Assembly (NCBI RefSeq): GCF_004340875.1
Contig: NZ_SLXQ01000007.1
Coordinates: 1-64,000, forward strand
DNA length: 64,000 bases
DNA from: Tamaricihabitans halophyticus
Lineage (GTDB): Bacteria; Actinomycetota; Actinomycetes; Mycobacteriales; Pseudonocardiaceae
Reading direction: 5' to 3'
A model generated the notes under the pieces. It was not told the DNA's origin. It worked only from the letters and a program-made list of their open reading frames with translations, and searched no databases. The position numbers and the translations under genes are program-made. How positions within the stretch are numbered: the stretch's first letter is position 1; the number at the start of each line of letters is the position of its first letter. This document shows positions 1 through 64,000 of the stretch, piece by piece.

Positions 1-206
1 GAGAGCCATACGACCGGCAGTACCCGATAAGCCACGCCCCATCGCTTCTGGGCGGTCAGGGCGATCAATCCCTGAACAAGATCAACCTTAGGGGTTCCCG
101 ATGAGTGCGTGCTAATCCGCAACGGTGTGCACGTTGCTGACACCAGTCATCTGACCAGCCAAAGCGGTCGCGCCGGGTAGACGGAGGTCGTTGAGGGCGT
201 GGCGGG

Positions 207-440
207 TCAGTCTTTGTTGAGCGAGCGCCGGATCTCCTCCAGCTTGTCTCGGCCAGCCTGCTCTCGCGCGGTGAACTTCTCCTCGAACTCGGCGGCTTCT
301 GGCTGCTCGCCGGCCAGCTCGGTGGAGCCGAGCGCGGTGGTGAACCGTGACTCGATCTGGTCGCGAACATAGTCAAAGCTTGGTACCCCGGACTCGGCGT
401 AGTCGCCATCCGGCGCCGGTGGCAGATTGTGGTCGGTCAT
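207..440 (-). CDS. Small hypothetical protein, 77 aa
   Basis: I do not recognise this protein. It is short, acidic and charged, with Asp/Glu/Lys/Arg-rich C-terminal helices ending in a lysine and aspartate. I chose the ATG at 440 because AAGGGA lies a few bases upstream; the frame stays open further upstream, where the composition looks non-coding. It lies 119 bases downstream of the flavoprotein gene on the same strand and may be co-transcribed with it. No signal peptide or membrane segment is visible. The function is unknown, and the gene is supported only by frame composition and a plausible ribosome binding site. Confidence 0.5.
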   Translation of the reverse strand: MTDHNLPPAPDGDYAESGVPSFDYVRDQIESRFTTALGSTELAGEQPEAAEFEEKFTAREQAGRDKLEEIRRSLNKD

Positions 441-559
441 GAAGATTCCCTTCGCCTGCTTCCCTGCCATTGTGCGCGCGATGTCCAGGCGGTGTCCCAT
501 GAGCGTGCCGAGGGCGGTGGTTTCCTGGGCGAAGTCAGCTGGAAGGCCTGCCTGAGCTG

Positions 560-1135
560 CTATTGCCGTGCTTGGCGGGTGGACACGATCGCGTCGATGA
601 TCCGACTCCAGGCAACGTCGTGCGACGGTATGGCACGCGGCTGGGGGAGCGGCCAGATGTCCTCGCCGATGAGTACCCGCACTCCGGCGCCGCGAAGTGT
701 CGCGACGTGGCCGGGCCAAGCCGGGTGCTGGGCATGTGCGGTATTGATCCGAGGGAAGACGACGATCGGCGGATCACCAGACCCGATCGCTTCGCTGACG
801 GATGTCAGTGCCTGGTTGTCCGCGATGCCGACGGCGAGCTTAGCGACTGTGTTCGCGCTGGCGGGTGCCACGGCGAAGCAGTCGATCGGTGGGTGCGGGC
901 TGACCTGGATTGGCAAGCGTGCCTGCGAGCGCACCGGGAGTCCGGTCGCCGCCTCGATTCTGGCGAGGTCACCAGACGCGCGTAACCAGGTCGCGGCGGT
1001 GGGCGTGAGGGTCACGGCCACTCGCCAACCTGATGCTTGAATCGGCTCGATCAAGCTGGGTAGAAGTTCGTCAAGGCCGTCGGTCGCCGAGCCGATAAGG
1101 CCGAGCACGGGTGTAGCTGGTTGTTTATCGCTCAC
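560..1135 (-). CDS. Flavoprotein (PPC decarboxylase/LanD-like fold)
   Basis: This 191-residue protein looks like a cytoplasmic member of the flavoprotein superfamily that includes phosphopantothenoylcysteine decarboxylase and lantibiotic decarboxylases. The N-terminal beta strand and loop (LGLIGSATDG, residues 11-20) fit an FMN-binding Rossmann-like fold. The conserved PASANT segment is at residues 91-96, followed by the usual helix (VAKLAVGIADN). The length is close to that of single-domain family members. It lacks the synthetase half of Dfp/CoaBC, so it is probably not the housekeeping CoA enzyme. The start is GTG at 1135. AGGAGG lies upstream at a rather long spacing, and inverted GTAC repeats cover the leader. 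The substrate cannot be told. Confidence 0.75.
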   Translation of the reverse strand: MSDKQPATPVLGLIGSATDGLDELLPSLIEPIQASGWRVAVTLTPTAATWLRASGDLARIEAATGLPVRSQARLPIQVSPHPPIDCFAVAPASANTVAKLAVGIADNQALTSVSEAIGSGDPPIVVFPRINTAHAQHPAWPGHVATLRGAGVRVLIGEDIWPLPQPRAIPSHDVAWSRIIDAIVSTRQARQ

Positions 1136-1171
1136 CGTACGGCACGGTACCTCCTGGTACGCCGCCGTACC
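1134..1171. promoter_or_regulatory. GTAC-type inverted repeats upstream of the flavoprotein
   Basis: Two dyads sit directly upstream of the GTG start at 1135. GGTAC-N6-GTACC spans 1156-1171, and ACCGT-N5-ACGGT spans 1134-1148. The AGGAGG ribosome binding site of the flavoprotein lies between them on the minus strand, so a bound repressor could block both transcription and translation initiation. The repeats are seen directly; the operator role is inferred, and no cognate regulator gene is adjacent. Confidence 0.4.
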
Positions 1172-1258
1172 TTACCCGTAGCGCAATCGAATACCACGCG
1201 GCGACGTGCGGTTTTGTCGTTTAGCTCAGTGACAATCGACAGCAAGCATCGACTGATT

Positions 1259-1279
1259 AAATATAGACTATCTATATTT
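1259..1279. repeat. Perfect AT-rich dyad in the VWA gene promoter region
   Basis: A 9-base arm (AAATATAGA) is repeated in inverse after a 3-base spacer (CTA). It lies in a stretch of about 80 bases that is markedly AT-rich compared with its surroundings. It is 120 bases upstream of the VWA gene. It could be an operator, part of a promoter or a site for a nucleoid-associated protein; the sequence alone does not decide. Confidence 0.45.
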
Positions 1280-1398
1280 GTGTTGAGATCCGGATATTCG
1301 AGTAAATACGATTCTTTTGCTTATCGAGGAACCCAGGCTTACGGGTATTCGTCAGAATCCTGGTCTCACGGATATCGGCGATACGAACGGTTGAATCA

Positions 1399-3264
1399 AT
1401 GTTCACGAATAGGGCCCAGCGTGGTCGCATGGCAAGCCTCACCGCCGTGACATCGATTGTCGGCATACTTGTCTTGGGCTTGTTCGCAGTGCCAAGTTAC
1501 GCCCAGGATGGGCGCGAGACGCAGGAGAAACTCGCGCCCGTCATGCTCGTCCTAGATGCCTCGGACTCGATGAACGGGGACGACCCGAGTGGCGGGAGCA
1601 AGCTGGATGCCGCCAAATCGGCACTCCGCAAGATGATTGACCAGCTGCCAGCCGAAGCGGAGGTCGGCCTCACCGTCTACGGGAGCGAGGCCGAAGTCTC
1701 GGATGAGCAAGCTTCTTGCGCCGACATCAAGACGGCCTTCGAGGTCGCACCGATGGACCGGGACGGAATGCGGTCCGCCGTGGACGATATCGACGCGCGT
1801 GGCTGGACACCGATCGGCGGCTCACTCGAGCACGCCGCGGCTGAGCTGCCCGACGAGGGACCCCGCTCCATCGTGTTGATCTCGGACGGAGCGGAAACCT
1901 GCGCGCCGCCCGAGGCGTGCGAAGCTGCCAAGAGTCTGGGCCATGCCGGGGTCGAGTTGAAGATGCACGCGGTTGGCTTTGATATCGACGAAGCCGGTCG
2001 TAATGAGCTGGAGTGTATTGCCGAAGCTGGCGACGGTGACTACGTGGATGCTCCGGATGCCGGCACACTTGAAGAGGAACTGCCGAAGATCGCCGAACGC
2101 GCGCTACGCGTCTACGAATCCGAAGGCATTCGGGTGCGGGGAACCGAGACCCTCAACAAGGCCCCGGAGCTGCGGCCGGGGCAGTACCTGGATCGGATCG
2201 GAACGGGCGCGGCCCGCTATTACCGCGTTGACGTGCCGGACGGGATGGGCGTCCACGCGGCGGCCACCCTGATTCGACCGGCTGATGAGGGGCAGGGTGG
2301 TACCGCCGCATCCTATGTGGACTTGAAGCTGATCAACCGGAACGACGACCAGTGCGACAGTGACCGGGTCGTGGACAGTGATATGAACTGGACGTCGCAC
2401 AACACGCCATCCGTCTACGCCGATATCTCGGAGGACGCGGACTGCTACACCGGAGAAGGGCGGTACTTCCTTCGTGTTGAGCGAGGCGACTCGGGCCGCG
2501 CGGAAGGTGAGCGGGACATCGAGATCCTAGTCGCCTTCGAGCCACCGGCGCGTGGGGAACAGACGTCCTCGACGGAGGAGGTGCCGTTCGCGGAGCCGAG
2601 CGGACAAGCTCAGGAAGCCGTCGGCGGTAGCTCATTCAACAAAGCCACCGAATTGACCGGTAGTGGCATCTACACTGACCGGATCGGGTATGGCGAGGCC
2701 GCGTTCTATCGAGTGCCCCTGGACTGGGGACAGGGGTTGTCCTATCAAGTGCATTTCGGTGACTCCGGAACTCAGGGCATCACCAATATGTTGACCAGGG
2801 TGTACAACCCGGTCCGTGCTAACGGGTATGACCTCGGCGCCACTGGTGCCTACGGAGGTAGGTCGACCGAACTCGGTCCGATCCAGACCGCGCCCGTCTA
2901 TCACGGAAACCGGGAGTCCGGCAGCATCGAGGCCGAAGTGGCGAGTCTCGCCGGCGACTACTACATCATGGTCCAGCTCGCGCATCCGCGCATGGATGAC
3001 ACCCCAATCGACATCGACTTCGAGCTCACCCTGAACATCACCGGGCAACCCTCGGATCCGCCGCAGTACGCGAAGGTGAAGGACTACCCGGCCGAGGTGA
3101 TGTATGACCTGGTCGCCAACACCGCCGCGGTACGCGTGGACGGCGTGACGACGACAAGTAGGCCAGCGCTGCTGGTTGGAATCGGCGCGGGAGTCGCCAT
3201 CCTGGGGCTCGGTGCGTTCGGCCTGCGGTTGTGGTTGCGTAGCAGGCGAAGCGGAGCGGCCTAG
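1399..3264 (+). CDS. Secreted, C-terminally anchored von Willebrand A domain protein
   Basis: The protein has 621 residues. A signal peptide covers about residues 1-35, with probable cleavage after SYA. A VWA domain runs from about residue 46 to 230. The metal-ion-dependent adhesion site is DASDS at residues 53-57, followed by a TPIGG loop and LISDGAE. After this come about 350 residues of Asp/Gly-rich beta-like sequence containing two related stretches that start near KAPELRPGQYLDRIG and KATELTGSGIYTDRIG, which suggests a duplicated domain. One transmembrane helix (about 591-612) and a basic tail (LRSRRSG) would anchor it with the bulk outside the cell. No strong ribosome binding site precedes ATG 1399; ATG 1429 (residue 11) is an alternative. 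It has no operon partner. A surface adhesion or sensing role is plausible, but the ligand is unknown. Confidence 0.82.
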   Translation: MFTNRAQRGRMASLTAVTSIVGILVLGLFAVPSYAQDGRETQEKLAPVMLVLDASDSMNGDDPSGGSKLDAAKSALRKMIDQLPAEAEVGLTVYGSEAEVSDEQASCADIKTAFEVAPMDRDGMRSAVDDIDARGWTPIGGSLEHAAAELPDEGPRSIVLISDGAETCAPPEACEAAKSLGHAGVELKMHAVGFDIDEAGRNELECIAEAGDGDYVDAPDAGTLEEELPKIAERALRVYESEGIRVRGTETLNKAPELRPGQYLDRIGTGAARYYRVDVPDGMGVHAAATLIRPADEGQGGTAASYVDLKLINRNDDQCDSDRVVDSDMNWTSHNTPSVYADISEDADCYTGEGRYFLRVERGDSGRAEGERDIEILVAFEPPARGEQTSSTEEVPFAEPSGQAQEAVGGSSFNKATELTGSGIYTDRIGYGEAAFYRVPLDWGQGLSYQVHFGDSGTQGITNMLTRVYNPVRANGYDLGATGAYGGRSTELGPIQTAPVYHGNRESGSIEAEVASLAGDYYIMVQLAHPRMDDTPIDIDFELTLNITGQPSDPPQYAKVKDYPAEVMYDLVANTAAVRVDGVTTTSRPALLVGIGAGVAILGLGAFGLRLWLRSRRSGAA

Positions 3265-3273
3265 CTGACGATG

Positions 3274-3300
3274 GCGAGCCTGCTGCCTGTCGAGGCTCGC
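3274..3300. terminator. Candidate bidirectional terminator hairpin
   Basis: A 7-bp stem (GCGAGCC/GGCTCGC) with a 13-base loop lies between the convergent VWA and thiolase genes. There is no T-run, as is common for high-GC actinomycete terminators. Confidence 0.4.
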
Positions 3301-3315
3301 GGCGAATCGGACGGC

Positions 3316-4530
3316 TCAGCCGTTGACCTTCTCGAAAACCGCCGCGAGCCCCTGGCCGCCGCCGATGCACATGGTTTCGAGGCCATAGCGCGCGTCCCGA
3401 CGCTGCATCTCCCGGGTCATGGTGGCCAGGATCCGGGCTCCGGTGGCGCCAACGGGGTGGCCGAGCGAGATACCCGAGCCGTGCACGTTGAGCCGGTCGA
3501 AATCGGTCGCGCCGAATCCCCACTCCCGAGTGCAGGCGAGTACCTGCGCGGCGAAGGCTTCATTCAGCTCGATCAGGTCGATATCGGATATCGTCAGGTT
3601 GGCCCTGGCCAGGGCGGTCGTCGTCGCCGAAACCGGACCGATCCCCATGATCTTCGGCGCGACGCCCGCGACACCCCAGGACACGAGGCGCGCCAGCGGG
3701 CGCAGGCCGAGCTCGGCGGCCCGGTCCGGGTGAGTGACGATGCACAGGGCCGCCGCGTCGTTCTGGCCACTGGCGTTGCCCGCCGTGACCGTCGCCGCGG
3801 AATCCTGCTTGCCCAGTATCGGGCGGAGTTTGCTGAGTGAGTCCATCGAACAGTCCGGGCGCGGATGTTCATCCGTATCGACGACGATGTCGCCCTTCTT
3901 GGTTTGGATTGTTACCGGGACGGTTTCCTCGGCGTAGACACCGGACTGCTGGGCGGCGACCGCCCGCTGGTGCGAGGCGACGGCGAGTTGGTCTTGTTCC
4001 TCCCGGCCGATGCCATAATCCCGGCGCAGATTCTCGGCCGTTTCCAGCATCCCGCCGGGCACCGGGTAGTGCTTGCCACCCGGTGTCGTTCGCCCTCGGG
4101 CGAGCGTGTCGTGCATCGTGACGCTGCCGCTCTTGCTTCCCCAACGCATGTCGGTGGTGTAGAAGATCGCGTTGCTCATGCTTTCCGCGCCGCCAGCGAT
4201 AATCACCTCGCTGGCGCCCGCCTGCACCTGTTGGGCGGCGAGTAGCACCGACTGCAAGCCGGAGCCACAGCGCCGGTCGAGCTGCATGCCGGGCACGGTG
4301 GTCGATAGGCCAGCGTCCAGGCCAACCACTCGACCGATCGCGGGGGCTTCGGCGCTTGGATAGCAGTGGCCGAGTACCACATCGTCCACCACATTCGGAT
4401 CGAGCCCGGTGCGCTGCAGCAAACCAGTCAATGCGATGGTGCCAAGTTCGGCCGCGGACAGGCTTTTCAAGGAACCACCGAACCCGCCGATCGGGGTACG
4501 TACCGGTTCACAGATCACGGCGTCACGCAT
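3316..4530 (-). CDS. Acetyl-CoA acetyltransferase / 3-ketoacyl-CoA thiolase
   Basis: This 404-residue thiolase has the complete catalytic set: the nucleophile Cys88 in DRRCGSG, His358 in SLGHPVGATGAR and Cys388 in MCIGGGQG. The family cleaves 3-ketoacyl-CoA with CoA, or condenses two acyl-CoAs in biosynthetic members. Its place as the last gene of the minus-strand run ACAD-ACAD-SDR-hydratase-thiolase argues for the degradative direction. The gap to the hydratase gene upstream is 12 bases, so they are surely co-transcribed. The length is normal and the ATG start opens the typical N-terminus (residues 2-15). Substrate chain length cannot be read from the sequence. Confidence 0.93.
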   Translation of the reverse strand: MRDAVICEPVRTPIGGFGGSLKSLSAAELGTIALTGLLQRTGLDPNVVDDVVLGHCYPSAEAPAIGRVVGLDAGLSTTVPGMQLDRRCGSGLQSVLLAAQQVQAGASEVIIAGGAESMSNAIFYTTDMRWGSKSGSVTMHDTLARGRTTPGGKHYPVPGGMLETAENLRRDYGIGREEQDQLAVASHQRAVAAQQSGVYAEETVPVTIQTKKGDIVVDTDEHPRPDCSMDSLSKLRPILGKQDSAATVTAGNASGQNDAAALCIVTHPDRAAELGLRPLARLVSWGVAGVAPKIMGIGPVSATTTALARANLTISDIDLIELNEAFAAQVLACTREWGFGATDFDRLNVHGSGISLGHPVGATGARILATMTREMQRRDARYGLETMCIGGGQGLAAVFEKVNG

Positions 4531-4542
4531 GACTGTTGCCTC

Positions 4543-5403
4543 CTACTCGATATCCATGGTCATGCTGGCGTGCGCCCCGGACGAACTACCGCCGGAACCG
4601 AACAACTCCAGCACAAGGCCGTCCGCGGTCCGTTCACCGTGCAGCTGGGCGGGCTCGCCACAGAACAACGGCGCCTTGCTCCGGTGCCGTACCCGGATCA
4701 CGCGTCCCGGGTGGTTCTCCAGTCGGGGCAGCTCAGCAAGGGCCAAGGTGATCAGTGGGCCGTGCACCACGAGCCCGGGATAGCCCTCCACGCCGGTCGC
4801 ATACGGCCAGTCGTAGTGAATGCGATGTGGGTTCGCCGTCGCGGCCGAAAACCGCATCAGCAACGTTGGGTCAGTAGCGAAATTCCACGTCCATTCCTGG
4901 ACGCGTCGAAGCGGCGTGGCGACCGGTTGCGGTGTGCCGGCGGCTCCGACCGTCCGTGGCGTTGTTCCGGACTCCCGATAGATCAGATCCTGACGTTCGT
5001 CAACGCAGAGCGAACCGTCCGCATCGAACAGTCGGGTTCGGACAACCACGACGACCAATGCGCCGGAACGACCGGACTTCTCCGTGACCGACTCGACGGT
5101 CGACTCGCGTCGAACGGTATCGCCAACCCGTAGCGGCCGGTGCAACGTGACATCGCCGCCAGCGAACATCCGACGGGGGAGGTCGACTGGAGGCAGGAAG
5201 GATCCTCGGGCAGAGTGCCCGTCCGAACCCAACGCGCTGGACGATGGCCAGCGGGCGAGCGCCAGCCAGTGCCACAGCGGTGGCAGTTCGTCACCAGGCC
5301 GCGGAGTCGCGCGGCCGTCGTCGAGCAGCGCAGCAAAGGTCGCGACCGGATAGGGATCGAGCAGCTCGGTATCGCTGACGGTCCGCGGTTGCCAGTTCCG
5401 CAT
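4543..5403 (-). CDS. Double hot-dog acyl-CoA hydratase (FAS1-like/HTD2, 3-methylfumaryl-CoA hydratase type)
   Basis: The 286 residues form two hot-dog halves. The N-terminal FAS1-like half is about residues 10-135 (RRMFAGGDVTLHRPLRVGDTV). The C-terminal MaoC-like half is about 150-275 and carries the hydratase signature NPHRIHYDWPYA followed by GLVVHGP. Members hydrate 2-enoyl-CoAs or branched/dicarboxyl enoyl-CoAs such as mesaconyl-C4-CoA. In this operon it would supply the hydration step, since no crotonase is present. Its ATG at 5403 lies 4 bases after the stop of the SDR upstream. The exact substrate is inferred only at class level, and a generic (R)-enoyl-CoA hydratase is the main alternative. 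Confidence 0.82.
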   Translation of the reverse strand: MRNWQPRTVSDTELLDPYPVATFAALLDDGRATPRPGDELPPLWHWLALARWPSSSALGSDGHSARGSFLPPVDLPRRMFAGGDVTLHRPLRVGDTVRRESTVESVTEKSGRSGALVVVVVRTRLFDADGSLCVDERQDLIYRESGTTPRTVGAAGTPQPVATPLRRVQEWTWNFATDPTLLMRFSAATANPHRIHYDWPYATGVEGYPGLVVHGPLITLALAELPRLENHPGRVIRVRHRSKAPLFCGEPAQLHGERTADGLVLELFGSGGSSSGAHASMTMDIE

Positions 5404-5407
5404 ACGG

Positions 5408-6163
5408 CTACATGAACCTTCCGCCGGTCACCTCGAGCACGGTACCGGTTTGATAGGACGACATGTCTGAGGCGAGAAACAGCGCCACGGAGGCAACTTC
5501 GGCCACCTCGCCGGCGCGCCCCATGGGAATTTCGGACATCTTCTGCTCCCATGCCCTCGCCGGCATCGCTTCGGTCATCGCCGAGCGAATCAAGCCAGGT
5601 TGGATCGCGTTGACCCGAACGCCATGATGGGCAAGCTCCTTGGCCGCCGCCTTGGTCAGCCCGATTATTCCCGCCTTGGCCGCCGAGTAGTTCGTCTGGC
5701 CAACCATCCCGACCTTGCCGGACAGCGACGAGATGTTCACGATCGCGCCACGTTTGCGTTCGCGCATGATCGACGCCGCCTTACGAGTGCCGTTCCAGCT
5801 ACCCTTCAGGTGAACGTCGATGACCTGGTCGAACTGTTCTTCGGTCATCGTGCGCATGGTCGCGTCCCTGGTGATCCCCGCGTTGTTGACCAGCACGTCG
5901 ACGGGGGAGAAGGCCTCAGCGGCAGCGGCGAGCAGCGCGTCAACATCGGCGCCGTCGGTGACGTCACAGCGGATCCCGCGGGCCCGCGCAGGGCCACCCA
6001 ACCGCTGTGCTGCCTGCTCCGCGGCGGCACCGTCCAGATCGCCGAGGACCACTCGAGCGCCCTCGGCCACGTACAGCTCCGCGATGGCGTAACCGATGCC
6101 CTGTGCACCTCCGGTGATCACCGCGGTCCGTTCGTTCAGCAAAGGTTGCCGTGTCGCTGACAT
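5408..6163 (-). CDS. SDR oxidoreductase, FabG-like 3-hydroxyacyl-CoA/ACP dehydrogenase
   Basis: This 251-residue classical short-chain dehydrogenase has the cofactor motif TGGAQGIG (residues 17-24), NNAG (93-96) and the catalytic set Ser146, Tyr159, Lys163 (YSAAK). GDLD at 41-44 ends the second strand. An acidic residue there usually favours NAD, which fits an oxidative role. In this operon it probably oxidises the 3-hydroxyacyl-CoA made by the hot-dog hydratase to the 3-keto form for the thiolase. It takes the place of the usual HAD-type 3-hydroxyacyl-CoA dehydrogenase. The start is ATG at 6163, 16 bases after the upstream acyl-CoA dehydrogenase stop. Confidence 0.88.
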
Positions 6164-6179
6164 ACTGACTCCGTTCCCG

Positions 6180-7328
6180 TTATATCCCGCTGCGGGCGAT
6201 GAGTTGCGCGGCGATCACATTGCGTTGGATCTCGTTGGTCCCTTCGCCCACGATCATCAGTGGTGCGTCCCGGAAGTACCGTTCGACGTCGTACTCCTTC
6301 GAGTAGCCGTAGCCCCCGTGCACTCGTAGCGCGTCGAGGGCAACCTGCATCGCCGATTCGGAGGCGAACAGTTTGGCCATCCCCGCTTCCATATCGGCGC
6401 GCTGGCCGGCGTCGAGCCGTTCCGCGGCGTCCAGGGTGAGCAATCGGGCAGCGTGCATCTTGGTGGCCATATCGGCCAACTGGTTGCCGACGGACTGGTG
6501 TTTCCAGATGGGCTTGCCAAAGGACTCGCGTTCCTGCGCGTAACGCACCGCGGCATCCAGTGCCGCCTGGCCAACGCCGAGCGCCCGCGCGGCCACCTGG
6601 ATCCGGCCGACTTCCAGGCCACGCATCATCTGTGCCCAACCCTGGTGTGGGGTGCCGCCGAGTAGCGCTTCGGCTGGTACCCGCCGCTGATCGAAGGCCA
6701 GTTCGCAGGCCTCGATTCCGCGGTAGCCGAGCTTCGGCAGCTTCTCCGAAATACTCAGTCCTTCGCCTGGCTCGACGAGCAGCACACTCATCCCTTGATG
6801 AGCCGGCTCCGCGGTGCGGTCGGTGCGGCACAGCAGGCCGATGAGATCCGAATGGGCCGCATTCGAGATCCAGGTCTTCGACCCGGTAATTGACCAACCG
6901 TCGCCATCGGGCGTGGCGTGCGTGCGCATGGCTTGGAGGTCGCTTCCACCGCTCGGTTCGGTGAGTGCCATCGTCGCGCGCACGGCGCCTGTGGCCATTG
7001 CTGGCAGGTACCGCTCCCGTTGTTCGGTGGTCCCGAAAACGCGGATCAGGTAGGTGATCACGGAGTGTCCGCCGATCGCGCCGGCCAGGCTCATCCAGCC
7101 GCGTGCCAGTTCCTCGGTGATCCTGGCGAAACAGGTCGTGCTGACGTCGACCCCACCATACTCAGCCGGCACGAGAAGCCCGAAGAATCCGAGCTTCTTC
7201 ATGTCGTCGATGAACTCGGCGGGATAGACATCGTCCTCTTCGAACTCGCGTACCCGCGGCCGCACCCGTTCGTCGACGAACTCCGAGACCAAGGTGACCA
7301 TCTGTTCCTCGTCCTCGGTGAGCTTCAC
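6180..7328 (-). CDS. Acyl-CoA dehydrogenase (first of two)
   Basis: A 382-residue FAD-dependent acyl-CoA dehydrogenase of standard length. Visible family motifs are the flavin-binding [12 protein letters not shown] region, the middle beta domain (GSKTWISNA), the [13 protein letters not shown] helix and the C-terminal GEGTNEIQR, whose Glu (about residue 362) is the expected catalytic base. It oxidises acyl-CoA to 2-enoyl-CoA and passes electrons to ETF. It sits between the second ACAD (63-base gap upstream) and the SDR. The pairing suggests two subunits of a heteromer, or two substrates in one pathway; the sequence does not decide. Confidence 0.92.
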
Positions 7329-7391
7329 TACCCGCTTCCTTTCGTCGATGGCCGGCGAACAGATGCCGCGTGCTGTCCTCGATGGCCAGTA

Positions 7392-8585
7392 CTAGCGGTT
7401 TCGCCGCGCTTCCCGCACCAGGGCGCCGCCGACGATCAGCCGCTGGATCTCGCTGGTTCCCTCGTACAACCGGAGCACACGAACGTCCCGATAGATCCGC
7501 TCAACCGGAACGTCGCGCATATAGCCGCTACCACCGTGGATCTGCACGGCGAGATCGGCGACCTTGCCGACCATCTCCGTGCAGTACAGCTTCGCCGCGG
7601 AAGGACCGATGCGCCGGTCTTCGCCCGTGACGTAACGCTGCGCGGTCTCCCGTACGAGCGCGCGGCCGGCGAGCACGCCAGCCTGCTGATCCGCGAGCAT
7701 CGCCTGCACGAGCTGGAAGTCGCCAATGGGGCGCCCTCCTTGCGTAGCCGATGCGGCATAGTTGACCGATTCGTCGAGCGCGCGCTGTGCCGCGCCCACC
7801 GCGAGCGCCGCGATATGCACTCGGCCCCGTGCCAGGGCGGTCATCGCTGCCGAGTATCCGGCTTCCTCCTGCTCGCCGACCAGCGCCGAGCTGGGTACGC
7901 GTACCCCGGAGAACGTCACCTCCGCGGTCCAGGCTCCTTCCTGGCCCATCTTCCTGTCCTTGGTGCCGACCTCGATGCCAGGCGCGTCTGCGGGTACCAG
8001 GAACACCGCGATACCAGTCCCGGACTCGTCGGCTGGCCGAGTGCGGGCGAAAACCACGAACAAGCCGGCGATGGGCGCATTGGTGATGAAGCATTTGCGA
8101 CCCTCGAGCACCCATTCATCGCCTTCACGTACTGCCGTAGTACGCAGTCCCGCCGGATTGGAGCCCGCTCCAGGCTCCGTCAATGCGAACGAAGCCACAA
8201 CCTCGCCGGAAGCGATTCGGGCAAGCCAGGCAGCCTTCTGCTCTTCGGTGCCGAAACCAACCAACACCTGGCCGGCGATTCCGTTGTTCGTGCCGAACAT
8301 CGAACGTAGCGCCAGCGACGTGTAGCCCAGCTCCATGGCCAGCTCGACGTCCTGGGCGAGATCAAGTCCAAGACCGCCCCATTCCTGGGGTATGGCGTAT
8401 CCGAACAAGCCCATCGCGGCGGCCTGCTCGCGTAGATCCGTAGGGACGGCGTCCGCGTCCATGATCTCCTGCTCGCGCGGTACGACCGTGCTGCGGACAA
8501 ACTCGCGAACAAGTTGACGCACGGAGTTGAAGTCGTCATTGCTCACCGTGGGTACGTATCCGCTGTTGGCCGTAAGCATCGCCAT
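7392..8585 (-). CDS. Acyl-CoA dehydrogenase (second), first gene of the minus-strand operon
   Basis: An acyl-CoA dehydrogenase of about 397 residues with FALTEPGAGSNPAG, GRKCFITNAP and the C-terminal LYEGTSEIQRLIVG, which carries the expected catalytic Glu near residue 375. The frame is open for another 141 codons upstream but runs across the GntR promoter with no family similarity. I therefore start at ATG 8585 (or ATG 8579). No Shine-Dalgarno sequence precedes either. A TAAAAT -10-like element 8 bases upstream suggests a leaderless transcript. A GATA-TTT-TATC dyad overlaps that element. It is divergent from the GntR gene, which is the likely regulator. Confidence 0.9.
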   Translation of the reverse strand: MAMLTANSGYVPTVSNDDFNSVRQLVREFVRSTVVPREQEIMDADAVPTDLREQAAAMGLFGYAIPQEWGGLGLDLAQDVELAMELGYTSLALRSMFGTNNGIAGQVLVGFGTEEQKAAWLARIASGEVVASFALTEPGAGSNPAGLRTTAVREGDEWVLEGRKCFITNAPIAGLFVVFARTRPADESGTGIAVFLVPADAPGIEVGTKDRKMGQEGAWTAEVTFSGVRVPSSALVGEQEEAGYSAAMTALARGRVHIAALAVGAAQRALDESVNYAASATQGGRPIGDFQLVQAMLADQQAGVLAGRALVRETAQRYVTGEDRRIGPSAAKLYCTEMVGKVADLAVQIHGGSGYMRDVPVERIYRDVRVLRLYEGTSEIQRLIVGGALVREARRNR

Positions 8586-8590
8586 AGGAG

Positions 8591-8601
8591 GATATTTTAT
8601 C
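8591..8601. promoter_or_regulatory. GATA-TTT-TATC dyad overlapping the ACAD promoter
   Basis: The perfect dyad GATATTTTATC lies directly before the ACAD start and overlaps a -10-like TAAAAT on the minus strand. A related dyad lies after the GntR gene at 9478-9492. The two sites bracket the regulator and are candidate GntR operators. Confidence 0.5.
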
Positions 8602-8729
8602 AGATCTATGTGATAGTGATCATGCGTTGCGACGTCAGTCACGCCTGGTCCGACGGATGCTGGTGGGCCAGCGACGTTAGTATCGAGAGCCTGAGCAGCA
8701 GGCGTGAGCACTGATCGGAGTGTGGGCAC

Positions 8730-9416
8730 ATGGTGGCCGGGCTTGGCGCGAACGATGCGATCTCGCGCCCCAACCTGCCGTCGAACCTGAAGGGGGTCGC
8801 CGCACAGGAGATCAGGAGACAGGTTTTCGCCGGCGAGTTGCGCCCAGGAAGCAAGGTTGACCAGGAGGCGCTCGCCGAACAGCTTGGCGTCAGCAAGATC
8901 CCGATCCGCGAGGCGCTGCTGATCTTGGAACATGAAGGCGTCATCGAGAACGTCGCACGTCGCGGCGCTTTCGTGGCCCGGTTGAGTCGGAACGATATCC
9001 AGGACCACTATCGGGTGTTCGGCGTCGTATCGGGGTTGGCCGCCGAACGCGCGGCGAAGAACATGCCCAAAGCCAGCCTGCTGGCGCTGACGGATATCGC
9101 GGACCGGATGGAGTCCGGAGTCGGCCCGGAAGAGCAGGAGTCACTGAACTTCGAGTTTCATCGACGGATCAACTATGCCGCGGACTCACGTCGGTTGACC
9201 TCGATACTGGGCATCATGTCCCGCACCTTGCCGCATGGTTTCTATGTGGCACACCAGGAATGGCCGGAGAAGGCGCACGAGGATCATCGGAAGATTCTGC
9301 GCGCCTTGACCGCGCGGACCGCGGCACGGTCCCGAACCGCGATGGAAAAGCATTTCGCCGACGCTGGTGACCACGCCGTCGCCTTACTCGAAGCGCAGGG
9401 CTTCTGGGATCACTGA
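8730..9416 (+). CDS. GntR-family regulator with FCD domain
   Basis: The protein has 228 residues. The N-terminal winged helix spans about residues 22-88 (ALAEQLGVSKIPIREAL, then a wing with RRGAFVA). The C-terminal all-helical FCD ligand domain spans about 95-220, with likely metal or acid-binding His residues (FEFHRRINYAA, HEDHRKILRAL). FadR/FCD regulators usually bind organic acids or acyl-CoAs. The position, divergent from the acyl-CoA dehydrogenase operon and 133 bases before the CoA-transferase gene, makes it the probable local switch for both units. The start is ATG 8730 in the context GTGGGCACATG; the ribosome binding site is weak. Confidence 0.88.
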   Translation: MVAGLGANDAISRPNLPSNLKGVAAQEIRRQVFAGELRPGSKVDQEALAEQLGVSKIPIREALLILEHEGVIENVARRGAFVARLSRNDIQDHYRVFGVVSGLAAERAAKNMPKASLLALTDIADRMESGVGPEEQESLNFEFHRRINYAADSRRLTSILGIMSRTLPHGFYVAHQEWPEKAHEDHRKILRALTARTAARSRTAMEKHFADAGDHAVALLEAQGFWDH

Positions 9417-9477
9417 GCCGCGTTCCGGTGCGGGAATCGAAGGGCGGGCCACGCACCAACACTCGCCAATCGAGATA

Positions 9478-9492
9478 CGATATATTTTATCG
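9478..9492. promoter_or_regulatory. CGATA-TATTT-TATCG dyad upstream of the CoA-transferase
   Basis: A perfect 5-base inverted repeat with a 5-base AT spacer lies 57 bases before the chosen CoA-transferase start. It shares ATATTTTATC with the site at 8591-8601. It may be a GntR operator, or the AT core may be a -10 element. Confidence 0.5.
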
Positions 9493-9549
9493 CGACTTGC
9501 TTCGATGGCTGCCAGCCCTTGCGAACCAGTGATGCGAAGGAGTGTCGCG

Positions 9550-10776
9550 GTGTCCACTTTCGACATCACGAAGTACCTACGTCCTGGCGACACGGTGGTG
9601 GTCGGGCAAGCGGCCGCCGAGCCACCGGAACTCGTTGCGAAACTCATCGAAGCGGCGGTTTGCATCCCCGATCTCACCGCGCTCTGCGGCTATACGGTGA
9701 GCGATGCCTGGGCCGGGGCAACCGAGAGTCGGCCTACGGTCAAGAGCTATGTCGCGCACGGCGGCCTGCGCGAGCTGAGCGACAAGGGGCTGCTGCAGCT
9801 CGTCCCGTGGAACTACAGCCGGTTCGAAGAGCTGTTGACCAGCGGGCATCTGCGCGCCGATGTGGTGCTACTGCAGGTTGGTCCGCCAGATGACGATGGC
9901 TACTACAGTTTGGGAGCCACCGTCGACTACGCCGTTGTCGCGGCGGAGCGGGCACGAGTCGTGCTCGTCGAGGTGAACCCGAATATGCCGCGCCCGAACG
10001 CGGCACGCCGGCTGCACAGTTCGCTGGTCACGGCGTCGATTTCGACAAGCCGCGCGCTTGCGGGCTCTCCCGCGCGAGCGCCGAGCGAAGTGGAGCGCGA
10101 CGTCGCGGTGAAGGTGGCGGAGCTGGTGCCCTCCGGGGCGACGATTCAGCTGGGCGTCGGCGCCCTGGCGGAGGCGATCGGCTGGGAACTGCGCGGTCAC
10201 CGAGGTCTGCGGGTCCGGTCTGGTTTGGTCGGTGACTGGTTGGTGGACCTTCAGGAAGCGGGCGCCCTGGACGCTGAGCCGGGCAGCTGTGTGGTCGGCA
10301 TGGCCGTGGGGACGGAGCGGCTCTACCGGTTTCTGGACGAGTCGGACATCGTCTATCTTGCACCGATTACGGAGCAGATCTCGCCGGAGGCGATCTCGCG
10401 AGACGGCCCCTTGGTTGCGATCAACGCGGCGATTGAAGTGGATCTGCTTGGCCAGGTCAACTCGGAAGCGATCGGGGATCGATACGTCGGTGGAATCGGC
10501 GGACAGCTTGACTTCTTTCGCGCGTGCCGAGCAAGCGCAGGCGGGATGGCGATCGTGGCGCTGGCCGCGACCGCGCCATCGGGTACCGGACGGATCGTTG
10601 GGCAACTGAGCGGCCCGGTGACCACGCCGAAGAGCGATATCGACGTAGTCGTGACCGAATGGGGCGCGGCGGATATTCGCGCCTGCTCGTTGTCGGAACG
10701 CGCCGAAGCGCTCGCGCGTCTTGCCGATCCGCGCCACCGCGCGGAACTGCGCGCCTCACGTCCGAACTGGGCGTAA
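9550..10776 (+). CDS. Acetyl-CoA hydrolase/CoA-transferase family protein
   Basis: A 408-residue class I CoA-transferase of the acetyl-CoA hydrolase/4-hydroxybutyrate CoA-transferase family. Visible features are LLQVGPPDDDGYYSLG in the N-terminal half, QLGVGALAEAIG in the middle, and INAAIEVDLLGQVNSE, whose first Glu is the likely catalytic residue by family comparison. It transfers CoA from a donor such as acetyl-CoA to a carboxylic acid. The frame is open from 9367, overlapping the GntR gene, but GTG 9550 has an excellent GAAGGAGT 7 bases upstream. In this locus it would activate the acid that the minus-strand operon then degrades. Confidence 0.85.
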   Translation: MSTFDITKYLRPGDTVVVGQAAAEPPELVAKLIEAAVCIPDLTALCGYTVSDAWAGATESRPTVKSYVAHGGLRELSDKGLLQLVPWNYSRFEELLTSGHLRADVVLLQVGPPDDDGYYSLGATVDYAVVAAERARVVLVEVNPNMPRPNAARRLHSSLVTASISTSRALAGSPARAPSEVERDVAVKVAELVPSGATIQLGVGALAEAIGWELRGHRGLRVRSGLVGDWLVDLQEAGALDAEPGSCVVGMAVGTERLYRFLDESDIVYLAPITEQISPEAISRDGPLVAINAAIEVDLLGQVNSEAIGDRYVGGIGGQLDFFRACRASAGGMAIVALAATAPSGTGRIVGQLSGPVTTPKSDIDVVVTEWGAADIRACSLSERAEALARLADPRHRAELRASRPNWA

Positions 10777-10794
10777 CCGGAAATGACGCCTAGT

Positions 10795-11217
10795 TCAGGT
10801 ACCTCGCCAGGCGTTGAGCCAGGCGGCTGCCCTGGTCGGTGAGGCCCGGGAGAGCCATGCGTCCTGGACAATCTCGGTGAGCTCCCGCAGGGTCAGTTCG
10901 CCGATCCGGCTGGCCCTGACCAGTACTGACTGGTGCCCATCGAAATGCGGCGTGGTGAAGAACGGTGATGTTTGGTCCTGAACAAGTGCCTGCTTGTCCG
11001 ATTCCGACGGCACCCAGAACACGACCACATCCGGATAGCGTTCGCCACTGTCGGGGTCGACGGCATCGGGGCGGGGATTGCGGAAGAACACGAACGATCG
11101 TTGGCCGACTTGGTAGACCGGATTGCCACTTGAGCCGTGGACGACCGTGACATGAGGCATCCCGTACGCCAGCTCATGCACGTCCTCGACGCTGGCGCGG
11201 CGCGATCTGGCCGACAT
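10795..11217 (-). CDS. MmcQ/YjbR-like protein
   Basis: A 140-residue cytoplasmic protein resembling the MmcQ/YjbR (CyaY-like fold, 'DNA-binding') family: an N-terminal helix (VEDVHELAYGMPHV), alternating strands with VYQVGQRSFVFFR and VVVFWVP, FFTTPHFDGHQSVLV and the C-terminal VQDAWLSRASPTRAAAWL. The frame remains open upstream to 12036, antisense to the dioxygenase gene, but family-like sequence begins at ATG 11217. The molecular role of the family is poorly known. It is convergent with the CoA-transferase gene, 18 bases away, and divergent from the PhyH gene. Confidence 0.75.
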   Translation of the reverse strand: MSARSRRASVEDVHELAYGMPHVTVVHGSSGNPVYQVGQRSFVFFRNPRPDAVDPDSGERYPDVVVFWVPSESDKQALVQDQTSPFFTTPHFDGHQSVLVRASRIGELTLRELTEIVQDAWLSRASPTRAAAWLNAWRGT

Positions 11218-11364
11218 GGCAACAGGGTACGGGGCGCCCGAGGCCGCCACCAGGGGCGACAGTCCACACCACGACGGTCGTGGCCATCCGAAAACAGGTT
11301 GATCGGGTTGTTCGTTGCCCGCAGCATGGGGCGACACCTCGACTCCCGATGATTGGACCCTTCC

Positions 11365-12126
11365 GTGCAGCTCAGCTCTGAGCAGATCGAGCGGTTCGTT
11401 GACGACGGCTTCGTCAAGCTCGAAGGGGCCTTTCCCGCCGAGGTAGGAGAACGCTGCTTGGACGAACTGTGGGCGGCCACCGGATACGCCCGGGAAGATC
11501 CGGCGACGTGGACCGAGCCGGTCGTTCGACTGGGCGGCTTCGCGACACCCCCATTCCAGGAGGCCGCGACCACCGCCGTGCTGCACGAAGCCTTCGATCA
11601 ACTGGTCGGCCCTGGGCGCTGGCTTCCCCGTATCGGACTCGGCACTTTCCCCGTCCGTTTTCCCAGTTCGGAGGAACCCGGCGATGACGGGTGGCATGTG
11701 GAGGCCAGCTACGCCGGGCCGGAAGGGGAGGGCAGGCTCAACCTCCGTTCCCGAGAACGGGCATTGCTGATGCTGTTCCTGTTCTCGGAGGTCGGCCCGG
11801 ACGACGCACCGACGCGGATCCGCGTCGGCTCCCATCTCGACGTCCCGCCACTTCTCGAGTCCTGCGCCGACGAAGGGCGCGAGTGGATGTCGCTGTGCCG
11901 CGACGCCGCTTCCGCGTCCGAAAACCGACCCGTCACGCTCGCGACAGGCACCTTGGGCGACGTCTACCTGTGCCACCCGTTCCTGGTGCATGCCGCGCAG
12001 CCGCATCACGGACGTACGCCCCGGTTCATGGCTCAACCGCCGCTACACGCCAAGGAGCCGCTCGACCTCCAGGACGAGTACCCGAGCCCGGTTGCCCGCG
12101 CCGTACTCAACGGCCTGCGTCGATAG
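11365..12126 (+). CDS. Phytanoyl-CoA dioxygenase (PhyH) family protein
   Basis: A protein of about 253 residues with a double-stranded beta-helix iron/2-oxoglutarate oxygenase look. The N-terminal LSSEQIERFVDDGFVKLEGAF is typical of PhyH proteins. The metal site would be His111-x-Glu113 (WHVEAS) with distal His209 (LCHPFLVHAAQP) and a following Arg in HHGRTPRF for the cosubstrate. The usual motif is HxD, so Glu is a variation. The start could be TTG 11353 or GTG 11365. I prefer GTG, which places the LSSEQ helix at the N-terminus; the ribosome binding site is weak either way. Its 3' end overlaps the convergent regulator by 20 bases. The substrate is unknown. Confidence 0.8.
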   Translation: MQLSSEQIERFVDDGFVKLEGAFPAEVGERCLDELWAATGYAREDPATWTEPVVRLGGFATPPFQEAATTAVLHEAFDQLVGPGRWLPRIGLGTFPVRFPSSEEPGDDGWHVEASYAGPEGEGRLNLRSRERALLMLFLFSEVGPDDAPTRIRVGSHLDVPPLLESCADEGREWMSLCRDAASASENRPVTLATGTLGDVYLCHPFLVHAAQPHHGRTPRFMAQPPLHAKEPLDLQDEYPSPVARAVLNGLRR

Positions 12127-13000
12127 CTCGCGTACCGCGCGGTCCAGGCAGAACGTGGTTCCCGGCGCCGGTGGTCTGCGCGCAGGTGACGCGGAGGAGA
12201 TCGAGCTTTCCGGCGTCGGTGGTTCCGGTTGCCGCGGTGTAGGTGACCATGCGGAGGTCCGCACCTGGGGCCAGGAGGACATCGCAGTCAAGCAGGATCT
12301 CGCCGACGTCTGGGTGGTGGAACGTCTTCTGCTCGCTCGTATGCCGAGCAGCGAACTCCGTGACCCAGTGGTGCGCGAAGGCTTTCGACTCCGCACGGAG
12401 GTGCTGGACGAGCCGATCGAGCTGACCGTCCGCGGGATAGCGGGAGACGGCGTCCTTGAGGTCGGCGACGATCGACGCTTCGAAGACGTCGAGTCCGCGT
12501 TCGGTCTCCATGGGCGGCAGGGCCGGGCCGTTGTTGCCGAACAGGGCCAGGGCGAGGTTGCGTTGCTCCGCCGGGAGCGCGGAGGGATCGCCGTTGAGGG
12601 AGCACCACATGGCGTTCCACCACACCAGCGTCCAGTCAGCCGTGAACACGCCGATCGGAACGTCCCCGAGGCGCACGGCGAGCCGCTGGATGCTCGCGGG
12701 AATATGGGTGCTGATCGTGCCGTCCCGCGGCGGCAGCAGCCCCGCGCTGCGGTAGAGCTGGTCACGTTCGGTCCGGGACAGCTGCAGGGTCCTGGCGAGT
12801 GCGCCGACGACCTGGGCAGAGGGGTTCCGCGCGCGGCCCTGTTCCAACCGCAAGACGTAGTCGACCGAGAGTCCGGCCAGCTGCGCCAGCTCCTCACGTC
12901 GCAGTCCGGGCGCGCGCCTGCCGTTCGTCGCGGTGAAGCCGGCGTCGACGGGGGAAAGCCGGTCGCGCCAGCCGCGGAGGAGCTCGCCGAATTCAGACAT
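12107..13000 (-). CDS. XRE-family regulator with MmyB-like ligand domain
   Basis: A 297-residue regulator. An XRE helix-turn-helix spans about residues 30-90 (PGLRREELAQLAGLSVDYVLRLEQGR), followed by a PAS-like MmyB domain (about 105-270; IGVFTADWTLVWWNAMW, TFHHPDVGEILLDCDVL). This pattern is very common in actinomycetes, where such regulators usually sit next to and control an SDR gene. Here the SDR at 13128 is divergent, 127 bases away, and is the likely target. I chose ATG 13000 because the typical N-terminus (SEFGELLRGWRDR) starts there, although the frame extends to 13096. Confidence 0.88.
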   Translation of the reverse strand: MSEFGELLRGWRDRLSPVDAGFTATNGRRAPGLRREELAQLAGLSVDYVLRLEQGRARNPSAQVVGALARTLQLSRTERDQLYRSAGLLPPRDGTISTHIPASIQRLAVRLGDVPIGVFTADWTLVWWNAMWCSLNGDPSALPAEQRNLALALFGNNGPALPPMETERGLDVFEASIVADLKDAVSRYPADGQLDRLVQHLRAESKAFAHHWVTEFAARHTSEQKTFHHPDVGEILLDCDVLLAPGADLRMVTYTAATGTTDAGKLDLLRVTCAQTTGAGNHVLPGPRGTRAIDAGR

Positions 13001-13127
13001 GGGTCCATTCTGGCGGCACAGTGATCGTTGAGCCTGGGTACCGCGAGTCCTAGGGACATCCACGTCACTGGCTGGCTGCGGCGCGCGCGAAGACAATCAC
13101 GGCGCACCGACCAGCAGGGAGCCGTCC

Positions 13128-14033
13128 ATGCAGCACACCATCGTGATGACCGGCGCGAGCCGCGGTATTGGCCGAATCGCCGCCGAGCACATCCTGCGCC
13201 AGTCGCCGGATGTCCATCTCGTAGTCGTCGTCCGCGAATCCACCAGCACGCGGTTCGGCGGCAACGTTTCATACGTCGAGGCGGACCTGAACTCGCTGCG
13301 GAGCCTCCGTTCGGCGGCCGGCGAGATCCGCGACCGGCTCGACCGGGGTGACCTGCCGCCGCTGCGGCACTTCGTGGGCAACGCGGGCATCCAGTACACC
13401 AACAACCTCACCGAAGGCCCGGAGGGGATCGAGTCGACGTTCATGGTGAACGTACTGGCCAACCACGTGTTCGTCCGCGCGTTCGAAGATCGCTTCGCCG
13501 CCGGCGGCCGGATGGTGATCACGGTCAGCGACACGCATTTCGGCGATCGCAAACACAACATGGGCATGGTGCCCGGCCCTGCATGGGACGCGCCCGGTGT
13601 CCTCGCCCGGACGCGTGCCTTCGCCGAGCCCGAGACCGCGGCCGCCGGGCGTACCGCCTATTCGACCAGCAAGCTGGCCGCGATCTACCTGGTACACGAG
13701 TACGCTCGCCGCCTGCCTGCCGGGGTGGACGTCATCGCCTACAACCCGGGCTTCGTCCCCGGCACAGGTCTCGCCCGCAACGCTGGTCCCCTTGACCGCT
13801 TCCTGATGCGCAGAGTCCTGCCGATACTGGCTTACACGCCGTTCGGCACCCACCGTCACGTCGCGGGCAGGTGCCTCGCCGAGGCCGTCCTTGGCGGCAC
13901 GCCAGCTCCGAGCGGCTGCTACATCGACCGCGACAAGGTGACCTCTTCGTCGGCGGAGTCTTACCACCCGCGGCGCGAACAGGAACTGTGGGACGCCGCC
14001 GAACGACTCATCGCCCTTGATCTGGCGACATGA
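13128..14033 (+). CDS. Short-chain dehydrogenase/reductase
   Basis: A 301-residue SDR with the cofactor motif TGASRGIG (residues 8-15), GNAGIQ (84-89) and the catalytic YxxxK at Tyr178/Lys182 (AYSTSKLAA). Insertions around the substrate loop (about 138-175) make it longer than FabG-type enzymes and similar to protochlorophyllide reductase-like or retinol dehydrogenase-like SDRs. GGGAGC precedes the ATG. It is divergent from the MmyB-type regulator, a frequent actinomycete gene pair. The substrate is not predictable. Confidence 0.85.
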   Translation: MQHTIVMTGASRGIGRIAAEHILRQSPDVHLVVVVRESTSTRFGGNVSYVEADLNSLRSLRSAAGEIRDRLDRGDLPPLRHFVGNAGIQYTNNLTEGPEGIESTFMVNVLANHVFVRAFEDRFAAGGRMVITVSDTHFGDRKHNMGMVPGPAWDAPGVLARTRAFAEPETAAAGRTAYSTSKLAAIYLVHEYARRLPAGVDVIAYNPGFVPGTGLARNAGPLDRFLMRRVLPILAYTPFGTHRHVAGRCLAEAVLGGTPAPSGCYIDRDKVTSSSAESYHPRREQELWDAAERLIALDLAT

Positions 14034-14064
14034 CGTACGGCCGCGTCGATAGTTCGCTGCTCGC

Positions 14065-14526
14065 TCAGTCCAGACAGAACTCGTTTCCCTCCGGATCGGC
14101 CAGCACGATGTAACCGGCTTCCAGCGGTGGCTCCGGTTCGGTTCGGCGGATGCGAGTCGCGCCGAGCCCGACGAGCCGGTCGCACTCGGCGTCCAGCGTG
14201 GCCATGCGCTCCGCGCCCTCCATGCCGGGAGCGGCCCGTACGTCGAGGTGCACCCTGTTCTTACAGATCTTGTCCTCGGGAACCCGCTGGAAAAACACCC
14301 GAGGACCTTGGCCAGACGGATCCTCGATGGCGGCCCTCGAGTGATGTTCATCTTCCGGTACGCCGATGCGCGTGAGGAACTCGTCCCACGCGGCGAACGG
14401 ATCCGCCTCGTCGACCGTCTCCACGCCCGGCGGGCTCGGATGCACATAGCCAAGGACCTCGCGCCAGAACAGCGACAGCGCGCGTGGATCGTGGGCATCG
14501 AAGGTGACCTGGAGTTCGCGGGTCAT
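14065..14526 (-). CDS. Glyoxalase/VOC-fold protein
   Basis: A 153-residue protein of the vicinal-oxygen-chelate superfamily with two beta-alpha-beta-beta-beta units. VTFDAHDPRALSLFWREVLGY opens the first. The C-terminal YIVLADPEGNEFCLD contains the usual DPEGNEFCL ending with a candidate metal Glu. Its ATG overlaps the stop of the DinB-like gene by 4 bases (ATGA), so the two are translationally coupled. Such pairs are often controlled by WYL or ArsR regulators in actinomycetes; here a WYL regulator is divergent. The substrate is unknown. Confidence 0.85.
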   Translation of the reverse strand: MTRELQVTFDAHDPRALSLFWREVLGYVHPSPPGVETVDEADPFAAWDEFLTRIGVPEDEHHSRAAIEDPSGQGPRVFFQRVPEDKICKNRVHLDVRAAPGMEGAERMATLDAECDRLVGLGATRIRRTEPEPPLEAGYIVLADPEGNEFCLD

Positions 14527-15110
14527 CGGGTGGCTCCATTCGCTGTATGCATCGTGTGCTGGTAAAGGTCACGCAGTAGGCAGACCTCGGACAGGTGGTG
14601 AATCAGTTCGCGGTGAATATGCAGCACCAGATCGGCCATGGGCGCCTCCGGAAACGGTTCGGTATCACCGATCGGCGCGCGCAGGCCCGCCGGACCAAGG
14701 TGGCGCACACCGGTCAACCATACGTCGACTTGGGCTTCGAGTTGCTCGAGCGCGGTGCCGGAATCACCAGCGTAGTCCCAGGATTCGTAACCTGCTGCCG
14801 GCGCGCCGAAATGTTGCCCGTTGCGAGCGGCGAGCACACCAACGATGACATGCCCGAGCCGCCAGGCGATCGTGGTGAATGGCGGGGGAGCGGGCTCTGG
14901 GATGGCGTAGTCGATGGTGAAGTCGCCGCCGCCCACTCGCATCGGTGCCGTCCCGCTTCCGCGCGGACGTACATTCCAGCAGTCCGGTACCGGCGACCAG
15001 AAGTACTCGTCATCGGTGAGTCCGTCGAGCCGGGGACGGAGCTGGCGGTTCCAATGCGCCTCCCACTGCGAAAGTAAGGCCTGGTTCCAGTCGAGTTCGG
15101 TCTTGGTCAT
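14523..15110 (-). CDS. DinB/YfiT-like putative metal-dependent protein
   Basis: A 195-residue four-helix-bundle protein of the DinB/YfiT family (not the DNA polymerase of the same name). A WNQALLSQWEAHWNRQLRPRL helix, a TIAWRLGHVIVGVLAARN helix and HIHRELIHHLSEVCLLRDLY carry the His residues that would form the metal triad. Some members use mycothiol or bacillithiol as thiol cofactor; that is only a family possibility here. It is the first gene of a two-gene operon with the VOC protein, divergent from the WYL regulator 47 bases away. Confidence 0.83.
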   Translation of the reverse strand: MTKTELDWNQALLSQWEAHWNRQLRPRLDGLTDDEYFWSPVPDCWNVRPRGSGTAPMRVGGGDFTIDYAIPEPAPPPFTTIAWRLGHVIVGVLAARNGQHFGAPAAGYESWDYAGDSGTALEQLEAQVDVWLTGVRHLGPAGLRAPIGDTEPFPEAPMADLVLHIHRELIHHLSEVCLLRDLYQHTMHTANGATR

Positions 15111-15157
15111 GGCGGTAGCCTCGCAGGCAAAGCGGACAGGTATCGTCCGGTTTCCAG

Positions 15158-16171
15158 GTGAGGATGGCTGCGATGGACGCGACCGCTGGTGTGGAACGCG
15201 GAACGACGGAGCGGGTGCTGGCGTTGCTTGGGCTGCTCCAGCAACGGAGCTCCTGGGCAGGGCCGGAACTCGCCGACCACCTCGGCGTCACCACACGCAC
15301 CGTTCGAAGGGACATCGAACGGCTGCGTTCTCTCGGCTACCCGGTTCAGGCGAGCCATGGGGTCGGCGGCGGCTACCAGCTGGGTCGCGGCCGCGACCTG
15401 CCGCCGTTACTGTTCGACGACGCGGAGGCAATCGCGACGGCGGTCGCGTTGCTGGTTGGCGCCGGCGATGCCGTCGCCGGTGCCGGCGACGCCGCGCTTC
15501 GCGCGCTGACCAAACTCGACGGAGTGTTGCCCAGCCGGTTGCGGTCGGAGGTGGCCGCGCTGGCCGGCTCAGTTGCTTCCTTCGCCGGCGGGCGTACTCC
15601 GGCCGATCCCGTGGTGCTGATGACGTTGGCCAGAGCTTGCCGCGACGAGACCGAGATCGGCTTCGACTATCCCGCCCATGACGAGCTACGGAGCCGGCGG
15701 GTTGAGCCGTATCGACTGGTCTCCTCTGGCCGGCGGTGGTATCTGCTGGCTTACGATCTCCATCGCGAGGACTGGCGCACCTTCCGAGTCGATCGGATGC
15801 GCGAGGTATCCGCGCGATCGTGGCGATTCCGGCCGCGCGTGACACCAGACCCAGTCAGCTACGTGCAGGAAGGCGTAGCCAGCAGAGGCTACCCACACCA
15901 AGCGCGGTTTCTTGTGTACGCCGCCGCCGAGCAGGTGCGGGCCCAGGTACCGGCATCAGCCGCCGTAGTGCTGCCACGCGGACCCGCGAGCTGCGAAGTG
16001 CGCAGTGGCGCGGACAGCCTCGATTACCTTGTCGCGCACATACTCCTGCTCGGACACCAGTTCGAGGTCATCGACCCTCCGGAACTAGGGCAACGCTGTC
16101 GCGTGCTGGCCGAGCGGTTGCTGTCCGCCGCCGATACCCATGCGCGGTCCGGAAGCCACCTTCCCGGCTAG
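15158..16171 (+). CDS. HTH-WYL transcriptional regulator (YafY/DeoR-like)
   Basis: A regulator of about 337 residues. A DeoR-type helix-turn-helix lies at about residues 15-75 (ELADHLGVTTRTVRRDIERL, then GVGGGYQLG). A WYL domain lies at about 140-220, with the literal RRWYLLAYDLHREDWRTFRVDRM, and a C-terminal WCX-like extension follows. WYL domains sense ligands, often nucleic-acid-derived. It is divergent from the DinB-VOC pair, which it probably controls. GTG 15158, ATG 15164 and ATG 15173 are all possible starts. Its stop overlaps that of the convergent LysR gene by 4 bases. Confidence 0.88.
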   Translation: MRMAAMDATAGVERGTTERVLALLGLLQQRSSWAGPELADHLGVTTRTVRRDIERLRSLGYPVQASHGVGGGYQLGRGRDLPPLLFDDAEAIATAVALLVGAGDAVAGAGDAALRALTKLDGVLPSRLRSEVAALAGSVASFAGGRTPADPVVLMTLARACRDETEIGFDYPAHDELRSRRVEPYRLVSSGRRWYLLAYDLHREDWRTFRVDRMREVSARSWRFRPRVTPDPVSYVQEGVASRGYPHQARFLVYAAAEQVRAQVPASAAVVLPRGPASCEVRSGADSLDYLVAHILLLGHQFEVIDPPELGQRCRVLAERLLSAADTHARSGSHLPG

Positions 16172-17115
16172 TCGACCGCGCTTCCTGGATCTTGCGGTCG
16201 GGTACTCGCGACGTAGCGGGCGGCGACATCACGGAGTGCGGCGAGGCCCGCGGCGATATGCGGTTGCTCGCCGGATCCGGCACGTACGGCGGCGAGCAAC
16301 CGGCGAGTTGGCGCGGGGTGCCCGGACAGTGGCAGCCGCGCGAGCTGATGCGCCTCTGGCACATGCGCCAGGCGAGGTATCAGCGCGACGCCAAACCCGC
16401 GGGCAACCAAGGCGGCGCCGGTGTCCCATTCATCGGCGTAGTGCGCGACATGCGGTACGAACCCGGCACTGGCGCATGTCAGCCAAACCAATTGGTGGTA
16501 TGCGCTTCCCGGAGTGCCAACGATCCAGGGCTGTGTCGATGCGTCGGCGAGGGCGGTACTCGGCGTGCGCGCGAGCGGATGTTCGCGGGCAACCAGCAAA
16601 TCAAGCGGCTCATGCAGCAGGAAGTGTTGTTCGAAGGCCGGATCGGTCGCCGTCGGGATGTCCTGAGTCGCCACCACGGCACCGATGTCCACGTCGTTAC
16701 TGGTGAGCAGGTCGAATGCCCGGCGCGGCTCGGCCTCGCGGACCTGCACGGTCAGCTGCGGACTGGTGTCCCGTAGCTGGGTCACGGTAGCCGGTAGCAG
16801 CACCGCCGCCGCGGAGGAGAACCCGCACAGCCGCAGCGGGCCGGTCAGCGCGTTGTCCCGATAGGCCGCGAGGTCTGCCCGAGCCTGCTCCCATTGCGCG
16901 ATCAGGGTGTCCGCATGCGCGAGCAGCGCGTGCGCGGCCGGGGTCAGGCGCACGTTACGGCCGACGCGTTCCACCAGCGGCACGTCGAGTTCCTGGGCCA
17001 GCGCCTGCAACTGGTGCGACACGGCGGATGGCGTGAGGTGACAGACCTCGGCGGCGGCGGTCACGGTGCCGTGCCGGGCTACCGCACGGAGCACGGTGAG
17101 CCTACGGTCAATCAT
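16168..17115 (-). CDS. LysR-family transcriptional regulator
   Basis: A 315-residue LysR regulator. The N-terminal HTH spans residues 1-60 (VARHGTVTAAAEVCHLTPSAVSHQLQALAQELDVPL). The periplasmic-binding-protein-like effector domain begins near residue 85 (GPLRLCGFSSAAAVLLPATV). I chose ATG 17115 because the usual MxxRRLxxLRAVA opening begins there. The gene is divergent from the Rieske oxygenase gene, separated by 186 bases, which is the classical LysR layout for regulating the neighbour. The effector is unknown. Confidence 0.9.
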   Translation of the reverse strand: MIDRRLTVLRAVARHGTVTAAAEVCHLTPSAVSHQLQALAQELDVPLVERVGRNVRLTPAAHALLAHADTLIAQWEQARADLAAYRDNALTGPLRLCGFSSAAAVLLPATVTQLRDTSPQLTVQVREAEPRRAFDLLTSNDVDIGAVVATQDIPTATDPAFEQHFLLHEPLDLLVAREHPLARTPSTALADASTQPWIVGTPGSAYHQLVWLTCASAGFVPHVAHYADEWDTGAALVARGFGVALIPRLAHVPEAHQLARLPLSGHPAPTRRLLAAVRAGSGEQPHIAAGLAALRDVAARYVASTRPQDPGSAVD

Positions 17116-17301
17116 GTTCGAACCGTACACGGTCACATGCAGTTTTCTGCGATAGACGTTGACGGACGTGCCTCTTCATCCTGAATTCCACACCGTCGTG
17201 GTCGGTGCAGAATCCAACTTTCCCGCACCCGTTTTTCGATCATCCAGTGTCCATAAGGGAACCCGAAGATCTGGTCCTGTTCGAACGAAGTGGAGTCGAC
17301 G

Positions 17302-18597
17302 ATGCGGAGCGATGCGGCGAGCGGTGAGTTCAGCCGACGGCCCCTCCCGAGCGAGGCGTTCACGGATGAAGCGACGTACCAGGACACCCGATTGCCCGTA
17401 GAGCAGGCCACCACCCTGATCCCGGATGCCTACACCGCGCCGGCGTTCTTCGAGATTGAACAACAGCGGGTTTTCGCGACCAGCTGGATCGCGGTGGGAT
17501 TTACCGAACAGGTGGCTGAGGTCGGACAGGTGATCGTCGCCGACGTGGCTGGGCGGTCGATCATCGTGACGCGTAACCGGCAGGGTGAGTTGCGTGCCTT
17601 GCACAATGTCTGCCGCCACCGTGGGACCCAACTTCTCGATGCCGGCGCCGACGTGCGACGCACCCGCAAGATCCGCTGCCCGTACCACAGTTGGACCTAC
17701 GATCTCGACGGACGCTGTCTCGGCACCCCGCTGTTCGAAGGTTCCGACATCCCGGAGGACCAGCAGGGTGTCTTCGACATGTCCGCGGTACGGGGCTTCG
17801 ACAAAGCCGACTACGGGCTGCTGCCGGCGCGCGTCGAGTCCTGGGGGTTCCTTGTCTTCGTCAACCTCGATCTGGGCGCGGAGCCGCTGACCGAACAACT
17901 CGGCGACCTACCCGAGCGGTTTGCCGACTACCGGCTGGCGGAATGGCGTGTGCAGCGTCGTCAACGTTATGACGTGGCAGCCAACTACAAACTCGTCGGC
18001 GAGAACTTCATGGAGTACTACCACCTTCCATGGGTGCACCCCGAACTCATTCGGGTCTCCCGGCTCGAGGATCACTACCGATGGCAGGGCAGGGGGATGT
18101 ACACCGGAATGTGCACCACGCCCATCTCGCGGAATACCGACGCGGGCGGCTGGCAGGGATTGCCGCCCATGTCCGGCCTCGGAGCGGCTGATGCCAACGC
18201 TGGTCGATTCGTCTGGCTGTTCCCGAACACAGCCATCGTGGTGCTGCCGAATCATGCGTTCGTCCTGCGCGCCGAGGCATCCGGGCCGGACCGGACAGTT
18301 GAGGATGCGGTGATTCTGACGCATCCGGAAAGCGTTGCTGGCGCGGACGCCGAAGCGAACCTGGAACAGCTGGCGGGATTCTGGGATCTGGTCAACCGTC
18401 AGGATCTGGAGATCGTTGAGCGGGTACAGCTCGGTCTTGCCAATTCGGGCTATACCGGAGGACGGATGTGTTACCGGTTCGAGGAACCGCTGCATCGGTT
18501 CCAGAACATGGTTATCGACCGGATGGTAGGGAAGTGGCGGGTACCGGATGGTGACGATGTCTCGATCACGCGGATGTTCCCGTCCGCAGGGGCATAA
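17302..18597 (+). CDS. Rieske non-heme iron oxygenase, alpha subunit
   Basis: A 431-residue oxygenase of the aromatic-ring-hydroxylating/choline-monooxygenase-like class. The Rieske cluster ligands are Cys104-x-His106 (NVCRHRG) and Cys126-x2-His129 (RCPYHSWTYD). The mononuclear iron site has His241 and His246 in ENFMEYYHLPWVHPEL, with an acidic ligand expected in NRQDLEIVE. The ENFMEYYHLPWVHP segment resembles enzymes acting on quaternary amines or carnitine, but this is not decisive. A frame opens at GTG 17290; ATG 17302 is preferred because GTGGAG lies 6 bases upstream. A reductase gene is not adjacent. The divergent LysR is the likely regulator. Confidence 0.88.
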   Translation: MRSDAASGEFSRRPLPSEAFTDEATYQDTRLPVEQATTLIPDAYTAPAFFEIEQQRVFATSWIAVGFTEQVAEVGQVIVADVAGRSIIVTRNRQGELRALHNVCRHRGTQLLDAGADVRRTRKIRCPYHSWTYDLDGRCLGTPLFEGSDIPEDQQGVFDMSAVRGFDKADYGLLPARVESWGFLVFVNLDLGAEPLTEQLGDLPERFADYRLAEWRVQRRQRYDVAANYKLVGENFMEYYHLPWVHPELIRVSRLEDHYRWQGRGMYTGMCTTPISRNTDAGGWQGLPPMSGLGAADANAGRFVWLFPNTAIVVLPNHAFVLRAEASGPDRTVEDAVILTHPESVAGADAEANLEQLAGFWDLVNRQDLEIVERVQLGLANSGYTGGRMCYRFEEPLHRFQNMVIDRMVGKWRVPDGDDVSITRMFPSAGA

Positions 18598-18650
18598 CAC
18601 AGCCGGTTAATCGGGATGCGGGCGCGCGTGCGGTAGGGAATGATGCGCCA

Positions 18651-19409
18651 GTGACTGATACCTTCGATACCCTCGTTGCCGAGGCCTGTGCTGTTGATGT
18701 CAGTGGCTGGGACTTTTCCTGGTTGGACGGTCGGGCTACGGAACAGCGTCCGTCCTGGGGTTATCAGCAACAGATGAGCAGCCGGTTACCGTCTGTTTCG
18801 TCCGCTTTGGATATTCAGACCGGCGGCGGTGAAGTCCTCGCGGGTGCCGCGACATATCCCGCCACAATGGCCGCCACCGAATCCTGGCCACCGAATGTCG
18901 CGAAGGCGACGAAGCTGTTGGGGCCGCGCGGAGTGGTGGTGGTCGCTGATCCGGACGAGCCGCCGTTACCGTTCGCGGATGGTGCCTTCGACCTGGTGAC
19001 GAGCCGGCATCCGGCGAGCGTTTGGTGGCAGGAAATCGCCAGAGTGCTCAGCCCCGGCGGCACGTACCTGGCCCAGCATGTGGGGTCGGCCAGCATGTTC
19101 GAGCTGGTGGAGTACTTCCTCGGCCCGCAGCCGGAAGCCCGGCAGAAACGTCATCCCGATCTGGAAAGCGCCGAAGCGCGGGCAGCGGGGCTGAACATCG
19201 TCGACATCCGACAGGAACGCCTACGGGTGGAGTTCTTCGATATCGGCGCGGTTGTCTATTTCCTCCGCAAGGTGATCTGGACGGTTCCGGGGTTCACCAC
19301 GGACGCCTACCGTGACGAGTTGTATGCGATGCACCAGCGTATTGAGTCCGAGGGCGCGTTCATCGCGCACTCCTCGCGGACGCTGATCGAGGCGCGTAAG
19401 CCCGGCTAG
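18651..19409 (+). CDS. Class I SAM-dependent methyltransferase
   Basis: A 252-residue methyltransferase. The glycine-rich motif I is SALDIQTGGGEVLAG (about residues 49-63). An acidic post-I region, PLPFADGAFDLVTSRH (about 104-119) and VLSPGGTYLAQHVG (about 131-144) complete the fold. The start is GTG 18651. It lies 53 bases after the Rieske gene on the same strand and may be co-transcribed. The substrate is unknown. Confidence 0.82.
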   Translation: MTDTFDTLVAEACAVDVSGWDFSWLDGRATEQRPSWGYQQQMSSRLPSVSSALDIQTGGGEVLAGAATYPATMAATESWPPNVAKATKLLGPRGVVVVADPDEPPLPFADGAFDLVTSRHPASVWWQEIARVLSPGGTYLAQHVGSASMFELVEYFLGPQPEARQKRHPDLESAEARAAGLNIVDIRQERLRVEFFDIGAVVYFLRKVIWTVPGFTTDAYRDELYAMHQRIESEGAFIAHSSRTLIEARKPG

Positions 19410-19435
19410 CGACGAAGCGGTGCCCGCCTGGCCGG

Positions 19436-19768
19436 TCAGCGGCCAGTCAGCACCACCCGGTTGCCATCCGGATCGGTGAGCTGCAGGATACGAGCCCCGC
19501 CGCCGGCCTGCGGTCCGCCATGCTTGATGCCCACGTCGGTCGCATGCGCGGCGGCGTCGTCGAGATCCGTTTCGTCGAGCACCACCGACGAGTGTCCGGC
19601 GCGGGCGGGCTCGGACCACACCTGCACGCCGAACGTATCGCCGAGGTGCCACTCGATAAGCCCGGCCATCGGACGAGCATCGGGTCCGCGGCCGAAGAGG
19701 CGGGTGTACCAATCCTCGGCCTGGCCCAGCTCACTGACCGTGCAGTTGGCGAGTACGCGGCGGATCAT
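19436..19768 (-). CDS. Small glyoxalase/VOC-fold protein
   Basis: This 110-residue single VOC module has ANCTVSELGQAEDWYTRLFGR at the front and ILQLTDPDGNRVVLTG at the end, the usual half-site pattern. It probably dimerises to complete the fold. It is convergent with the methyltransferase gene. A 6-bp hairpin stem (CTGGCC/GGCCAG, 19428-19446) lies over its 3' end and may act as a terminator. No catalytic role can be assigned; antibiotic-binding or isomerase members exist. Confidence 0.8.
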   Translation of the reverse strand: MIRRVLANCTVSELGQAEDWYTRLFGRGPDARPMAGLIEWHLGDTFGVQVWSEPARAGHSSVVLDETDLDDAAAHATDVGIKHGGPQAGGGARILQLTDPDGNRVVLTGR

Positions 19769-19856
19769 CGCAACTCCTCAAGTCCTCATCGACACCATCA
19801 CCGTACCGCCGGGCACGGTTGTGGCCGACCCGCGCACTCCCCACACCAGCTGCCGG

Positions 19857-22800
19857 CTAGTCGCCGGGCACCTTCTTCATACCGTGCTCGATGGCTTCGA
19901 TAATGCGCGGTCGCAGGTCCGCGGTACTGACGATCGCGTCGACGGAGCCAACCTCCACCGCGCGTTGGATACTGTGTACCTGGTCGAACTCGGCCGCGAC
20001 CTCGCCGAGTTTCTCCGCGCGGACCGCCGACTGCACCTCGGCCAGTTTGCTGTTCAGCGCCGCTCGTTCGGCACCGCTGGCCGCCGCATGCTGGGTCTGT
20101 AGTTCGGTAACCCGCGGATCGTTCGCGGTGCGGTTGTTGACATCACCCGAGAACACCACCGCCGCCGCCGGTGCACCGCCGAGCACCGAGGCAAAGGACC
20201 CTTCGAGCGCCAGTACGGTCATATTCGGGTTGAGCGCCTTGGAGAACACCACGAAAGCCCCGCCGTGGTACCGCGAGATCACGCAGAACACGATCGGCCC
20301 TTCGAAGTTCACGATCGCCCGGCCGATCTCCGCGCCGTACTCCAGTTGCAGCTTGCGCAACGACTCCGGCGAACCGTCGAATCCGGACAGATTGGCCAGC
20401 ACTACCAGCGGCCGGTTACCGGAAGCCGTGTTGATCGCGCGGGCCGTCTTCTTCGACGACCGGGGAAACAGGGTCCCCGCGGTGTAGGCATCGGGCCCGT
20501 CGGTGGGCGGAAAGCCGCGACGGGGTACCGACTTCGACTCGATGCCGACGAGGCAGACTGGCCAGCCGCCGATGTGCACGTCCTGCACCGCGGAAGTGTC
20601 GGCATCGGCCATTCCCGCCCAGCGTTCCAGCACCGGATGGTCCTGATCGGACAGCGCCCGCATGACCGTGCGAATGTCGAACGGCTTCTTCCTGTCCGGG
20701 TTGTGCTCGGCCGAGAAGATCTGGCCGACCGTGTTGAAGTCGCTTCCCGCGTCCGTATGCGGATAATCCGAGACGTCGCGGTCGGCCGGGTCGTTGGTAC
20801 TCGCCCTGCGCGGCGTGTGTTCGCCCGGCATGACGTAGGTGTGGTCGTAATGCGTCATCAGCACATCGCGGGCCGCCGGGAGGTTGGGGGCCCAGTACTG
20901 AGCCTGACCGTTGGGGCCCATGACCCGGTCGTACCCGCCGATGCCGAAGTTGTCCTCGGCGGAAACCCCGCCGGAGAAGTCCAGCGACTGCTTTCCAGTC
21001 AGCACCATCGCCGAGTCCGGCGTCATCACGAGAATGCCCTTGGTGTGCATGAGCATCGTCGCTTCGGCGTTCCAGTATGGCTGGGCGCCGACGTTGATCC
21101 CGGCGACCACGATATTGATCTCACCGCCGGCTTGGGTGAACGTCACGATCCGCTTGAGCGCGGCGGCAACCCAGTCCATGTTCTCGGTACCCGAGGACAT
21201 GGAGATCCGCGCGCCGGCGGAGAGCGCGAACCACTCCAGCGGCACAGCCATCCGTTCGGCGAGGTCGAGCGCCGCGATCACCCGCGTGCATTCGGGCTCG
21301 GAGAGCGCGCCGAGCGCCTTCGTCGGGTCGCCGAGCAGTACGACTCGGGTGACACCTTCCGGATGCTGTTGCGTGGGCGTGGATACGACACCGCAGACGA
21401 TCGCCGCGGAGTTGTTGCCCTTTGGTCGCTCGACCGGGGTGAGTACGCCGTGTTCATCGAGATCGTGCTCGACGAAGCTGCCTGTGGATCCTGCCAGCAG
21501 ATCGGTCAGTTCGTACGGGTAGGTCGTGCCGCGCCGCGCCGCCCGCTGCACCTTCTGGCCGTAGTCATCGAGCGGGCGGACGGGCTCGGTTGGCGGTTCG
21601 CCAACATGCAGCCGTGCGCCGTGCTCGGCGGTCAAGCCGATGCGGACGGACACCTCGGTGAGCTCCCCGTCCGCGGTGCGTTGGCGGGCGAGGAACTGTA
21701 CTTCCTCCAGGCCGGCACCCGTGGTTGTCGGCAAGATTCGCTGCACCAGCATGTTGAGTTCATTGGCGGTCAGTTCGGTCGACGGCCAGACATACATCAT
21801 GATCCGGTTGGTGGCGAACCGCTTGTTCTGCGGGCGTTGCGCCTGGATATTGCGGATCGCGTCAATGCAGACATTAACCGCTTCCTCTACCGCCGGTAGC
21901 GCGACCAGTCGACCATCCGCCTCGCGCAGCGGTGTCAGGTCGCGGACCTGGCCCATCGCGAAGAGCCGTTCATCCGCGGGGTTGCTGCGCGCGACCGCCT
22001 TGAACAGGTAGATCTCCTCGTCCGCGGACGGCAGCCTGGTGAGCTCGAACTCCCGGAGCCGCTGCAATTGGAGGCGTTGCGCGATCTGCGGATGCAGCCC
22101 TCGGATCAGCCGATCCTCGGTGAAGTCCGTCCCACCAGAGCCGCCGTCGCCCGAACGGAAGGTGAAGTGATGATGCATCACGGCGCCGCTGGTTCCCGCC
22201 ACCGTGGTGGTGATCCGCCGGACGTCGGAGGGCACCGCCTGTTCGGCGAGAAGTTCGCCGAGCCGAACGGCCATCGCATCGGCATCTGGTTGGTCGTCCC
22301 AGGTTACGTAGAGATCGGCCACAACACCGCGTTCCGGCGCGTCGCCGGCGAATCCGCCGATCGCGCCGATCGCCTTCGGCAACGCGGCGATGTCCACCGC
22401 CGTGGTGATGACGCGGGTGATGCCACGGGTTCCCGAATGCGTGGCGGTGACGAACTGGCAGCCATTCGTGGTCGACGAGGCGACCTCGGACAAACCGCGG
22501 TTGCCGTAGTAACGGCGAGTCAGCACTTCGAGCAGCGGTGCGTGATCGCGATCCGCTCGGCCGATCCGCTGGCCGATCAGCCGGACGAGCGGTTCCGAGT
22601 TGGCAACCAGCGCCTGGATTCGCTCGTCTCGATCCGGCGTGTCCGGATGTTGGTCGAGGTAACGCAGCTCGCCGCGCACCGCGGCATATACCTGGGCGCG
22701 ATTGCGGCGCAACAGCGGCTGAGCGAACCAGCGGAAGACCACGCCGCGGGCGAGGTCAGATACCGCGGGAAAGCGCACCTGGGTCGCCTCGATCACGTGT

Positions 22801-25370
22801 TCCAGGGCGAGTCCAGCGCGTTCGCTGAGTGCCTCGACTGGCGGGGCGCCGGCCAACCACTGGCGAAGTAGCTCCAGCACCACCGCGACGTCGCTGGACA
22901 TGCGCTGCTGGGCGAGAAAGATCCGGAATACCGCGGCTTCCAGCTCGGGCGTGCGATCAAGGCCAGCGACCTCGTAGTGCCGCAGCATCTGCCGCAGCTT
23001 CGTCTGAAACACGTCGGGAAGGCCCGCGCGATCCGCGTCGAGGCTCTGCAGATAGCTGTGGAAGTACTCCCGCGGACTGTGTACCGGGCTCGCCGGTTCG
23101 TTGTCGAGTTCCCCCGCCGGCTTGTTCCGGCTCAACTCGGCGAGATCCGCGAATACGGTGAGTAGATCAAGTTCGCCCTCGACGGGCCGTCCGTCGAGTT
23201 CGGATCGTGCTGCCAGGTAGTCGGCGAGTATCCGGTTTCGCTCCGGCTGGTCGATATCGAAACCGAGTAGTGCGCCGCGCAGCTGGTGTAGGCCCTGCTC
23301 GACCTGCCGGGTGGTGTCCACGATCGACGACATCGCGGGCAGATCGATGTGGACGGTGTCGGTGACTCCGGCATCCTCGTCCGCACCGTCGTCGTCGGCG
23401 ACCGGCTCCAACCGCATCAGTGGAGCGCCGGTTTCGACCTGGCTGCCCACCGACACCGGGCATTCCCTAATTCGGGCACGGAACGGAGCGCGCAGCACCG
23501 TTTCCATTTTCATGCTTTCCAGTACCAGGATCGGCGCGCCCGACTCAACCTCGGCACCGACTTCGAGTGGCGTCGCGACGACCAGTGCGGGAGCTGGTGA
23601 GCGGATGACGCCGCCCTCGTCTCGGCTGATCCGGTGCGTGACTCCATCGACTTCAACCAGATGGATCGGTCCGTGGGTGGCCGAGACGATCCGGAACCGC
23701 AGGTCGTTGACCAGCAGTTGAGCACAATGCTGGTCGAAGCGGTCCAACGTTACTTCCGCTGGGTAAGTGTGCTCGCCGACCGCGACACTCACCTGAAACC
23801 GTTTCTGGCCGACCCTGGCCACCCGTACCCGGTAGCCAACTCCCCGAAGTTTGAGATCCAACGGCCGACCGACCTCGTGCTGAACCTGGGGTCGGCCGCC
23901 GTGCGCCGTGGACAGTAGACGTTGCCGACTCACGTCTTCTTCGTCCTGGTAGGCCTCAATGGCGGCGGTGACCAGTGCGACACCCGAGTTCTTGTGCGCG
24001 ACCAGGCGGCCCTCGGTGCGCGCGCGGTCGATCCAGCCGGTGTCCGCGGTGGCATCCACGACCTCCGGTTGATCGAGGAGGTCGAGGACGAAGCTCTTGT
24101 TCGTCGTGCCGCCGTCGATGATCACGGTGGTCTCGGCCATGGCGCGGCGCAGGCGCCCGAGCGCCTGATTCCGGTCACGGCCGTAGGCGATGATCTTCGC
24201 GATCATCGAGTCGAAGTCGGCGGGAATGCGGTCCCCTTCGCTGACCCCGGTGTCCACCCGGATGCCGGGACCGGCTGGCAACATCAGGCGGGCGATACGG
24301 CCAGGGGCCGGTGCGAAATCGCGATCTGGGTCTTCGGCGTTGAGTCGTGCTTCGACCGCATGGCCCGACTCGGCGGGACGATCGCCCGTGAGTGGTTCGC
24401 CGCTTGCCACCTGTAGCTGTAGCCGAACGAGATCGGTACCGGTGGTGATCTCGGTGATCGGATGCTCGACTTGCAGGCGGGTGTTGACTTCGAGGAAGGC
24501 GAAGAGTCGCTCGCCAGGGTGGTAGAGGAATTCCACGGTGCAGGCGCCACGGTAGCCGACGGCGACGGCGAGCCGTTCGGCTGACGTTTTCACGTCGGCG
24601 ACCTGCTCGGGATTCAGTACCGGCGAGGCGGATTCTTCGATGATCTTCTGGTTACGTCGTTGCACCGAGCAGTCCCGAACTCCGAGTGCCCACGCGGTGC
24701 CCTCGCCGTCGGCGATCACCTGTACCTCGACATGGCGAGCGCCCGTTACCAAGCGTTCGAGGAAGACCACCCCGGACCCAAAGGCACGCAGTGCTTCCTG
24801 GCTGGTCCGTTCGTAGGCATCAGTGAGGTCCTCTTTCGAGGACACCATTCGGATTCCGCGACCGCCACCGCCCGCGGTCGCCTTGAGCATCAACGGGTAG
24901 CCGATATTGTCGCCGGCGCGCAGGGCGTCCTCGAGCGTGCTGACTTCGCCACGGCTCCACGGCGCGACCGGTACGCCGACCTCCTCGGCGATCAGCTTCG
25001 CCCCGATCTTGTCGCCGAGCTTGCGCATCGCTTCGGCGCTCGGCCCGACGAAGGTGACTCCGATTCGGCCGCACAGTTCGGCGAACGCGGGGTCCTCGGC
25101 GACGAACCCCCACCCGACCCAGGCGGCATCGGCTTCGGTCTCCAGCAGTGCCCGTTCCAGGACGGCGTAGTCGAGGTAGGGGCGAGCCGAAGCGGCTCCC
25201 AGAAAATACGCGACGTCTGCCTCGCGGACGAAGGTCGCGTTGCGGTCGGCGTCCGTGTAGAGCGCGATCGTCTCGATCCGCGTTCCGGTTTCCGCCGAAA
25301 GATCCCGGACGGCGTGGATGAGCCGCATCGCGGCCTCTCCGCGGTTGACGATCGCGACACGACTGAACAC
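19857..25370 (-). CDS. Single-chain acetyl/acyl-CoA carboxylase (BC-BCCP-central-CT)
   Basis: This 1,837-residue multidomain biotin carboxylase has the domain order of eukaryotic acetyl-CoA carboxylase. Biotin carboxylase: about residues 1-470 (VAIVNRGEAAMRL; ATP-grasp loop KATAGGGGRGIRMV; EVNTRLQVEHPITE). BCCP: the biotin attachment site is ESMKME with Lys621. A central helical region (about 690-1200) is followed by a two-part carboxyltransferase (about 1280-1830; SAGARISMSSGTENMDW, LSGFDGSPESLRKLQLEYG, ASVLGGAPAAAVVF). It would carboxylate acetyl-CoA or another acyl-CoA to malonyl-type products. Start GTG 25370 has GGGAGG 8 bases upstream. The frame extends further upstream but the family N-terminus starts here. 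It has no accA/accD neighbour. Confidence 0.9.
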   Translation of the reverse strand: MFSRVAIVNRGEAAMRLIHAVRDLSAETGTRIETIALYTDADRNATFVREADVAYFLGAASARPYLDYAVLERALLETEADAAWVGWGFVAEDPAFAELCGRIGVTFVGPSAEAMRKLGDKIGAKLIAEEVGVPVAPWSRGEVSTLEDALRAGDNIGYPLMLKATAGGGGRGIRMVSSKEDLTDAYERTSQEALRAFGSGVVFLERLVTGARHVEVQVIADGEGTAWALGVRDCSVQRRNQKIIEESASPVLNPEQVADVKTSAERLAVAVGYRGACTVEFLYHPGERLFAFLEVNTRLQVEHPITEITTGTDLVRLQLQVASGEPLTGDRPAESGHAVEARLNAEDPDRDFAPAPGRIARLMLPAGPGIRVDTGVSEGDRIPADFDSMIAKIIAYGRDRNQALGRLRRAMAETTVIIDGGTTNKSFVLDLLDQPEVVDATADTGWIDRARTEGRLVAHKNSGVALVTAAIEAYQDEEDVSRQRLLSTAHGGRPQVQHEVGRPLDLKLRGVGYRVRVARVGQKRFQVSVAVGEHTYPAEVTLDRFDQHCAQLLVNDLRFRIVSATHGPIHLVEVDGVTHRISRDEGGVIRSPAPALVVATPLEVGAEVESGAPILVLESMKMETVLRAPFRARIRECPVSVGSQVETGAPLMRLEPVADDDGADEDAGVTDTVHIDLPAMSSIVDTTRQVEQGLHQLRGALLGFDIDQPERNRILADYLAARSELDGRPVEGELDLLTVFADLAELSRNKPAGELDNEPASPVHSPREYFHSYLQSLDADRAGLPDVFQTKLRQMLRHYEVAGLDRTPELEAAVFRIFLAQQRMSSDVAVVLELLRQWLAGAPPVEALSERAGLALEHVIEATQVRFPAVSDLARGVVFRWFAQPLLRRNRAQVYAAVRGELRYLDQHPDTPDRDERIQALVANSEPLVRLIGQRIGRADRDHAPLLEVLTRRYYGNRGLSEVASSTTNGCQFVTATHSGTRGITRVITTAVDIAALPKAIGAIGGFAGDAPERGVVADLYVTWDDQPDADAMAVRLGELLAEQAVPSDVRRITTTVAGTSGAVMHHHFTFRSGDGGSGGTDFTEDRLIRGLHPQIAQRLQLQRLREFELTRLPSADEEIYLFKAVARSNPADERLFAMGQVRDLTPLREADGRLVALPAVEEAVNVCIDAIRNIQAQRPQNKRFATNRIMMYVWPSTELTANELNMLVQRILPTTTGAGLEEVQFLARQRTADGELTEVSVRIGLTAEHGARLHVGEPPTEPVRPLDDYGQKVQRAARRGTTYPYELTDLLAGSTGSFVEHDLDEHGVLTPVERPKGNNSAAIVCGVVSTPTQQHPEGVTRVVLLGDPTKALGALSEPECTRVIAALDLAERMAVPLEWFALSAGARISMSSGTENMDWVAAALKRIVTFTQAGGEINIVVAGINVGAQPYWNAEATMLMHTKGILVMTPDSAMVLTGKQSLDFSGGVSAEDNFGIGGYDRVMGPNGQAQYWAPNLPAARDVLMTHYDHTYVMPGEHTPRRASTNDPADRDVSDYPHTDAGSDFNTVGQIFSAEHNPDRKKPFDIRTVMRALSDQDHPVLERWAGMADADTSAVQDVHIGGWPVCLVGIESKSVPRRGFPPTDGPDAYTAGTLFPRSSKKTARAINTASGNRPLVVLANLSGFDGSPESLRKLQLEYGAEIGRAIVNFEGPIVFCVISRYHGGAFVVFSKALNPNMTVLALEGSFASVLGGAPAAAVVFSGDVNNRTANDPRVTELQTQHAAASGAERAALNSKLAEVQSAVRAEKLGEVAAEFDQVHSIQRAVEVGSVDAIVSTADLRPRIIEAIEHGMKKVPGD

Positions 25371-25620
25371 CGGTGGAGCCTCCCAAGTACTCGGGCGATC
25401 ACGGCGGGGCCAGGGCATGCGGCCTCGCCGGTAGGTCTGTCCATACTTTGCTCGATTACCGCCGGGTACACCAATGTTCCGCATCGCGCATGGCGAAGCC
25501 TCTGAGTTGTCGGAACCCCACAAAAAGCGGACCGGGTGGCGCGGACCGGTAGCCATCTGATGCGAGGTCTACCACAAAGCGCGGGGAGTGCCCGATGAGG
25601 GTTACCTCAGGCGAGAAATG

Positions 25621-25638
25621 TGTATAACGACCTATACA
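25621..25638. promoter_or_regulatory. TGTATA-N6-TATACA dyad
   Basis: A perfect 6-base inverted repeat with a 6-base spacer lies about 110 bases upstream of the aminotransferase start, in otherwise GC-rich DNA. It is typical in size for a GntR/TetR/MarR-type operator, and -10-like TATAAC overlaps it. The role is inferred. Confidence 0.4.
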
Positions 25639-25728
25639 GTGCGGCGCTGTAGAGCGGCCAGCGCCACGTCATGCGGGTCGCGTCGACGCGCCCCCGTCAA
25701 TCGCCTGGAAAGCAACCCCTTGCCTACA

Positions 25729-25742
25729 CTGAAGCGCTTCAG
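25729..25742. promoter_or_regulatory. 14-bp perfect palindrome CTGAAGCGCTTCAG
   Basis: This perfect palindrome has a central CG step, as LacI-family operators do, and ends 7 bases before the proposed GTG start. It could act as an operator or as a hairpin in the leader. No LacI-type regulator gene is seen in this window. Confidence 0.4.
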
Positions 25743-25749
25743 ATACCGT

Positions 25750-27009
25750 GTGCCGGTGATCAGTGAAGCGAAGGCGGCTCAGTCATTCGTGGTGCCCTAC
25801 AGTGGGGTGTCCAACCGGCTCGACGACACGGATATCGCGGCCGTAACGGCGGCGCTCGCGCAGGACACCTTGGCGATCGGGCCATGCAACGCGGAGTTCG
25901 AGCGGCGGTTCGGTGCGGTGGTCGGCGCCAAGCACGTGCAGGCGACGAGTTCCTGTACGACCGCGCTTTTCCTTGCCGCGCAAGCCCTTGAACTCGCCGA
26001 AGGCGATGAGGTCATCACCACGCCACAGACCTTCTGGGTGACGACGTGGCCACTACAGGCGCGGGGCTGTGTAATCAGGTTCGCCGATATTGACCCGAAC
26101 AGTTTGACGATCGATCCGGCCACGATCGAACCGTTGATCACCGAGCGAACCAAGTCGATCTGGGTCGTGCACCATGGCGGGCAGGCTGCGGATATGGATC
26201 CGATCATGGAAATTGCTCGTCGCCACGGGTTGACGGTGGTCGAGGACTGCGCACATGTTCCCGGCGGCACATACCGCGATCGGCGCGTGGGGGCCATCGG
26301 TGACATCGGCTGTTTCAGTTTTCATTCGCTGAAGAACATGACGACCGGCGAGGGCGGAGCCTTCGTGACGAACAACGACCAGTACGCGGACAAGGCGCGT
26401 CATCTCGGCACCCTGCACGTGTGGGGCGAGCTGCACGAACGTCCAGACCCGCGAATCGGGCCCTACCGTCAACCGGAGTATTACCGGGACCCGCACGTTC
26501 GACGTTCGTACACTATGGACTACGTGGCAGGACGTTATCTGGTTGGCAACAACTACCGGATGAGCGAGCTGAGTGCGGCACTCGGTATCGCGCAGCTCGA
26601 CAAGCTGGATCGGTTGAATGACCGCCGGCGGGCGATCGCCGCGGAGCTCGACGCCGGACTGCGGGATGTGCCAGGAATTGAACTACAGTCCGAACGATCG
26701 TATGCCCGACACGTTTACCACCTTTACACGCTGTTCTATTGCCCAGACGTCGTTGGCGTGCCGAAGGACGATTTCATTCGGCGGTTACAGGAACACCACG
26801 GTGTCGAGATCATCCTGCGCTATTTTCCCATTCACCTGTTACCGGAGTTCCGAGCGCTCGGTTACAAGTACGGATCCTGCCCGGTTGCCGAGCGAACCTA
26901 CTTCGAACGCCAGGTTCAGCTGCCCATCTATCCGCATCTCACCGATGACCAGATTCAGCACATGATCAGGGCCGTGCGCGAGGCGGTCGCCACGCTGGGG
27001 GCAGCCTGA
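25750..27009 (+). CDS. DegT/DnrJ/EryC1/StrS-family PLP aminotransferase
   Basis: An aminotransferase of about 419 residues from the sugar/aminocyclitol class (fold type I). The PLP lysine is Lys195 in CFSFHSLKNMTTGEGGAF. VVEDCAHVPGG carries the Asp that contacts the pyridine nitrogen (the canonical motif is EDAAQ or EDCAHA). The protein contains RYFPIHLLPEFR and ends with LTDDQIQHMIRAVREAV. Members aminate keto-sugars or ketocyclitols. The family N-terminus begins near GTG 25750 or 25756; no clear ribosome binding site is visible. The stop overlaps the next SDR start by one base, so the two are coupled. No other sugar-nucleotide genes are adjacent. Confidence 0.85.
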   Translation: MPVISEAKAAQSFVVPYSGVSNRLDDTDIAAVTAALAQDTLAIGPCNAEFERRFGAVVGAKHVQATSSCTTALFLAAQALELAEGDEVITTPQTFWVTTWPLQARGCVIRFADIDPNSLTIDPATIEPLITERTKSIWVVHHGGQAADMDPIMEIARRHGLTVVEDCAHVPGGTYRDRRVGAIGDIGCFSFHSLKNMTTGEGGAFVTNNDQYADKARHLGTLHVWGELHERPDPRIGPYRQPEYYRDPHVRRSYTMDYVAGRYLVGNNYRMSELSAALGIAQLDKLDRLNDRRRAIAAELDAGLRDVPGIELQSERSYARHVYHLYTLFYCPDVVGVPKDDFIRRLQEHHGVEIILRYFPIHLLPEFRALGYKYGSCPVAERTYFERQVQLPIYPHLTDDQIQHMIRAVREAVATLGAA

Positions 27010-27758
27010 TGTCCGTAGTTCGCCGGGTAGCGCTCGTCACCGGTGCCGCACGGGGCCTGGGTGCGGCGATCGCTGAGGAGTTGGCAGCGGACGGGATAGC
27101 GGTCGCCATCAACTTCGTTCGCAACCAGAATGCGGCGACTGAGGTGCGGGACCGGATCCTCGCCGCTGGCGGTAATGCGGAGACGTTCCGGGCCGACGTC
27201 ACGGACGGACGGCAGGTCGCGATGTTGTATCGAGATATCGTCGCGCGATTTGGTCGGCTTGACGTACTCGTGTGCAACGCCACCGGACCACAACCCGAGC
27301 ACTCGGTTGAGGAGTTGAGCTGGCAGGACATCCTCGATCAACTCGTTTTCTTCGTGAAGAGCCCATTGTTGCTCGCCAAACAGGTTCTGCCGGAGATGCG
27401 GCGTCGCGGGTACGGGCGCATCATCCACATCGGCTCGGAGGTCTTTGACCTTGGTGTTCCGCGTGCCAGCGCTTACGTCGCGGCTAAGGGAGCACAGCTT
27501 GGTCTCACGCGGTCCTGGGCCCGAGAACTGGGCGGGGACGGTATCACCGTGAATCTGGTCGCTCCTGGGTGGATACCTACCGACCGGCACCGCTCAACGC
27601 CAGCGGCCGACCATGCGGCTTACGTGTCCGCCGTGCCACTCGGCACGGGCGGCGAGCCCCACGATGTCGCGTCCACGGTGGCGTTTCTCGCGTCCGAGCG
27701 AGCCAAGTTCGTGACCGGACAACGTATCGCGGTTAATGGTGGCAACACCATCAGCTGA
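27009..27758 (+). CDS. SDR oxidoreductase coupled to the aminotransferase
   Basis: This 249-residue FabG-like SDR has TGAARGLG (residues 11-18), a CNATG segment at the NNAG position, GSEVFDLG near the catalytic Ser, and AYVAAKGAQ with the Tyr and Lys. It ends with GQRIAVNGGNTIS. The start codon overlaps the aminotransferase stop (TGATG), which indicates strict co-expression. Arg/Asn after the second strand (NFVRNQ) suggests NADP preference. It may produce the ketone that the aminotransferase uses, or reduce the product. The natural substrate is not known. Confidence 0.87.
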   Translation: MSVVRRVALVTGAARGLGAAIAEELAADGIAVAINFVRNQNAATEVRDRILAAGGNAETFRADVTDGRQVAMLYRDIVARFGRLDVLVCNATGPQPEHSVEELSWQDILDQLVFFVKSPLLLAKQVLPEMRRRGYGRIIHIGSEVFDLGVPRASAYVAAKGAQLGLTRSWARELGGDGITVNLVAPGWIPTDRHRSTPAADHAAYVSAVPLGTGGEPHDVASTVAFLASERAKFVTGQRIAVNGGNTIS

Positions 27759-27882
27759 ATACCTCCGGCCGGCTGTGGTGCGCGAGGCCTTCACCCGATG
27801 GGGTGCTGCCGGTAACGTCCCGGCTCGGTCGGCTATATCGCCTTCGTAGACCTTGATCAACGCGATGTCCACGAGGTGATGA

Positions 27883-28641
27883 ATGCCCCGCAAGTCTCGG
27901 CTAGTCGCGCGCCTGTTGGTGATGCTCGTTGCCGTGTCGGCAAGTGTTTCCGGATTGTCGAGCCGTGTCGAGGCGCGCGGCGTCGACTACTGCGCGGCGC
28001 TTGGATCCGTTGCCTACCTCGGTTCTTCCACTGAGACGGGACAGGGATCGGCTGGTTGGCAGAGTCCGGACTTCACGTACTGGGAAACGGAGTTCGGCTG
28101 GGTATCCCAGCTGAGCAGGTACCTGCGGAACGGTTGGGGCATCGGTATGGTCAACCCGAGCCGGGGTGGCGCGACGGCAGCGGACTACCTGCCGGGCGGG
28201 CGATGGGCCGTTACGCGGCACGCGGTCGAGGAAGTTGCTCGCCATGCCGCTGGCTTGGCCATCATCAGCCTTGGCGTCAATGAGTTCGGCAGGCAGTATT
28301 CGCCGAGGCGATTCAGCACGGACCTGGCCGAGTTCGTGACGGCGCTACGCTCGGCCATGCCAACGATTGACCTGGCGTTGGTGATCAAACCGGATATCGG
28401 CGCGCCCTACGGTGGGTCGGTTCAGTACCCGTACCGGGACTATGCGGACGGCATTCGGGAGATTGCGGCGGAGACGACTGACTCCACGTTGATCGATCTG
28501 CGCACGGTCATCGAGGCGCAGCCACGGGATACCGCAGATATGTGGTCGGGCGATGGGGTACATCTGTCCGACAATGGGCACACCGCTACGGCGAGGGCGG
28601 TGCGGGACCGGCTGTTCGCTGGATGCGGCGCGCCGGACTAA
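27883..28641 (+). CDS. Secreted SGNH/GDSL-type hydrolase
   Basis: A 252-residue protein with an N-terminal signal peptide (basic start, hydrophobic core LLVMLVAVSASVSGLS, about residues 1-31). Block I is VAYLGSSTETG with the likely nucleophile Ser. A later LGVNEFG corresponds to the Asn block, and DGVHLSDNGH gives the catalytic Asp/His pair. It probably acts outside the cell as an esterase or lipase-like enzyme. ATG 27883 is preceded by GAGG. It lies 124 bases after the SDR on the same strand. The stop overlaps that of the convergent YoaK-like gene by 4 bases. Confidence 0.8.
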   Translation: MPRKSRLVARLLVMLVAVSASVSGLSSRVEARGVDYCAALGSVAYLGSSTETGQGSAGWQSPDFTYWETEFGWVSQLSRYLRNGWGIGMVNPSRGGATAADYLPGGRWAVTRHAVEEVARHAAGLAIISLGVNEFGRQYSPRRFSTDLAEFVTALRSAMPTIDLALVIKPDIGAPYGGSVQYPYRDYADGIREIAAETTDSTLIDLRTVIEAQPRDTADMWSGDGVHLSDNGHTATARAVRDRLFAGCGAPD

Positions 28642-29336
28642 CCGGTGTGTCCCGAGCTGGCCTGCTCTGCGGTGTCCCCGGAACGGGTCAGCTGGCCGAC
28701 GATCGCGACGCCGAGCATCAGCGCGGCCGCGGTCGCCACGGCGAGCCCGATATGCACCATCAGCAGCGTGGCACCGGCGAGCGCGCCGAGCGCGATCAGA
28801 CTGATCGCGCCGGCTCGGCGTAGCCACGGCTGTTCGTTGCCCGCGCCCACCCGGGAATCGGCGGCGAGTCCGGTGATCGTAGAAGTCACCACCACCGTGG
28901 TGAGGTCCTTGATCGCGACGTGCCGGGCCGCAGCTGCCTGCACTCCCATCGCGGCCGCCATCCCAGCGGTCACGGTGAGGGCCCAGGGCCGGGCGAGATC
29001 GTCCCCGAATGCCAGCAGCATCGCGGCTACGCTGGACATCAGCAGGCCCGCGCCGATCAACAGCCAGCTGCACCGTGGGGACCAACCGGTCGGCTGACCA
29101 CGAACCGCGCGCCCGGCGAGCGCGGCGCCAACCAGGAAACCGACGAGGGCTACCGCCGGACCCGCGACAGGTAGCTCGTCCGCACCAACCGCGGCCATGC
29201 CGAGGATCACCACATTGCCGGTCATATTCCCGGCGAAGACCTTGTCCAGGCCGAGGTACCCGGCCGCGTCGATGATGCCGGTGGTGAAGGTCAGGATGAG
29301 TAGTAGTACGAGCTGGATACGGCGTTGTGTCAACAT
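28638..29336 (-). CDS. YoaK-like (DUF1275) membrane protein
   Basis: This 232-residue integral membrane protein has about six hydrophobic segments (LVLLLILTFTTGIIDAAGYL, VALVGFLVGAALAG, MSSVAAMLLAFG and others) and the family signature GNVVILGMA/MGVQAAAARHVAIKDLTTVVVTST. DUF1275 proteins are widespread bacterial inner-membrane proteins without a settled function; a transport role is often guessed. ATG 29336 is the likely start. It is convergent with the SGNH hydrolase and forms no operon in this window. Confidence 0.85.
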   Translation of the reverse strand: MLTQRRIQLVLLLILTFTTGIIDAAGYLGLDKVFAGNMTGNVVILGMAAVGADELPVAGPAVALVGFLVGAALAGRAVRGQPTGWSPRCSWLLIGAGLLMSSVAAMLLAFGDDLARPWALTVTAGMAAAMGVQAAAARHVAIKDLTTVVVTSTITGLAADSRVGAGNEQPWLRRAGAISLIALGALAGATLLMVHIGLAVATAAALMLGVAIVGQLTRSGDTAEQASSGHTG

Positions 29337-29451
29337 CGGTGCACCAGCCTATGCCGGCAGGTGGGCAAGCGTGTGCCGGGATGGGCATGCCGGCACACAC
29401 CGCGTAGTCGCCCGTGGGTAATAGGAAATACGCGTAGTTGAGTCGTGTGCT

Positions 29452-29473
29452 CGAAATAGCGTCAGCTATTTCG
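29452..29473. repeat. Hairpin CGAAATAGC/GCTATTTCG
   Basis: Perfect 9-base arms with a 4-base loop (GTCA). It overlaps by two bases a 12-bp palindrome CGCGGTACCGCG at 29472-29483. It may be an operator pair or RNA structure in the 5' region of the divergent genes. Confidence 0.5.
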
Positions 29474-29712
29474 CGGTACCGCGACTACTTTCGAAATTCT
29501 GACCCAATGGGAAGCGTCACGATCCAGCGAGGCTGGCATTGTCGACGACCCGTCCGTACCGTGGGAACCCGCGTTCGCCTGTTGACGTCGGTGCATCGGC
29601 TTGGCCACGATATCCGAGTGTTGTGCAACATCTTGACCGAACGTCGTCACGTCGATCTACTGCGGGTGGTCGCGGCGTCCTGCCGAAGCTGATCGGGAAA
29701 CGGATTATTTTC

Positions 29713-29730
29713 CACGTTTTCGTAAACGTG
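29713..29730. repeat. Hairpin CACGTTT/AAACGTG
   Basis: Perfect 7-base arms separated by TCGT, about 215 bases upstream of the SfnB-like gene. It is a candidate operator; size and position fit a dimeric regulator. Confidence 0.45.
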
Positions 29731-29945
29731 TCCAGGCAAGCCGTACAAATGTCCGGACGACGCTGTTCCGGTAGTCGAGATTATTTCAAGCAGAAAAGAT
29801 TCGACATATGCCGCGTGCGTCAGTTGGTTTCGATAATGTGAGGTCGAGATGGTAAATGATCTGCTCCGTGAGCCGTCGTGGTTCGCCATTGGCCAGCTGA
29901 TGATCAGTGCGTGGTGCGGACGAACCGCCCGATGAGGAGCAAGGG

Positions 29946-31086
29946 ATGAGCACGGCGACGGTGACCGCGACGCGGTCAGCGGCACAGATTGTCCGCAGTG
30001 ACCAGGAAGCACTGGATAAAGCGCGACTGCTGGCGAGTTGGCTCGGCGCCGAAGCGTCCGAGCGGGACGCTGATCGCCGGCTGCCCTGGGGTGAACTGAG
30101 CGCGCTGTCCGCTACCGGCCTGCTCGGGATTACCGTGCCACGTTCGCATGGTGGTGCCGATGTCCGCGCGCGCACGTTGGTAGAGGTGTGTCGCCTGCTC
30201 GCCGTCGCTGACCCGAGTATCGCGCAACTCGGCCAAAGTCACCTGGTGCATGTGGACGTGCTCAGGGAGAACGCGGCGGCGACGCAGCAGAGTTACTTCT
30301 TCGAGGAAGTGCTCGCGGGAGCACGCTTCGGTACCGCGCGGGCCGCGTTGGGTTCCAGCGGGGCCCTGGAAGTAGAAACCAGGCTCACCAGGTCATCCGA
30401 TGGTTGGTTCGTGCTTGACGGCGTCAAGGACCACACGACCGGCGCGCTCTTCGCGCACTGGATCGCCGTGCTTGCCAGGGACGAACAGGACAACCTCCAG
30501 GTGGCCTGCGTACCTTCGGATACGCCTGGTGTCACGATCGCGGACAACTGGTCGGGTATGGGGCTTCGGACCGCGGCGAGCGGAACAGTCCGACTGGATC
30601 AGGTGCGCGTGCCACCGGACTGCGTGATTGCTCACCACCACAACGAAATCCGAGCGCAGCTACGCGAGGCCTTGGCTGGTGCGCTGCACGCCGCGATTGA
30701 CGTGGGTATCGCCCGCGCCGCGCTTCTGGACGGTGCCGAGTTCGTGCGGCCCCGGAGCCGACCGTCGTCGCACGGCGGCCCGGCCCCGGCGACCGACGAC
30801 CCGCTCACGCTGCAGCGGTGTGGCGAGCTGGAAGTGCGCGCGCGAGCAGCCGAGGCATTGCTTGGTGGCCTCGGCAAAGGCGTTCGCCGAAGGGGTAGCG
30901 GTGCAGCTGAGTAACGCGCTGTTCGATCTCTGCGTCACTCCTACGGGACTCGCGGATCTGAACCTGCACCGGCACTGGCGTAACGCCCGTACGCACGCCC
31001 TGTGCTCCCCGACGCACTGGCCGACCCAGCACATCGGCGGCTACCTCATCAACGGCACCTTGCCCCCGCACGTCCGGCAACTGTGA
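29946..31086 (+). pseudogene. SfnB-like acyl-CoA dehydrogenase, frameshifted
   Basis: The first frame (29946 to 30914) encodes the N-terminal three quarters of an SfnB/DszC-like flavin monooxygenase or acyl-CoA dehydrogenase homologue (SALSATGLLGITVPRSHGG, TRSSDGWFVLDGVKDHTTGA). Near 30862-30880 the family sequence jumps to another frame: ASAKAFAEGVAVQLSNALFDL, then HRHWRNARTHAL and a normal C-terminus ending at 31086. Compared with what I know of the family, about 25 residues of the connecting helix are also missing, so a deletion not divisible by three is likely. The intact protein would be about 400 residues. SfnB-type proteins work in sulfur scavenging with FMNH2, and an FMN reductase gene follows 14 bases downstream. 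A sequencing error cannot be excluded. Confidence 0.75.
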
Positions 31087-31100
31087 GCGAAGGAGACGCA

Positions 31101-31652
31101 ATGTCCGACATCCTCGTGCTATCCGGTAGCCCGTCAACGAAGTCGCGTACCGAAGCGGTACTTGGTGAACTGTCCCAGCGGCTTCGGGAGCACGGTCACC
31201 GGGTGGTGGAGGCTCCGATCCGACGTCTCCCGGCGAACGCGCTGGTCGCGGCTGACTCGGCGGACGGCGAGGTGCGCGCGTTGATCGAGGCGGTTTCCCA
31301 TGCCGAAGGGATACTTGTTGCCTCCCCGATTTACAAGGCGTCCTACACGGGTCTGCTCAAGTCGTTTCTGGACCTGTTGCCGCAGCACGGTTTGACGGGC
31401 AAAACGGTACTGCCGCTCGCTACCGGTGGCACACCGGCGCATGTGCTGGCGATCGATTACGCGTTTCGTCCGATGCTGCATTCGCTGGGTGCCGAGCACG
31501 TTGTGCCAGGCTATTTCTTGCTCGATAGGCTGATCGAGGTATCCGAGGACGGTGTGCGAATCGATGCCGAAGCCGAGCAGGCGCTTATGTCGGTTGTGGA
31601 CTATTTCGCCTCGGCGCTGCATCGAAGGGCGCGCTACGCCGAGGCATCCTGA
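31101..31652 (+). CDS. ssuE: NADPH-dependent FMN reductase, SsuE family
   Basis: A 183-residue flavodoxin-like FMN reductase. ILVLSGSPSTKSRTEAVL (residues 4-21) holds the FMN phosphate loop, VASPIYKASYTGLLKSFLDLL is the SsuE family signature, and LPLATGGTPAHVLAIDYAFRPML follows. It supplies reduced FMN to sulfonate or sulfone monooxygenases. The ribosome binding site GAAGGAGA lies 5 bases before ATG 31101. Being just downstream of the SfnB-like gene fits a sulfur-limitation operon, although its partner here appears broken. Confidence 0.88.
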   Translation: MSDILVLSGSPSTKSRTEAVLGELSQRLREHGHRVVEAPIRRLPANALVAADSADGEVRALIEAVSHAEGILVASPIYKASYTGLLKSFLDLLPQHGLTGKTVLPLATGGTPAHVLAIDYAFRPMLHSLGAEHVVPGYFLLDRLIEVSEDGVRIDAEAEQALMSVVDYFASALHRRARYAEAS

Positions 31653-31682
31653 CTCGTGCGCCAGCGAGTTACCGCATGGGTA

Positions 31683-32894
31683 CTAGATGGCGCCGGAGCG
31701 CGGCCGACTGGGCTTCTGGCTGAACGGATCGTTGCCCACGGGCTCCTTACCAAGGAGCCGGAGAGCACCGTGTGCGGCACGGACCGCGCTGTTGATCGAT
31801 ATCTCGCCACGCATCCCCGGGGCCGCGACCATGTCACCGGCTAGGAATACCCCGTCACCGCGGTCGATGGCTGGGCGATCGCGCCAGGTTTGACCGGGTA
31901 GATCAAGTGCGCCAGTACGGTCACGCGCGGTCCCGGCGCGTCGCCAGGTTGCTCGTGAACGCCACTCAGGTACGGCCAGTTCGGCCAGTCGTTCCAGCCT
32001 GCGGTGGGCATCGGCATTGGCCTCGCCCGGCCGGCGAGGCAGGTCGAGTTGGAACAGTGCTTCGCCCTCCGGTGCGACGGTGCCGTCCTGCAGCGAGTAG
32101 CACTCGTGAAAACCACCCTCGTCCAGATCAAAAACCAGGAACATGTCCCGACCAGACCGAGGCACCGCGACATCGAGCAACACGCAGTCACCGCTGGTCC
32201 AGGTCAGCGAGTTATCGCCAAACAGTGCCCTGGCCGAGGACAGTTCGGTCGCCACGATCGTCGGTTGGTTGTTGACCTGGGTGACCCGAGAGCGTAGTTC
32301 GATGCGCACGCCTAGCTGCTCTGCTCGCTCGACCAGCCGGTCGATAACGGCTTGCCAGCCACCAACCACCCACCGAACGGCTGGCGGTTTCGGGGCGAAG
32401 ACCCGATGGAACAGACCCCAGACGAATGCCGCCGAGAGTCGTCCAGTGTTCGCGTCATAGGTTGCGACGCTGATCGCATTGGCCGCGGCCACGGCCGCGG
32501 TCGCGCCGTACCGTGCACTGGCCCAACTGTGGAAGTCCTGGTCGACCGGGGCGGAACGGCCGCGTTCCACAATCATCCGCAGCAGCCCAGCTGGTGCGCG
32601 CCTGCCGAGCTTCCCGTTGAACCGGAACGTACTAAGTCTGGCGGCGGTGAGCAACGGTGGCCGACCAAGCGGCGGGATCAGCTTCCGTTCGCGTAGCCAG
32701 GTCCAATGTGGGCCGTCGGCGTAGAAGACATGTGGACCGGTATGGGCGACGTACGGGACTTGGGTGGCGCGCGCTCGGCCGCCAAGCGTGCCGTGCGCCT
32801 CGTGCAGGGTCACCGTGACCCCGGCCTCCGCGCATCCGATCGCCGCGACAAGACCGGCGAGCCCGCCGCCAACGACGGTGACTTCTGCTGCCAT
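31683..32894 (-). CDS. FAD-dependent amine oxidase/phytoene-desaturase-like oxidoreductase
   Basis: A 403-residue flavoprotein. The dinucleotide-binding VTVVGGGLAGLVAAIGCAEAG (about residues 5-25) is followed by EAHGTLGGRARA and closes with the FAD motif GDGVFLAGDMVAAPGMRGEISINSA near residue 355. The pattern matches the NAD(P)-binding/phytoene desaturase-like superfamily. GAGGAGG precedes ATG 32894. It is downstream of the polymerase gene on the same strand with a 74-base gap. No carotenoid genes are nearby, so the substrate is open. Confidence 0.82.
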   Translation of the reverse strand: MAAEVTVVGGGLAGLVAAIGCAEAGVTVTLHEAHGTLGGRARATQVPYVAHTGPHVFYADGPHWTWLRERKLIPPLGRPPLLTAARLSTFRFNGKLGRRAPAGLLRMIVERGRSAPVDQDFHSWASARYGATAAVAAANAISVATYDANTGRLSAAFVWGLFHRVFAPKPPAVRWVVGGWQAVIDRLVERAEQLGVRIELRSRVTQVNNQPTIVATELSSARALFGDNSLTWTSGDCVLLDVAVPRSGRDMFLVFDLDEGGFHECYSLQDGTVAPEGEALFQLDLPRRPGEANADAHRRLERLAELAVPEWRSRATWRRAGTARDRTGALDLPGQTWRDRPAIDRGDGVFLAGDMVAAPGMRGEISINSAVRAAHGALRLLGKEPVGNDPFSQKPSRPRSGAI

Positions 32895-32968
32895 CAGTTT
32901 CCTCCTCGCGTCCGCGCTTACTGCTGAGACGAGGTAGCCGACGCGAGTGTGACAGCACGGGCAGCGGG

Positions 32969-34009
32969 CTAGTCCTCGTCGCCGTGCGCGAGTTCGGCTC
33001 GGACTCCGAGTAGCCGCACCGGGCGGCCATGCTCAAAGCGATCCAGTTCGGCCAGCGCCGCCAACTCGAGGACCGCCGAGTCGTCGGTGGGCGTGGGCAG
33101 TGTATGGCTTCGGGTCTGGGTAATGAACGGCGCGAACCGCACCTTCACCTCCACGCGGACTGCTGGGCGGCCTTCGGTCCGAACATCGTCGGCTACCCGA
33201 TGGGCAAGGACCGACACCTGCCGGTCGAGCTCGGCGCGGTCGGTGAGGTTTTCCTGGAAGGTGACTTCCCGGCCGCGGGAGCGCGCCAGGTACGGGGTTG
33301 CGACCACTTCGGTATCGCCGATGCCGAGCGCGAGTAACCGGTACCACGGTCCCATGGTTCGCCCGAACCGCTCGTCGAGCATGGTTTGCTCGGCTTCGGA
33401 CAGTTGGTAGACAGTGGACAGTCCGAGCGCGGCGAGCTTCTTGGCCGTTTTCCCACCGATACCCCAGAGCGATTCGGTTGGCAGTTCAGCCATGACTTCC
33501 CACCAGTTGTCCCTGGTGAGCCGGAACACCCCGGCTGGTTTGGCAAACCCGGTCGCGAGCTTCGCGCGGAGCTTGTTGTCGCCGATGCCCACCGAGCTGG
33601 ACAGTCCCGTCGCGGCGGCGACCGTCTGGCGGGCCTGTTCCGCCAGGTTCTCCGGTGTGTCCGTGGCGGCGCCGAGGAAGGCTTCGTCCCAACCGACGAC
33701 TTCGACGATCACCGGCAGCTCGCGCAGCGCGGCCATCGCATGCGCGGAGACTTCCTCATAGGCCGGCGGGTCGGAGGGGAGGAAGATCGCCTCCGGGCAC
33801 CGTTTGGCCGCGGTGCGTAGTGGCATTCCGGAATGCACGCCGTACTCGCGCGCCTCATACGTCGCGGTTGCGACGACAGCCCGTTCAGTCGGGTCGCCAG
33901 AACCACCGACGACCACCGGGCGACCGCGCAGTTCCGGATGCCGGGCGACTTCGACCGCGGCGATGAACTGATCGAAGTCAATATGCAGGATCCAGTTTGC
34001 GGTGGTCAC
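32969..34009 (-). CDS. dinB: Y-family DNA polymerase (Pol IV, DinB2-like)
   Basis: A 346-residue translesion polymerase. The palm metal ligands are Asp11 (HIDFD) and Asp108-Glu109 (GWDEAFLG). The helix-hairpin-helix of the thumb is LWGIGGKTAKKLAALG, and the C-terminal little-finger domain is present (REVTFQENLTD, VRVEVKVRFAPF). The segment HIDFDQFIAAVE puts Ile at residue 16, where E. coli Pol IV has Phe13 and Dpo4 has Tyr12, the steric gate against ribonucleotides. Mycobacterial DinB2 has a Leu at this place and readily inserts ribonucleotides, so this enzyme may do so too. No beta-clamp motif is obvious at the C-terminus (LAHGDED). It lies downstream of the small Cys-rich gene and Ku. Confidence 0.9.
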   Translation of the reverse strand: MTTANWILHIDFDQFIAAVEVARHPELRGRPVVVGGSGDPTERAVVATATYEAREYGVHSGMPLRTAAKRCPEAIFLPSDPPAYEEVSAHAMAALRELPVIVEVVGWDEAFLGAATDTPENLAEQARQTVAAATGLSSSVGIGDNKLRAKLATGFAKPAGVFRLTRDNWWEVMAELPTESLWGIGGKTAKKLAALGLSTVYQLSEAEQTMLDERFGRTMGPWYRLLALGIGDTEVVATPYLARSRGREVTFQENLTDRAELDRQVSVLAHRVADDVRTEGRPAVRVEVKVRFAPFITQTRSHTLPTPTDDSAVLELAALAELDRFEHGRPVRLLGVRAELAHGDED

Positions 34010-34069
34010 GCGACAAGTATGCCGGCCAAAGCCCGTGCGTGGGGTAGGCGCGACGCGCCGGACTACGGT

Positions 34070-34306
34070 TCAGGACGCCAGGTAGAAGTCGTCTCGCTGG
34101 GGTGCGACACATTCGCAGTACGCGAGCTCGGCGCAGCCGGCCTGTAGCCGGTGCCGGGCTGGATCATCATCACGGCAGGCCGCGTCGGTGCACTGCACCG
34201 GCCCATCCTGGTGGGTGAGTAGCGTGCCATGGCAGTGATCCAGGTCAGCCGCGCAATCGCGGCAGCCAGGGCTCGCCGTGGCCGAACTGGAAACGATGAA
34301 CGCCAT
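34070..34306 (-). CDS. Cys/His-rich small protein, 78 aa
   Basis: I do not recognise a characterised family. The protein has eight cysteines (15, 18, 25, 39, 44, 58, 64, 66), including CRDC and CEC, with His24, His26, His32 and His52 among them. This suggests two zinc sites or a metal-binding fold. The N-terminus (MAFIVSSSATASPG) is weakly hydrophobic and not a clear signal peptide. It lies 60 bases upstream of the polymerase gene on the same strand and 136 bases downstream of Ku. Confidence 0.65.
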   Translation of the reverse strand: MAFIVSSSATASPGCRDCAADLDHCHGTLLTHQDGPVQCTDAACRDDDPARHRLQAGCAELAYCECVAPQRDDFYLAS

Positions 34307-34429
34307 GGATCTGTGCTATCACGTCCGGCTCGCCGGTTCGGTGAAGCGGGTCGGCGTGTCTGGATTCTGGATTCCAGGCGCTGGATCCCGGAGGCGTGAC
34401 GGTCCGTAATCGCGTTCTTTGAGGTTAGC

Positions 34430-34443
34430 GCTCCGGTCGGAGC
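34430..34443 (-). terminator. Hairpin at the Ku stop codon
   Basis: The stem GCTCCG/CGGAGC with a 2-base loop begins at the Ku stop codon. It is a short candidate terminator separating Ku from the small Cys-rich gene. Confidence 0.35.
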
Positions 34444-35429
34444 TAGGCGCTTTTTGAGCGGCGTCCGCCGGATTTGCGTGTGCTCGCCGTCGAACCGGGC
34501 TTCTTGGAACCGTCTTGCTCTGCCGCGGGCTCGGCTTGCTCGTCGGTAGCTTGCCGTCGTGCGGCTCGTTTACCTCCCGATTTGCGTGGTTTGGCAGCGG
34601 TTCCGGCGCCATCGGCTTCCGGGTCGCCCGTTGTCGTCGATTCGGGTCGGTTGCCGCGTGCCTGCGTGTTGCTGATACTCGCTTCGAGCGCGGCCATCAG
34701 GTCAACGACTTCGGCCGGCCGGTCTTCGGCCGCTGGTGCCGTGGTTTCCTCGCCGGCGATTTTCGCGTCGATGAGCTCTCGCAGTGCTTGTTGATAACTG
34801 TCGTGGTGCGCGTCGGGGTCGAACACGTCTTCAGTCATCGAGTCGATCAGCGAGCCGGCCATGGCCAGCTCCTGGTCGCGGACCTGCGGGGGGTCGGCGA
34901 GAAACTCGAAGTCGGGCTTGCGCACCTCGCCTGGCCACAGCAGCGTGGTCAGTACCAGCACGTCATTGTGCACCCTGAGCAGGGCCAACGACTCTCGCTG
35001 GCGCAATGCGACTTTCACCAGTGCCACCCGGCCGGATTTGGCTAGCGCGTCGCGAAGCAGCACATACGGCTTGGTGGCCGTCTTCTGTGGTTCGAGATAA
35101 TAGGCGCGGTCGTAGGAAATCGGGTCGATTGCCTCGATCGGGAGGAATTCCACGACCTCGATCGCCCTGGACGTCGCTACTGGCACCTGAGCGAGATCAT
35201 CGTCGGTGAGTACGACCATCGAGCCATCTTCGAGCTCGTAGCCCTTCGCGATATCGGCGTAAGGCACTTCCGCGCCATCGACCGTGCATACCCGCTTGTA
35301 CTGGATTCGTCCGCCGTCGGCCGCGTGTACCTGGCGGAAACTGATCGATTTGCTCTCGGTTGCCGCGTACAACTGGATCGGGATGGACACCAGTCCGAAG
35401 GACACAGTGCCTTTCCACATCGACCGCAT
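34443..35429 (-). CDS. ku: Non-homologous end-joining protein Ku
   Basis: A 328-residue bacterial Ku. The family opening MWKGTVSFGLVSIPIQLY starts at residue 4, the RIQYKRVC segment follows, and the ring core extends to about residue 250. The C-terminal tail (about 250-328) is Lys/Arg/Ser-rich (KPRKSGGKRAARR, ending KSGGRRSKSA), as in actinomycete Ku proteins with DNA-binding extensions. Ku homodimers bind broken DNA ends and recruit LigD, which is not in this window. I chose ATG 35429 (GGAGG 4 bases before) over the longer frame to 35495. Confidence 0.93.
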   Translation of the reverse strand: MRSMWKGTVSFGLVSIPIQLYAATESKSISFRQVHAADGGRIQYKRVCTVDGAEVPYADIAKGYELEDGSMVVLTDDDLAQVPVATSRAIEVVEFLPIEAIDPISYDRAYYLEPQKTATKPYVLLRDALAKSGRVALVKVALRQRESLALLRVHNDVLVLTTLLWPGEVRKPDFEFLADPPQVRDQELAMAGSLIDSMTEDVFDPDAHHDSYQQALRELIDAKIAGEETTAPAAEDRPAEVVDLMAALEASISNTQARGNRPESTTTGDPEADGAGTAAKPRKSGGKRAARRQATDEQAEPAAEQDGSKKPGSTASTRKSGGRRSKSA

Positions 35430-35655
35430 GCCGCCTCCACCGGGTTTGTCCGGGCCGTACTCGTGATAATGAAGGTACGCTTCGTTGCTGGTCAACGGCA
35501 GTGCCAGCGGTTCGGGGTCAGTGTGCGCCCAGTGTTTCGTGTCAGCAGTGGGTTGTGTCCCGTCAACTCAGGGCGTTTACTAACGATTTGTATCTGATCG
35601 GCGAGTCGCCTTGCGTCGAACAGTGACCATTGTCGATTGACGTCCGGAGGATGGC

Positions 35656-35925
35656 ATGCCGAGTGAGACGATCGTGCCGGAGGCGGTGTCCGTTCGGTAT
35701 GCCCGCGAGCAGTACGCGCTTGGCTATTTCCAGGGGCGTACCAACGCCGAGCCTGGGGGCGGTGCGGGACTCGATTTCGCCAGGTTCTATGCCGAGTGGT
35801 GCGCGAGGGAAGACCGGCCGATGGACGTGCAGGAGGCGTACCGCCGATGGTTGGCCGACCGTGCCGAGTGGGTAGCCGAGCTCCGTTATGAGCGCGCACT
35901 CGAACACGCGACGAACTACGACTAG
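35656..35925 (+). CDS. Hypothetical small protein, 89 aa
   Basis: No family is recognised. The protein is predicted helical and rich in aromatic and acidic residues (VRYAREQYALGYFQGR, FARFYAEWCARED, YRRWLADRAEWVAELRYERAL). GGAGGATGGC precedes the ATG. It is divergent from Ku with a 226-base gap. The composition and codon pattern look coding. Confidence 0.6.
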   Translation: MPSETIVPEAVSVRYAREQYALGYFQGRTNAEPGGGAGLDFARFYAEWCAREDRPMDVQEAYRRWLADRAEWVAELRYERALEHATNYD

Positions 35926-35959
35926 TCGCGCTGACTGGGGACATTGACCGATCGCGTCC

Positions 35960-35990
35960 TTGCGTTCGAGCGCGCTCAAACCCCTACCGT
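35960..35990 (+). promoter_or_regulatory. MerR-type promoter with 19-base spacer
   Basis: TTGCGT (35960-35965) and TACCGT (35985-35990) are separated by 19 bases, with a perfect GAGCGCGCTC dyad (35968-35977) in the spacer. Overlong spacers with a central dyad are the hallmark of MerR-controlled promoters, so this fits autoregulation of the gene that starts 8 bases later. Confidence 0.5.
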
Positions 35991-35998
35991 CGGTTGGT

Positions 35999-36463
35999 AT
36001 GGAACCAGACGAGGCACTGCGCAGGGCCCTACGCCTGGCGGTGGATCCGCCCGCTGGGGTCTCGATCGAGGCCGTGCGTGAGCTCGCGCGGGACGACGAT
36101 GCGAGCGAGTGGAACATCGCCACGGCGGCGAAGCACCTCGGGGTCAGCCCGCACACGCTGCGGTACTACGAACGCATCGGTCTGGTTCGGGTCGCCCGCG
36201 ATGCGGCCGGTCACCGCCGCTACGACGCGCCCGCGGTGCGCCGACTGGTGTTCGTGACCCGGATGCGCGTCTCTGGCATGTCGATCAGCGACCTGCGCCA
36301 CTACGTCGACCTTGCCGATGCCGAGCAGGACACCGTGTCCGAACGCATGGACATGTTGCTGGAGCATCGCGACACCTTGCGGTCCCAGATAGCCCAACTG
36401 CAACTCGCCCTTGCCGCAACCGAGTACAAGATCGCTACCTATCAGGAAGTGCACCAGCTATGA
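35999..36463 (+). CDS. MerR-family transcriptional regulator
   Basis: A 154-residue regulator. About 38 N-terminal residues precede the MerR winged helix (NIATAAKHLGVSPHTLRYYERIGLVRVARDAAGHRRYDAPAV, about residues 39-80), followed by a dimerising coiled-coil (about 115-150, LLEHRDTLRSQIAQLQLAL). It lacks the Cys cluster of metal sensors and resembles the AdhR/aldehyde-type subgroup. Start ATG 35999 is only 8 bases after a -10-like element, so it may be leaderless. The stop overlaps the next gene's start by 4 bases, which implies that it regulates its own operon with the CMD-like enzyme. Confidence 0.85.
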   Translation: MEPDEALRRALRLAVDPPAGVSIEAVRELARDDDASEWNIATAAKHLGVSPHTLRYYERIGLVRVARDAAGHRRYDAPAVRRLVFVTRMRVSGMSISDLRHYVDLADAEQDTVSERMDMLLEHRDTLRSQIAQLQLALAATEYKIATYQEVHQL

Positions 36464-36888
36464 CGAGCACCACTCCGCGGCACGACATCAACAGCCCGGA
36501 CAACCTCGCCCGCCGCCGTCACGGGGAATCTGTCCTGGTCAAGATCGACGGACATCAGGGCGAGGCCGTTGTCGACTCGCTCGCCGACATCAACCCTGCC
36601 TTCGGGCACCATGTCGCCGCGTTCGTGTTCGGCGACATCTACGACCGGCCGGATCTCGATGCCCGCGGCCGCCAGCTGGTCACTCTCGGCGTCCTGACCG
36701 CCCTCGGCGGATGCGAACCGCAGCTCAAGGTTCACATCGGCGCCGCCATGAACGTCGGCATCAGCCGCACGGAGATCACCGAAGCGCTCCTGCATGCCGC
36801 TGTGTTCTGCGGCTTTCCCCGGGCCCTTAACGCGACCTTCGTCGCCCGTGAGGTCTTCGCCGAGCGGGACGACTCAGCTGGAAAATAG
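36460..36888 (+). CDS. Carboxymuconolactone decarboxylase family protein
   Basis: A 142-residue protein of the CMD/AhpD superfamily: RRRHGESVLVKIDG near the start, FVFGDIYDRPDLDARGRQLVTLGVLTALGGCEPQLKVHIGAAMNVG, then ALLHAAVFCGFPRALNA. The order of conserved Glu and His fits the gamma-carboxymuconolactone decarboxylase-like subgroup. No AhpD CxxC pair is present, so peroxidase chemistry is unlikely. ATG overlaps the MerR stop (ATGA). MerR-CMD operons are common and often respond to oxidative or electrophile stress; the actual substrate is unknown. Confidence 0.85.
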   Translation: MTSTTPRHDINSPDNLARRRHGESVLVKIDGHQGEAVVDSLADINPAFGHHVAAFVFGDIYDRPDLDARGRQLVTLGVLTALGGCEPQLKVHIGAAMNVGISRTEITEALLHAAVFCGFPRALNATFVAREVFAERDDSAGK

Positions 36889-36913
36889 TTCAAACGTGTA
36901 CTAGTTTCTCGTC

Positions 36914-37453
36914 ATGGAGAGCGTGGACGAGCCCGGCGAGGAACTCGATTTCTGGTCCTTCGTGCGGCTCGCCAACGACAAGCTGGCCAAGGAGCATGGC
37001 TTTCGCTACCACCTGGCGACCGAGGTAGTACTGACCCTGAATCGGGTCGCCAATATCGTCACTTACGACCTCGAGGCGGCGGTGCACCGGCCGCGTGGTC
37101 GCTCGTGGTCCGCGTTTCGCCTACTGTTCGTGACCTGGCTTGCCGGTCCGCTCGAGCCGAAGCGAGCCGCCGAGCTGACCGGGATGAGTCGTGCCGCGGT
37201 ATCGAACCTGGTGAAGGGACTGAGCTCGGACGGCGTGCTGGATCGGCTACCTGGCACGCGGGACGGCAGGTCGGTGCGGCTGTCCCTGACGGACAAGGGC
37301 GCCGCGGAGATGGTCGAGCTGTTTCGCGTGCACAACGAACGTGAACAGGAATGGGCGAGCGCTCTCACCGATGCCGAGCAGCGCATCCTGCTGATGCTGT
37401 TGGACAAACTCATCACGAACCGTGCACAGTTCGACGTCCGCGGCCGAAACTGA
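36914..37453 (+). CDS. MarR-family regulator, probable control of homogentisate gene
   Basis: A 179-residue MarR protein: a long N-terminal helix with about 50 residues before the fold, then a winged helix (AAELTGMSRAAVSNLVKGLSSDGVLDRLPGTRDGRSVRLSLTDKG, about residues 87-130). The arginine wing DGRSVRLSLT is typical. It precedes the homogentisate dioxygenase gene, with a perfect 18-bp palindrome in between. Direct TAGTT half-sites (near 36886 and 36901) lie upstream of its own start, so autoregulation is plausible. Phenylacetate or homogentisate-type ligands are likely from the context only. Confidence 0.87.
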   Translation: MESVDEPGEELDFWSFVRLANDKLAKEHGFRYHLATEVVLTLNRVANIVTYDLEAAVHRPRGRSWSAFRLLFVTWLAGPLEPKRAAELTGMSRAAVSNLVKGLSSDGVLDRLPGTRDGRSVRLSLTDKGAAEMVELFRVHNEREQEWASALTDAEQRILLMLLDKLITNRAQFDVRGRN

Positions 37454-37494
37454 AACAGATCGTGCGTTCGGTTCGGGTTGCCGCCGAGCCAAAT

Positions 37495-37512
37495 TAGTTA
37501 ATAGATTAACTA
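37495..37512. promoter_or_regulatory. 18-bp MarR-type operator TAGTTAAT-AG-ATTAACTA
   Basis: A perfect palindrome with 8-base arms and a 2-base centre lies between the MarR stop (37453) and the homogentisate dioxygenase start (37583). Size and AT content fit a MarR dimer site. It is seen directly; binding is inferred. Confidence 0.65.
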
Positions 37513-37582
37513 TATCTGCGTAGCCAGCACTGGTCGGGCTACGGCGATGACGTCAATGGCGCCGTCCGTGAGGAGGCAGGTT

Positions 37583-38785
37583 ATGGCCTATTACCGAGCG
37601 GTGGGAAATGTCCCGCCGAAGCGGCACACCCAGCATCGGGACGAGCATGATCAGTTGTATTTCGAGGAACTGATGGGGGAGGAAGGGTTCTCGGCCGACT
37701 CCTCGTTGCTCTACCACCGGCATATTCCTTCCGCGATCGTGGATTCGCGGAACTGGGAGCTACCGGATCTGGCGACCACGCCGAACCATCCACTGCTGCC
37801 TCGTCACCTGAAGTTGCCTGAACTGTTTCCAGAAGGGTCCTGGTCGGACACCGATGTGGTGACGGGGCGTCGACTGGTACTGGGGAACTCGGATGTACGG
37901 CTGTCCTACGTGGTGGCCGAGCAGGACAGCCCGCTGTATCGCAACGCGATCGGCGACGAGGTCGTTTACGTCGAATCCGGCGACGCGGTCGTCGAGACCG
38001 TTTTCGGCGCGCTGTCGGCAAAGCAGGGCGACTACGTGGTCATCCCGCGAGCGACGACGCATCGCTGGTTGCCGCGCGGACACGATCCGCTGCGCGCCTA
38101 TGCGATCGAAGCGAACAGTCATATCGCCGCACCGAAGCGGTACTTGTCCAGATTCGGCCAGTTTCTCGAGCACGCGCCGTACTGCGAGCGCGATCTGCAT
38201 GGGCCGACCGAGCCGATGTTGGCCGACGGGACCGATGTCGACGTCCTGGTCAAACACCGGGTATCCACCGGAATCGTAGGCACCCGGATGGTTTATCAGC
38301 GGCATCCGTTTGACGTAATCGGCTGGGATGGCTGCCTGTATCCCTATACCTTCAGCGTGTACGACTTCGAACCGATCACCGGGCGGGTGCATCAGCCGCC
38401 ACCGGTGCATCAGGTCTTCGAGGGCACCAATTTCGTGATCTGCAATTTCGTCCCGCGCAAGGTGGACTACCACCCGTTGTCGATCCCGGTGCCGTACTAC
38501 CACTCCAACGTGGACTCCGACGAGATCATGTTCTACTGCGGTGGCGATTACGACGCCCGCAAGGGGTCGGGGATCGGGCAGGGCTCGATGTCCGTGCATC
38601 CCGGAGGCTACGCGCACGGTCCACAGCCCGGCGCCTATCAGCGCAGTATCGGCGTGGAGTTCTTCGACGAGCTTGCCGTCATGGTCGATACCTTCCGGCC
38701 CCTCGAACTGGGCGAAGGTGGGCTCGCCTGCGACGACGGGCGCTACGCGTGGACCTGGTCGGGCAAGGGGCCCGGCCACGACTGA
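37583..38785 (+). CDS. hmgA: Homogentisate 1,2-dioxygenase
   Basis: A 400-residue cupin-type iron dioxygenase that opens the homogentisate ring in tyrosine/phenylalanine degradation to give maleylacetoacetate. The N-terminal segment RAVGNVPPKRHTQHR fits the family. The metal region is YYHSNVDSDEIMFYCGG with His307 and the acidic cluster to Glu314, then SVHPGGYAHGPQPGAY with a further His. The acidic ligand lies seven residues after His307 if it is Glu314, against six in the human enzyme, so Asp313 may serve instead. The frame is open from 37547; ATG 37583 has GAGGAGG 7 bases before. No fumarylacetoacetase or isomerase gene follows. Confidence 0.9.
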   Translation: MAYYRAVGNVPPKRHTQHRDEHDQLYFEELMGEEGFSADSSLLYHRHIPSAIVDSRNWELPDLATTPNHPLLPRHLKLPELFPEGSWSDTDVVTGRRLVLGNSDVRLSYVVAEQDSPLYRNAIGDEVVYVESGDAVVETVFGALSAKQGDYVVIPRATTHRWLPRGHDPLRAYAIEANSHIAAPKRYLSRFGQFLEHAPYCERDLHGPTEPMLADGTDVDVLVKHRVSTGIVGTRMVYQRHPFDVIGWDGCLYPYTFSVYDFEPITGRVHQPPPVHQVFEGTNFVICNFVPRKVDYHPLSIPVPYYHSNVDSDEIMFYCGGDYDARKGSGIGQGSMSVHPGGYAHGPQPGAYQRSIGVEFFDELAVMVDTFRPLELGEGGLACDDGRYAWTWSGKGPGHD

Positions 38786-38874
38786 ACCACTGGCCCCCGG
38801 GTTGTCGGCGGCCTGGGCGCGACTACCGGTTCCGTGGGCTGACCTCGGAAGCTCCAGGGATCTACCATCAACTG

Positions 38875-39504
38875 ATGGGCGCAGCGTCGAACGAACCCGG
38901 GTCCGATGGTGTTTCGGCGGCGGCGATTCGGGCCGCGCTCGAGCGGTTCCAGCCACGTACCGAAGCGCTGGCTGGCCGGCGGGCGGCGGCGGTCGCGATC
39001 GTGGTCGCCGACGGCAACGGCACCCGTGGTGTCTGGCTGACCAGGAGATCGGCGGGACTGCGCGCGCATGCGGGACAGATCGCGCTGCCCGGAGGGCGAA
39101 TCGACGACGGTGAGGACGCGGTGGGCGGCGCGCTGCGTGAACTGGACGAGGAGTTGGGCGTCGCGCTGAGCCAGGATGCCGTGCTTGGCCGATTGGATGA
39201 TTACCCGACGAGGTCCGGTTACGTGATTACCCCCGTGGTGCTGTGGGCCGGCGCAGGGTGGCAACCGCGGCCGAATCCCGCCGAAGTCGCACGGGTGGCC
39301 CTGGTACCGCTGCCGGAACTCGATGTGCCGCCGAGGTTCCTCCGGATCGCGGAGTCGGACCGACCGGTGATCCAACTTCCTTTGCTTGACACGCTGGTGC
39401 ATGCGCCCACCGCCGCGGTGCTCTATCAGTTCCGGGAGGTGGCACTGCGCGGCCGACATACCCGGGTGGCTGAGCTCGAGCAGCCGGTCTTCGCCTGGCG
39501 TTGA
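38875..39504 (+). CDS. Nudix hydrolase, CoA diphosphatase type
   Basis: A 209-residue Nudix protein. The Nudix box G-x5-E-x7-REx2EExG spans Gly74 to Val96. The CoA-hydrolase extension just before it (GVWLTRRSAGLRAHAGQIALPGG) identifies the NUDT7/YeaB-type subgroup that hydrolyses CoA and acyl-CoA to acyl-phosphopantetheine and 3',5'-ADP. I chose ATG 38875 in preference to an upstream extension that overlaps hmgA. It is 89 bases after hmgA. A housekeeping role in acyl-CoA turnover is likely, but the link to homogentisate catabolism is only positional. Confidence 0.87.
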   Translation: MGAASNEPGSDGVSAAAIRAALERFQPRTEALAGRRAAAVAIVVADGNGTRGVWLTRRSAGLRAHAGQIALPGGRIDDGEDAVGGALRELDEELGVALSQDAVLGRLDDYPTRSGYVITPVVLWAGAGWQPRPNPAEVARVALVPLPELDVPPRFLRIAESDRPVIQLPLLDTLVHAPTAAVLYQFREVALRGRHTRVAELEQPVFAWR

Positions 39505-39507
39505 GCG

Positions 39508-40455
39508 CTACGGCGCGGCAGTATGCCCGGACTCGGTCACGGGCGTGAGGTAGGGCTCGTCGGCTGGTACCGCTTGGCGTAGCGCGGCGATCGCGGCGGC
39601 GAGCAGTGGGTTGTTGTTGGCTCGTCGCCACGAGACGGTGACCGTACGGTAGGCGGCCGGATGTCGTACCCGGGTCGCCGAGACTCGGGGATCCGGGAGG
39701 TAACCGAGTGCCGGAACGACGGCGACGCCAAGCGAGGTGGCGACGAGTTCACGGACCACGTCATAGTTGTCACTGCGAAACGCCACCGAGGGCGCGAAAC
39801 CGGCCGCGGCACAGAGCCGGTCCAGTGACCGGGCGCCGGCGGTGTCTTTCCCGGTGGTGATCCAGCGCCGATCGGCGAGCTCGGCGAGGTCTGGTTCGAT
39901 CAGTTCGTCGGCGGTGTGCAGGAGTACCAGGTTTTCCCGTAGCAGCGTCACCCTGCTGAGCTCGTCGGGCCAATCCCGAGGGCTCAGCCCATACTCGTAA
40001 CCGAGCGCCAGGTCCAGCTGGCCCGCGCTCACCGCGTCCAACAGTGTGGCCGGCTCGTCTTCCTCGAGGGCGACTTCGGCTCTGGGGTGCGCGGCGGTGA
40101 ACGCGGCCAGCGCGGCCGGCACCAGGCGCACTCCCGCGGTGGGGAAGCTGCCGAGGCGTAGCCGGCCGATCGCTCCGGTGGCGAGTTCGTGTATCTCATG
40201 GTGGAAGTCGTCCAGAGTGGCCAGTAGGTGTCGGCTCAACTCGATCAACTGGTGGGCGGCCGTCGTCGGGCGGATGCTGTGTGCCGCGCGTTCGAACAGG
40301 GTGAGACCGGTGTCCTTCTCCAGCGCTGAGATCTGCTGCGAGACAGCGGAAGCGGTATACCCGAGGTTGCGTGCCGCGATCGCGAACGAACCACCGCGAT
40401 ACACCTCGTGAAAAGTCTTGAGGTGTAGTGGCTTGGTGGCTGGCCCCGCTGGCAT
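39508..40455 (-). CDS. LysR-family transcriptional regulator
   Basis: A 315-residue LysR protein. The HTH spans residues 8-65 (LKTFHEVYRGGSFAIAARNLGYTASAVSQQISALEKDTGLTLFER). The effector-binding domain begins near residue 95 (GRLRLGSFPTAGVRLVPAAL), and VATSLGVAVVPALGYLPDP lies in the second lobe. It is divergent from the MaoC-GltS pair with 161 bases between, which contain a 25-bp dyad. It is also convergent with the Nudix gene, 3 bases apart. Confidence 0.9.
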   Translation of the reverse strand: MPAGPATKPLHLKTFHEVYRGGSFAIAARNLGYTASAVSQQISALEKDTGLTLFERAAHSIRPTTAAHQLIELSRHLLATLDDFHHEIHELATGAIGRLRLGSFPTAGVRLVPAALAAFTAAHPRAEVALEEDEPATLLDAVSAGQLDLALGYEYGLSPRDWPDELSRVTLLRENLVLLHTADELIEPDLAELADRRWITTGKDTAGARSLDRLCAAAGFAPSVAFRSDNYDVVRELVATSLGVAVVPALGYLPDPRVSATRVRHPAAYRTVTVSWRRANNNPLLAAAIAALRQAVPADEPYLTPVTESGHTAAP

Positions 40456-40473
40456 GTGATCCTCCGGATAACC

Positions 40474-40498
40474 GCATCAGCACCAGGGATGTTGATGC
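40474..40498. promoter_or_regulatory. GCATCA-N13-TGATGC dyad, likely LysR site
   Basis: Six-base arms separated by 13 bases lie between the LysR gene and the MaoC gene. They also fit the T-N11-A style of LysR recognition sites. It is a candidate activation site for both directions. Confidence 0.45.
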
Positions 40499-40616
40499 TT
40501 GATGGGATCGTATTTCGTCGAACTTGTGCTGACAACTTCTGCTTCGCGATACCCGGTCGCTGGACCGGCTGTGGCAGGCTGCGCTGGTTGACGACAAGCA
40601 GCGAGCGGAGGTCGGC

Positions 40617-41087
40617 GTGCGGGATGAGAAGCCGGAATCGACCGAGTGGTACTTCGAGGATTACTTGCCAGGGCAGGTACGCCTGGTCGAGGAGACGATC
40701 GAGGTGCTCGAGGACGAGGTGGTGGCGTTCGGTCGCAAGTTCGATCCACAGCCGTTCCACGTGGACGAGACGGCAGCGGTGGCTGGCCCGTTCGGCGGAT
40801 TGATCGCCAGCGGCTGGCACACCGGCTCGATGTTGATGCGCCTGTTTGCCAAGTATTACCTGTCCCCGGTGTCCAGCCTGGGGAGTCCAGGGATCGACGA
40901 GCTGCGCTGGCCGGTGCCGGTACGGCCAGGCGATCAGCTACGGCTGCGCACCACGGTGGAAAAGGCGCACCGTTCGCGGTCGAAACCGGACCGCGGCGTG
41001 GTACACACCACGGCCGAGCTGCTCAACCAGGACGAACTCGTGGTCATCCGGATGCGCGTGATCAATCTGATCCTGGCACGCGACTGA
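40617..41087 (+). CDS. MaoC-like (R)-enoyl-CoA hydratase family protein
   Basis: A 156-residue single hot-dog protein with the MaoC hydratase signature FDPQPFHVDETAA followed by FGGLIASGWHTGSML. The Asp and His of the first segment are the catalytic pair in homologues. It would hydrate 2-enoyl-CoA or act on a related thioester. The start is GTG 40617 with a GGAGG before it. It precedes the GltS-like transporter by 33 bases, so the pair is probably one operon under the divergent LysR. The physiological substrate is unknown. Confidence 0.85.
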   Translation: MRDEKPESTEWYFEDYLPGQVRLVEETIEVLEDEVVAFGRKFDPQPFHVDETAAVAGPFGGLIASGWHTGSMLMRLFAKYYLSPVSSLGSPGIDELRWPVPVRPGDQLRLRTTVEKAHRSRSKPDRGVVHTTAELLNQDELVVIRMRVINLILARD

Positions 41088-41120
41088 ATCGGGAATCACT
41101 GGGTCAAAGGAGGCGCGCGC

Positions 41121-42488
41121 ATGGAATTCGACGCGTGGTCGGTGTTCGTCGATGTCGGAGCGATCTGCCTGCTGTTGTTGGTGGGCAAACTGCTACGCGC
41201 CAGTATCCCACTGGTGCAGCGGCTACTGTTGCCAGCGAGCATCCTTGCCGGAGGGCTTGGTCTGGCGCTGGGGCCGCACGGTCTTGGCCTGATCCCGTTC
41301 TCCGACCAGCTGGAAACCTACGCGACGATCCTGACCGCCGCCGTGTTCGGTTCGCTCGCGCTGTCCGCGCCGATGAACTGGGGTCGGCTACGCCGCGCCA
41401 GGGTCATGTGGTCGTACTCGGTGTCCACCTATGTGTTGCAGTGGGGCCTCGGTGCCCTGTTCACCGTGGGAGTCCTCGGCCTGTTCGTCCAACTACCGGA
41501 CGGGTTCGGTCTGCTGCTTGCCGCCGGATGGGCGGGTGGCTTCGGCACCGCATCCGCGGTGGGGACCACGCTCGCTGACAACGGGTGGGAACAGGCGACT
41601 TCGCTAGCGTTTACCTCGGCCACAACGGGCGTACTCGTCGCGATTGTCGGCGGGCTGATCCTGGCCAAATGGAGCGTCCGCAAGGGCAGGGTGGCCGCTT
41701 ATGCGGGGGCAGCCGGGTTGCCAGCGGAGCTGCGTACCGGGCTCGTCAGCAATCCGAACGACCGCCATCCGATCGGATACGCGACGGTCTCGCCGAACTC
41801 GCTCGAGCCGCTGGCACTGCAGTTAGCGCTGATCGTCGCGGTCACCTTCGCTGGCTACCTGGTCACCGAAGCAGTGGCGCGGGTGTTTCCGGACGTGTCG
41901 GTGCCGGTATTCGCCGCCGCGTTCCTGCTCGGGATGTTGTTTCGGCTGGTGATCGACCGCACGCCGGCGCGGGCGTACCTGGATTCGACCACGATCCGGA
42001 GCCTGTCTGGTACCGCGACAGATCTGCTCGTCACGGTGGGGATCGCGGCGATCGTGCCGAGCGTGGTGGTCGCCTACGCGGTCCCGCTCGCGTTGCTGTT
42101 CGGTTTTGGTCTGTTGTTCTGCGTGCTGGTGTTCACGTTGCTGACGCCACGGCTTTTCCTCGATCGCTGGGTCGAGCGAGGGCTGTTCACCTGGGGCTGG
42201 TTGACCGCGTCGGTTTCCACCGGACTGGCACTACTTCGGATCGTCGATCCGAAGCTGCGCACCGGGACGGCCGAGGAGTTCGGCTTGGCCTACGTCGGCT
42301 TCGCGCCCGTCGAGATCGGCACGGCCATCGTCGCGCCGCTGCTGGTGATCGCGGGCTTTACTGGTGGGTTTATCGCGCTCGCCCTGGTACTGGGTATCGG
42401 GCTGTTGATCCTCACGTTCGCCCTGCGCTGGCCGGCGAAAACCGGTGAACCGGGGGAGCGGCGAACAGATGTGGCCCCGGAGGGATGA
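41121..42488 (+). CDS. gltS: Sodium/glutamate symporter family (GltS-like) transporter
   Basis: A 455-residue integral membrane protein with about ten hydrophobic helices and the two-fold GltS layout. AGWAGGFGTASAVGTTLADNG in the first half contains the re-entrant GG loop. The second half runs from about residue 230 (LEPLALQLALIVAVTFAGYLV) through AAFLLGMLFRLVIDR to AGFTGGFIALALVLGIGLLIL. The expected activity is sodium-coupled anionic amino acid or dicarboxylate uptake. The RBS is AAAGGAGG. The operon with a MaoC enzyme suggests that the substrate may feed an acyl-CoA pathway; that is inference. Confidence 0.8.
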   Translation: MEFDAWSVFVDVGAICLLLLVGKLLRASIPLVQRLLLPASILAGGLGLALGPHGLGLIPFSDQLETYATILTAAVFGSLALSAPMNWGRLRRARVMWSYSVSTYVLQWGLGALFTVGVLGLFVQLPDGFGLLLAAGWAGGFGTASAVGTTLADNGWEQATSLAFTSATTGVLVAIVGGLILAKWSVRKGRVAAYAGAAGLPAELRTGLVSNPNDRHPIGYATVSPNSLEPLALQLALIVAVTFAGYLVTEAVARVFPDVSVPVFAAAFLLGMLFRLVIDRTPARAYLDSTTIRSLSGTATDLLVTVGIAAIVPSVVVAYAVPLALLFGFGLLFCVLVFTLLTPRLFLDRWVERGLFTWGWLTASVSTGLALLRIVDPKLRTGTAEEFGLAYVGFAPVEIGTAIVAPLLVIAGFTGGFIALALVLGIGLLILTFALRWPAKTGEPGERRTDVAPEG

Positions 42489-42510
42489 CGGCCGGTTAGT
42501 GGACCGCCAA

Positions 42511-42540
42511 CCTCCCCCGGACCCCCAGAACCGGGGGAGG
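42511..42540 (+). terminator. Strong GC hairpin downstream of gltS
   Basis: Perfect 10-base arms CCTCCCCCGG/CCGGGGGAGG with a 10-base loop lie 22 bases after the gltS stop. This is an intrinsic terminator-like hairpin without a T-run. Confidence 0.6.
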
Positions 42541-42586
42541 CATGTACTGATGTGCAACAACCAGGTGACATCCGGATGCACCGCAG

Positions 42587-42615
42587 TTGAGCTGGGTACC
42601 AGCGGAGTTTATGCT
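42587..42615 (+). promoter_or_regulatory. Promoter TTGAGC-N17-TATGCT before the EspR-like regulator
   Basis: A sigma70-like -35 (42587-42592) and -10 (42610-42615) are separated by 17 bases. A GCTGG-GTA-CCAGC dyad (42591-42603) lies over the -35 and spacer, where a repressor could act, and autoregulation is possible. Confidence 0.5.
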
Positions 42616-42715
42616 GGCAGCAGTGGGATATCAACTGGCGGGAAAGTGAATTCGGGTATCAGCTTTCATCTCAGTGGAAGTGAATCCTGGATTCTGGCGC
42701 GGTGGGGAGCACGTG

Positions 42716-43168
42716 ATGGACGACCGCGGTCGTAGCTTCGCGGACAAGCTGAACAAGTTGTTCGCCATCCAGCTGTCCACGAGTGGACAGGAGTACAGCA
42801 ACGAGCAAGTGGCCGCAGCCATTACCTCGCGCGGCGAGGTGACGATCTCGCAGAGTTACCTCTGGCAGTTGAGAAAAGCCAAAAAGGACAATCCAACCGT
42901 CAAGCATCTGCAAGCCCTGGCTGGGTTCTTCGGCGTGCCAACGAGTTACTTCTTTGATGATGCGACAACAGATCGGGTCGACGCGCAGCTTGCCGATCTG
43001 CGGGCCGAGCGGGCCAGGCTGCAGGCGCTCACGACGCAAGACGACGCGCGACTGATGGCGATGCGCGCGGGCGAGTTGTCCGCCCATCGCCGGCAGCAGG
43101 TGATGGACCTGCTCGATGTGGTTTACCAGCTGGAGCGTGCTGAACGGGGCGAATCAACTCCGGACTGA
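42716..43168 (+). CDS. EspR-like XRE-family DNA-binding protein
   Basis: A 150-residue protein with a helix-turn-helix at about residues 8-75 (FADKLNKLFAIQLSTSGQEYSNEQVAAAI, ISQSYLWQLRKAKKDNPTVKHLQALAGFFGVPTSYFFDD) followed by a helical dimerisation tail (about 80-145). The layout is that of mycobacterial EspR and other actinobacterial XRE regulators, including PTSYFFDD after the HTH. ATG 42716 follows GGGGAG with a 6-base spacing. Downstream lie an ImmA/IrrE-type metallopeptidase gene and a DUF6545 membrane protein gene. By analogy with ImmR-ImmA pairs, the peptidase may cleave this regulator. Confidence 0.82.
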   Translation: MDDRGRSFADKLNKLFAIQLSTSGQEYSNEQVAAAITSRGEVTISQSYLWQLRKAKKDNPTVKHLQALAGFFGVPTSYFFDDATTDRVDAQLADLRAERARLQALTTQDDARLMAMRAGELSAHRRQQVMDLLDVVYQLERAERGESTPD

Positions 43169-43225
43169 ACCACGGAGCTGGCTGGGTAGGCGATGGAATC
43201 CCGGCCGATCGGTCCCCGGTGAGGG

Positions 43226-43269
43226 TTCGCAGGACCCGCGCTGGAGACTAGTATGTGCAAGATCTCCAG
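43226..43269 (+). promoter_or_regulatory. Promoter and CTGGAGA/TCTCCAG dyad before the ImmA-like gene
   Basis: TTCGCA (43226-43231) and TAGTAT (43249-43254) are 17 bases apart. A dyad with 7-base arms and a 15-base spacer (43241-43269) surrounds the -10 element and transcription start region. The gene start at 43302 follows. This is a likely operator for the EspR-like protein encoded upstream. Confidence 0.5.
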
Positions 43270-43301
43270 ACTCCGGGATGTGGCGAGGTGGACGGTGATC
43301 G

Positions 43302-43817
43302 GTGCGCGAGCGTGAGTTGCGTCGGCGGTGTCGACGCCTTCTCAACGAGCTCGACGTTCGCCCGCCACTCGATGTAGCTGAACTGTGTCGGCGCGTTGGC
43401 GAACAGCGCGGCAGGACCATCCGGTTGTTGGCGCACCCGATTCCCGTCCCGGGGCCATTCGGGGTCTGGATTGCTACCGAGAGCGCCGATTACATCTGTT
43501 ACCAACGGGAAACCACCAGAGCACACCAGGCGCACATCATCCTGCATGAACTCGGGCACATCATCGCCGGGCACGGTGGCGAGGAACAGGACGATCCGCT
43601 GCTCGCCGAGTTGTATCCGGACCTTGACCCGGATGCGGTGCGGCGTGCGTTGCGCCGAACGGCATACGACACCGCGCAGGAGCGTGAGGCGGAGGCCGTG
43701 GCGACGATCATCCTCGAATGGGCCTCGGTACTTGACCGAGTTGCGGTCCGGCCGGCGTCTGACGCCGCCACGGCACGAACGGAAGCCGCGCTTGGTGATC
43801 GACTGGGGTGGCTGTGA
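43302..43817 (+). CDS. ImmA/IrrE-type metallopeptidase
   Basis: A 171-residue protein with a zinc-protease HELGH motif at residues 82-86 (HIILHELGHIIAGH), framed by VWIATESADYICYQRETTRAHQAH. A downstream acidic cluster and REAEAVATIILEW provide the likely third ligand Glu. ImmA/IrrE peptidases cleave XRE repressors or act in stress responses. The start is GTG 43302. It has its own promoter-like element upstream and overlaps the next gene by 4 bases (GTGA), so co-expression with the membrane protein is strict. Confidence 0.85.
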   Translation: MRERELRRRCRRLLNELDVRPPLDVAELCRRVGEQRGRTIRLLAHPIPVPGPFGVWIATESADYICYQRETTRAHQAHIILHELGHIIAGHGGEEQDDPLLAELYPDLDPDAVRRALRRTAYDTAQEREAEAVATIILEWASVLDRVAVRPASDAATARTEAALGDRLGWL

Positions 43818-44947
43818 ACGCGGAGTGGCTGCTGAGCCTCGCGCAGGGTGTGCTGCTGGGCGCGGCGTTGTTGTGGAAGCTGTATCAGCTCAGCCGAGCG
43901 CCGTACGATGTGCCGCTGCGGATCGTCACCGCGTGCTTGGCCTGCGCCGCGGCTGCTTATCCGGTCGGCTTGCTGAACTCCTCGTTGCGGGCAAGCGGTA
44001 GCGCGTCACTGTGGCTGGAGTTGCTGCACTACGCACTGCTGTGTGCGGTTATCTATGCGATTGCCTGCTTCTTCATATTCGCCGCGCTTGGTCCCGAGCG
44101 TGCCGCGCGCAGGGCGCGTTCCGCGGCCGTACCCTTGATCGTCGCCGTCGTCCTGATGACCGTGCTGACCGCGGCGACCCCCGAGGGCACTGGCACCCGG
44201 GACTATGCCACGAGCACCGTGTCGCTGTTCTACCTCGTCGCGGACAGCTATCTCTGCTTTGGCCTGGTGATGGGGTTGGTATGGGCGCGGCGGTGCGCCC
44301 GCGGTGCTGGCGGGTGGTTGGCGCACGGGCTGCTGCTGACCTCGATCGGCTGCGCCGCGCTGATCGTCGGCTGTGGGTTACTGATGACCTCGGTGGTGGT
44401 GAACTGGACCGGCGGGGAACTGCCGGCGATCTACTACGCCGTGGTCAGTCTGCTGATGTTGCCCGCGATCCTGTTGTTCATCGTCGGGGTCAGCTATCCA
44501 GGACTCCGGATGCGTCTTGCTGCCGCGCGAATCTGGTTGCAGCACCTTGTTGGTTATCACCAACTTCGTCCACTATGGATTGAACTACATCGATACTTTC
44601 CAGAGGACGCTCTCGGGCGAGTGCCGACGAGCCCACTGCGGGATCTCCTGAGCCTGCGCGGAGTACACCGGCGGTACTACCGGCGGGTGATCGAGTGCCG
44701 GGACGGACTCGTCCGGATCAGCCCATATCTGGGAGTGATCCAGGAGCGCACGGAAACCACGCGCGGGCTGGCCGGGCAGCTTCGTGAGGCGCTGCACGCC
44801 TACGCGGCGGGCAGCAATGCGCCGGACCAAGCGGTGGCCATCGCCGTACCCGACACCGACGACCTGGAATCGGATGTGCGAGCGCTCCGGGCGCTGTCGG
44901 CGGAGCTGCGCGTGGAGCAGGCGGCCACTGCCGTGCGATTAGGGTGA
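43814..44947 (+). CDS. DUF6545/MAB_1171c-like membrane protein
   Basis: A 377-residue protein. The N-terminal half has about seven hydrophobic helices (WLLSLAQGVLLGAALLWKLY, LLHYALLCAVIYAIACFFIFAAL, VPLIVAVVLMTVLTAA and others). From about residue 235 a cytosolic domain follows, with HQLRPLWIELHRYFPEDAL and RRYYRRVIECRDGLVRISPYL, typical of the actinobacterial DUF6545 family. Its function is not established. Start GTG 43814 overlaps the peptidase stop. The consistent association with an XRE regulator and an ImmA-type peptidase suggests a membrane sensor that controls the peptidase; this is inference. Confidence 0.8.
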   Translation: MNAEWLLSLAQGVLLGAALLWKLYQLSRAPYDVPLRIVTACLACAAAAYPVGLLNSSLRASGSASLWLELLHYALLCAVIYAIACFFIFAALGPERAARRARSAAVPLIVAVVLMTVLTAATPEGTGTRDYATSTVSLFYLVADSYLCFGLVMGLVWARRCARGAGGWLAHGLLLTSIGCAALIVGCGLLMTSVVVNWTGGELPAIYYAVVSLLMLPAILLFIVGVSYPGLRMRLAAARIWLQHLVGYHQLRPLWIELHRYFPEDALGRVPTSPLRDLLSLRGVHRRYYRRVIECRDGLVRISPYLGVIQERTETTRGLAGQLREALHAYAAGSNAPDQAVAIAVPDTDDLESDVRALRALSAELRVEQAATAVRLG

Positions 44948-45058
44948 GGCGCATGCCACACCTGGGTGGCTACCGGGGAGTAGGGGACGAGAGTGGCGCA
45001 CGGCGATATCGGACGGACCGGGCACTACATGCCCGTCTGAACAGCAAAGGAGACGTTG

Positions 45059-45922
45059 ATGAGCGAGATCCGCCGGGTCGGGGTCGTGGGAGCCGGATTG
45101 ATGGGGTCGGGTATCGCCGAAGTATGCGCCCGAGCTGGCCTCGATGTGCTGGTGAACGAGATCAATGACGAAACGTTGCGGGCAGGCAAGGAACGGATTG
45201 AGGGCTCGCTCGCACGTGCGGTACGCAGCGGCAAGCTCAGTGAAGCCGAACGCGACGAGGCCCTGGCGAGGATACGGTACGTTACCGAGCTGACCGAATT
45301 CACCGATCGGCAGTTCGTGGTGGAAGCGGTGGCTGAGGACGAAGAGATCAAGACCCAGGTGTTCACCGCACTGGACAAGGCGGTAGAAGATCCGGACGCG
45401 ATCATCGCCTCGAACACTTCGTCCATTCCGATCATGAAGCTGGCGATGGCCACCAGCCGACCGGGCAATGTGATCGGCGTGCATTTCTTCAATCCCGTGC
45501 CGGTGCTCAAACTCGTCGAGTTGATCCCCTCGCTGCTATCGAGCGAACAGACCCAGCAGCGGGCCGAGGCGTTTGCCAGCGACACACTGGGGAAAACCGT
45601 CGTGCGTTCGCAGGACCGCGCGGGCTTCGTCGTGAACGCCCTGTTGATTCCCTACCTGCTCTCGGCGATCCGGATGCTGGAGTCCGGCTTCGCGTCGGCC
45701 GAGGACATCGACAACGGGATGGTGCTCGGCTGTGCGCATCCGATGGGGCCACTCGCGCTTGCGGACCTGATCGGACTGGACACGACCAAAGCGGTGGCCG
45801 ACTCGATGTACGCGGAGTTCAAGGAGCCCCTTTACTCGGCGCCACCACTGTTGCTGCGCATGGTGGACGCCGGTCTACTCGGCAAGAAGTCCGGTCGAGG
45901 GTTCCACGAGTACCAGCGCTGA
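45059..45922 (+). CDS. 3-hydroxybutyryl-CoA dehydrogenase
   Basis: A 287-residue NAD-dependent 3-hydroxyacyl-CoA dehydrogenase. The Rossmann motif GVVGAGLMGSGIAEVCARAG is at about residues 7-26. The catalytic His lies in GVHFFNPVPVLKLVELI, preceded by SNTSSIPI. The C-terminal domain has GPLALADLIGLDT and ends GLLGKKSGRGFHEY. It matches the FadB2/Hbd single-function class. The RBS AAAGGAGA is close to ATG 45059. It stands alone and is convergent with prfC, with a strong hairpin between. Confidence 0.92.
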   Translation: MSEIRRVGVVGAGLMGSGIAEVCARAGLDVLVNEINDETLRAGKERIEGSLARAVRSGKLSEAERDEALARIRYVTELTEFTDRQFVVEAVAEDEEIKTQVFTALDKAVEDPDAIIASNTSSIPIMKLAMATSRPGNVIGVHFFNPVPVLKLVELIPSLLSSEQTQQRAEAFASDTLGKTVVRSQDRAGFVVNALLIPYLLSAIRMLESGFASAEDIDNGMVLGCAHPMGPLALADLIGLDTTKAVADSMYAEFKEPLYSAPPLLLRMVDAGLLGKKSGRGFHEYQR

Positions 45923-45930
45923 GCTTGATG

Positions 45931-45967
45931 GCTGGATTGGGGCCGGCAAGTATCGGTCCCAACCCAG
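45931..45967. terminator. Bidirectional terminator hairpin
   Basis: The arms GCTGGATTGGGGCC and GGTCCCAACCCAGC pair over 14 positions with two imperfect pairs around a 10-base loop. It lies in the 58-base gap between convergent genes and is suited to terminate both. Confidence 0.6.
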
Positions 45968-45980
45968 CGATCCGGGCTGG

Positions 45981-47588
45981 CTAGTTCGTCCCCGCGATGA
46001 GCTGCTCGATGCCGAGTGAGGGGTGCTGTCTCGTCAACACGCCGAGCGCGATCTCGTCGGTGAACAGGGCGAGATCGGTGCCGTCGGTGCGGGTCAACAC
46101 TTCGCCTCGTCCAGAGGAATCGATGGTCTTGCGGTCATCCGGCACGGTCAGCAACCGCACGACGGAATAGGGCAACCGGTCGAGTGCCACCGGAACGCCG
46201 AACTCGGCTTCCAGCCGGTGCGCGGCCACTTCGAACTGCATGGGGCCGACCGCCGCGAAAACCGGGGTCGCATCGCCTCTGCGGTCCGACCGCAGCACCT
46301 GGACCACCCCTTCGGAGCCAAGCTGGTCCACGCCACGGCGGAACTGTTTGGCTCGGCCGAGATCCTTCGGCCGTACCACGGCGAAATGACCCGGCGCGAA
46401 ACTCGGTAGGCCAGGGAATCGGACGGCTGGTTTGCCTTCGTGCAAGGTATCGCCAACCCGTAGCGCGGTGGCGTTGACCAGACCGATCACGTCTCCCGGA
46501 TACGCTATATCCAATGTGGACCTTTGTTGGCCGAACACCTGTTGCACGTATTTCGTGGCAAAGGGTCTGCCGGTGGTGGCGTTCGTGACGGTCATCCCGC
46601 GTTCGAACCTTCCCGAGCACACCCTGGCGAAGGCGACCTGATCCCGGTGCGCTCGGTCCATTCCGGTCTGCACCTTGAATACGAAGGCGGAGAACGGGGT
46701 ATCCAAGCCCCGTGCCGCGCCGTCGGCGTCGGCCCGCGCGAATGGCCGCGGCGCCAGCTCAACGAGTAGGTCCAACAGCTGGCGCACGCCGAAGTTGAGT
46801 ACGGCCGCTCCAAAAAGGACGGGCGTGGCCGAAGCGTCGGAATACCGGTCGACGTCGAACTCGCCGCCGGATTCCACGAGCAGCTCGGCCTCGTCCAGTG
46901 CCTGGGCCCATTCGTCGGGTAGTTCCGCGGCGGCCCGTGCGGCGTCCAGTTCGGTCTCGGCTGCTGCCGTCGCGCCACCGGCGGTGCGTTCGTACCGGAC
47001 GAGCGAGCCAGTACGCAGATCGTGCACCCCATGAAAATTCCCGGCTTCACCGACCGGCCAAGTAAGCGGCATTGGCTGGAGATTGATCCGCTCGCTGAGT
47101 TCGTCGCAGAGGTCGAGGGCGGCCTGACCTGGTCGATCCCATTTGTTGATGAAGGTGATCACCGGGATATTTCGGTGCCGACACACATCGAAGAGCTTGA
47201 GCGTTTGTGGCTCCAGGCCTTTCGCCGCGTCCAGCAGCATCACCGCCGAATCAACTGCTGAAAGGACTCGGTAGGTGTCCTCGGAGAAATCTGAGTGACC
47301 TGGTGTGTCCAGTAGGTTGATCACCGTGTCGCGGTACGCGAACTGCAGTGCCGCCGAAGTGATGGAGATTCCTCGGGCCTGCTCCATCTCCAGCCAGTCG
47401 GAGGTTACCCCGCGCCGATCACCCTTGCCGTGTACGGCGCCGGCGGAAGTGAGGGCCTTGGCATGCAGGGCGAGTGCTTCCGTGAGGGTGGACTTGCCCG
47501 CGTCCGGGTGGCTGATCACCGCGAAGGTGCGGCGACGGTGCGCCTCGTGTGTGATGTCGTGCTGTTGGGCGGCTTGGCTCGCCGTCAT
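45981..47588 (-). CDS. prfC: Peptide chain release factor 3
   Basis: This 535-residue translational GTPase recycles RF1/RF2 from the ribosome. The P-loop is SHPDAGKST (26-34), switch II DTPGHSDF, and NKWD provides base specificity (TFINKWDRPG). The domain II beta-barrel region (DRAHRDQVAFARVCSGRFERG) and the RF3 C-terminal domain (VGPMQFEVAAHRLEAEFG) are complete. The length fits RF3 well. ATG 47588 is the start. It stands alone, convergent with the 3-hydroxybutyryl-CoA dehydrogenase. Confidence 0.95.
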   Translation of the reverse strand: MTASQAAQQHDITHEAHRRRTFAVISHPDAGKSTLTEALALHAKALTSAGAVHGKGDRRGVTSDWLEMEQARGISITSAALQFAYRDTVINLLDTPGHSDFSEDTYRVLSAVDSAVMLLDAAKGLEPQTLKLFDVCRHRNIPVITFINKWDRPGQAALDLCDELSERINLQPMPLTWPVGEAGNFHGVHDLRTGSLVRYERTAGGATAAAETELDAARAAAELPDEWAQALDEAELLVESGGEFDVDRYSDASATPVLFGAAVLNFGVRQLLDLLVELAPRPFARADADGAARGLDTPFSAFVFKVQTGMDRAHRDQVAFARVCSGRFERGMTVTNATTGRPFATKYVQQVFGQQRSTLDIAYPGDVIGLVNATALRVGDTLHEGKPAVRFPGLPSFAPGHFAVVRPKDLGRAKQFRRGVDQLGSEGVVQVLRSDRRGDATPVFAAVGPMQFEVAAHRLEAEFGVPVALDRLPYSVVRLLTVPDDRKTIDSSGRGEVLTRTDGTDLALFTDEIALGVLTRQHPSLGIEQLIAGTN

Positions 47589-47937
47589 CGAGCGGCACCC
47601 TTTCTTCGCTGGTGTGGGGTCGAATCGCCCAACGGGCGATGTTACCCGGCCGGCACGCGCGTCGATTGTGGGCCGGCGGGTTGGCCGAATCGAGACAAGA
47701 TCGAGATATGCCTGGCCAGGGGGTGGGCGGCAATGCCACCCGACTTTGTGGCAGCGTGTGGACGCCTGGCTAGCATTCGGTAGGAACCGAGTTTGTCGGC
47801 CGCCTCGCGCCGCCGCCCGTTGCGTGACTTATCGTGACGAAACCTGCGCGGACCGTTCGCTGGTGGTCGCGGGTCGGGCGTCGTTAGGTCCGGTCTGGTG
47901 GCAGCGCGCTGCCACCACCATGCAGAGAGGAACACGC
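47589..47937. other. Divergent intergenic region prfC/VanW
   Basis: This 349-base gap holds promoters for two divergent genes. A hairpin ATCGCCC/GGGCGAT with a 3-base loop (47624-47640) lies 36 bases from the prfC start, within its probable leader. Frames crossing the gap are not credible genes. Confidence 0.45.
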
Positions 47938-50900
47938 ATGTCGGAATCGTCTGACGAGTCGGGCACCGACGGGACGGTTTCGCCGGATGGCAAGGCCGGC
48001 GCGGATACGCCTGAGGACAGCACGGAGACGGTGGACAACGCTGGGGCCGATCACGCTGGGTCCGATCACGTTGGGTCCGACGACGTCGGATCAGACAACG
48101 GTGGGCCTGGCTGGCCAACCACCGACGAGGAACACGATGAGCCAGCTGGCGAGGTCGCCCCTGCCGAGCCCGACAGCGCGGCGGCCGACGGGCCTGACCA
48201 GGCGGACACGGGCCAGCCGGACACGAATGCCGAGGACTCCTCGTCGGAGCAGGGCCAGCCAACGGAGGATGACGCCGCGGCAAACGCGGACACCGCGATC
48301 TCGGAGCCGGAAGTAGCGGAAGCTGGCGAAGCAGCATCGCCAGCAGTCGACGAAGAAGCGCCCGACGCTGCGGAAGCTGACCCAGTCGAAGGTGACCCAG
48401 TCGAAGGTGACCCGGCCGAATCTGAAGGGGCGCAAGCCCAGGAATCAGGTTCCGAAGCGGTCACGGTCGACGCTGCCGAGCAGGACGAGGCTGCTGAACG
48501 GGACGCGGCAGCGGTCGAAAGCGCGGACAGCGAGGGGAACCCGGCGGCGACTGACGCCGCGGACAGCTCGAACCCGCAACTATGGCCGGACGAGGAACCG
48601 GATCTGGACGGGGCCGATGCTGCCGCGCCAGACGCGGAAACGGCTGCGGCCAAATCCGATGACCCCGAGCGCACCGCGGTACTGCCAGAGGTGTCCAGCG
48701 CACCAACCGACGGCTCGCCGGCAGAAACGGCTACCGACGATGAGGCGGTATCGGCTGAGACGGCGTCCACCGACAAGGAGCCCACCGACAAGGAGCCCAC
48801 CGACAAGGAGCCCGCCGGTGCTGAGTCAGCTGATGCTGGTGACGCCACGGCAACGACGGTTCTCCCGGCGATTCCGCCGGAAACATCGGATGCTGATGCC
48901 GTATCGGCGCGGGAAGCCGCAAGCGAGCAGGAAACGACGGCGGTCCTTGGCGCGGTGGACAACGACGCTGCCACGGACGCGGGCACCGCAGCCGCTGACG
49001 ATTCCGGCGCCGATGGTTCCGGGGCCGATGGTTCCGGCGCTGACGTCGCGGCGAGCACGAGCGATTCCGCCCCAACGACCGAAGAATCCACCGCAGCCAT
49101 CCCGGTCGCGGACGGTAGCCCATGGTGGCGCAAGCGCCCAGTACTCATTGCGGCCGCGGTACTTGGTCTGCTTGTTGTCCTTTATGGCCTAGACCTGTTG
49201 ATCAGCAGTGGCAAAGTTCCTCGCGAGGTCACCGTGGCCGAAGTGGACATTGGTGGGCTCAGCAAGGACGACGCGAAGCGGGCACTCCAGGAGGAGATCG
49301 GCCCCCGGCTGCAGGAAGCGGCGCGCGTGTCTGCCGCCGAAATACGTCATAACGTGCCCGCCGATATCGCCAAACCCGAGGTTGATTGGGACGCCACGGT
49401 CGAAGCCGCCGCGCAACATCGGTACAGCCCATGGGCGCGCCTCGTGTCACTGTTCAGCAGCCGGGAAGTTCCGCCGGTGATGAGCGGTGATCGCGAAGCT
49501 ATCGAGGCTGAACTCGGCGGCGTAGCCGAGCAGGTCGACGAGCCGGCCGTGGAAGGTTCGATTCGGTTCGAGGGTACGACGCCGTTCCCGGTTATCCCGG
49601 AGCAGGGCAGGGAACTGTCCATGGACAGTGCGATTCCCGCACTGCTACAAGGTTGGGCGCGCGGCGGCGCGATTACCCTGCCGGTCAAGGATCTGCCGGT
49701 GCGGACAACCGAGCAGAGCGTGCGCGACACCTTGGAGAACTTCGCGCGGCCAGCGGTATCCGGGCAGGTTGTGCTCAAAGGTGAAGGCAAGGATGCCACG
49801 CTCGCTCCGGAGGACATCCCGGAGACACTGCGTTTCGAGCCAGGCAAGGACGGCGCGTTGAACGGCTCGGTTGATCCGAAGGGCCTCGCCGGCGCGGCCA
49901 GTGATCAGCTCGCGAGTACCGAACAAGCGAGCCGGAACGCCTCGATGATCTTCGAGGGTAAGAAGGCGCGGGTCCGGCCCGCGGTGGACGGGCACACTGT
50001 TGACTGGGCCGCGACGGCCAAGGAACTCACTCAGGCACTGCCTCGGTCCGAGAACCGGGCCGTGGACGCGACCTATCACAAGAAGAAGCCTGATCTGACC
50101 ACTGAGGAACTCAAGGGCTACGGGATCAAGGAAATCATCGGTGAGTTCACCACCAATGATTTCGCCTACGACTCCGGGATCAACATCCGGACCGTCGCGG
50201 AAGAGGTGAACGGGGCGATCGTCGAACCGGGCGGCACGTTCAGCCTCAACGGGCATACCGGACCACGTGGACTCGAGCAAGGTTATGTCGGCGCGGCGGT
50301 CATCGAGAATGGCGAGGAATCCCGCGCCGTTGGTGGTGGGATATCCCAGTTCGCGACGACGATGTACAACGCCACGTACTTCGCGGCGATGAAAGACGTG
50401 GAACACAAGGAACACAGCTATTACATCAGTCGCTACCCGATGGGGCGCGAAGCGACGGTCTTCCAGAACCCGGATGGCAGTAGCGTGATCGACCTCAAGT
50501 TCAAGAACGAGGAAGAGACCGGGGTCGCCATTCAAACGATCTGGACGCCGAGTTCGATCACAGTTCGGCTGTGGGGCACCAAGCGGTACGAGGTCGAGTC
50601 GATTACCGGCGACCAGTACTCGTTCACGGGTCCGCCAGTGGTCACGAAGTCGGGAGGAGAGTCCTGCACGCCGACCGGTGGATCCTCCGGGTTCAGTGTG
50701 GACGACACGAGGGTGATCAAGGACCTCGAAGGCAACGAGGTTCGTCGGGATGAGCGGACCGTCGTCTACAACGGACAGCCACAGGTGGTGTGCCCGGAAC
50801 CGGAACCAGAGCCGGACCCTCGGCCAGCCGATGGCAATGACAACGGCGGCAACAATGGCGGCGGCAACAATGGCGGTGGCGGCAACGACGGCGGCGACAG

Positions 50901-51018
50901 CAACAACGGCGATGGTGCGGGTAGTCCAGATGGCGGGAGCGAGCCGCCGGAGGGCGGAAACCCGGGCGACGGTGGCACGCAGACCGAGCCGCCTCCGGAG
51001 GACAACGCCGGCGGATAA
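47938..51018 (+). CDS. Large VanW-domain membrane protein with acidic cytosolic N-terminus
   Basis: A 1,026-residue protein. Residues 1-395 are an extremely acidic, Ala/Asp/Glu/Ser-rich, low-complexity region with short tandem repeats (TDKEP, VEGDP, GADGSG). A transmembrane helix follows (about 402-423, RPVLIAAAVLGLLVVLYGLDLL). Outside are two peptidoglycan-binding-4-like (YoaR-type) regions (about 430-730), then the VanW domain (about 740-850; NIRTVAEEVNGAIVEPGGTF, GGGISQFATTMYNA, EHSYYISRYPMGREATVF). A Gly/Asn/Pro tail (about 964-1026) ends the protein. ATG 47938 has GAGAGG 7 bases upstream; the open frame reaches 47305 but that extension overlaps prfC. The role is probably in the cell envelope. 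Confidence 0.85.
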   Translation: MSESSDESGTDGTVSPDGKAGADTPEDSTETVDNAGADHAGSDHVGSDDVGSDNGGPGWPTTDEEHDEPAGEVAPAEPDSAAADGPDQADTGQPDTNAEDSSSEQGQPTEDDAAANADTAISEPEVAEAGEAASPAVDEEAPDAAEADPVEGDPVEGDPAESEGAQAQESGSEAVTVDAAEQDEAAERDAAAVESADSEGNPAATDAADSSNPQLWPDEEPDLDGADAAAPDAETAAAKSDDPERTAVLPEVSSAPTDGSPAETATDDEAVSAETASTDKEPTDKEPTDKEPAGAESADAGDATATTVLPAIPPETSDADAVSAREAASEQETTAVLGAVDNDAATDAGTAAADDSGADGSGADGSGADVAASTSDSAPTTEESTAAIPVADGSPWWRKRPVLIAAAVLGLLVVLYGLDLLISSGKVPREVTVAEVDIGGLSKDDAKRALQEEIGPRLQEAARVSAAEIRHNVPADIAKPEVDWDATVEAAAQHRYSPWARLVSLFSSREVPPVMSGDREAIEAELGGVAEQVDEPAVEGSIRFEGTTPFPVIPEQGRELSMDSAIPALLQGWARGGAITLPVKDLPVRTTEQSVRDTLENFARPAVSGQVVLKGEGKDATLAPEDIPETLRFEPGKDGALNGSVDPKGLAGAASDQLASTEQASRNASMIFEGKKARVRPAVDGHTVDWAATAKELTQALPRSENRAVDATYHKKKPDLTTEELKGYGIKEIIGEFTTNDFAYDSGINIRTVAEEVNGAIVEPGGTFSLNGHTGPRGLEQGYVGAAVIENGEESRAVGGGISQFATTMYNATYFAAMKDVEHKEHSYYISRYPMGREATVFQNPDGSSVIDLKFKNEEETGVAIQTIWTPSSITVRLWGTKRYEVESITGDQYSFTGPPVVTKSGGESCTPTGGSSGFSVDDTRVIKDLEGNEVRRDERTVVYNGQPQVVCPEPEPEPDPRPADGNDNGGNNGGGNNGGGGNDGGDSNNGDGAGSPDGGSEPPEGGNPGDGGTQTEPPPEDNAGG
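48769..48813 (+). repeat. Three 15-bp tandem repeats in the VanW gene
   Basis: ACCGACAAGGAGCCC occurs three times in tandem, encoding TDKEP units. Two copies of a 15-base VEGDP unit lie at 48379-48408. Length variation by multiples of 15 bases would keep the frame. Confidence 0.8.
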
Positions 51019-51045
51019 CCGACGATTCGGCGCCAGGGTGGCAGT

Positions 51046-51957
51046 GTGGAACGAAAACAGCTCGAGTATTTCCTCGCCATCGCCGCGCATGGCAGCTTCA
51101 CCAGCGCGGCGGCCGCGTTACGGGTGGCCCAGCCTTCGTTGTCCTATGTGATCCGAACGCTCGAGCGGGAGATCGGCGCGCAGCTGTTCCGCCGGTTGGG
51201 GCGGGGTGTGGTGTTGACCCATGCCGGTACGGAACTGCTCGCGCCCGCTCGGCAGGTGCTCAGTGATTTCGCCCAGCTGCGCACGGTGGCGCAGCGGGTT
51301 GTCGGATTGGTGAGCGGTCGGCTGGACGTTATCGCGGAGACGACGCTCGCGGTCGAGCCGCTGCCCACCCTCGTCGGCGCGTTTCGCCGGCAGCATCCCG
51401 GAGTGGAGATCCATGTGGCTGATCCGGAGAATCCGGCCGCGGTGATCGACGGGGTGCGCAGAGGGCAATGCGAGCTTGGCCTGACCGAACGAGGAGTCAA
51501 TACCGCCGGTCTGGCTACCTATGACCTGCCGGAACAGGAAGTGCTCGCGGTGTTGCCGCCGAGTGCACCGCGACCCGAAAACGGCGTGCTTTCCGTCGCT
51601 GCGCTCGCCGAGCTGGATTTGGTGACGACGCCACCGGGGACAACGACGCGAAGTCACGTCGACGAGGTGCTGGCCACGGTGGGCGCCAGGGCACGGATCG
51701 CGGTGGAAACGACCCAGCGGGCGGCATTGGTGCCCATGGTGCTCGCTGGCGCCGGAGCAACGCTGCTGCCGCGCAGCCTGGCCGTCGAAGCCGAATCGGG
51801 CGGTGGCATCGTCGCCGCGCTGGACCCGCCGGCGCGCAGACGCGGGGTGCTGGTGCACGCGCCACCGCCATTGAGCCCGGCGGCGCTGGCTTTCGTCGAG
51901 ATGCTCCGGACCTGGCAACCGGCGCCGAACGGCGTTCTCGAGACGCCTTCGAACTAG
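51046..51957 (+). CDS. LysR-family transcriptional regulator
   Basis: A 303-residue LysR protein. The HTH spans residues 1-60 (ERKQLEYFLAIAAHGSFTSAAAALRVAQPSLSYVIRTLEREIG). The effector domain starts near residue 90 (GRLDVIAETTLAVEPLPTLVGAF). GTG 51046 opens the canonical start. It lies 27 bases after the VanW gene on the same strand and 22 bases from the convergent sirtuin gene. No target is obvious. Confidence 0.9.
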   Translation: MERKQLEYFLAIAAHGSFTSAAAALRVAQPSLSYVIRTLEREIGAQLFRRLGRGVVLTHAGTELLAPARQVLSDFAQLRTVAQRVVGLVSGRLDVIAETTLAVEPLPTLVGAFRRQHPGVEIHVADPENPAAVIDGVRRGQCELGLTERGVNTAGLATYDLPEQEVLAVLPPSAPRPENGVLSVAALAELDLVTTPPGTTTRSHVDEVLATVGARARIAVETTQRAALVPMVLAGAGATLLPRSLAVEAESGGGIVAALDPPARRRGVLVHAPPPLSPAALAFVEMLRTWQPAPNGVLETPSN

Positions 51958-51979
51958 TTACCGGTGCGCATGCCGCGGA

Positions 51980-52741
51980 TCAGACGAGTGCGGGCAGCAC
52001 AGTGCCCAGCGGTTCGCGGATGACCGCGGCCGCCAGGTCGTCGTAAGGCGTCTCCGCGCCGTTGCAGATCACTACATCGGCGCCGGCGCGCGCGGCCAGA
52101 GCGACCAGGCCCGCTGCTGGTTGCACGGTGAGCGACGTGCCGACGGCGAGTAGCAGATCGCAGTCGCGCGCTGCTTCGCTTGCCCGGTGTAGCACGGACT
52201 GGTCGAGTTCCTGGCCAAACGAGATCGTCGCCGATTTCAGGATGCCGCCGCAGGTACGGCACGGCGGGTCGGTTTCACCCGCCGCCACCCGATCGAGCGC
52301 CGCACGCATCGTGTCGCGTTCGCCGCAGCTCAGGCATTCCGTCTCGAACATGGTGCCGTGCAGTTCGAGTACTTTCTCTGGTGTGGTACCGGCCCGCTGA
52401 TGCAAGCCGTCGATGTTCTGCGTGAGGATCGCGTGTAGCCGGCCGTCACGCTCCAGTTGGCCGATGGCCTCGTGTGCGGGGTTGGGCTTGGCCTGCCATG
52501 CGGGATGGTGTAGCCGCGACTGCCAGGCCTGTACCCGCACGTCCGGCTCGGCGAGATAGGAACGCAAATTCGACATTCGCTCGGCTGCCGGGTTCTTGGT
52601 CCACACCCCGTTCGGGCCGCGGAAATCGGGTATGCCCGAATCGGTGGAGATCCCGGCGCCGCTCATCACCACAATGTGCCGCGCGTCCGCCAGCAAGGTT
52701 CGCGCGATTTCCCGCTGCGTGTCCGCATCACAAGCCGTCAT
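51980..52741 (-). CDS. NAD-dependent protein deacylase, Sir2 family
   Basis: A 253-residue sirtuin. The NAD site is GAGIS (residues 28-32) with DFRG (39-42). TQNIDGLHQRAG (108-119) and the catalytic His128 (LELHGTMF) are present. The zinc ribbon Cys136, Cys139, Cys161 and Cys164 is complete. It removes acyl groups from lysines, giving nicotinamide and O-acyl-ADP-ribose. ATG 52741 is preferred over the longer frame. It is divergent from the small zinc-ribbon gene. Confidence 0.92.
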   Translation of the reverse strand: MTACDADTQREIARTLLADARHIVVMSGAGISTDSGIPDFRGPNGVWTKNPAAERMSNLRSYLAEPDVRVQAWQSRLHHPAWQAKPNPAHEAIGQLERDGRLHAILTQNIDGLHQRAGTTPEKVLELHGTMFETECLSCGERDTMRAALDRVAAGETDPPCRTCGGILKSATISFGQELDQSVLHRASEAARDCDLLLAVGTSLTVQPAAGLVALAARAGADVVICNGAETPYDDLAAAVIREPLGTVLPALV

Positions 52742-52804
52742 ACCCCGATGATGCCGGTCGGCTCGGGAGCAGGCGAGGCCCGCCGACGGCCGACAGCGCA
52801 AATG

Positions 52805-52859
52805 ATGTAGTCATCCCTACATGATTATGTGCACAAACCGAACCTAGACCTACATGGTT
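52805..52859. promoter_or_regulatory. CTACATG repeats between sirtuin and zinc-ribbon genes
   Basis: CCTACATGRTT occurs twice (52816-52826 and 52849-52859), 33 bases apart, about three helical turns. An inverted copy (ATGTAG, 52805-52810) faces the first. The arrangement suggests a shared regulatory site for the divergent genes. Confidence 0.45.
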
Positions 52860-52922
52860 CTGCTCAATCATCCTGCACAAGGCATGTCGATCGTCAGTAC
52901 TCCAACGAGTATGGGAGGTCCG

Positions 52923-53144
52923 GTGTACGAATGCCCTTACTGCGGCTGGCCGGACGACCGTCCGGTGGCAATCCTGTCCCGCCACCAGGACGCGGCGAGC
53001 GAGACCACCTGGACACAGTGTGTGTGCGGATCCGTCCAAGTACGGGTAGCAGCACCAGGCGAGCGGCCAGCGGTGTGGGCGCGCTCCCGGCCGAGTTCGG
53101 CGGCCGCCCCGGCTACTGAGTGTGATCCGACTTCCGGCGGCTGA
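52923..53144 (+). CDS. Small zinc-ribbon-like protein, about 73 aa
   Basis: I do not recognise a named family. The protein begins VYECPYCGWPDD and contains CVCG about 30 residues later, so it has a CxxC and a CxC pair as in zinc ribbons. The C-terminus is Ala/Pro/Ser-rich and disordered. GTG 52923 has GGGAGG nearby (spacing 4), while ATG 52911, 52884 and 52854 are alternatives in the same frame. It is divergent from the sirtuin gene. Confidence 0.55.
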   Translation: MYECPYCGWPDDRPVAILSRHQDAASETTWTQCVCGSVQVRVAAPGERPAVWARSRPSSAAAPATECDPTSGG

Positions 53145-53265
53145 GCGAGTTCCCCGCCGCGCGGTGCCCGGCTTCGCGGTAAACCTGATCACGTATCGGC
53201 TGCCGAGCGGGCCGCAACCACTACGCTGACTGGGCCGATTCCCGGTTCGAGGAGGTAACAGCGCA

Positions 53266-54615
53266 GTGGTAGCCAGGCTCGTCATCGCGGCCCCGGCGTC
53301 GGGCAGCGGTAAGACGACGGTAGCGACCGGCCTGATGGCCGCGCTACGTCAGGCGGGTCGGCGGGTGGCCCCGTTCAAAGTAGGGCCTGACTACATCGAT
53401 CCGAGTTATCACACGCTCGCCACCGGGCGTGCTGGACGAAACCTCGATCCGGTGCTGGTGGGTGAACAGCGAGTAGGGCCGCTGTTCATGCATGGTGGCG
53501 CCGACGCGGACATCGCCATCGTGGAGGGCGTGATGGGGATGTTCGACGGCCGTGCGGCCAGCGGGGAGTTCGGTTCCACCGCACATCTCGCCAAGCTGAT
53601 CGACGCGCCAGTCGTGCTGGTCGTGGACGCGTCCGGACAGGCCCGCAGTCTTGCGGCACTGATCCACGGCTTCCAGAGCTTCGATCCGGCGGTTCGGGTG
53701 GCCGGGGTCATCGCAAACAAGGTCGGCTCGGCAGCCCATGCGCGGCTGCTGTCCGAGGCCTGCGCGGAGACCGGTCTGCCGTTGCTTGGCACGCTGTTTC
53801 GCGGTGGTCGACTCGAGTTGCCGTCCCGGCATCTCGGGCTGGTCACCGCGCCCGAGCAGGGCAGCCAGGCGACCACGGCCGTGTCGGCGATGGCCGAGCT
53901 GGTTCGTGCCGAGGTCGACCTCGCGGCGGTCGAGAGGGTTGCCGCGTCCGCACCAGAACTGTCCGTGCCGGCCTGGGATCCGGGGGACGCGGTGGCCGAC
54001 ACCGGCCATCGCCCGGTGATCGGTGTTGCCGGCGGCGCGGCTTTTACGTTTGGCTACGCGGAGCACCCCGAGCTGTTGCGGGCCGCGGGCGCCGAGGTCG
54101 CCGTATTCGATCCGCTACGCGCGGAACGGCTTCCCGAAGGAACCGCCGGGGTGGTGCTGCCGGGTGGCTTCCCCGAGGAACACGCCGCGGAGCTGTCCGC
54201 GAATGCCACGTTACGCGCGGATATCGCCGATCTTGCGCGCGCTGGTCGACCGATCCACGCCGAGTGCGGCGGATTACTGTACCTCGGTCGTGAACTGGAC
54301 GGCCTGCCGATGTGTGGGGTGCTCGACTCGACGGCCACGATGAGCGATCGGCTGGCGCTCGGCTACCGGGAAGCCGTCGCGCCCACTGATTCGGTGCTGT
54401 ACCCGGCAGGCAGCCGGGTAGCTGGGCACGAGTTCCATCGCACCCTGGTCGAACCAGCACACGGTTCGACACCCGCGTGGTACTGGCGGGATGGGGTAGG
54501 TCAACAGATCACCGAGGGGTTCGTGACCGGACGGGTGCACGCGTCCTATCTGCACACTCATCCGGTCGGCGCGCCCTCGGCGGTCGCGCGATTCGTCGAG
54601 GAGTGTGCACGGTGA
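53266..54615 (+). CDS. cobB: Cobyrinic/hydrogenobyrinic acid a,c-diamide synthase
   Basis: This 449-residue amidotransferase of the CobB/CbiA family amidates the a and c side chains of (hydrogeno)byrinate using glutamine and ATP. The P-loop is APASGSGKTT (about residues 9-18). The partner loop FKVGPDYIDPSYH (38-50) and EGVMGMFDG follow. The C-terminal glutaminase has the nucleophile Cys334 (HAECGGLLYLG) and ends with YLHTHPVG. GTG 53266 follows a GAGGAGG. It opens the cob cluster, and its stop overlaps the next gene's start by 4 bases. Confidence 0.95.
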   Translation: MVARLVIAAPASGSGKTTVATGLMAALRQAGRRVAPFKVGPDYIDPSYHTLATGRAGRNLDPVLVGEQRVGPLFMHGGADADIAIVEGVMGMFDGRAASGEFGSTAHLAKLIDAPVVLVVDASGQARSLAALIHGFQSFDPAVRVAGVIANKVGSAAHARLLSEACAETGLPLLGTLFRGGRLELPSRHLGLVTAPEQGSQATTAVSAMAELVRAEVDLAAVERVAASAPELSVPAWDPGDAVADTGHRPVIGVAGGAAFTFGYAEHPELLRAAGAEVAVFDPLRAERLPEGTAGVVLPGGFPEEHAAELSANATLRADIADLARAGRPIHAECGGLLYLGRELDGLPMCGVLDSTATMSDRLALGYREAVAPTDSVLYPAGSRVAGHEFHRTLVEPAHGSTPAWYWRDGVGQQITEGFVTGRVHASYLHTHPVGAPSAVARFVEECAR

Positions 54616-55352
54616 CTCGGCCAAGACTGGTCGGGGTCGGTGTCGGCCCTGGCGATCCGGATCTGCTGACGATCGCCGGGTTGCGGGAGTGTCGCGAGGC
54701 ATCGCGCATCTTCGTCCCGGTGCTGGGCACGGATGAACAGGGCAGGGCAGAGGCAGTGGTCCGGGCACACCTGCCAGCAGGGCACATCGAACGGCTGGTT
54801 TTCGCGCTCAACGATACGGTCACCGGGCCACAGGAGCGGCGGCGGCGACATTGGGACGCCGCCGCCGAACGAGTCGCCGAACACCTTCGATGTGCGGGTG
54901 GCAGCGCGGTATTCGCCACGATCGGCGACCCAGCGGTGTATTCCACCTTCGGTTATCTGGCAAGCACGGTGCGGAGCCTCGTTGGCGACCTGGACGTCGC
55001 GACGGTGCCGGGAATCACCGCGATGCAGGCCGCGGCGAGCACCGCGGGGCTGTCCCTGACCGAGGGAACCGAGCCGCTGACGGTGATTCCGGTGACTCGT
55101 GACCTGGCCGCGTTACGAGCGGCGCTCGAAGGGCCGGGTACGGTCGTGGCGTACAAGGGCGGCCGGCGCATCGCCGAGTTGCGCGCGGCCGTCGCCGAAG
55201 CGGGCGCATTGGACCGGGCGATACACGCCGAGCACCTTGGCACCAAGGATGAGCGCGTGCGTGCGTTGGCCGAGCTGGCCGATGAGCCGGCGCCGTATCT
55301 GTCCACAGTCGTCGTATTGCCCCCTCGGGGTGGGAGAGGAGAGCAGTTGTGA
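54612..55352 (+). CDS. cobI: Precorrin-2 C20-methyltransferase
   Basis: A 246-residue SAM-dependent uroporphyrinogen-type methyltransferase. It begins with the family strand VGVGVGPGDPDLLTIAGL (about residues 7-24). FATIGDPAVYSTFGYL and VPGITAMQAAAS are CobI/CbiL-type, and VVAYKGGRRIAEL completes the fold. It adds the C20 methyl to precorrin-2 (or the cobalt-containing form). GTG 54612 overlaps the cobB stop (GTGA), and its stop overlaps cobM in the same way. Confidence 0.93.
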   Translation: MTRPRLVGVGVGPGDPDLLTIAGLRECREASRIFVPVLGTDEQGRAEAVVRAHLPAGHIERLVFALNDTVTGPQERRRRHWDAAAERVAEHLRCAGGSAVFATIGDPAVYSTFGYLASTVRSLVGDLDVATVPGITAMQAAASTAGLSLTEGTEPLTVIPVTRDLAALRAALEGPGTVVAYKGGRRIAELRAAVAEAGALDRAIHAEHLGTKDERVRALAELADEPAPYLSTVVVLPPRGGRGEQL

Positions 55353-56164
55353 GTGGACGGGTCTCGTTCATTGGCGCCGGACCTGGCGCCGCCGATCTGA
55401 TCACCGTGCGCGGCGCGCAACGCATCGCCGATGCGGATATCGTGGTCTGGGCCGCCAGTCTGGTCGAAGCCGACTGCATCACCGAGCATGCCAGCGCGGA
55501 TGCTGAGATCGTCGATTCCTCCCGGCTGACCCACGAGGACGTGGTGGAAATCTACCGGCGCGCCGCCGCCGAGGACCTGATGGTCGCGCGAGTGCACTCG
55601 GGTGATCCGTCCCTCTGGGGCGCCGTGCAGGAGCAGTTCGATCGCGCCGTGGAACTTGGCCTCGATGCCGAGATCGTGCCTGGCGTGCCGGCATTCTGCG
55701 CGGCCGCCGCGGTCGCCGGACGGGAACTGACCGTTCCGGAAATCGCGCAGTCGGTGGTGTTGACCCGGTTGGAGGGCGGCAAAACACCGATGCCGGATGG
55801 CGAACGGATTCGGGAGTTCGCCAGGCATGGCACGACGATGGCGATCTTCCTGTCCGCCGCGCGTACTGGTCAGCTAGTGACCGAGCTCCTCGCCGGCGGC
55901 TATCAGCGGGACACCCCCGTCATCGTGGCGTACAAGACCACATGGCCAGACGAGCTCACCCTGCATACCACGCTCGATGAGCTCGCCGAGCTGGTCAAAG
56001 AGCACAAGCTGTGGCGGCATACGCTGTTCCTCGTCGGCCCTGGACTGCGTGCCGGTGGAACACGATCACACCTTTACCACGCCGGCCATTTTCACACCTA
56101 TCGCAAGGCGGATCCGGCCGCACGCAAGGAGTTGCGGGCGGCGAGGCAAGCCGGCACCGGCTGA
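55349..56164 (+). CDS. cobM: Precorrin-4 C11-methyltransferase
   Basis: A 271-residue methyltransferase with VSFIGAGPGAADLITVRGAQR at the start, ARVHSGDPSLWGAVQEQF, VPGVPAFCAAAAVAGRELTVP and LEGGKTPMP, the CobM/CbiF signature set. It methylates C11. The C-terminal extension (HLYHAGHFHTYRKADPAAR) is typical of actinobacterial proteins. GTG 55349 overlaps the cobI stop. Confidence 0.93.
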   Translation: MSGRVSFIGAGPGAADLITVRGAQRIADADIVVWAASLVEADCITEHASADAEIVDSSRLTHEDVVEIYRRAAAEDLMVARVHSGDPSLWGAVQEQFDRAVELGLDAEIVPGVPAFCAAAAVAGRELTVPEIAQSVVLTRLEGGKTPMPDGERIREFARHGTTMAIFLSAARTGQLVTELLAGGYQRDTPVIVAYKTTWPDELTLHTTLDELAELVKEHKLWRHTLFLVGPGLRAGGTRSHLYHAGHFHTYRKADPAARKELRAARQAGTG

Positions 56165-56233
56165 GCGGGACCGCGTAGCTGCCAGCGACGTAACCGCCCT
56201 GGTGGACATGATGAAACCGAATCGAGTACGAAC

Positions 56234-57424
56234 GTGACTACCACGGTGATTGGCGTGGACGGCGCCGAACTCGCGCCTGGCGCAGCCGAACTCCTCGGGC
56301 AGGCGTCGCTGATCGTCGGCGCGAGGAGATACCTGGATCAGTACGCGCCCGCTGGGGTGACGACCGTGGAGCTCGGCCCGCTGGAGCCAGCATTACATGA
56401 GCTCAGCGCGGCCGCGGGGGCATCAGTAGTGCTGGCCTCCGGCGATCCCGGCTTCTTCGGTATCGTCCGGGCACTGCGCGACTACGGACTGCGCCCAGCG
56501 GTCATTCCGGCTGTTTCGGCCGTCCAGCGACTCGTGGCGCGCTGTGGTCGGTCCTGGGACGATGTCGCGGTGGTCAGCGCGCACGGCCGAGACCTCGGCC
56601 CCGCGCTGAACGTCTGCCGGGCGCGGCGGAACACCGTGGTGCTGACGGCACCGGGGGCGGGGCCGGCCGAGTTGGCCGCTGGGCTAACCGGATGGCGACG
56701 TACGCTCACGGTAGCCGAACAGCTCGGCGCTGACACTGAAACCGTGTCCACGGTGGATCTTGCGGAGGCGTGCGCCAGGGTATGGGCAGAGCCGAATATC
56801 GTGTTGTGTCAAGCAGATCCGGAGGCAGTACCAGGTACCGGTTGGCATGCTGGTGGCGAACCCACCCCGCCGGCAGGTGGCTGGGCTCTGACCGAGGACG
56901 CCTTCATACATCGGGACGGGATGATCACCAAAGCCGAGGTCCGGGCGATGGCACTTGCCAAGCTTGGGCCACGGCCAGGGAGCATGGTCTGGGACGTCGG
57001 CGCCGGGTGCGGTTCGGTAGCCGTGGAGAGCGCGCGGCTCGGCGCGGCGACGATCGCCATCGAGCACGATCCGGTCCAATGTGTCCGGGTTGTCGCGAAC
57101 GCGAGCGCATTCGGTGTCGACGTGCGCGTTGTTGAAGCTGATGTGCTGGATGTAGCCGACGAGTTGCCAGCGCCGGACGCGGTTTTCGTGGGTGGCGGTG
57201 GATCCACGGTGATCGCAACCTGCGCGCGGCTTGGTGCCGAACGCGTCGTGGTGGCGTTGGCTTCCCTCGACCGCATCGCTCCCGCCAGGGAGACGCTGCG
57301 TGCCAATGGATACGCCGTATCGGGCGCGCAACTATCGACGGCCCGAATGGTCGATCTACCGAACGGCGGCAGTCGTCTTGCCGCCACTAATCCGATTACC
57401 TTGATCTGGGGGAGTAGCACGTGA
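56234..57424 (+). CDS. cobL: Bifunctional precorrin-6B (6Y) C5,15-methyltransferase/decarboxylase
   Basis: A 396-residue fusion. CbiE-like methyltransferase covers about residues 1-200 (IGVDGAELAPGAAELLGQAS, LASGDPGFFGIVRAL, VSAVQRLVARCGRSWDDVAVVSAHGR). CbiT-like decarboxylating methyltransferase covers about 205-396 (FIHRDGMITKAEVRAMALAKLGPRPGSMVWDVGAGCGSVAVE, then AVFVGGGGST). GTG 56234 is 69 bases after cobM, the largest gap in this part, and the RBS is weak. Its stop overlaps the next start. Confidence 0.93.
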   Translation: MTTTVIGVDGAELAPGAAELLGQASLIVGARRYLDQYAPAGVTTVELGPLEPALHELSAAAGASVVLASGDPGFFGIVRALRDYGLRPAVIPAVSAVQRLVARCGRSWDDVAVVSAHGRDLGPALNVCRARRNTVVLTAPGAGPAELAAGLTGWRRTLTVAEQLGADTETVSTVDLAEACARVWAEPNIVLCQADPEAVPGTGWHAGGEPTPPAGGWALTEDAFIHRDGMITKAEVRAMALAKLGPRPGSMVWDVGAGCGSVAVESARLGAATIAIEHDPVQCVRVVANASAFGVDVRVVEADVLDVADELPAPDAVFVGGGGSTVIATCARLGAERVVVALASLDRIAPARETLRANGYAVSGAQLSTARMVDLPNGGSRLAATNPITLIWGSST

Positions 57425-59172
57425 TCGCCCTGTTCGCCGTCACCCCATCCGGCAGGCAGGCCGCGGCCGCGCTCGCCGCGTATCTGGGCCCGGACGCCGC
57501 GGTGGTGGACGGTCCGCCGCGCGCGGGCATCGAACGGCTGTGGTCGAGATTGGACGCGGCGGTGTTCTTTCTGGCAGCCGGAGCCACGGTCCGTCTGATC
57601 GCCCCGCTGCTTCGAGACAAGCGAACCGACCCTGCGGTCATCTGCGTTGACGAGGCGCAGCGCTTCGCCGTGCCACTGGTTGGCGGTCACGCGGGCGGTG
57701 CGAATGACCTAGCCGAGCGCATCGCGTCGGCGCTGCTGGACTGCACGCCGGTGATCACGACCGCTTCCGACTCGGTCGGCGTTACACCACTCGATGAGTT
57801 GGTTGAGCAACTTGGTGCCGCGGTCGACGGTGATCTTGCCGGCTGTGGTGTCGCGTTACTCGGCGGCGAACCGATCCTGTTGCGTAATCCACTCGGATTT
57901 CCGTTGCCCGCCTTGCCAGACAACGTATCGGTAGACATCGCTGATCCCGAATGGACAATCGTCATCGACGACCGGGTACCTGCGAGGCCGGACGACCCGA
58001 GCGTGTTACGACTCGTTCCGCGGACAGTCGTCATCGGACTCGGCTCGGCACGCGGCGTGACCAGGACGGCCGTAGCCAACACCATCGCCGAGCTGCACGA
58101 GCGGGCGGGCTTGGATGCCCGCGCGGTGCGTGGTTTCGCAACGGTCGACCTGAAGGCTGATGAGCGTGGCATTATCGAAGCCGTTGGCGACTGGGGATTC
58201 TGGAACGGCGAGGGGCGTGCCGGCCTCCTTACCTATCCGGCTGAGACGCTCGCCGCGATCCCCGTTCCGAACCCGAGCTCGGTAGTGGAGTCCGAAGTGG
58301 GCACTCCGAGCGTGGCAGAAGCCTCGGCGCTGTGCGGCGCGGCCGAGCTTGGTGGCGCCAGGTCCGCTGAACTGGTCGCCGAGAAGATCAAGGGCGCGAA
58401 CGTCACGGCTGCGGCCGCCCGCGTTCGACCGCGTGGCAGGCTTGCGATCGTCGGCCTTGGACCGGGCGCGGCCGAGTTGCGGACCCCCAAGGCAGAGGCG
58501 GAGTTGCGGCGCGCGTCCACCATCGTCGGCCTTGACCAGTACGTGGATCAGATTCGGCCACTGTTGCGCAGAGGCACCGACGTACGTGCCAGTGGACTCG
58601 GTGACGAGGAGGCGCGAGCAGCGGAAGCTGTGGCGCTGGCCGCCGAAGGCCGATCGGTCGCGCTCATCGGCTCCGGTGATGCCGGGATCTATGCGATGGC
58701 AAGCCCCGCACTCGAACAGGCCGGTGCGGACATCGAAGTGGTGGGTGTGCCAGGTATCACGGCCGCACTCGCCGCGGCAGCGGCGCTGGGTGCGCCGCTT
58801 GGTCACGACCATGCGCTGATCAGCTTGTCGGATCTGCACACTCCCTGGGAGGCCATCGAACGCAGGGTGCGGGCCGCCGCCGAAGCCGATCTCGTGGTGT
58901 GTTTCTACAACCCCCGATCCGCGCAGCGTGATTGGCAACTGCGGTCCGCCCTACGGATTCTCGGCGCGCACCGGCCAGCGACCACCCCGGTCGGCGCGGT
59001 TCGGCAGGCGAGCCGGCACGGTGAACGGGTCTGGACCGAGCCGATCGCCGAGTTCGCCGTGGAGAACGTGGATATGCTCACCACCGTGCTGGTCGGCTCC
59101 TCACGGACGCAGATGGTCGCTGGACGAATGGTCACGCCACGCGGATACACCTGGATGCCCAGTACCGAGTAG
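57421..59172 (+). CDS. cobJ: CbiG-CobJ fusion: cobalt-precorrin-5A hydrolase and precorrin-3B C17-methyltransferase
   Basis: A 583-residue fusion. The CbiG-like half is about residues 1-320 (FFLAAGATVRLIAPLLRDK, VPLVGGHAGGANDLAERI, VIGLGSARGVTR, ATVDLKADERGIIE). It opens the ring lactone by extruding acetaldehyde in the anaerobic pathway. The CobJ half is about 340-583 (LAIVGLGPGAAELRTPKAEAEL, SGDAGIYAMASPALEQ, VPGITAALAAAAALGAPLGHD, YNPRSAQRDWQL), which methylates C17 with ring contraction. GTG 57421 overlaps cobL. A CbiG half argues for an early-cobalt or mixed route, since no cobG is here. Confidence 0.92.
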   Translation: MIALFAVTPSGRQAAAALAAYLGPDAAVVDGPPRAGIERLWSRLDAAVFFLAAGATVRLIAPLLRDKRTDPAVICVDEAQRFAVPLVGGHAGGANDLAERIASALLDCTPVITTASDSVGVTPLDELVEQLGAAVDGDLAGCGVALLGGEPILLRNPLGFPLPALPDNVSVDIADPEWTIVIDDRVPARPDDPSVLRLVPRTVVIGLGSARGVTRTAVANTIAELHERAGLDARAVRGFATVDLKADERGIIEAVGDWGFWNGEGRAGLLTYPAETLAAIPVPNPSSVVESEVGTPSVAEASALCGAAELGGARSAELVAEKIKGANVTAAAARVRPRGRLAIVGLGPGAAELRTPKAEAELRRASTIVGLDQYVDQIRPLLRRGTDVRASGLGDEEARAAEAVALAAEGRSVALIGSGDAGIYAMASPALEQAGADIEVVGVPGITAALAAAAALGAPLGHDHALISLSDLHTPWEAIERRVRAAAEADLVVCFYNPRSAQRDWQLRSALRILGAHRPATTPVGAVRQASRHGERVWTEPIAEFAVENVDMLTTVLVGSSRTQMVAGRMVTPRGYTWMPSTE

Positions 59173-59267
59173 GAATGTTTGGTATGCGTGGCCGTGGCCT
59201 GTGCGGTGTCAGCGAGTCGAACGTGGCGCTGCACACCTCAATTTGACCCGGCAGTGGTCGAGGGGCC

Positions 59268-59430
59268 AGGATGCGTAGGTCGGTAGCGGAGGAACCCGGT
59301 GTGAATCCGGGACGGTCCCGCCACTGTGACCGGGAAGCGGTCCCAACGTGAACGCCACGGCCAACTGGCTGGAAGGCATGGGATACGCGGTGATCCGGGA
59401 GTCAGGAAACTCCTGCCGACCCGTACGCGA
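59268..59430 (+). ncRNA. Cobalamin riboswitch
   Basis: The leader before cobH carries the conserved adenosylcobalamin core. A GGAACCCGGTGTGAATCCGG-like stem is followed by ACGGTCCCGCCACTGTGA (B12 box GCCACTG at 59320-59326). Further on comes GAGTCAGGAAACTCCTGCCGAC at about 59399-59420. Boundaries are approximate. It lies inside the cob cluster, between cbiG/cobJ and cobH. A downstream structure may mask the GGGAGG at 59468-59473 when the ligand is bound. Confidence 0.9.
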
Positions 59431-59477
59431 CCGCGTGCGGCCTGAGTCCCCTAGGGCGCGGTAACCCGGGAGGTCTT

Positions 59478-59555
59478 GTGCCACTGCTGTGTCTTGATGC
59501 TGCGCACCGAATGGTGGGTGGCGCGCGAAGTCCCTATGGGGGCGGGCGCCCGTGA
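59478..59555 (+). CDS. Possible 25-codon leader ORF coupled to cobH
   Basis: GTG 59478 is placed 4 bases after GGGAGG (59468-59473) and opens a 25-codon frame (MPLLCLDAAHRMVGGARSPY and so on). Its TGA (59553-59555) overlaps the GTG of cobH by 4 bases. It is the best ribosome binding site after the riboswitch; cobH itself has none. It may be a coupling peptide that passes riboswitch control to cobH, or the remnant of a lost gene. Coding function is not proven. Confidence 0.45.
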   Translation: MPLLCLDAAHRMVGGARSPYGGGRP

Positions 59556-60157
59556 GACGCGTTGTGCATCCCATCGAAACCGAGTCGTACCAGATCCTGC
59601 GCTCCCGGGTCGATACCGCCGAGCTGCCCGCGCTGTGCCGCGCGGCGGTCGAACGAATCGTGCACACCACGGCTGACCCGACCTGGGTGGGCGATGTGGT
59701 GGCCGAGGAATCAGCGCTGTCCGCCGGCGTGACCGCGCTGCGGGCCGGCGTACCCGTCGTTACCGATGTGCGCATGGTGGCCGCCGGGATTACCGCGCAC
59801 GAGACCGTCATCGCATTGGACCTACCTGGAGTCGCCGAACTGGCCAGCGAAGCCGACCTCACGCGATCAGCCGCCGGTATCCGGTTGGCCGCGCGGCACT
59901 GGCCAGCCGGCGCGGTCTGGGCGATCGGTAATGCGCCGACGGCGCTCGCCGAGTTGGTTCGGTTGACGGTGGCGGGCGCCGTTCGGCCCGCGCTCGTCGT
60001 CGGCGTGCCAGTGGGGTTTGTCGGGGCTGTCGAGTCCAAAGCCGCCCTGCGAACGGCGGGGATCGCGGCACTGTCCACAAGGACCGAACGCGGTGGGGCC
60101 GCGGTGGCCGCCGCCGCGGTGAACGCGCTGCTTTACTTCGAGGAACAGGAGAATTAG
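59552..60157 (+). CDS. cobH: Precorrin-8X methylmutase
   Basis: A 201-residue CobH/CbiC enzyme that moves the methyl group from C11 to C12, giving (hydrogeno)byrinate. Signature segments are the N-terminal HPIETESYQILRSRVD, with the conserved His at residue 6 as likely acid/base, RIVHTTADPTW, VVTDVRMVAAGI, AIGNAPTAL and LVVGVPVGFVGAVESK. GTG 59552 has no good ribosome binding site of its own and overlaps the leader ORF stop. Its stop shares one base with the next start. Confidence 0.92.
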   Translation: MRRVVHPIETESYQILRSRVDTAELPALCRAAVERIVHTTADPTWVGDVVAEESALSAGVTALRAGVPVVTDVRMVAAGITAHETVIALDLPGVAELASEADLTRSAAGIRLAARHWPAGAVWAIGNAPTALAELVRLTVAGAVRPALVVGVPVGFVGAVESKAALRTAGIAALSTRTERGGAAVAAAAVNALLYFEEQEN

Positions 60158-61071
60158 TGAAACCGCCATTGTTGCTGGTAGGACACGGTACCGTCGCGGA
60201 AACCGGAGTGCGCCAGTTCGACACGTTCGTGTCCCGGATGCGAGCCAGGATGGCGCCGTCCGGAGTGGACGTGGCCGGCGGGTTCATTGAGCTGTCCGCG
60301 CCGGCCGTCACGGAAGCCTGGGGTGAGCTGGTCCGCGGTGGCCACCGCACGGTGGCCGCGGTGCCGCTGGTTCTGGTGGCCGCCGGGCACGGCAAAGGGG
60401 ACATCCCAGCCGCGCTGGAACGGGAGGTCCGCCGCCATCCGGGTACCTCCTACGAGTTCGGTCGACCACTCGGGCCGCATCCGACACTGCTTGACCTGCT
60501 TGACGAGCGGATCGCGGCCACGCTCGACCGTGAGCAGTGGTCCGAGACCGCTGTCCTGCTGGTGGGCCGCGGATCGACGGATCCGGACGCGAACGCGGAG
60601 GTGTGCAAGGTCGCGCGGCTGCTGCAGGAAACGCGGGAGTTCTCCTTCGTGGAGGCGGGCTTCGTATCGTTGGCATGGCCATCGGTAGCGGAGGGCTTGG
60701 AGCGGATCCGCCGGCTCGGTGCGAAGCGAGTCGTCGTGGCCCCGTACTTCCTTTTCGATGGGGTACTTCCGCAGCGGGTCGTCGAGCAGGCCACCGCGTA
60801 CGGCCAGTCGAACCCGGAACTGCCAGTGCATATCGCGGAGTATCTCGGTGATTGCGCCGGCCTGGCGGATCTCGTAGTGGAGCGCTACGAAGAGGCCCTG
60901 CGCGGAGACATCCGGATGAACTGCGATACCTGTGCCTATCGGGTGCTCCTGCCGGGCTTCGACGACAAACTCGGCGCACCGCAGACCCCGCATCACCATC
61001 CGGACGACCCTGCCGGCAACGGCCACGGGCATGGGCACGGCCACGGGCATGGCCATGTGCACCTCGGATAA
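60157..61071 (+). CDS. cbiX: CbiX-like sirohydrochlorin cobalt/ferrochelatase with tandem domains
   Basis: A 304-residue chelatase with two CbiX-type halves: about 1-120 (LLLVGHGTVAE with His10, VLVAAGHGKGDIP with His78) and about 125-250 (AVLLVGRGSTDPDANAEVC, VVVAPYFLFDGVLPQRV). A CxxC pair (Cys256, Cys259; NCDTCAYR) follows, then a His-rich tail (about 275-302, alternating Gly-His). The tail may bind cobalt or nickel; the cysteines recall Fe-S-carrying CbiX of some bacteria. AGGAG lies just upstream of GTG 60157. It inserts the metal into sirohydrochlorin, the entry point of the early-cobalt route. Confidence 0.87.
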   Translation: MKPPLLLVGHGTVAETGVRQFDTFVSRMRARMAPSGVDVAGGFIELSAPAVTEAWGELVRGGHRTVAAVPLVLVAAGHGKGDIPAALEREVRRHPGTSYEFGRPLGPHPTLLDLLDERIAATLDREQWSETAVLLVGRGSTDPDANAEVCKVARLLQETREFSFVEAGFVSLAWPSVAEGLERIRRLGAKRVVVAPYFLFDGVLPQRVVEQATAYGQSNPELPVHIAEYLGDCAGLADLVVERYEEALRGDIRMNCDTCAYRVLLPGFDDKLGAPQTPHHHPDDPAGNGHGHGHGHGHGHVHLG

Positions 61072-61093
61072 AGCGGGCATACGATAAGGCGCG

Positions 61094-61735
61094 ATGTCCG
61101 ATACCTCCGACTCCGCCCGCGCGACCCAGGCGGAGTGGCTGGAGGAGCGGCTGGCCGTGCCGGTGATCATCGCGGCGATCGCGTCGGTCCCGGCGGTGTT
61201 TCTGATGATGACCAGCGAGCCATGGACGGTCGTCGGGGAAATCATCAACTGGATATCGCTGAGCGTGCTCGCCGTCGAATCATTGGTCCTGTTATGGCTT
61301 TCCCCTGACCGGTTCGCCTGGCTGCGCATTCACAAATGGCCGCTGCTCACCGTGGCGGCGGCGGTGCCGGCCGTAGTGTTCGCGATCGGACCGGTGCAGG
61401 TGTTGCGGGCGATTCTCGCCATCGGCGCGCTCCGAGTGCTGGATGCGCGCCGGATTCTTCGTGCTGGCAGCGTGCTCCGACGCCGTGCCGCGCCGAGTAG
61501 CCGCTGGGCCACCTGGTTGACCATCGCACTTGTCGGGCTCACCGCGGCGTTCGTGGCGGCGGTGCTGGCCAACCCGGATTCCACAAGTCGACGGTTCCTG
61601 GCCTACCTGCTCGACCGGTTCGGCGTGATTCCGGTCATCGGTGTAGGGCTTGTTGCCGCGATGCTGATCGCGGTTGCCGGGCTGCTCTGGCGATACCGGC
61701 GACGGGCGGCACGTGCCCGCGACGTGGACCGTTAG
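61094..61735 (+). CDS. Membrane protein with a voltage-sensor-like N-terminal region
   Basis: A 213-residue membrane protein with about five to six hydrophobic segments: VPVIIAAIASVPAVFLMM, IINWISLSVLAVESLVLLWL, WPLLTVAAAVPAVVFAIG, a segment with spaced arginines (LRAILAIGALRVLDARRILR), then two more (WLTIALVGLTAAFVAAVL, VIPVIGVGLVAAMLIAVAGLLW). The first four resemble the S1-S4 region of ion channels, but no selectivity filter (GYG or similar) is visible. It lies 22 bases after the chelatase gene, possibly in the same transcript. The function is unknown. Confidence 0.65.
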   Translation: MSDTSDSARATQAEWLEERLAVPVIIAAIASVPAVFLMMTSEPWTVVGEIINWISLSVLAVESLVLLWLSPDRFAWLRIHKWPLLTVAAAVPAVVFAIGPVQVLRAILAIGALRVLDARRILRAGSVLRRRAAPSSRWATWLTIALVGLTAAFVAAVLANPDSTSRRFLAYLLDRFGVIPVIGVGLVAAMLIAVAGLLWRYRRRAARARDVDR

Positions 61736-62016
61736 GCGCCTTTCGCCGTGGCGTGGCCCAACGCCCGGTTGCCGACCGTGGTCAGTACGGCGGCCACCTT
61801 ACCGCCGACGGCGATCGGCGAGGCCGGGGCGATCAATCCGAGCTGTGCCAGTCGGTGCGCCGCGGATTGATCGCCGCACCAGTAGCCATCGATCGTCAGG
61901 TCCGGTTCGCAGCCGCCCACCAGCTCGGCTCGTCCCTCCGCGACCGCGCGCAGCAACGCCCGATCGCGATGGGAGAGCTCGTCGTCAGCTCCTGCCTCGG
62001 ATTCCACCTGTAACAC
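61732..62016 (-). CDS. Hypothetical protein, about 94 aa
   Basis: I do not recognise the family. It is a small, helical protein with acidic N-terminal residues (ESEAGADDELSHRDRALLRAVAEGRAEL), WCGDQSAAHRLAQLGL and a C-terminal strand (VAAVLTTVGNRALG), which suggests a wHTH-like fold. The start is GTG 62016 or GTG 62007. It is convergent with the membrane protein, overlapping by 4 bases. Confidence 0.55.
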   Translation of the reverse strand: MLQVESEAGADDELSHRDRALLRAVAEGRAELVGGCEPDLTIDGYWCGDQSAAHRLAQLGLIAPASPIAVGGKVAAVLTTVGNRALGHATAKGA

Positions 62017-62123
62017 CCCCGGTTACCTGGTCCGTGTTCGTGGTCGTTCAATCGCTATATCGGCGCTGGCTGCGCTGAGTTACGCAAATTATCACTGTAC
62101 GGACAGAAACTGGGGGATTTACC

Positions 62124-63992
62124 TTAGACCGCCACTCGCTCAATGCATTCAGTAGTTGACTGGCCGGCGAACTGCGTGCGGTACAGCTCGGCATACCCGG
62201 CTCCGTTGGCGAGTAGCTGTTCATGCGTGCCCGACTCGGCGATACGCCCGTCGGCGATGACCAGAATCCGGTCCGCCTCGCGAATAGTGGACAGTCGGTG
62301 TGCGATCACTAACGAGGTGCGCCCGGCGAGTGCCGTGCGCAGTGCATCCTGGATCGCCGCCTCCGATTCGGAGTCCAGATGGGCGGTGGCCTCATCGAGG
62401 ACCACGATCGACGGTTGCTTGAGCAACAACCGGGCGATCGACAAGCGTTGCTTCTCGCCACCGGACAGGCGGTAGCCTCGATCGCCAACCAGGGTGTCCA
62501 GCCCATCGGGCAGCTCGGCGATCAGCTCGCCCAGTTGAGCCGTACGCAGCGCATCCAGCAGTTCCTGTTCGGTGGCTTCCGGCCGGGCATAGGTGAGATT
62601 GGACCGGATCGTGTCATGGAACAGATGCGGGTCCTGGGTAACCGTGCCGACCGCCCGATAGAGCGAGGCCAGGCTGACATCGCGCACATCGTGTCCGCCG
62701 ATCCTTACCGCGCCATCGGACACGTCGTAGAGCCGGCTGGCCAATTGGGTGATGGTCGTCTTGCCGGCGCCCGAATGCCCGACGAGCGCGATCATCTCGC
62801 CCGGCTTGGCTTCGAAAGACACATCGTGCAGCACCGGATTGGCCGGGCTGTACTCGGTGCGGGCCACCGATTCCAGCGAAGCCAGCGATACCTCGTCGGA
62901 GGCCGGGTAGCTGAACGCGACCTTGTCGAATTCAACCGTGGCGACCTCGTTCGGCAGCTCGGTGGCGTTGTCCCGCTCCCTGATCATCGGCCGAAGATCG
63001 AGGATCTCGAACACCCGGTCGAAACTCACCAGCGCGGTGAGGATGTCGACGTGCACATTGGACAGCGCGGTGAGCGGCCCGTACAGCCGGTTCAGTAGCG
63101 TCGCCATGGCGACGAGCGTGCCGAGTTCGAAGGCACCATTGATGACTAGGCCGCCACCGAGCCCATAGACCACCGCGGTCGCGAGCGCGGCGAGCAAGGT
63201 GAGTGCGATCATGAAGATCCGGGTGTACATGGCCGAGACCACGCCCATATCGCGTACCCGTGCGGCCCGCTGGCCGAAGCTCGCCGCCTCGTCGCCGGTG
63301 CGCCCGTAGAGCTTCGCGAGCATCGCTCCACCGACGCCGAAACGTTCGGTCATCAGCGAGCTCATCTCCGCGTCGACCTTCATCTGCTCCCTGGTCACTC
63401 GCTGCAGCCGGTGCCCAACCCATCGAACCGGCAGCATGAACAGCGGCAGCAAGGCCAGTGAGATCAGGGTGATCTGCCAGGACAGTGCGAACATGGTTAC
63501 CAGCACGATGATCAGGCTCAGCACATTGGACACGACGGCGGACAGCGTGCTGGTCAGTGCGCGTTGCGCGCCAATGACGTCGTTGTTCAGCCGGCTCACC
63601 AGCGAACCGGTCTGCGCGCGGACGAAGAAGGCGACCGGCATTCGCTGGACGTGATCGAATACCTCCACCCGAAGGTCGTAGATCAAACCTTCGCCGAGCC
63701 GGGCCGAGTACCAGCGTTGCAGTAGTCCGAGCGCGGCGTCAACCAGTGCGACGAGCGCGACGGCGGTGGCCAGCCACACGACGAGGCCCAGATTGCCCGG
63801 CACGATGCCGTTGTCGATGATCGCCTTGAACAGCAGGGGATTGGCGATCCCGAGGCCAGCGGCCACGGCGACCAGAATCAGAAAGAGTGCGATGTCCTTG
63901 CGGTAGGGACGCGCGTACTTGGCGATCCGCGGGATGAGGCCACGGGCTAGACGTTGCTTCGTTACCGAGTCGTCCACGACGAACGAGCGCAT
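62124..63992 (-). CDS. ABC exporter, fused membrane and ATPase domains
   Basis: A 622-residue half-transporter. Six membrane helices make up about residues 35-330. The nucleotide-binding domain follows, with Walker A GHSGAGKTT (residues 413-421), signature LSGGEKQRLSIARLL, Walker B IVVLDEATAHLD and the switch His in IAHRLSTIREAD. The layout fits lipid or drug exporters of the MsbA/LmrA type, which work as dimers. The proposed ATG at 63992 is just 8 bases from the window end, so an upstream start cannot be ruled out. The partner gene, if any, is outside the window. Confidence 0.9.
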   Translation of the reverse strand: MRSFVVDDSVTKQRLARGLIPRIAKYARPYRKDIALFLILVAVAAGLGIANPLLFKAIIDNGIVPGNLGLVVWLATAVALVALVDAALGLLQRWYSARLGEGLIYDLRVEVFDHVQRMPVAFFVRAQTGSLVSRLNNDVIGAQRALTSTLSAVVSNVLSLIIVLVTMFALSWQITLISLALLPLFMLPVRWVGHRLQRVTREQMKVDAEMSSLMTERFGVGGAMLAKLYGRTGDEAASFGQRAARVRDMGVVSAMYTRIFMIALTLLAALATAVVYGLGGGLVINGAFELGTLVAMATLLNRLYGPLTALSNVHVDILTALVSFDRVFEILDLRPMIRERDNATELPNEVATVEFDKVAFSYPASDEVSLASLESVARTEYSPANPVLHDVSFEAKPGEMIALVGHSGAGKTTITQLASRLYDVSDGAVRIGGHDVRDVSLASLYRAVGTVTQDPHLFHDTIRSNLTYARPEATEQELLDALRTAQLGELIAELPDGLDTLVGDRGYRLSGGEKQRLSIARLLLKQPSIVVLDEATAHLDSESEAAIQDALRTALAGRTSLVIAHRLSTIREADRILVIADGRIAESGTHEQLLANGAGYAELYRTQFAGQSTTECIERVAV

Positions 63993-64000
63993 CGCGTCCC

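Follow-up and report, generated by a model that had tools for sequence, protein, structure and literature searches.

Organization of the cobH locus

The window analyzed here comprises bases 1-64000 of contig 7 of a 6.39-Mb genome assembled in 50 contigs. Within it, a predicted cobalamin riboswitch lies between a cbiG-cobJ fusion gene and cobH, and a short leader ORF separates the riboswitch from cobH (Table 1). For the cobH product, the NCBIfam equivalogs score under their cut-offs. An earlier note on this DNA had assigned a GGGAGG ribosome binding site to a GTG-initiated ORF of 25 codons that overlaps the cobH start by 4 bases, and the coordinates of the site, the ORF and the GTGA overlap were all confirmed.

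An in-frame stop at 59495 closes the cobH frame, so the Shine-Dalgarno (SD) sequence of the expression platform cannot serve a cobH start. The platform SD serves the short ORF instead, and the overlap is out of frame and 4 nt long, as in the uPPE2-PPE2 arrangement of Mycobacterium tuberculosis.

Table 1. Features of the cobH locus and their positions in the window
Feature	Position	Strand	Basis or remark
cbiG-cobJ fusion	57421..59172	+	upstream of riboswitch; TIGR01466 above cut-off, CbiG_N and CbiG_C
Promoter-like element	59242..59272	+	TTTGACC 59242-59248, CAGGAT 59267-59272; by eye
Cobalamin riboswitch aptamer (predicted)	59264..59434	+	RF00174, 85.2 bits, E 1.4e-19
L5 (CCCGC), putative kissing-loop half	59317..59321	+	sequence; L5/L13 covariation over type A loci
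Expression platform, P13 hairpin, 3' side running into SD	59447..59473	+	predicted fold; alignment with six other cobH-linked loci
L13 loop CGCGGTAA	59457-59464	+	within P13 hairpin of platform
SD sequence GGGAGG of leader ORF	59468..59473	+	-10.9 kcal/mol, assumed anti-SD
25-codon leader ORF (candidate stub first cistron), GTG 59478, TGA 59553-59555	59478..59555	+	
GTGA stop/start overlap	59552..59555	+	cobH GTG 59552 out of frame with leader ORF
cobH, precorrin-8X methylmutase	59552..60157	+	Pfam CbiC 193.2 bits
CbiX-like chelatase gene	60157..61071	+	directly after cobH; Pfam CbiX 151.8 bits

Cobalamin riboswitch and expression platform

The aptamer match spans the full RF00174 model (1-189), exceeds the gathering score of 31.5, and is the sole Rfam match at gathering score within the 64-kb window. 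This match bears out the proposal that a cobalamin riboswitch stands ahead of the leader ORF, and 59264-59434 is predicted to be that riboswitch. The TTTGACC of the promoter-like element was identical in all seven aligned cobH-linked loci, while the second element read AGGAT in five of them and AAGAT in two. Sigma-70 consensus promoter scans returned 0 sites, and a consensus scan of the leader for intrinsic terminators found 0.

The SD sequence lies directly 3' of the P13/L13 hairpin, and part of it is base-paired in the folds predicted for the window platform and for that of the genus relative (locus L089). Fold energies of the riboswitch with its platform were those of shuffled sequences. 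When the window platform was folded alone, 193 of 200 shuffles did at least as well (z 1.53), and the L089 platform alone gave a z of -0.74.

Our survey of riboswitches in the order covered 168 loci, a non-random set from the best-scoring matches listed, with L089 added by hand; one part of it consisted mainly of short aptamers chosen to favour type A. We dropped L219 and L226 (contig ends) as well as L227, L229, L272 and L273 (duplicates). The division into type A and type B was made by motif and is our own, and type A includes partial matches. The motif complementary to L5 was then sought in the 60 nt after the aptamer of the 78 type A loci. An L5 of CCTCG went with CGAGG in 17 loci and with the other motif in none, and CCCGC went with GCGG in 18 loci vs 5 (Fisher p 3e-7, with relatedness ignored, on 40 of the 78 loci). 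The others carried both downstream motifs (16), neither (7), another L5 (2) or no L5 call (13). L5 and L13 of the window are complementary; at L089, a CGAGG loop accompanies an L5 of CCCGC, giving a mismatched kissing loop.

The window genome has seven RF00174 matches (L001-L007), six of them above the cut-off. Judged by eye, its other riboswitches precede cobN, an nrd-type reductase, metE and genes of B12-uptake type. Within this genome, the cobH locus is the only one at which a short ORF combines a strong SD with a 4-nt overlap; L006 has such an overlapping ORF with a middling SD.

Ribosome binding sites and the stop/start overlap

We next consider how strongly the candidate starts pair with the anti-SD, whose sequence was assumed because a 16S tail pattern sought in the assembly gave no match. 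The leader GTG pairs at -10.9 kcal/mol, GTG 59489 (which opens 2 codons) reaches the same SD at -10.0 kcal/mol, and the cobH GTG pairs at -8.4 kcal/mol through a G-run at 59538-59542. Among 4991 ATG, GTG and TTG triplets on both strands of the window, 0.22% equal -10.9 or better, and 1.9% do so for -8.4. The earlier note held that the only good ribosome binding site is that of the leader and that cobH has none. The leader site was indeed the best, but "no ribosome binding site" is too strong for cobH in view of its G-run.

The overlap at one locus is weak evidence, since short ORFs ending in NTGA overlaps are common anyway. When the interior was shuffled, the chance of an open ORF in the right frame was 0.20 in the window and 0.25 in the relative, conditional on an A following the start codon. 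Conservation of the arrangement is better evidence than the overlap itself. Among type A short ORFs (up to 60 codons), NTGA overlaps occurred in 9/25 with a strong SD (counted by start; 8 loci), 10/18 with a middling SD and 14/81 with a weak SD or none; the corresponding fractions for type B were 1/8, 16/40 and 32/93. The idea that NTGA overlaps are generally enriched after platform SDs was rejected, as no clear enrichment by SD strength emerged, and we draw no support from this tally.

The possibility that structure occludes the cobH start was also considered and found no support: against a background of 0.35 (sd 0.09), the mean unpaired value was 0.29 for the window and 0.56 for the relative. 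Compared with shuffled folds, the overlap region of L089 folded better (z -2.78), and that of the window gave a z of -0.93.

Conservation in the second genome of the genus

The genus is represented by two genomes, with completeness of 98.67% and about 91%. Locus L089 of the other genome (G001) is identical to L008, on MAG contig WHSZ01000041.1, over the approximately 1,590 bases compared. The predicted riboswitch, platform, SD, ORF and overlap are read in both genomes (2/2), with a GTG-CCA start in each. The platform CCCCTAGGGCG.GG.AACCCGGGAGGTC and GTGCCA are common to the window and L089, and the remainder of the ORF has diverged. The ORF of the relative has 19 or 20 codons and ends in an ATGA overlap on a cobH ATG. 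Its start pairs at -11.0 kcal/mol, or at -9.7 at the first of two GTGs, and its cobH start pairs at -4.2 kcal/mol, or at -3.7 with a narrower pairing window.

The distance from start to overlap differs between the two loci by 15 or 18 nt, both multiples of 3. Conservation of the leader ORF length in relatives, put forward earlier as a check, did not hold (25 vs 19 or 20 codons). What is kept in the relative is the start, the SD and the overlap; what is not kept is the peptide sequence and its length. Since the peptides are unlike in both respects, it would be translation as such that matters and not its product. The joint chance of the arrangement in both genomes is about 0.05 (from 0.20 and 0.25, if independent), so that conservation in two genomes is moderate evidence, not proof.

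In the relative, the riboswitch is immediately preceded by a stretch that resembles ferredoxin (CxxCGxCxxxCP; L089 about 1010-1210; L008 about 2010-2210), and by eye none was seen at the corresponding place in the window.

Loci with nicT in place of the leader ORF

In Solihabitans fulvus (L009), Gandjariella thermophila (L013) and Saccharopolyspora-type genomes (L011, L097 and L101), the riboswitch, the platform and TTTGACC align with those of the window. In all five, the platform SD starts a gene of 350-362 aa. The products of L009 and L013 are Ni/Co transporters of the HoxN/HupN/NixA type (Pfam NicO, 228.9 and 225.4 bits; TIGR00802, 342.8 and 344.1 against a cut-off of 333.05), and the NicT equivalog NF052500 scored below its cut-off. 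We use the name nicT for this gene; the other 11 loci were found by similarity to the L013 product. Of the 13 nicT-cobH loci, 7 offer a cobH start that overlaps the nicT stop by 4 nt, and among these L011 has an alternative cobH start 38 nt downstream. In the remaining loci, an ATG lies 18 nt past the first base of the stop (5 loci) or 46 nt past it (1 locus).

Another 11 loci were grouped on the absence of an intervening cistron, and in these the platform SD serves cobH directly (-8.9 to -11.0 kcal/mol). Five loci of this layout are named, four from Pseudonocardia and one from a Pseudonocardiales MAG. In 10 of the 11, cobH is preceded by a short riboswitch match that exceeds the curated score; L104 was scanned and fell below the score. 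Such matches, of 57-75 nt and 31.8-36 bits, stand before cobH in L010, L012, L014, L015, L052, L103, L106, L108, L109 and L113. A narrow B12-box pattern had missed the shorter riboswitches, and the later scan matched 18 of 20 loci, L104 and L116 being the two unmatched.

A search for nicT found none in either genome of the genus, and the same search was positive in 4/4 others. We then placed the loci on a CobH tree of 46 rows, drawn from 19 of 80 loci and from 27 of the 30 loci of a second set. Omitted or redundant loci, mostly from Streptomyces, account for the 61 of 80 left out, and L089, L090 and L091 were left out as repeats of L008, L013 and L011. Layouts, assigned from sequence, were nicT in 13 rows, direct in 11, uORF in 2 and other in 20. 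The sister group of the uORF pair (95/73) is a clade of 20 rows (95/80), which contains every one of the 13 nicT loci plus 7 rows with a different layout, and the two together form a clade at 100/97. The stub appears to hold the place that, in related genera, the nicT cistron occupies after this platform and ahead of cobH.

Remains of nicT were found at L115 (G037), a locus outside the uORF and nicT clades, between a riboswitch at 2444-2601 (- strand) and cobH. A C-terminal stretch of about 65 residues is 36-59% identical to intact nicT, with E 1e-11 or better among the matches listed, and ends in GTGA at cobH. A short stretch resembling the nicT N-terminus lies in another frame behind the platform SD; since the E-values are generous (26 of 50 shuffles reached 0.01), this N-terminal stretch alone is not significant. 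A stricter nicT similarity search missed L115. L115 is predicted to carry a decaying first cistron in another genus.

Residual nicT sequence within the stubs themselves was sought with 36 local alignments of both ORFs against the N-terminus, C-terminus and whole of three nicT genes, as protein and as DNA. The results gave no support: p values of 0.008 and 0.014 fell on one match (L089 vs L011), and all others were at least 0.12. The simplest history is that nicT was lost and a minimal first cistron retained, with transfer as the alternative.

Short ORFs behind other riboswitches of the order

The 78 type A loci were tallied row by row, with L002 counted as a gene. No SD-led start was present 5-85 nt after the aptamer in 20 of them, 24 open an ORF of at most 60 codons, 11 open an ORF of 61-71 aa (CbtB-like by eye), and 23 start a gene. 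At nine of the 24, the end of the short ORF overlaps a gene-like ORF by 4 nt, namely cobH (2), cobM (4, L162 being assigned by TIGR01465), cobN (L266), a DUF364 protein gene (L181) and a solute-binding protein gene (L270). L123 would be a tenth overlapping locus if its other start were chosen.

The cobM loci considered were L162, L163, L180, L204 and L284-L291. Of the 30 loci found, 8 were examined, and the remaining matches of the cobM search lay mostly within the aptamer alone. A GTGA overlap was present in 8/8 genomes examined, from two genera, behind ORFs of 9, 13, 17 or 18 codons, and the overlap position shifts along with the cobM start.

Several further groups were observed. In L188, L205, L258, L277 and L187, the riboswitch is followed by an ORF of 15-21 codons, which begins with MRI.PAC in 4/5. 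The L205 gene is predicted to encode a methylmalonate-semialdehyde dehydrogenase (TIGR01722 above cut-off), and those of L187 and L188 are alike by eye. L143, L145, L157, L181, L200, L215, L270 and L271 have a near-identical platform, GGGGTCGCGGAGCCCC then GGAGGAGG, leading to ATG, GTG or TTG in 8/8, with ORFs of 18-38 codons that are unlike in sequence. L249, L250 and L252 have ORFs of 31-49 codons that all begin with MTHGVSF; these seem to precede a gene that is cobN-like by eye, which they do not overlap.

Discussion

The feature at the cobH locus is real, and the mechanism first suggested for it, ligand control acting on the leader ORF and reaching cobH by coupling, is plausible. We propose a translational B12 OFF switch that acts on a stub first cistron, with cobH translated by termination-reinitiation, and we put the probability of this reading at roughly two in three. 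Without ligand, the SD at 59468-59473 would be free and ribosomes would translate the 25-codon ORF; after terminating at TGA 59553-59555, they would start again at the cobH GTG that overlaps this stop. Binding of adenosylcobalamin would cause the P13 hairpin, with its L5-L13 kissing loop, to sequester the SD, so that the stub would go untranslated and cobH would be silenced along with it. The riboswitch, SD, ORF, overlap and platform and their conservation are read from the sequence, whereas we infer every dynamic step of this relay. Control through the leader ORF with coupling to cobH is the best-supported reading because of the position of the SD beside P13/L13, the conservation in the genus, the nicT-cobH loci of related genera and the ppe2 experiment; a conserved peptide does not form part of it.

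The relay itself has been demonstrated for uPPE2-PPE2 of M. tuberculosis, where the SD, the start codon and the overlap are needed and the products are mostly separate (PMC11260477). There, as here, the SD within the platform of a B12 aptamer belongs to a short out-of-frame ORF, L13 lies beside that SD, and the ORF overlaps the main gene by a 4-nt NTGA (PMC11260477). Both are read as OFF switches, shown by experiment for uPPE2 and proposed here from sequence. No obvious SD precedes ppe2 (PMC11260477), and the cobH start pairs at -8.4 kcal/mol in the window and at between -3.7 and -4.2 kcal/mol in the genus relative. The two systems differ in their main gene, ppe2 there and cobH here, where relatives have nicT in place of the leader ORF. 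They differ also in the aptamer, which for ppe2 is described without the P8-P12 extension (PMC11260477) and here spans positions 1 to 189 of RF00174.

Two other systems share part of the layout, as far as the accessible portions of their reports describe them. In the M. tuberculosis pe20 Mbox, a small upstream ORF (rv1805A) is likewise the direct riboswitch target, whereas the aptamer senses magnesium, the peptide is conserved and termination is Rho-dependent; an overlap relay is not among the features described there (PMC12810186). In ATGA/TGATG gene pairs, the stop/start overlap is also a coupling device for termination-reinitiation, but this concerns genes in general, and a riboswitch is not among the features described in that text (Huber et al. 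2019, PMC6728339). A B12 riboswitch-uORF relay besides that of M. tuberculosis was not found in a search of the open-access literature, with subscription journals and preprints outside its scope.

Translation of the leader might be needed without any handing on of ribosomes, by blocking Rho or by melting structure so that fresh ribosomes start at cobH. The cobH G-run would allow such starts, and the consensus scan gave no intrinsic terminator in the leader; Rho-dependent termination occurs in the M. tuberculosis Mbox leader, according to the text available (PMC12810186), and Rho is discussed for metE in the ppe2 report (PMC11260477). We nevertheless consider this explanation unlikely: pairing around the cobH start is nothing out of the ordinary, and the effects of moved stops in ppe2 were taken by the authors, in the part of their report consulted, as evidence against Rho and for a tight overlap (PMC11260477).

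The ORF might also be a neutral leftover of nicT without a role, cobH being started independently or by readthrough from cbiG-cobJ. An unconserved peptide, an overlap that by itself is within chance, and the frame-broken, decayed nicT of L115 would all fit a leftover. This is decidedly improbable in our judgment, as both species retain the SD, start and overlap although the ORF interiors have diverged, the length change is a multiple of 3, and without the ORF nothing would be left for the platform SD to serve, with the in-frame stop shutting cobH off. That the peptide itself acts, by sequence-dependent stalling or attenuation, is very improbable, for the cobH-linked pair has little in common beyond the start and the cobM group ORFs range from 9 to 18 codons, even though common first residues occur elsewhere (MTHGVSF in L249, L250 and L252; MRI.PAC in L188, L205, L258 and L277).

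To return to termination-reinitiation from a stub, a further reading concerns its origin and spread. The 25-codon ORF may be a stub that selection kept after the loss of nicT, with cobH needing handed-over ribosomes, and such stub relays may be recurrent behind the B12 riboswitches of the order, before cobM, cobN, DUF364 and solute-binding genes. This reading as a whole is tentative, with odds that we place slightly under even. Overlapping short ORFs also occur often where the SD is weaker and after type B riboswitches, which speaks against over-reading the wider layout.

A relay of this kind is already known from uPPE2-PPE2; what is new is that it would operate outside Mycobacterium, in another family, before a core B12 synthesis gene, and that its likely origin is visible. 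For ppe2, Kipkorir et al. (2024) speculate that ppe2 invaded the locus (PMC11260477). The relatives examined here suggest a likely opposite route, in which a full first gene was lost and its translational role kept. The added value lies in the comparative series of nicT first, stub first and cobH first, together with a decayed nicT, which lets one test why a riboswitch drives a nearly empty cistron. It also cautions that the nearest annotated gene need not be the target of a riboswitch. If stub relays are truly recurrent, the path from riboswitch to uORF to gene would be a general layout in the order and not an oddity of ppe2.
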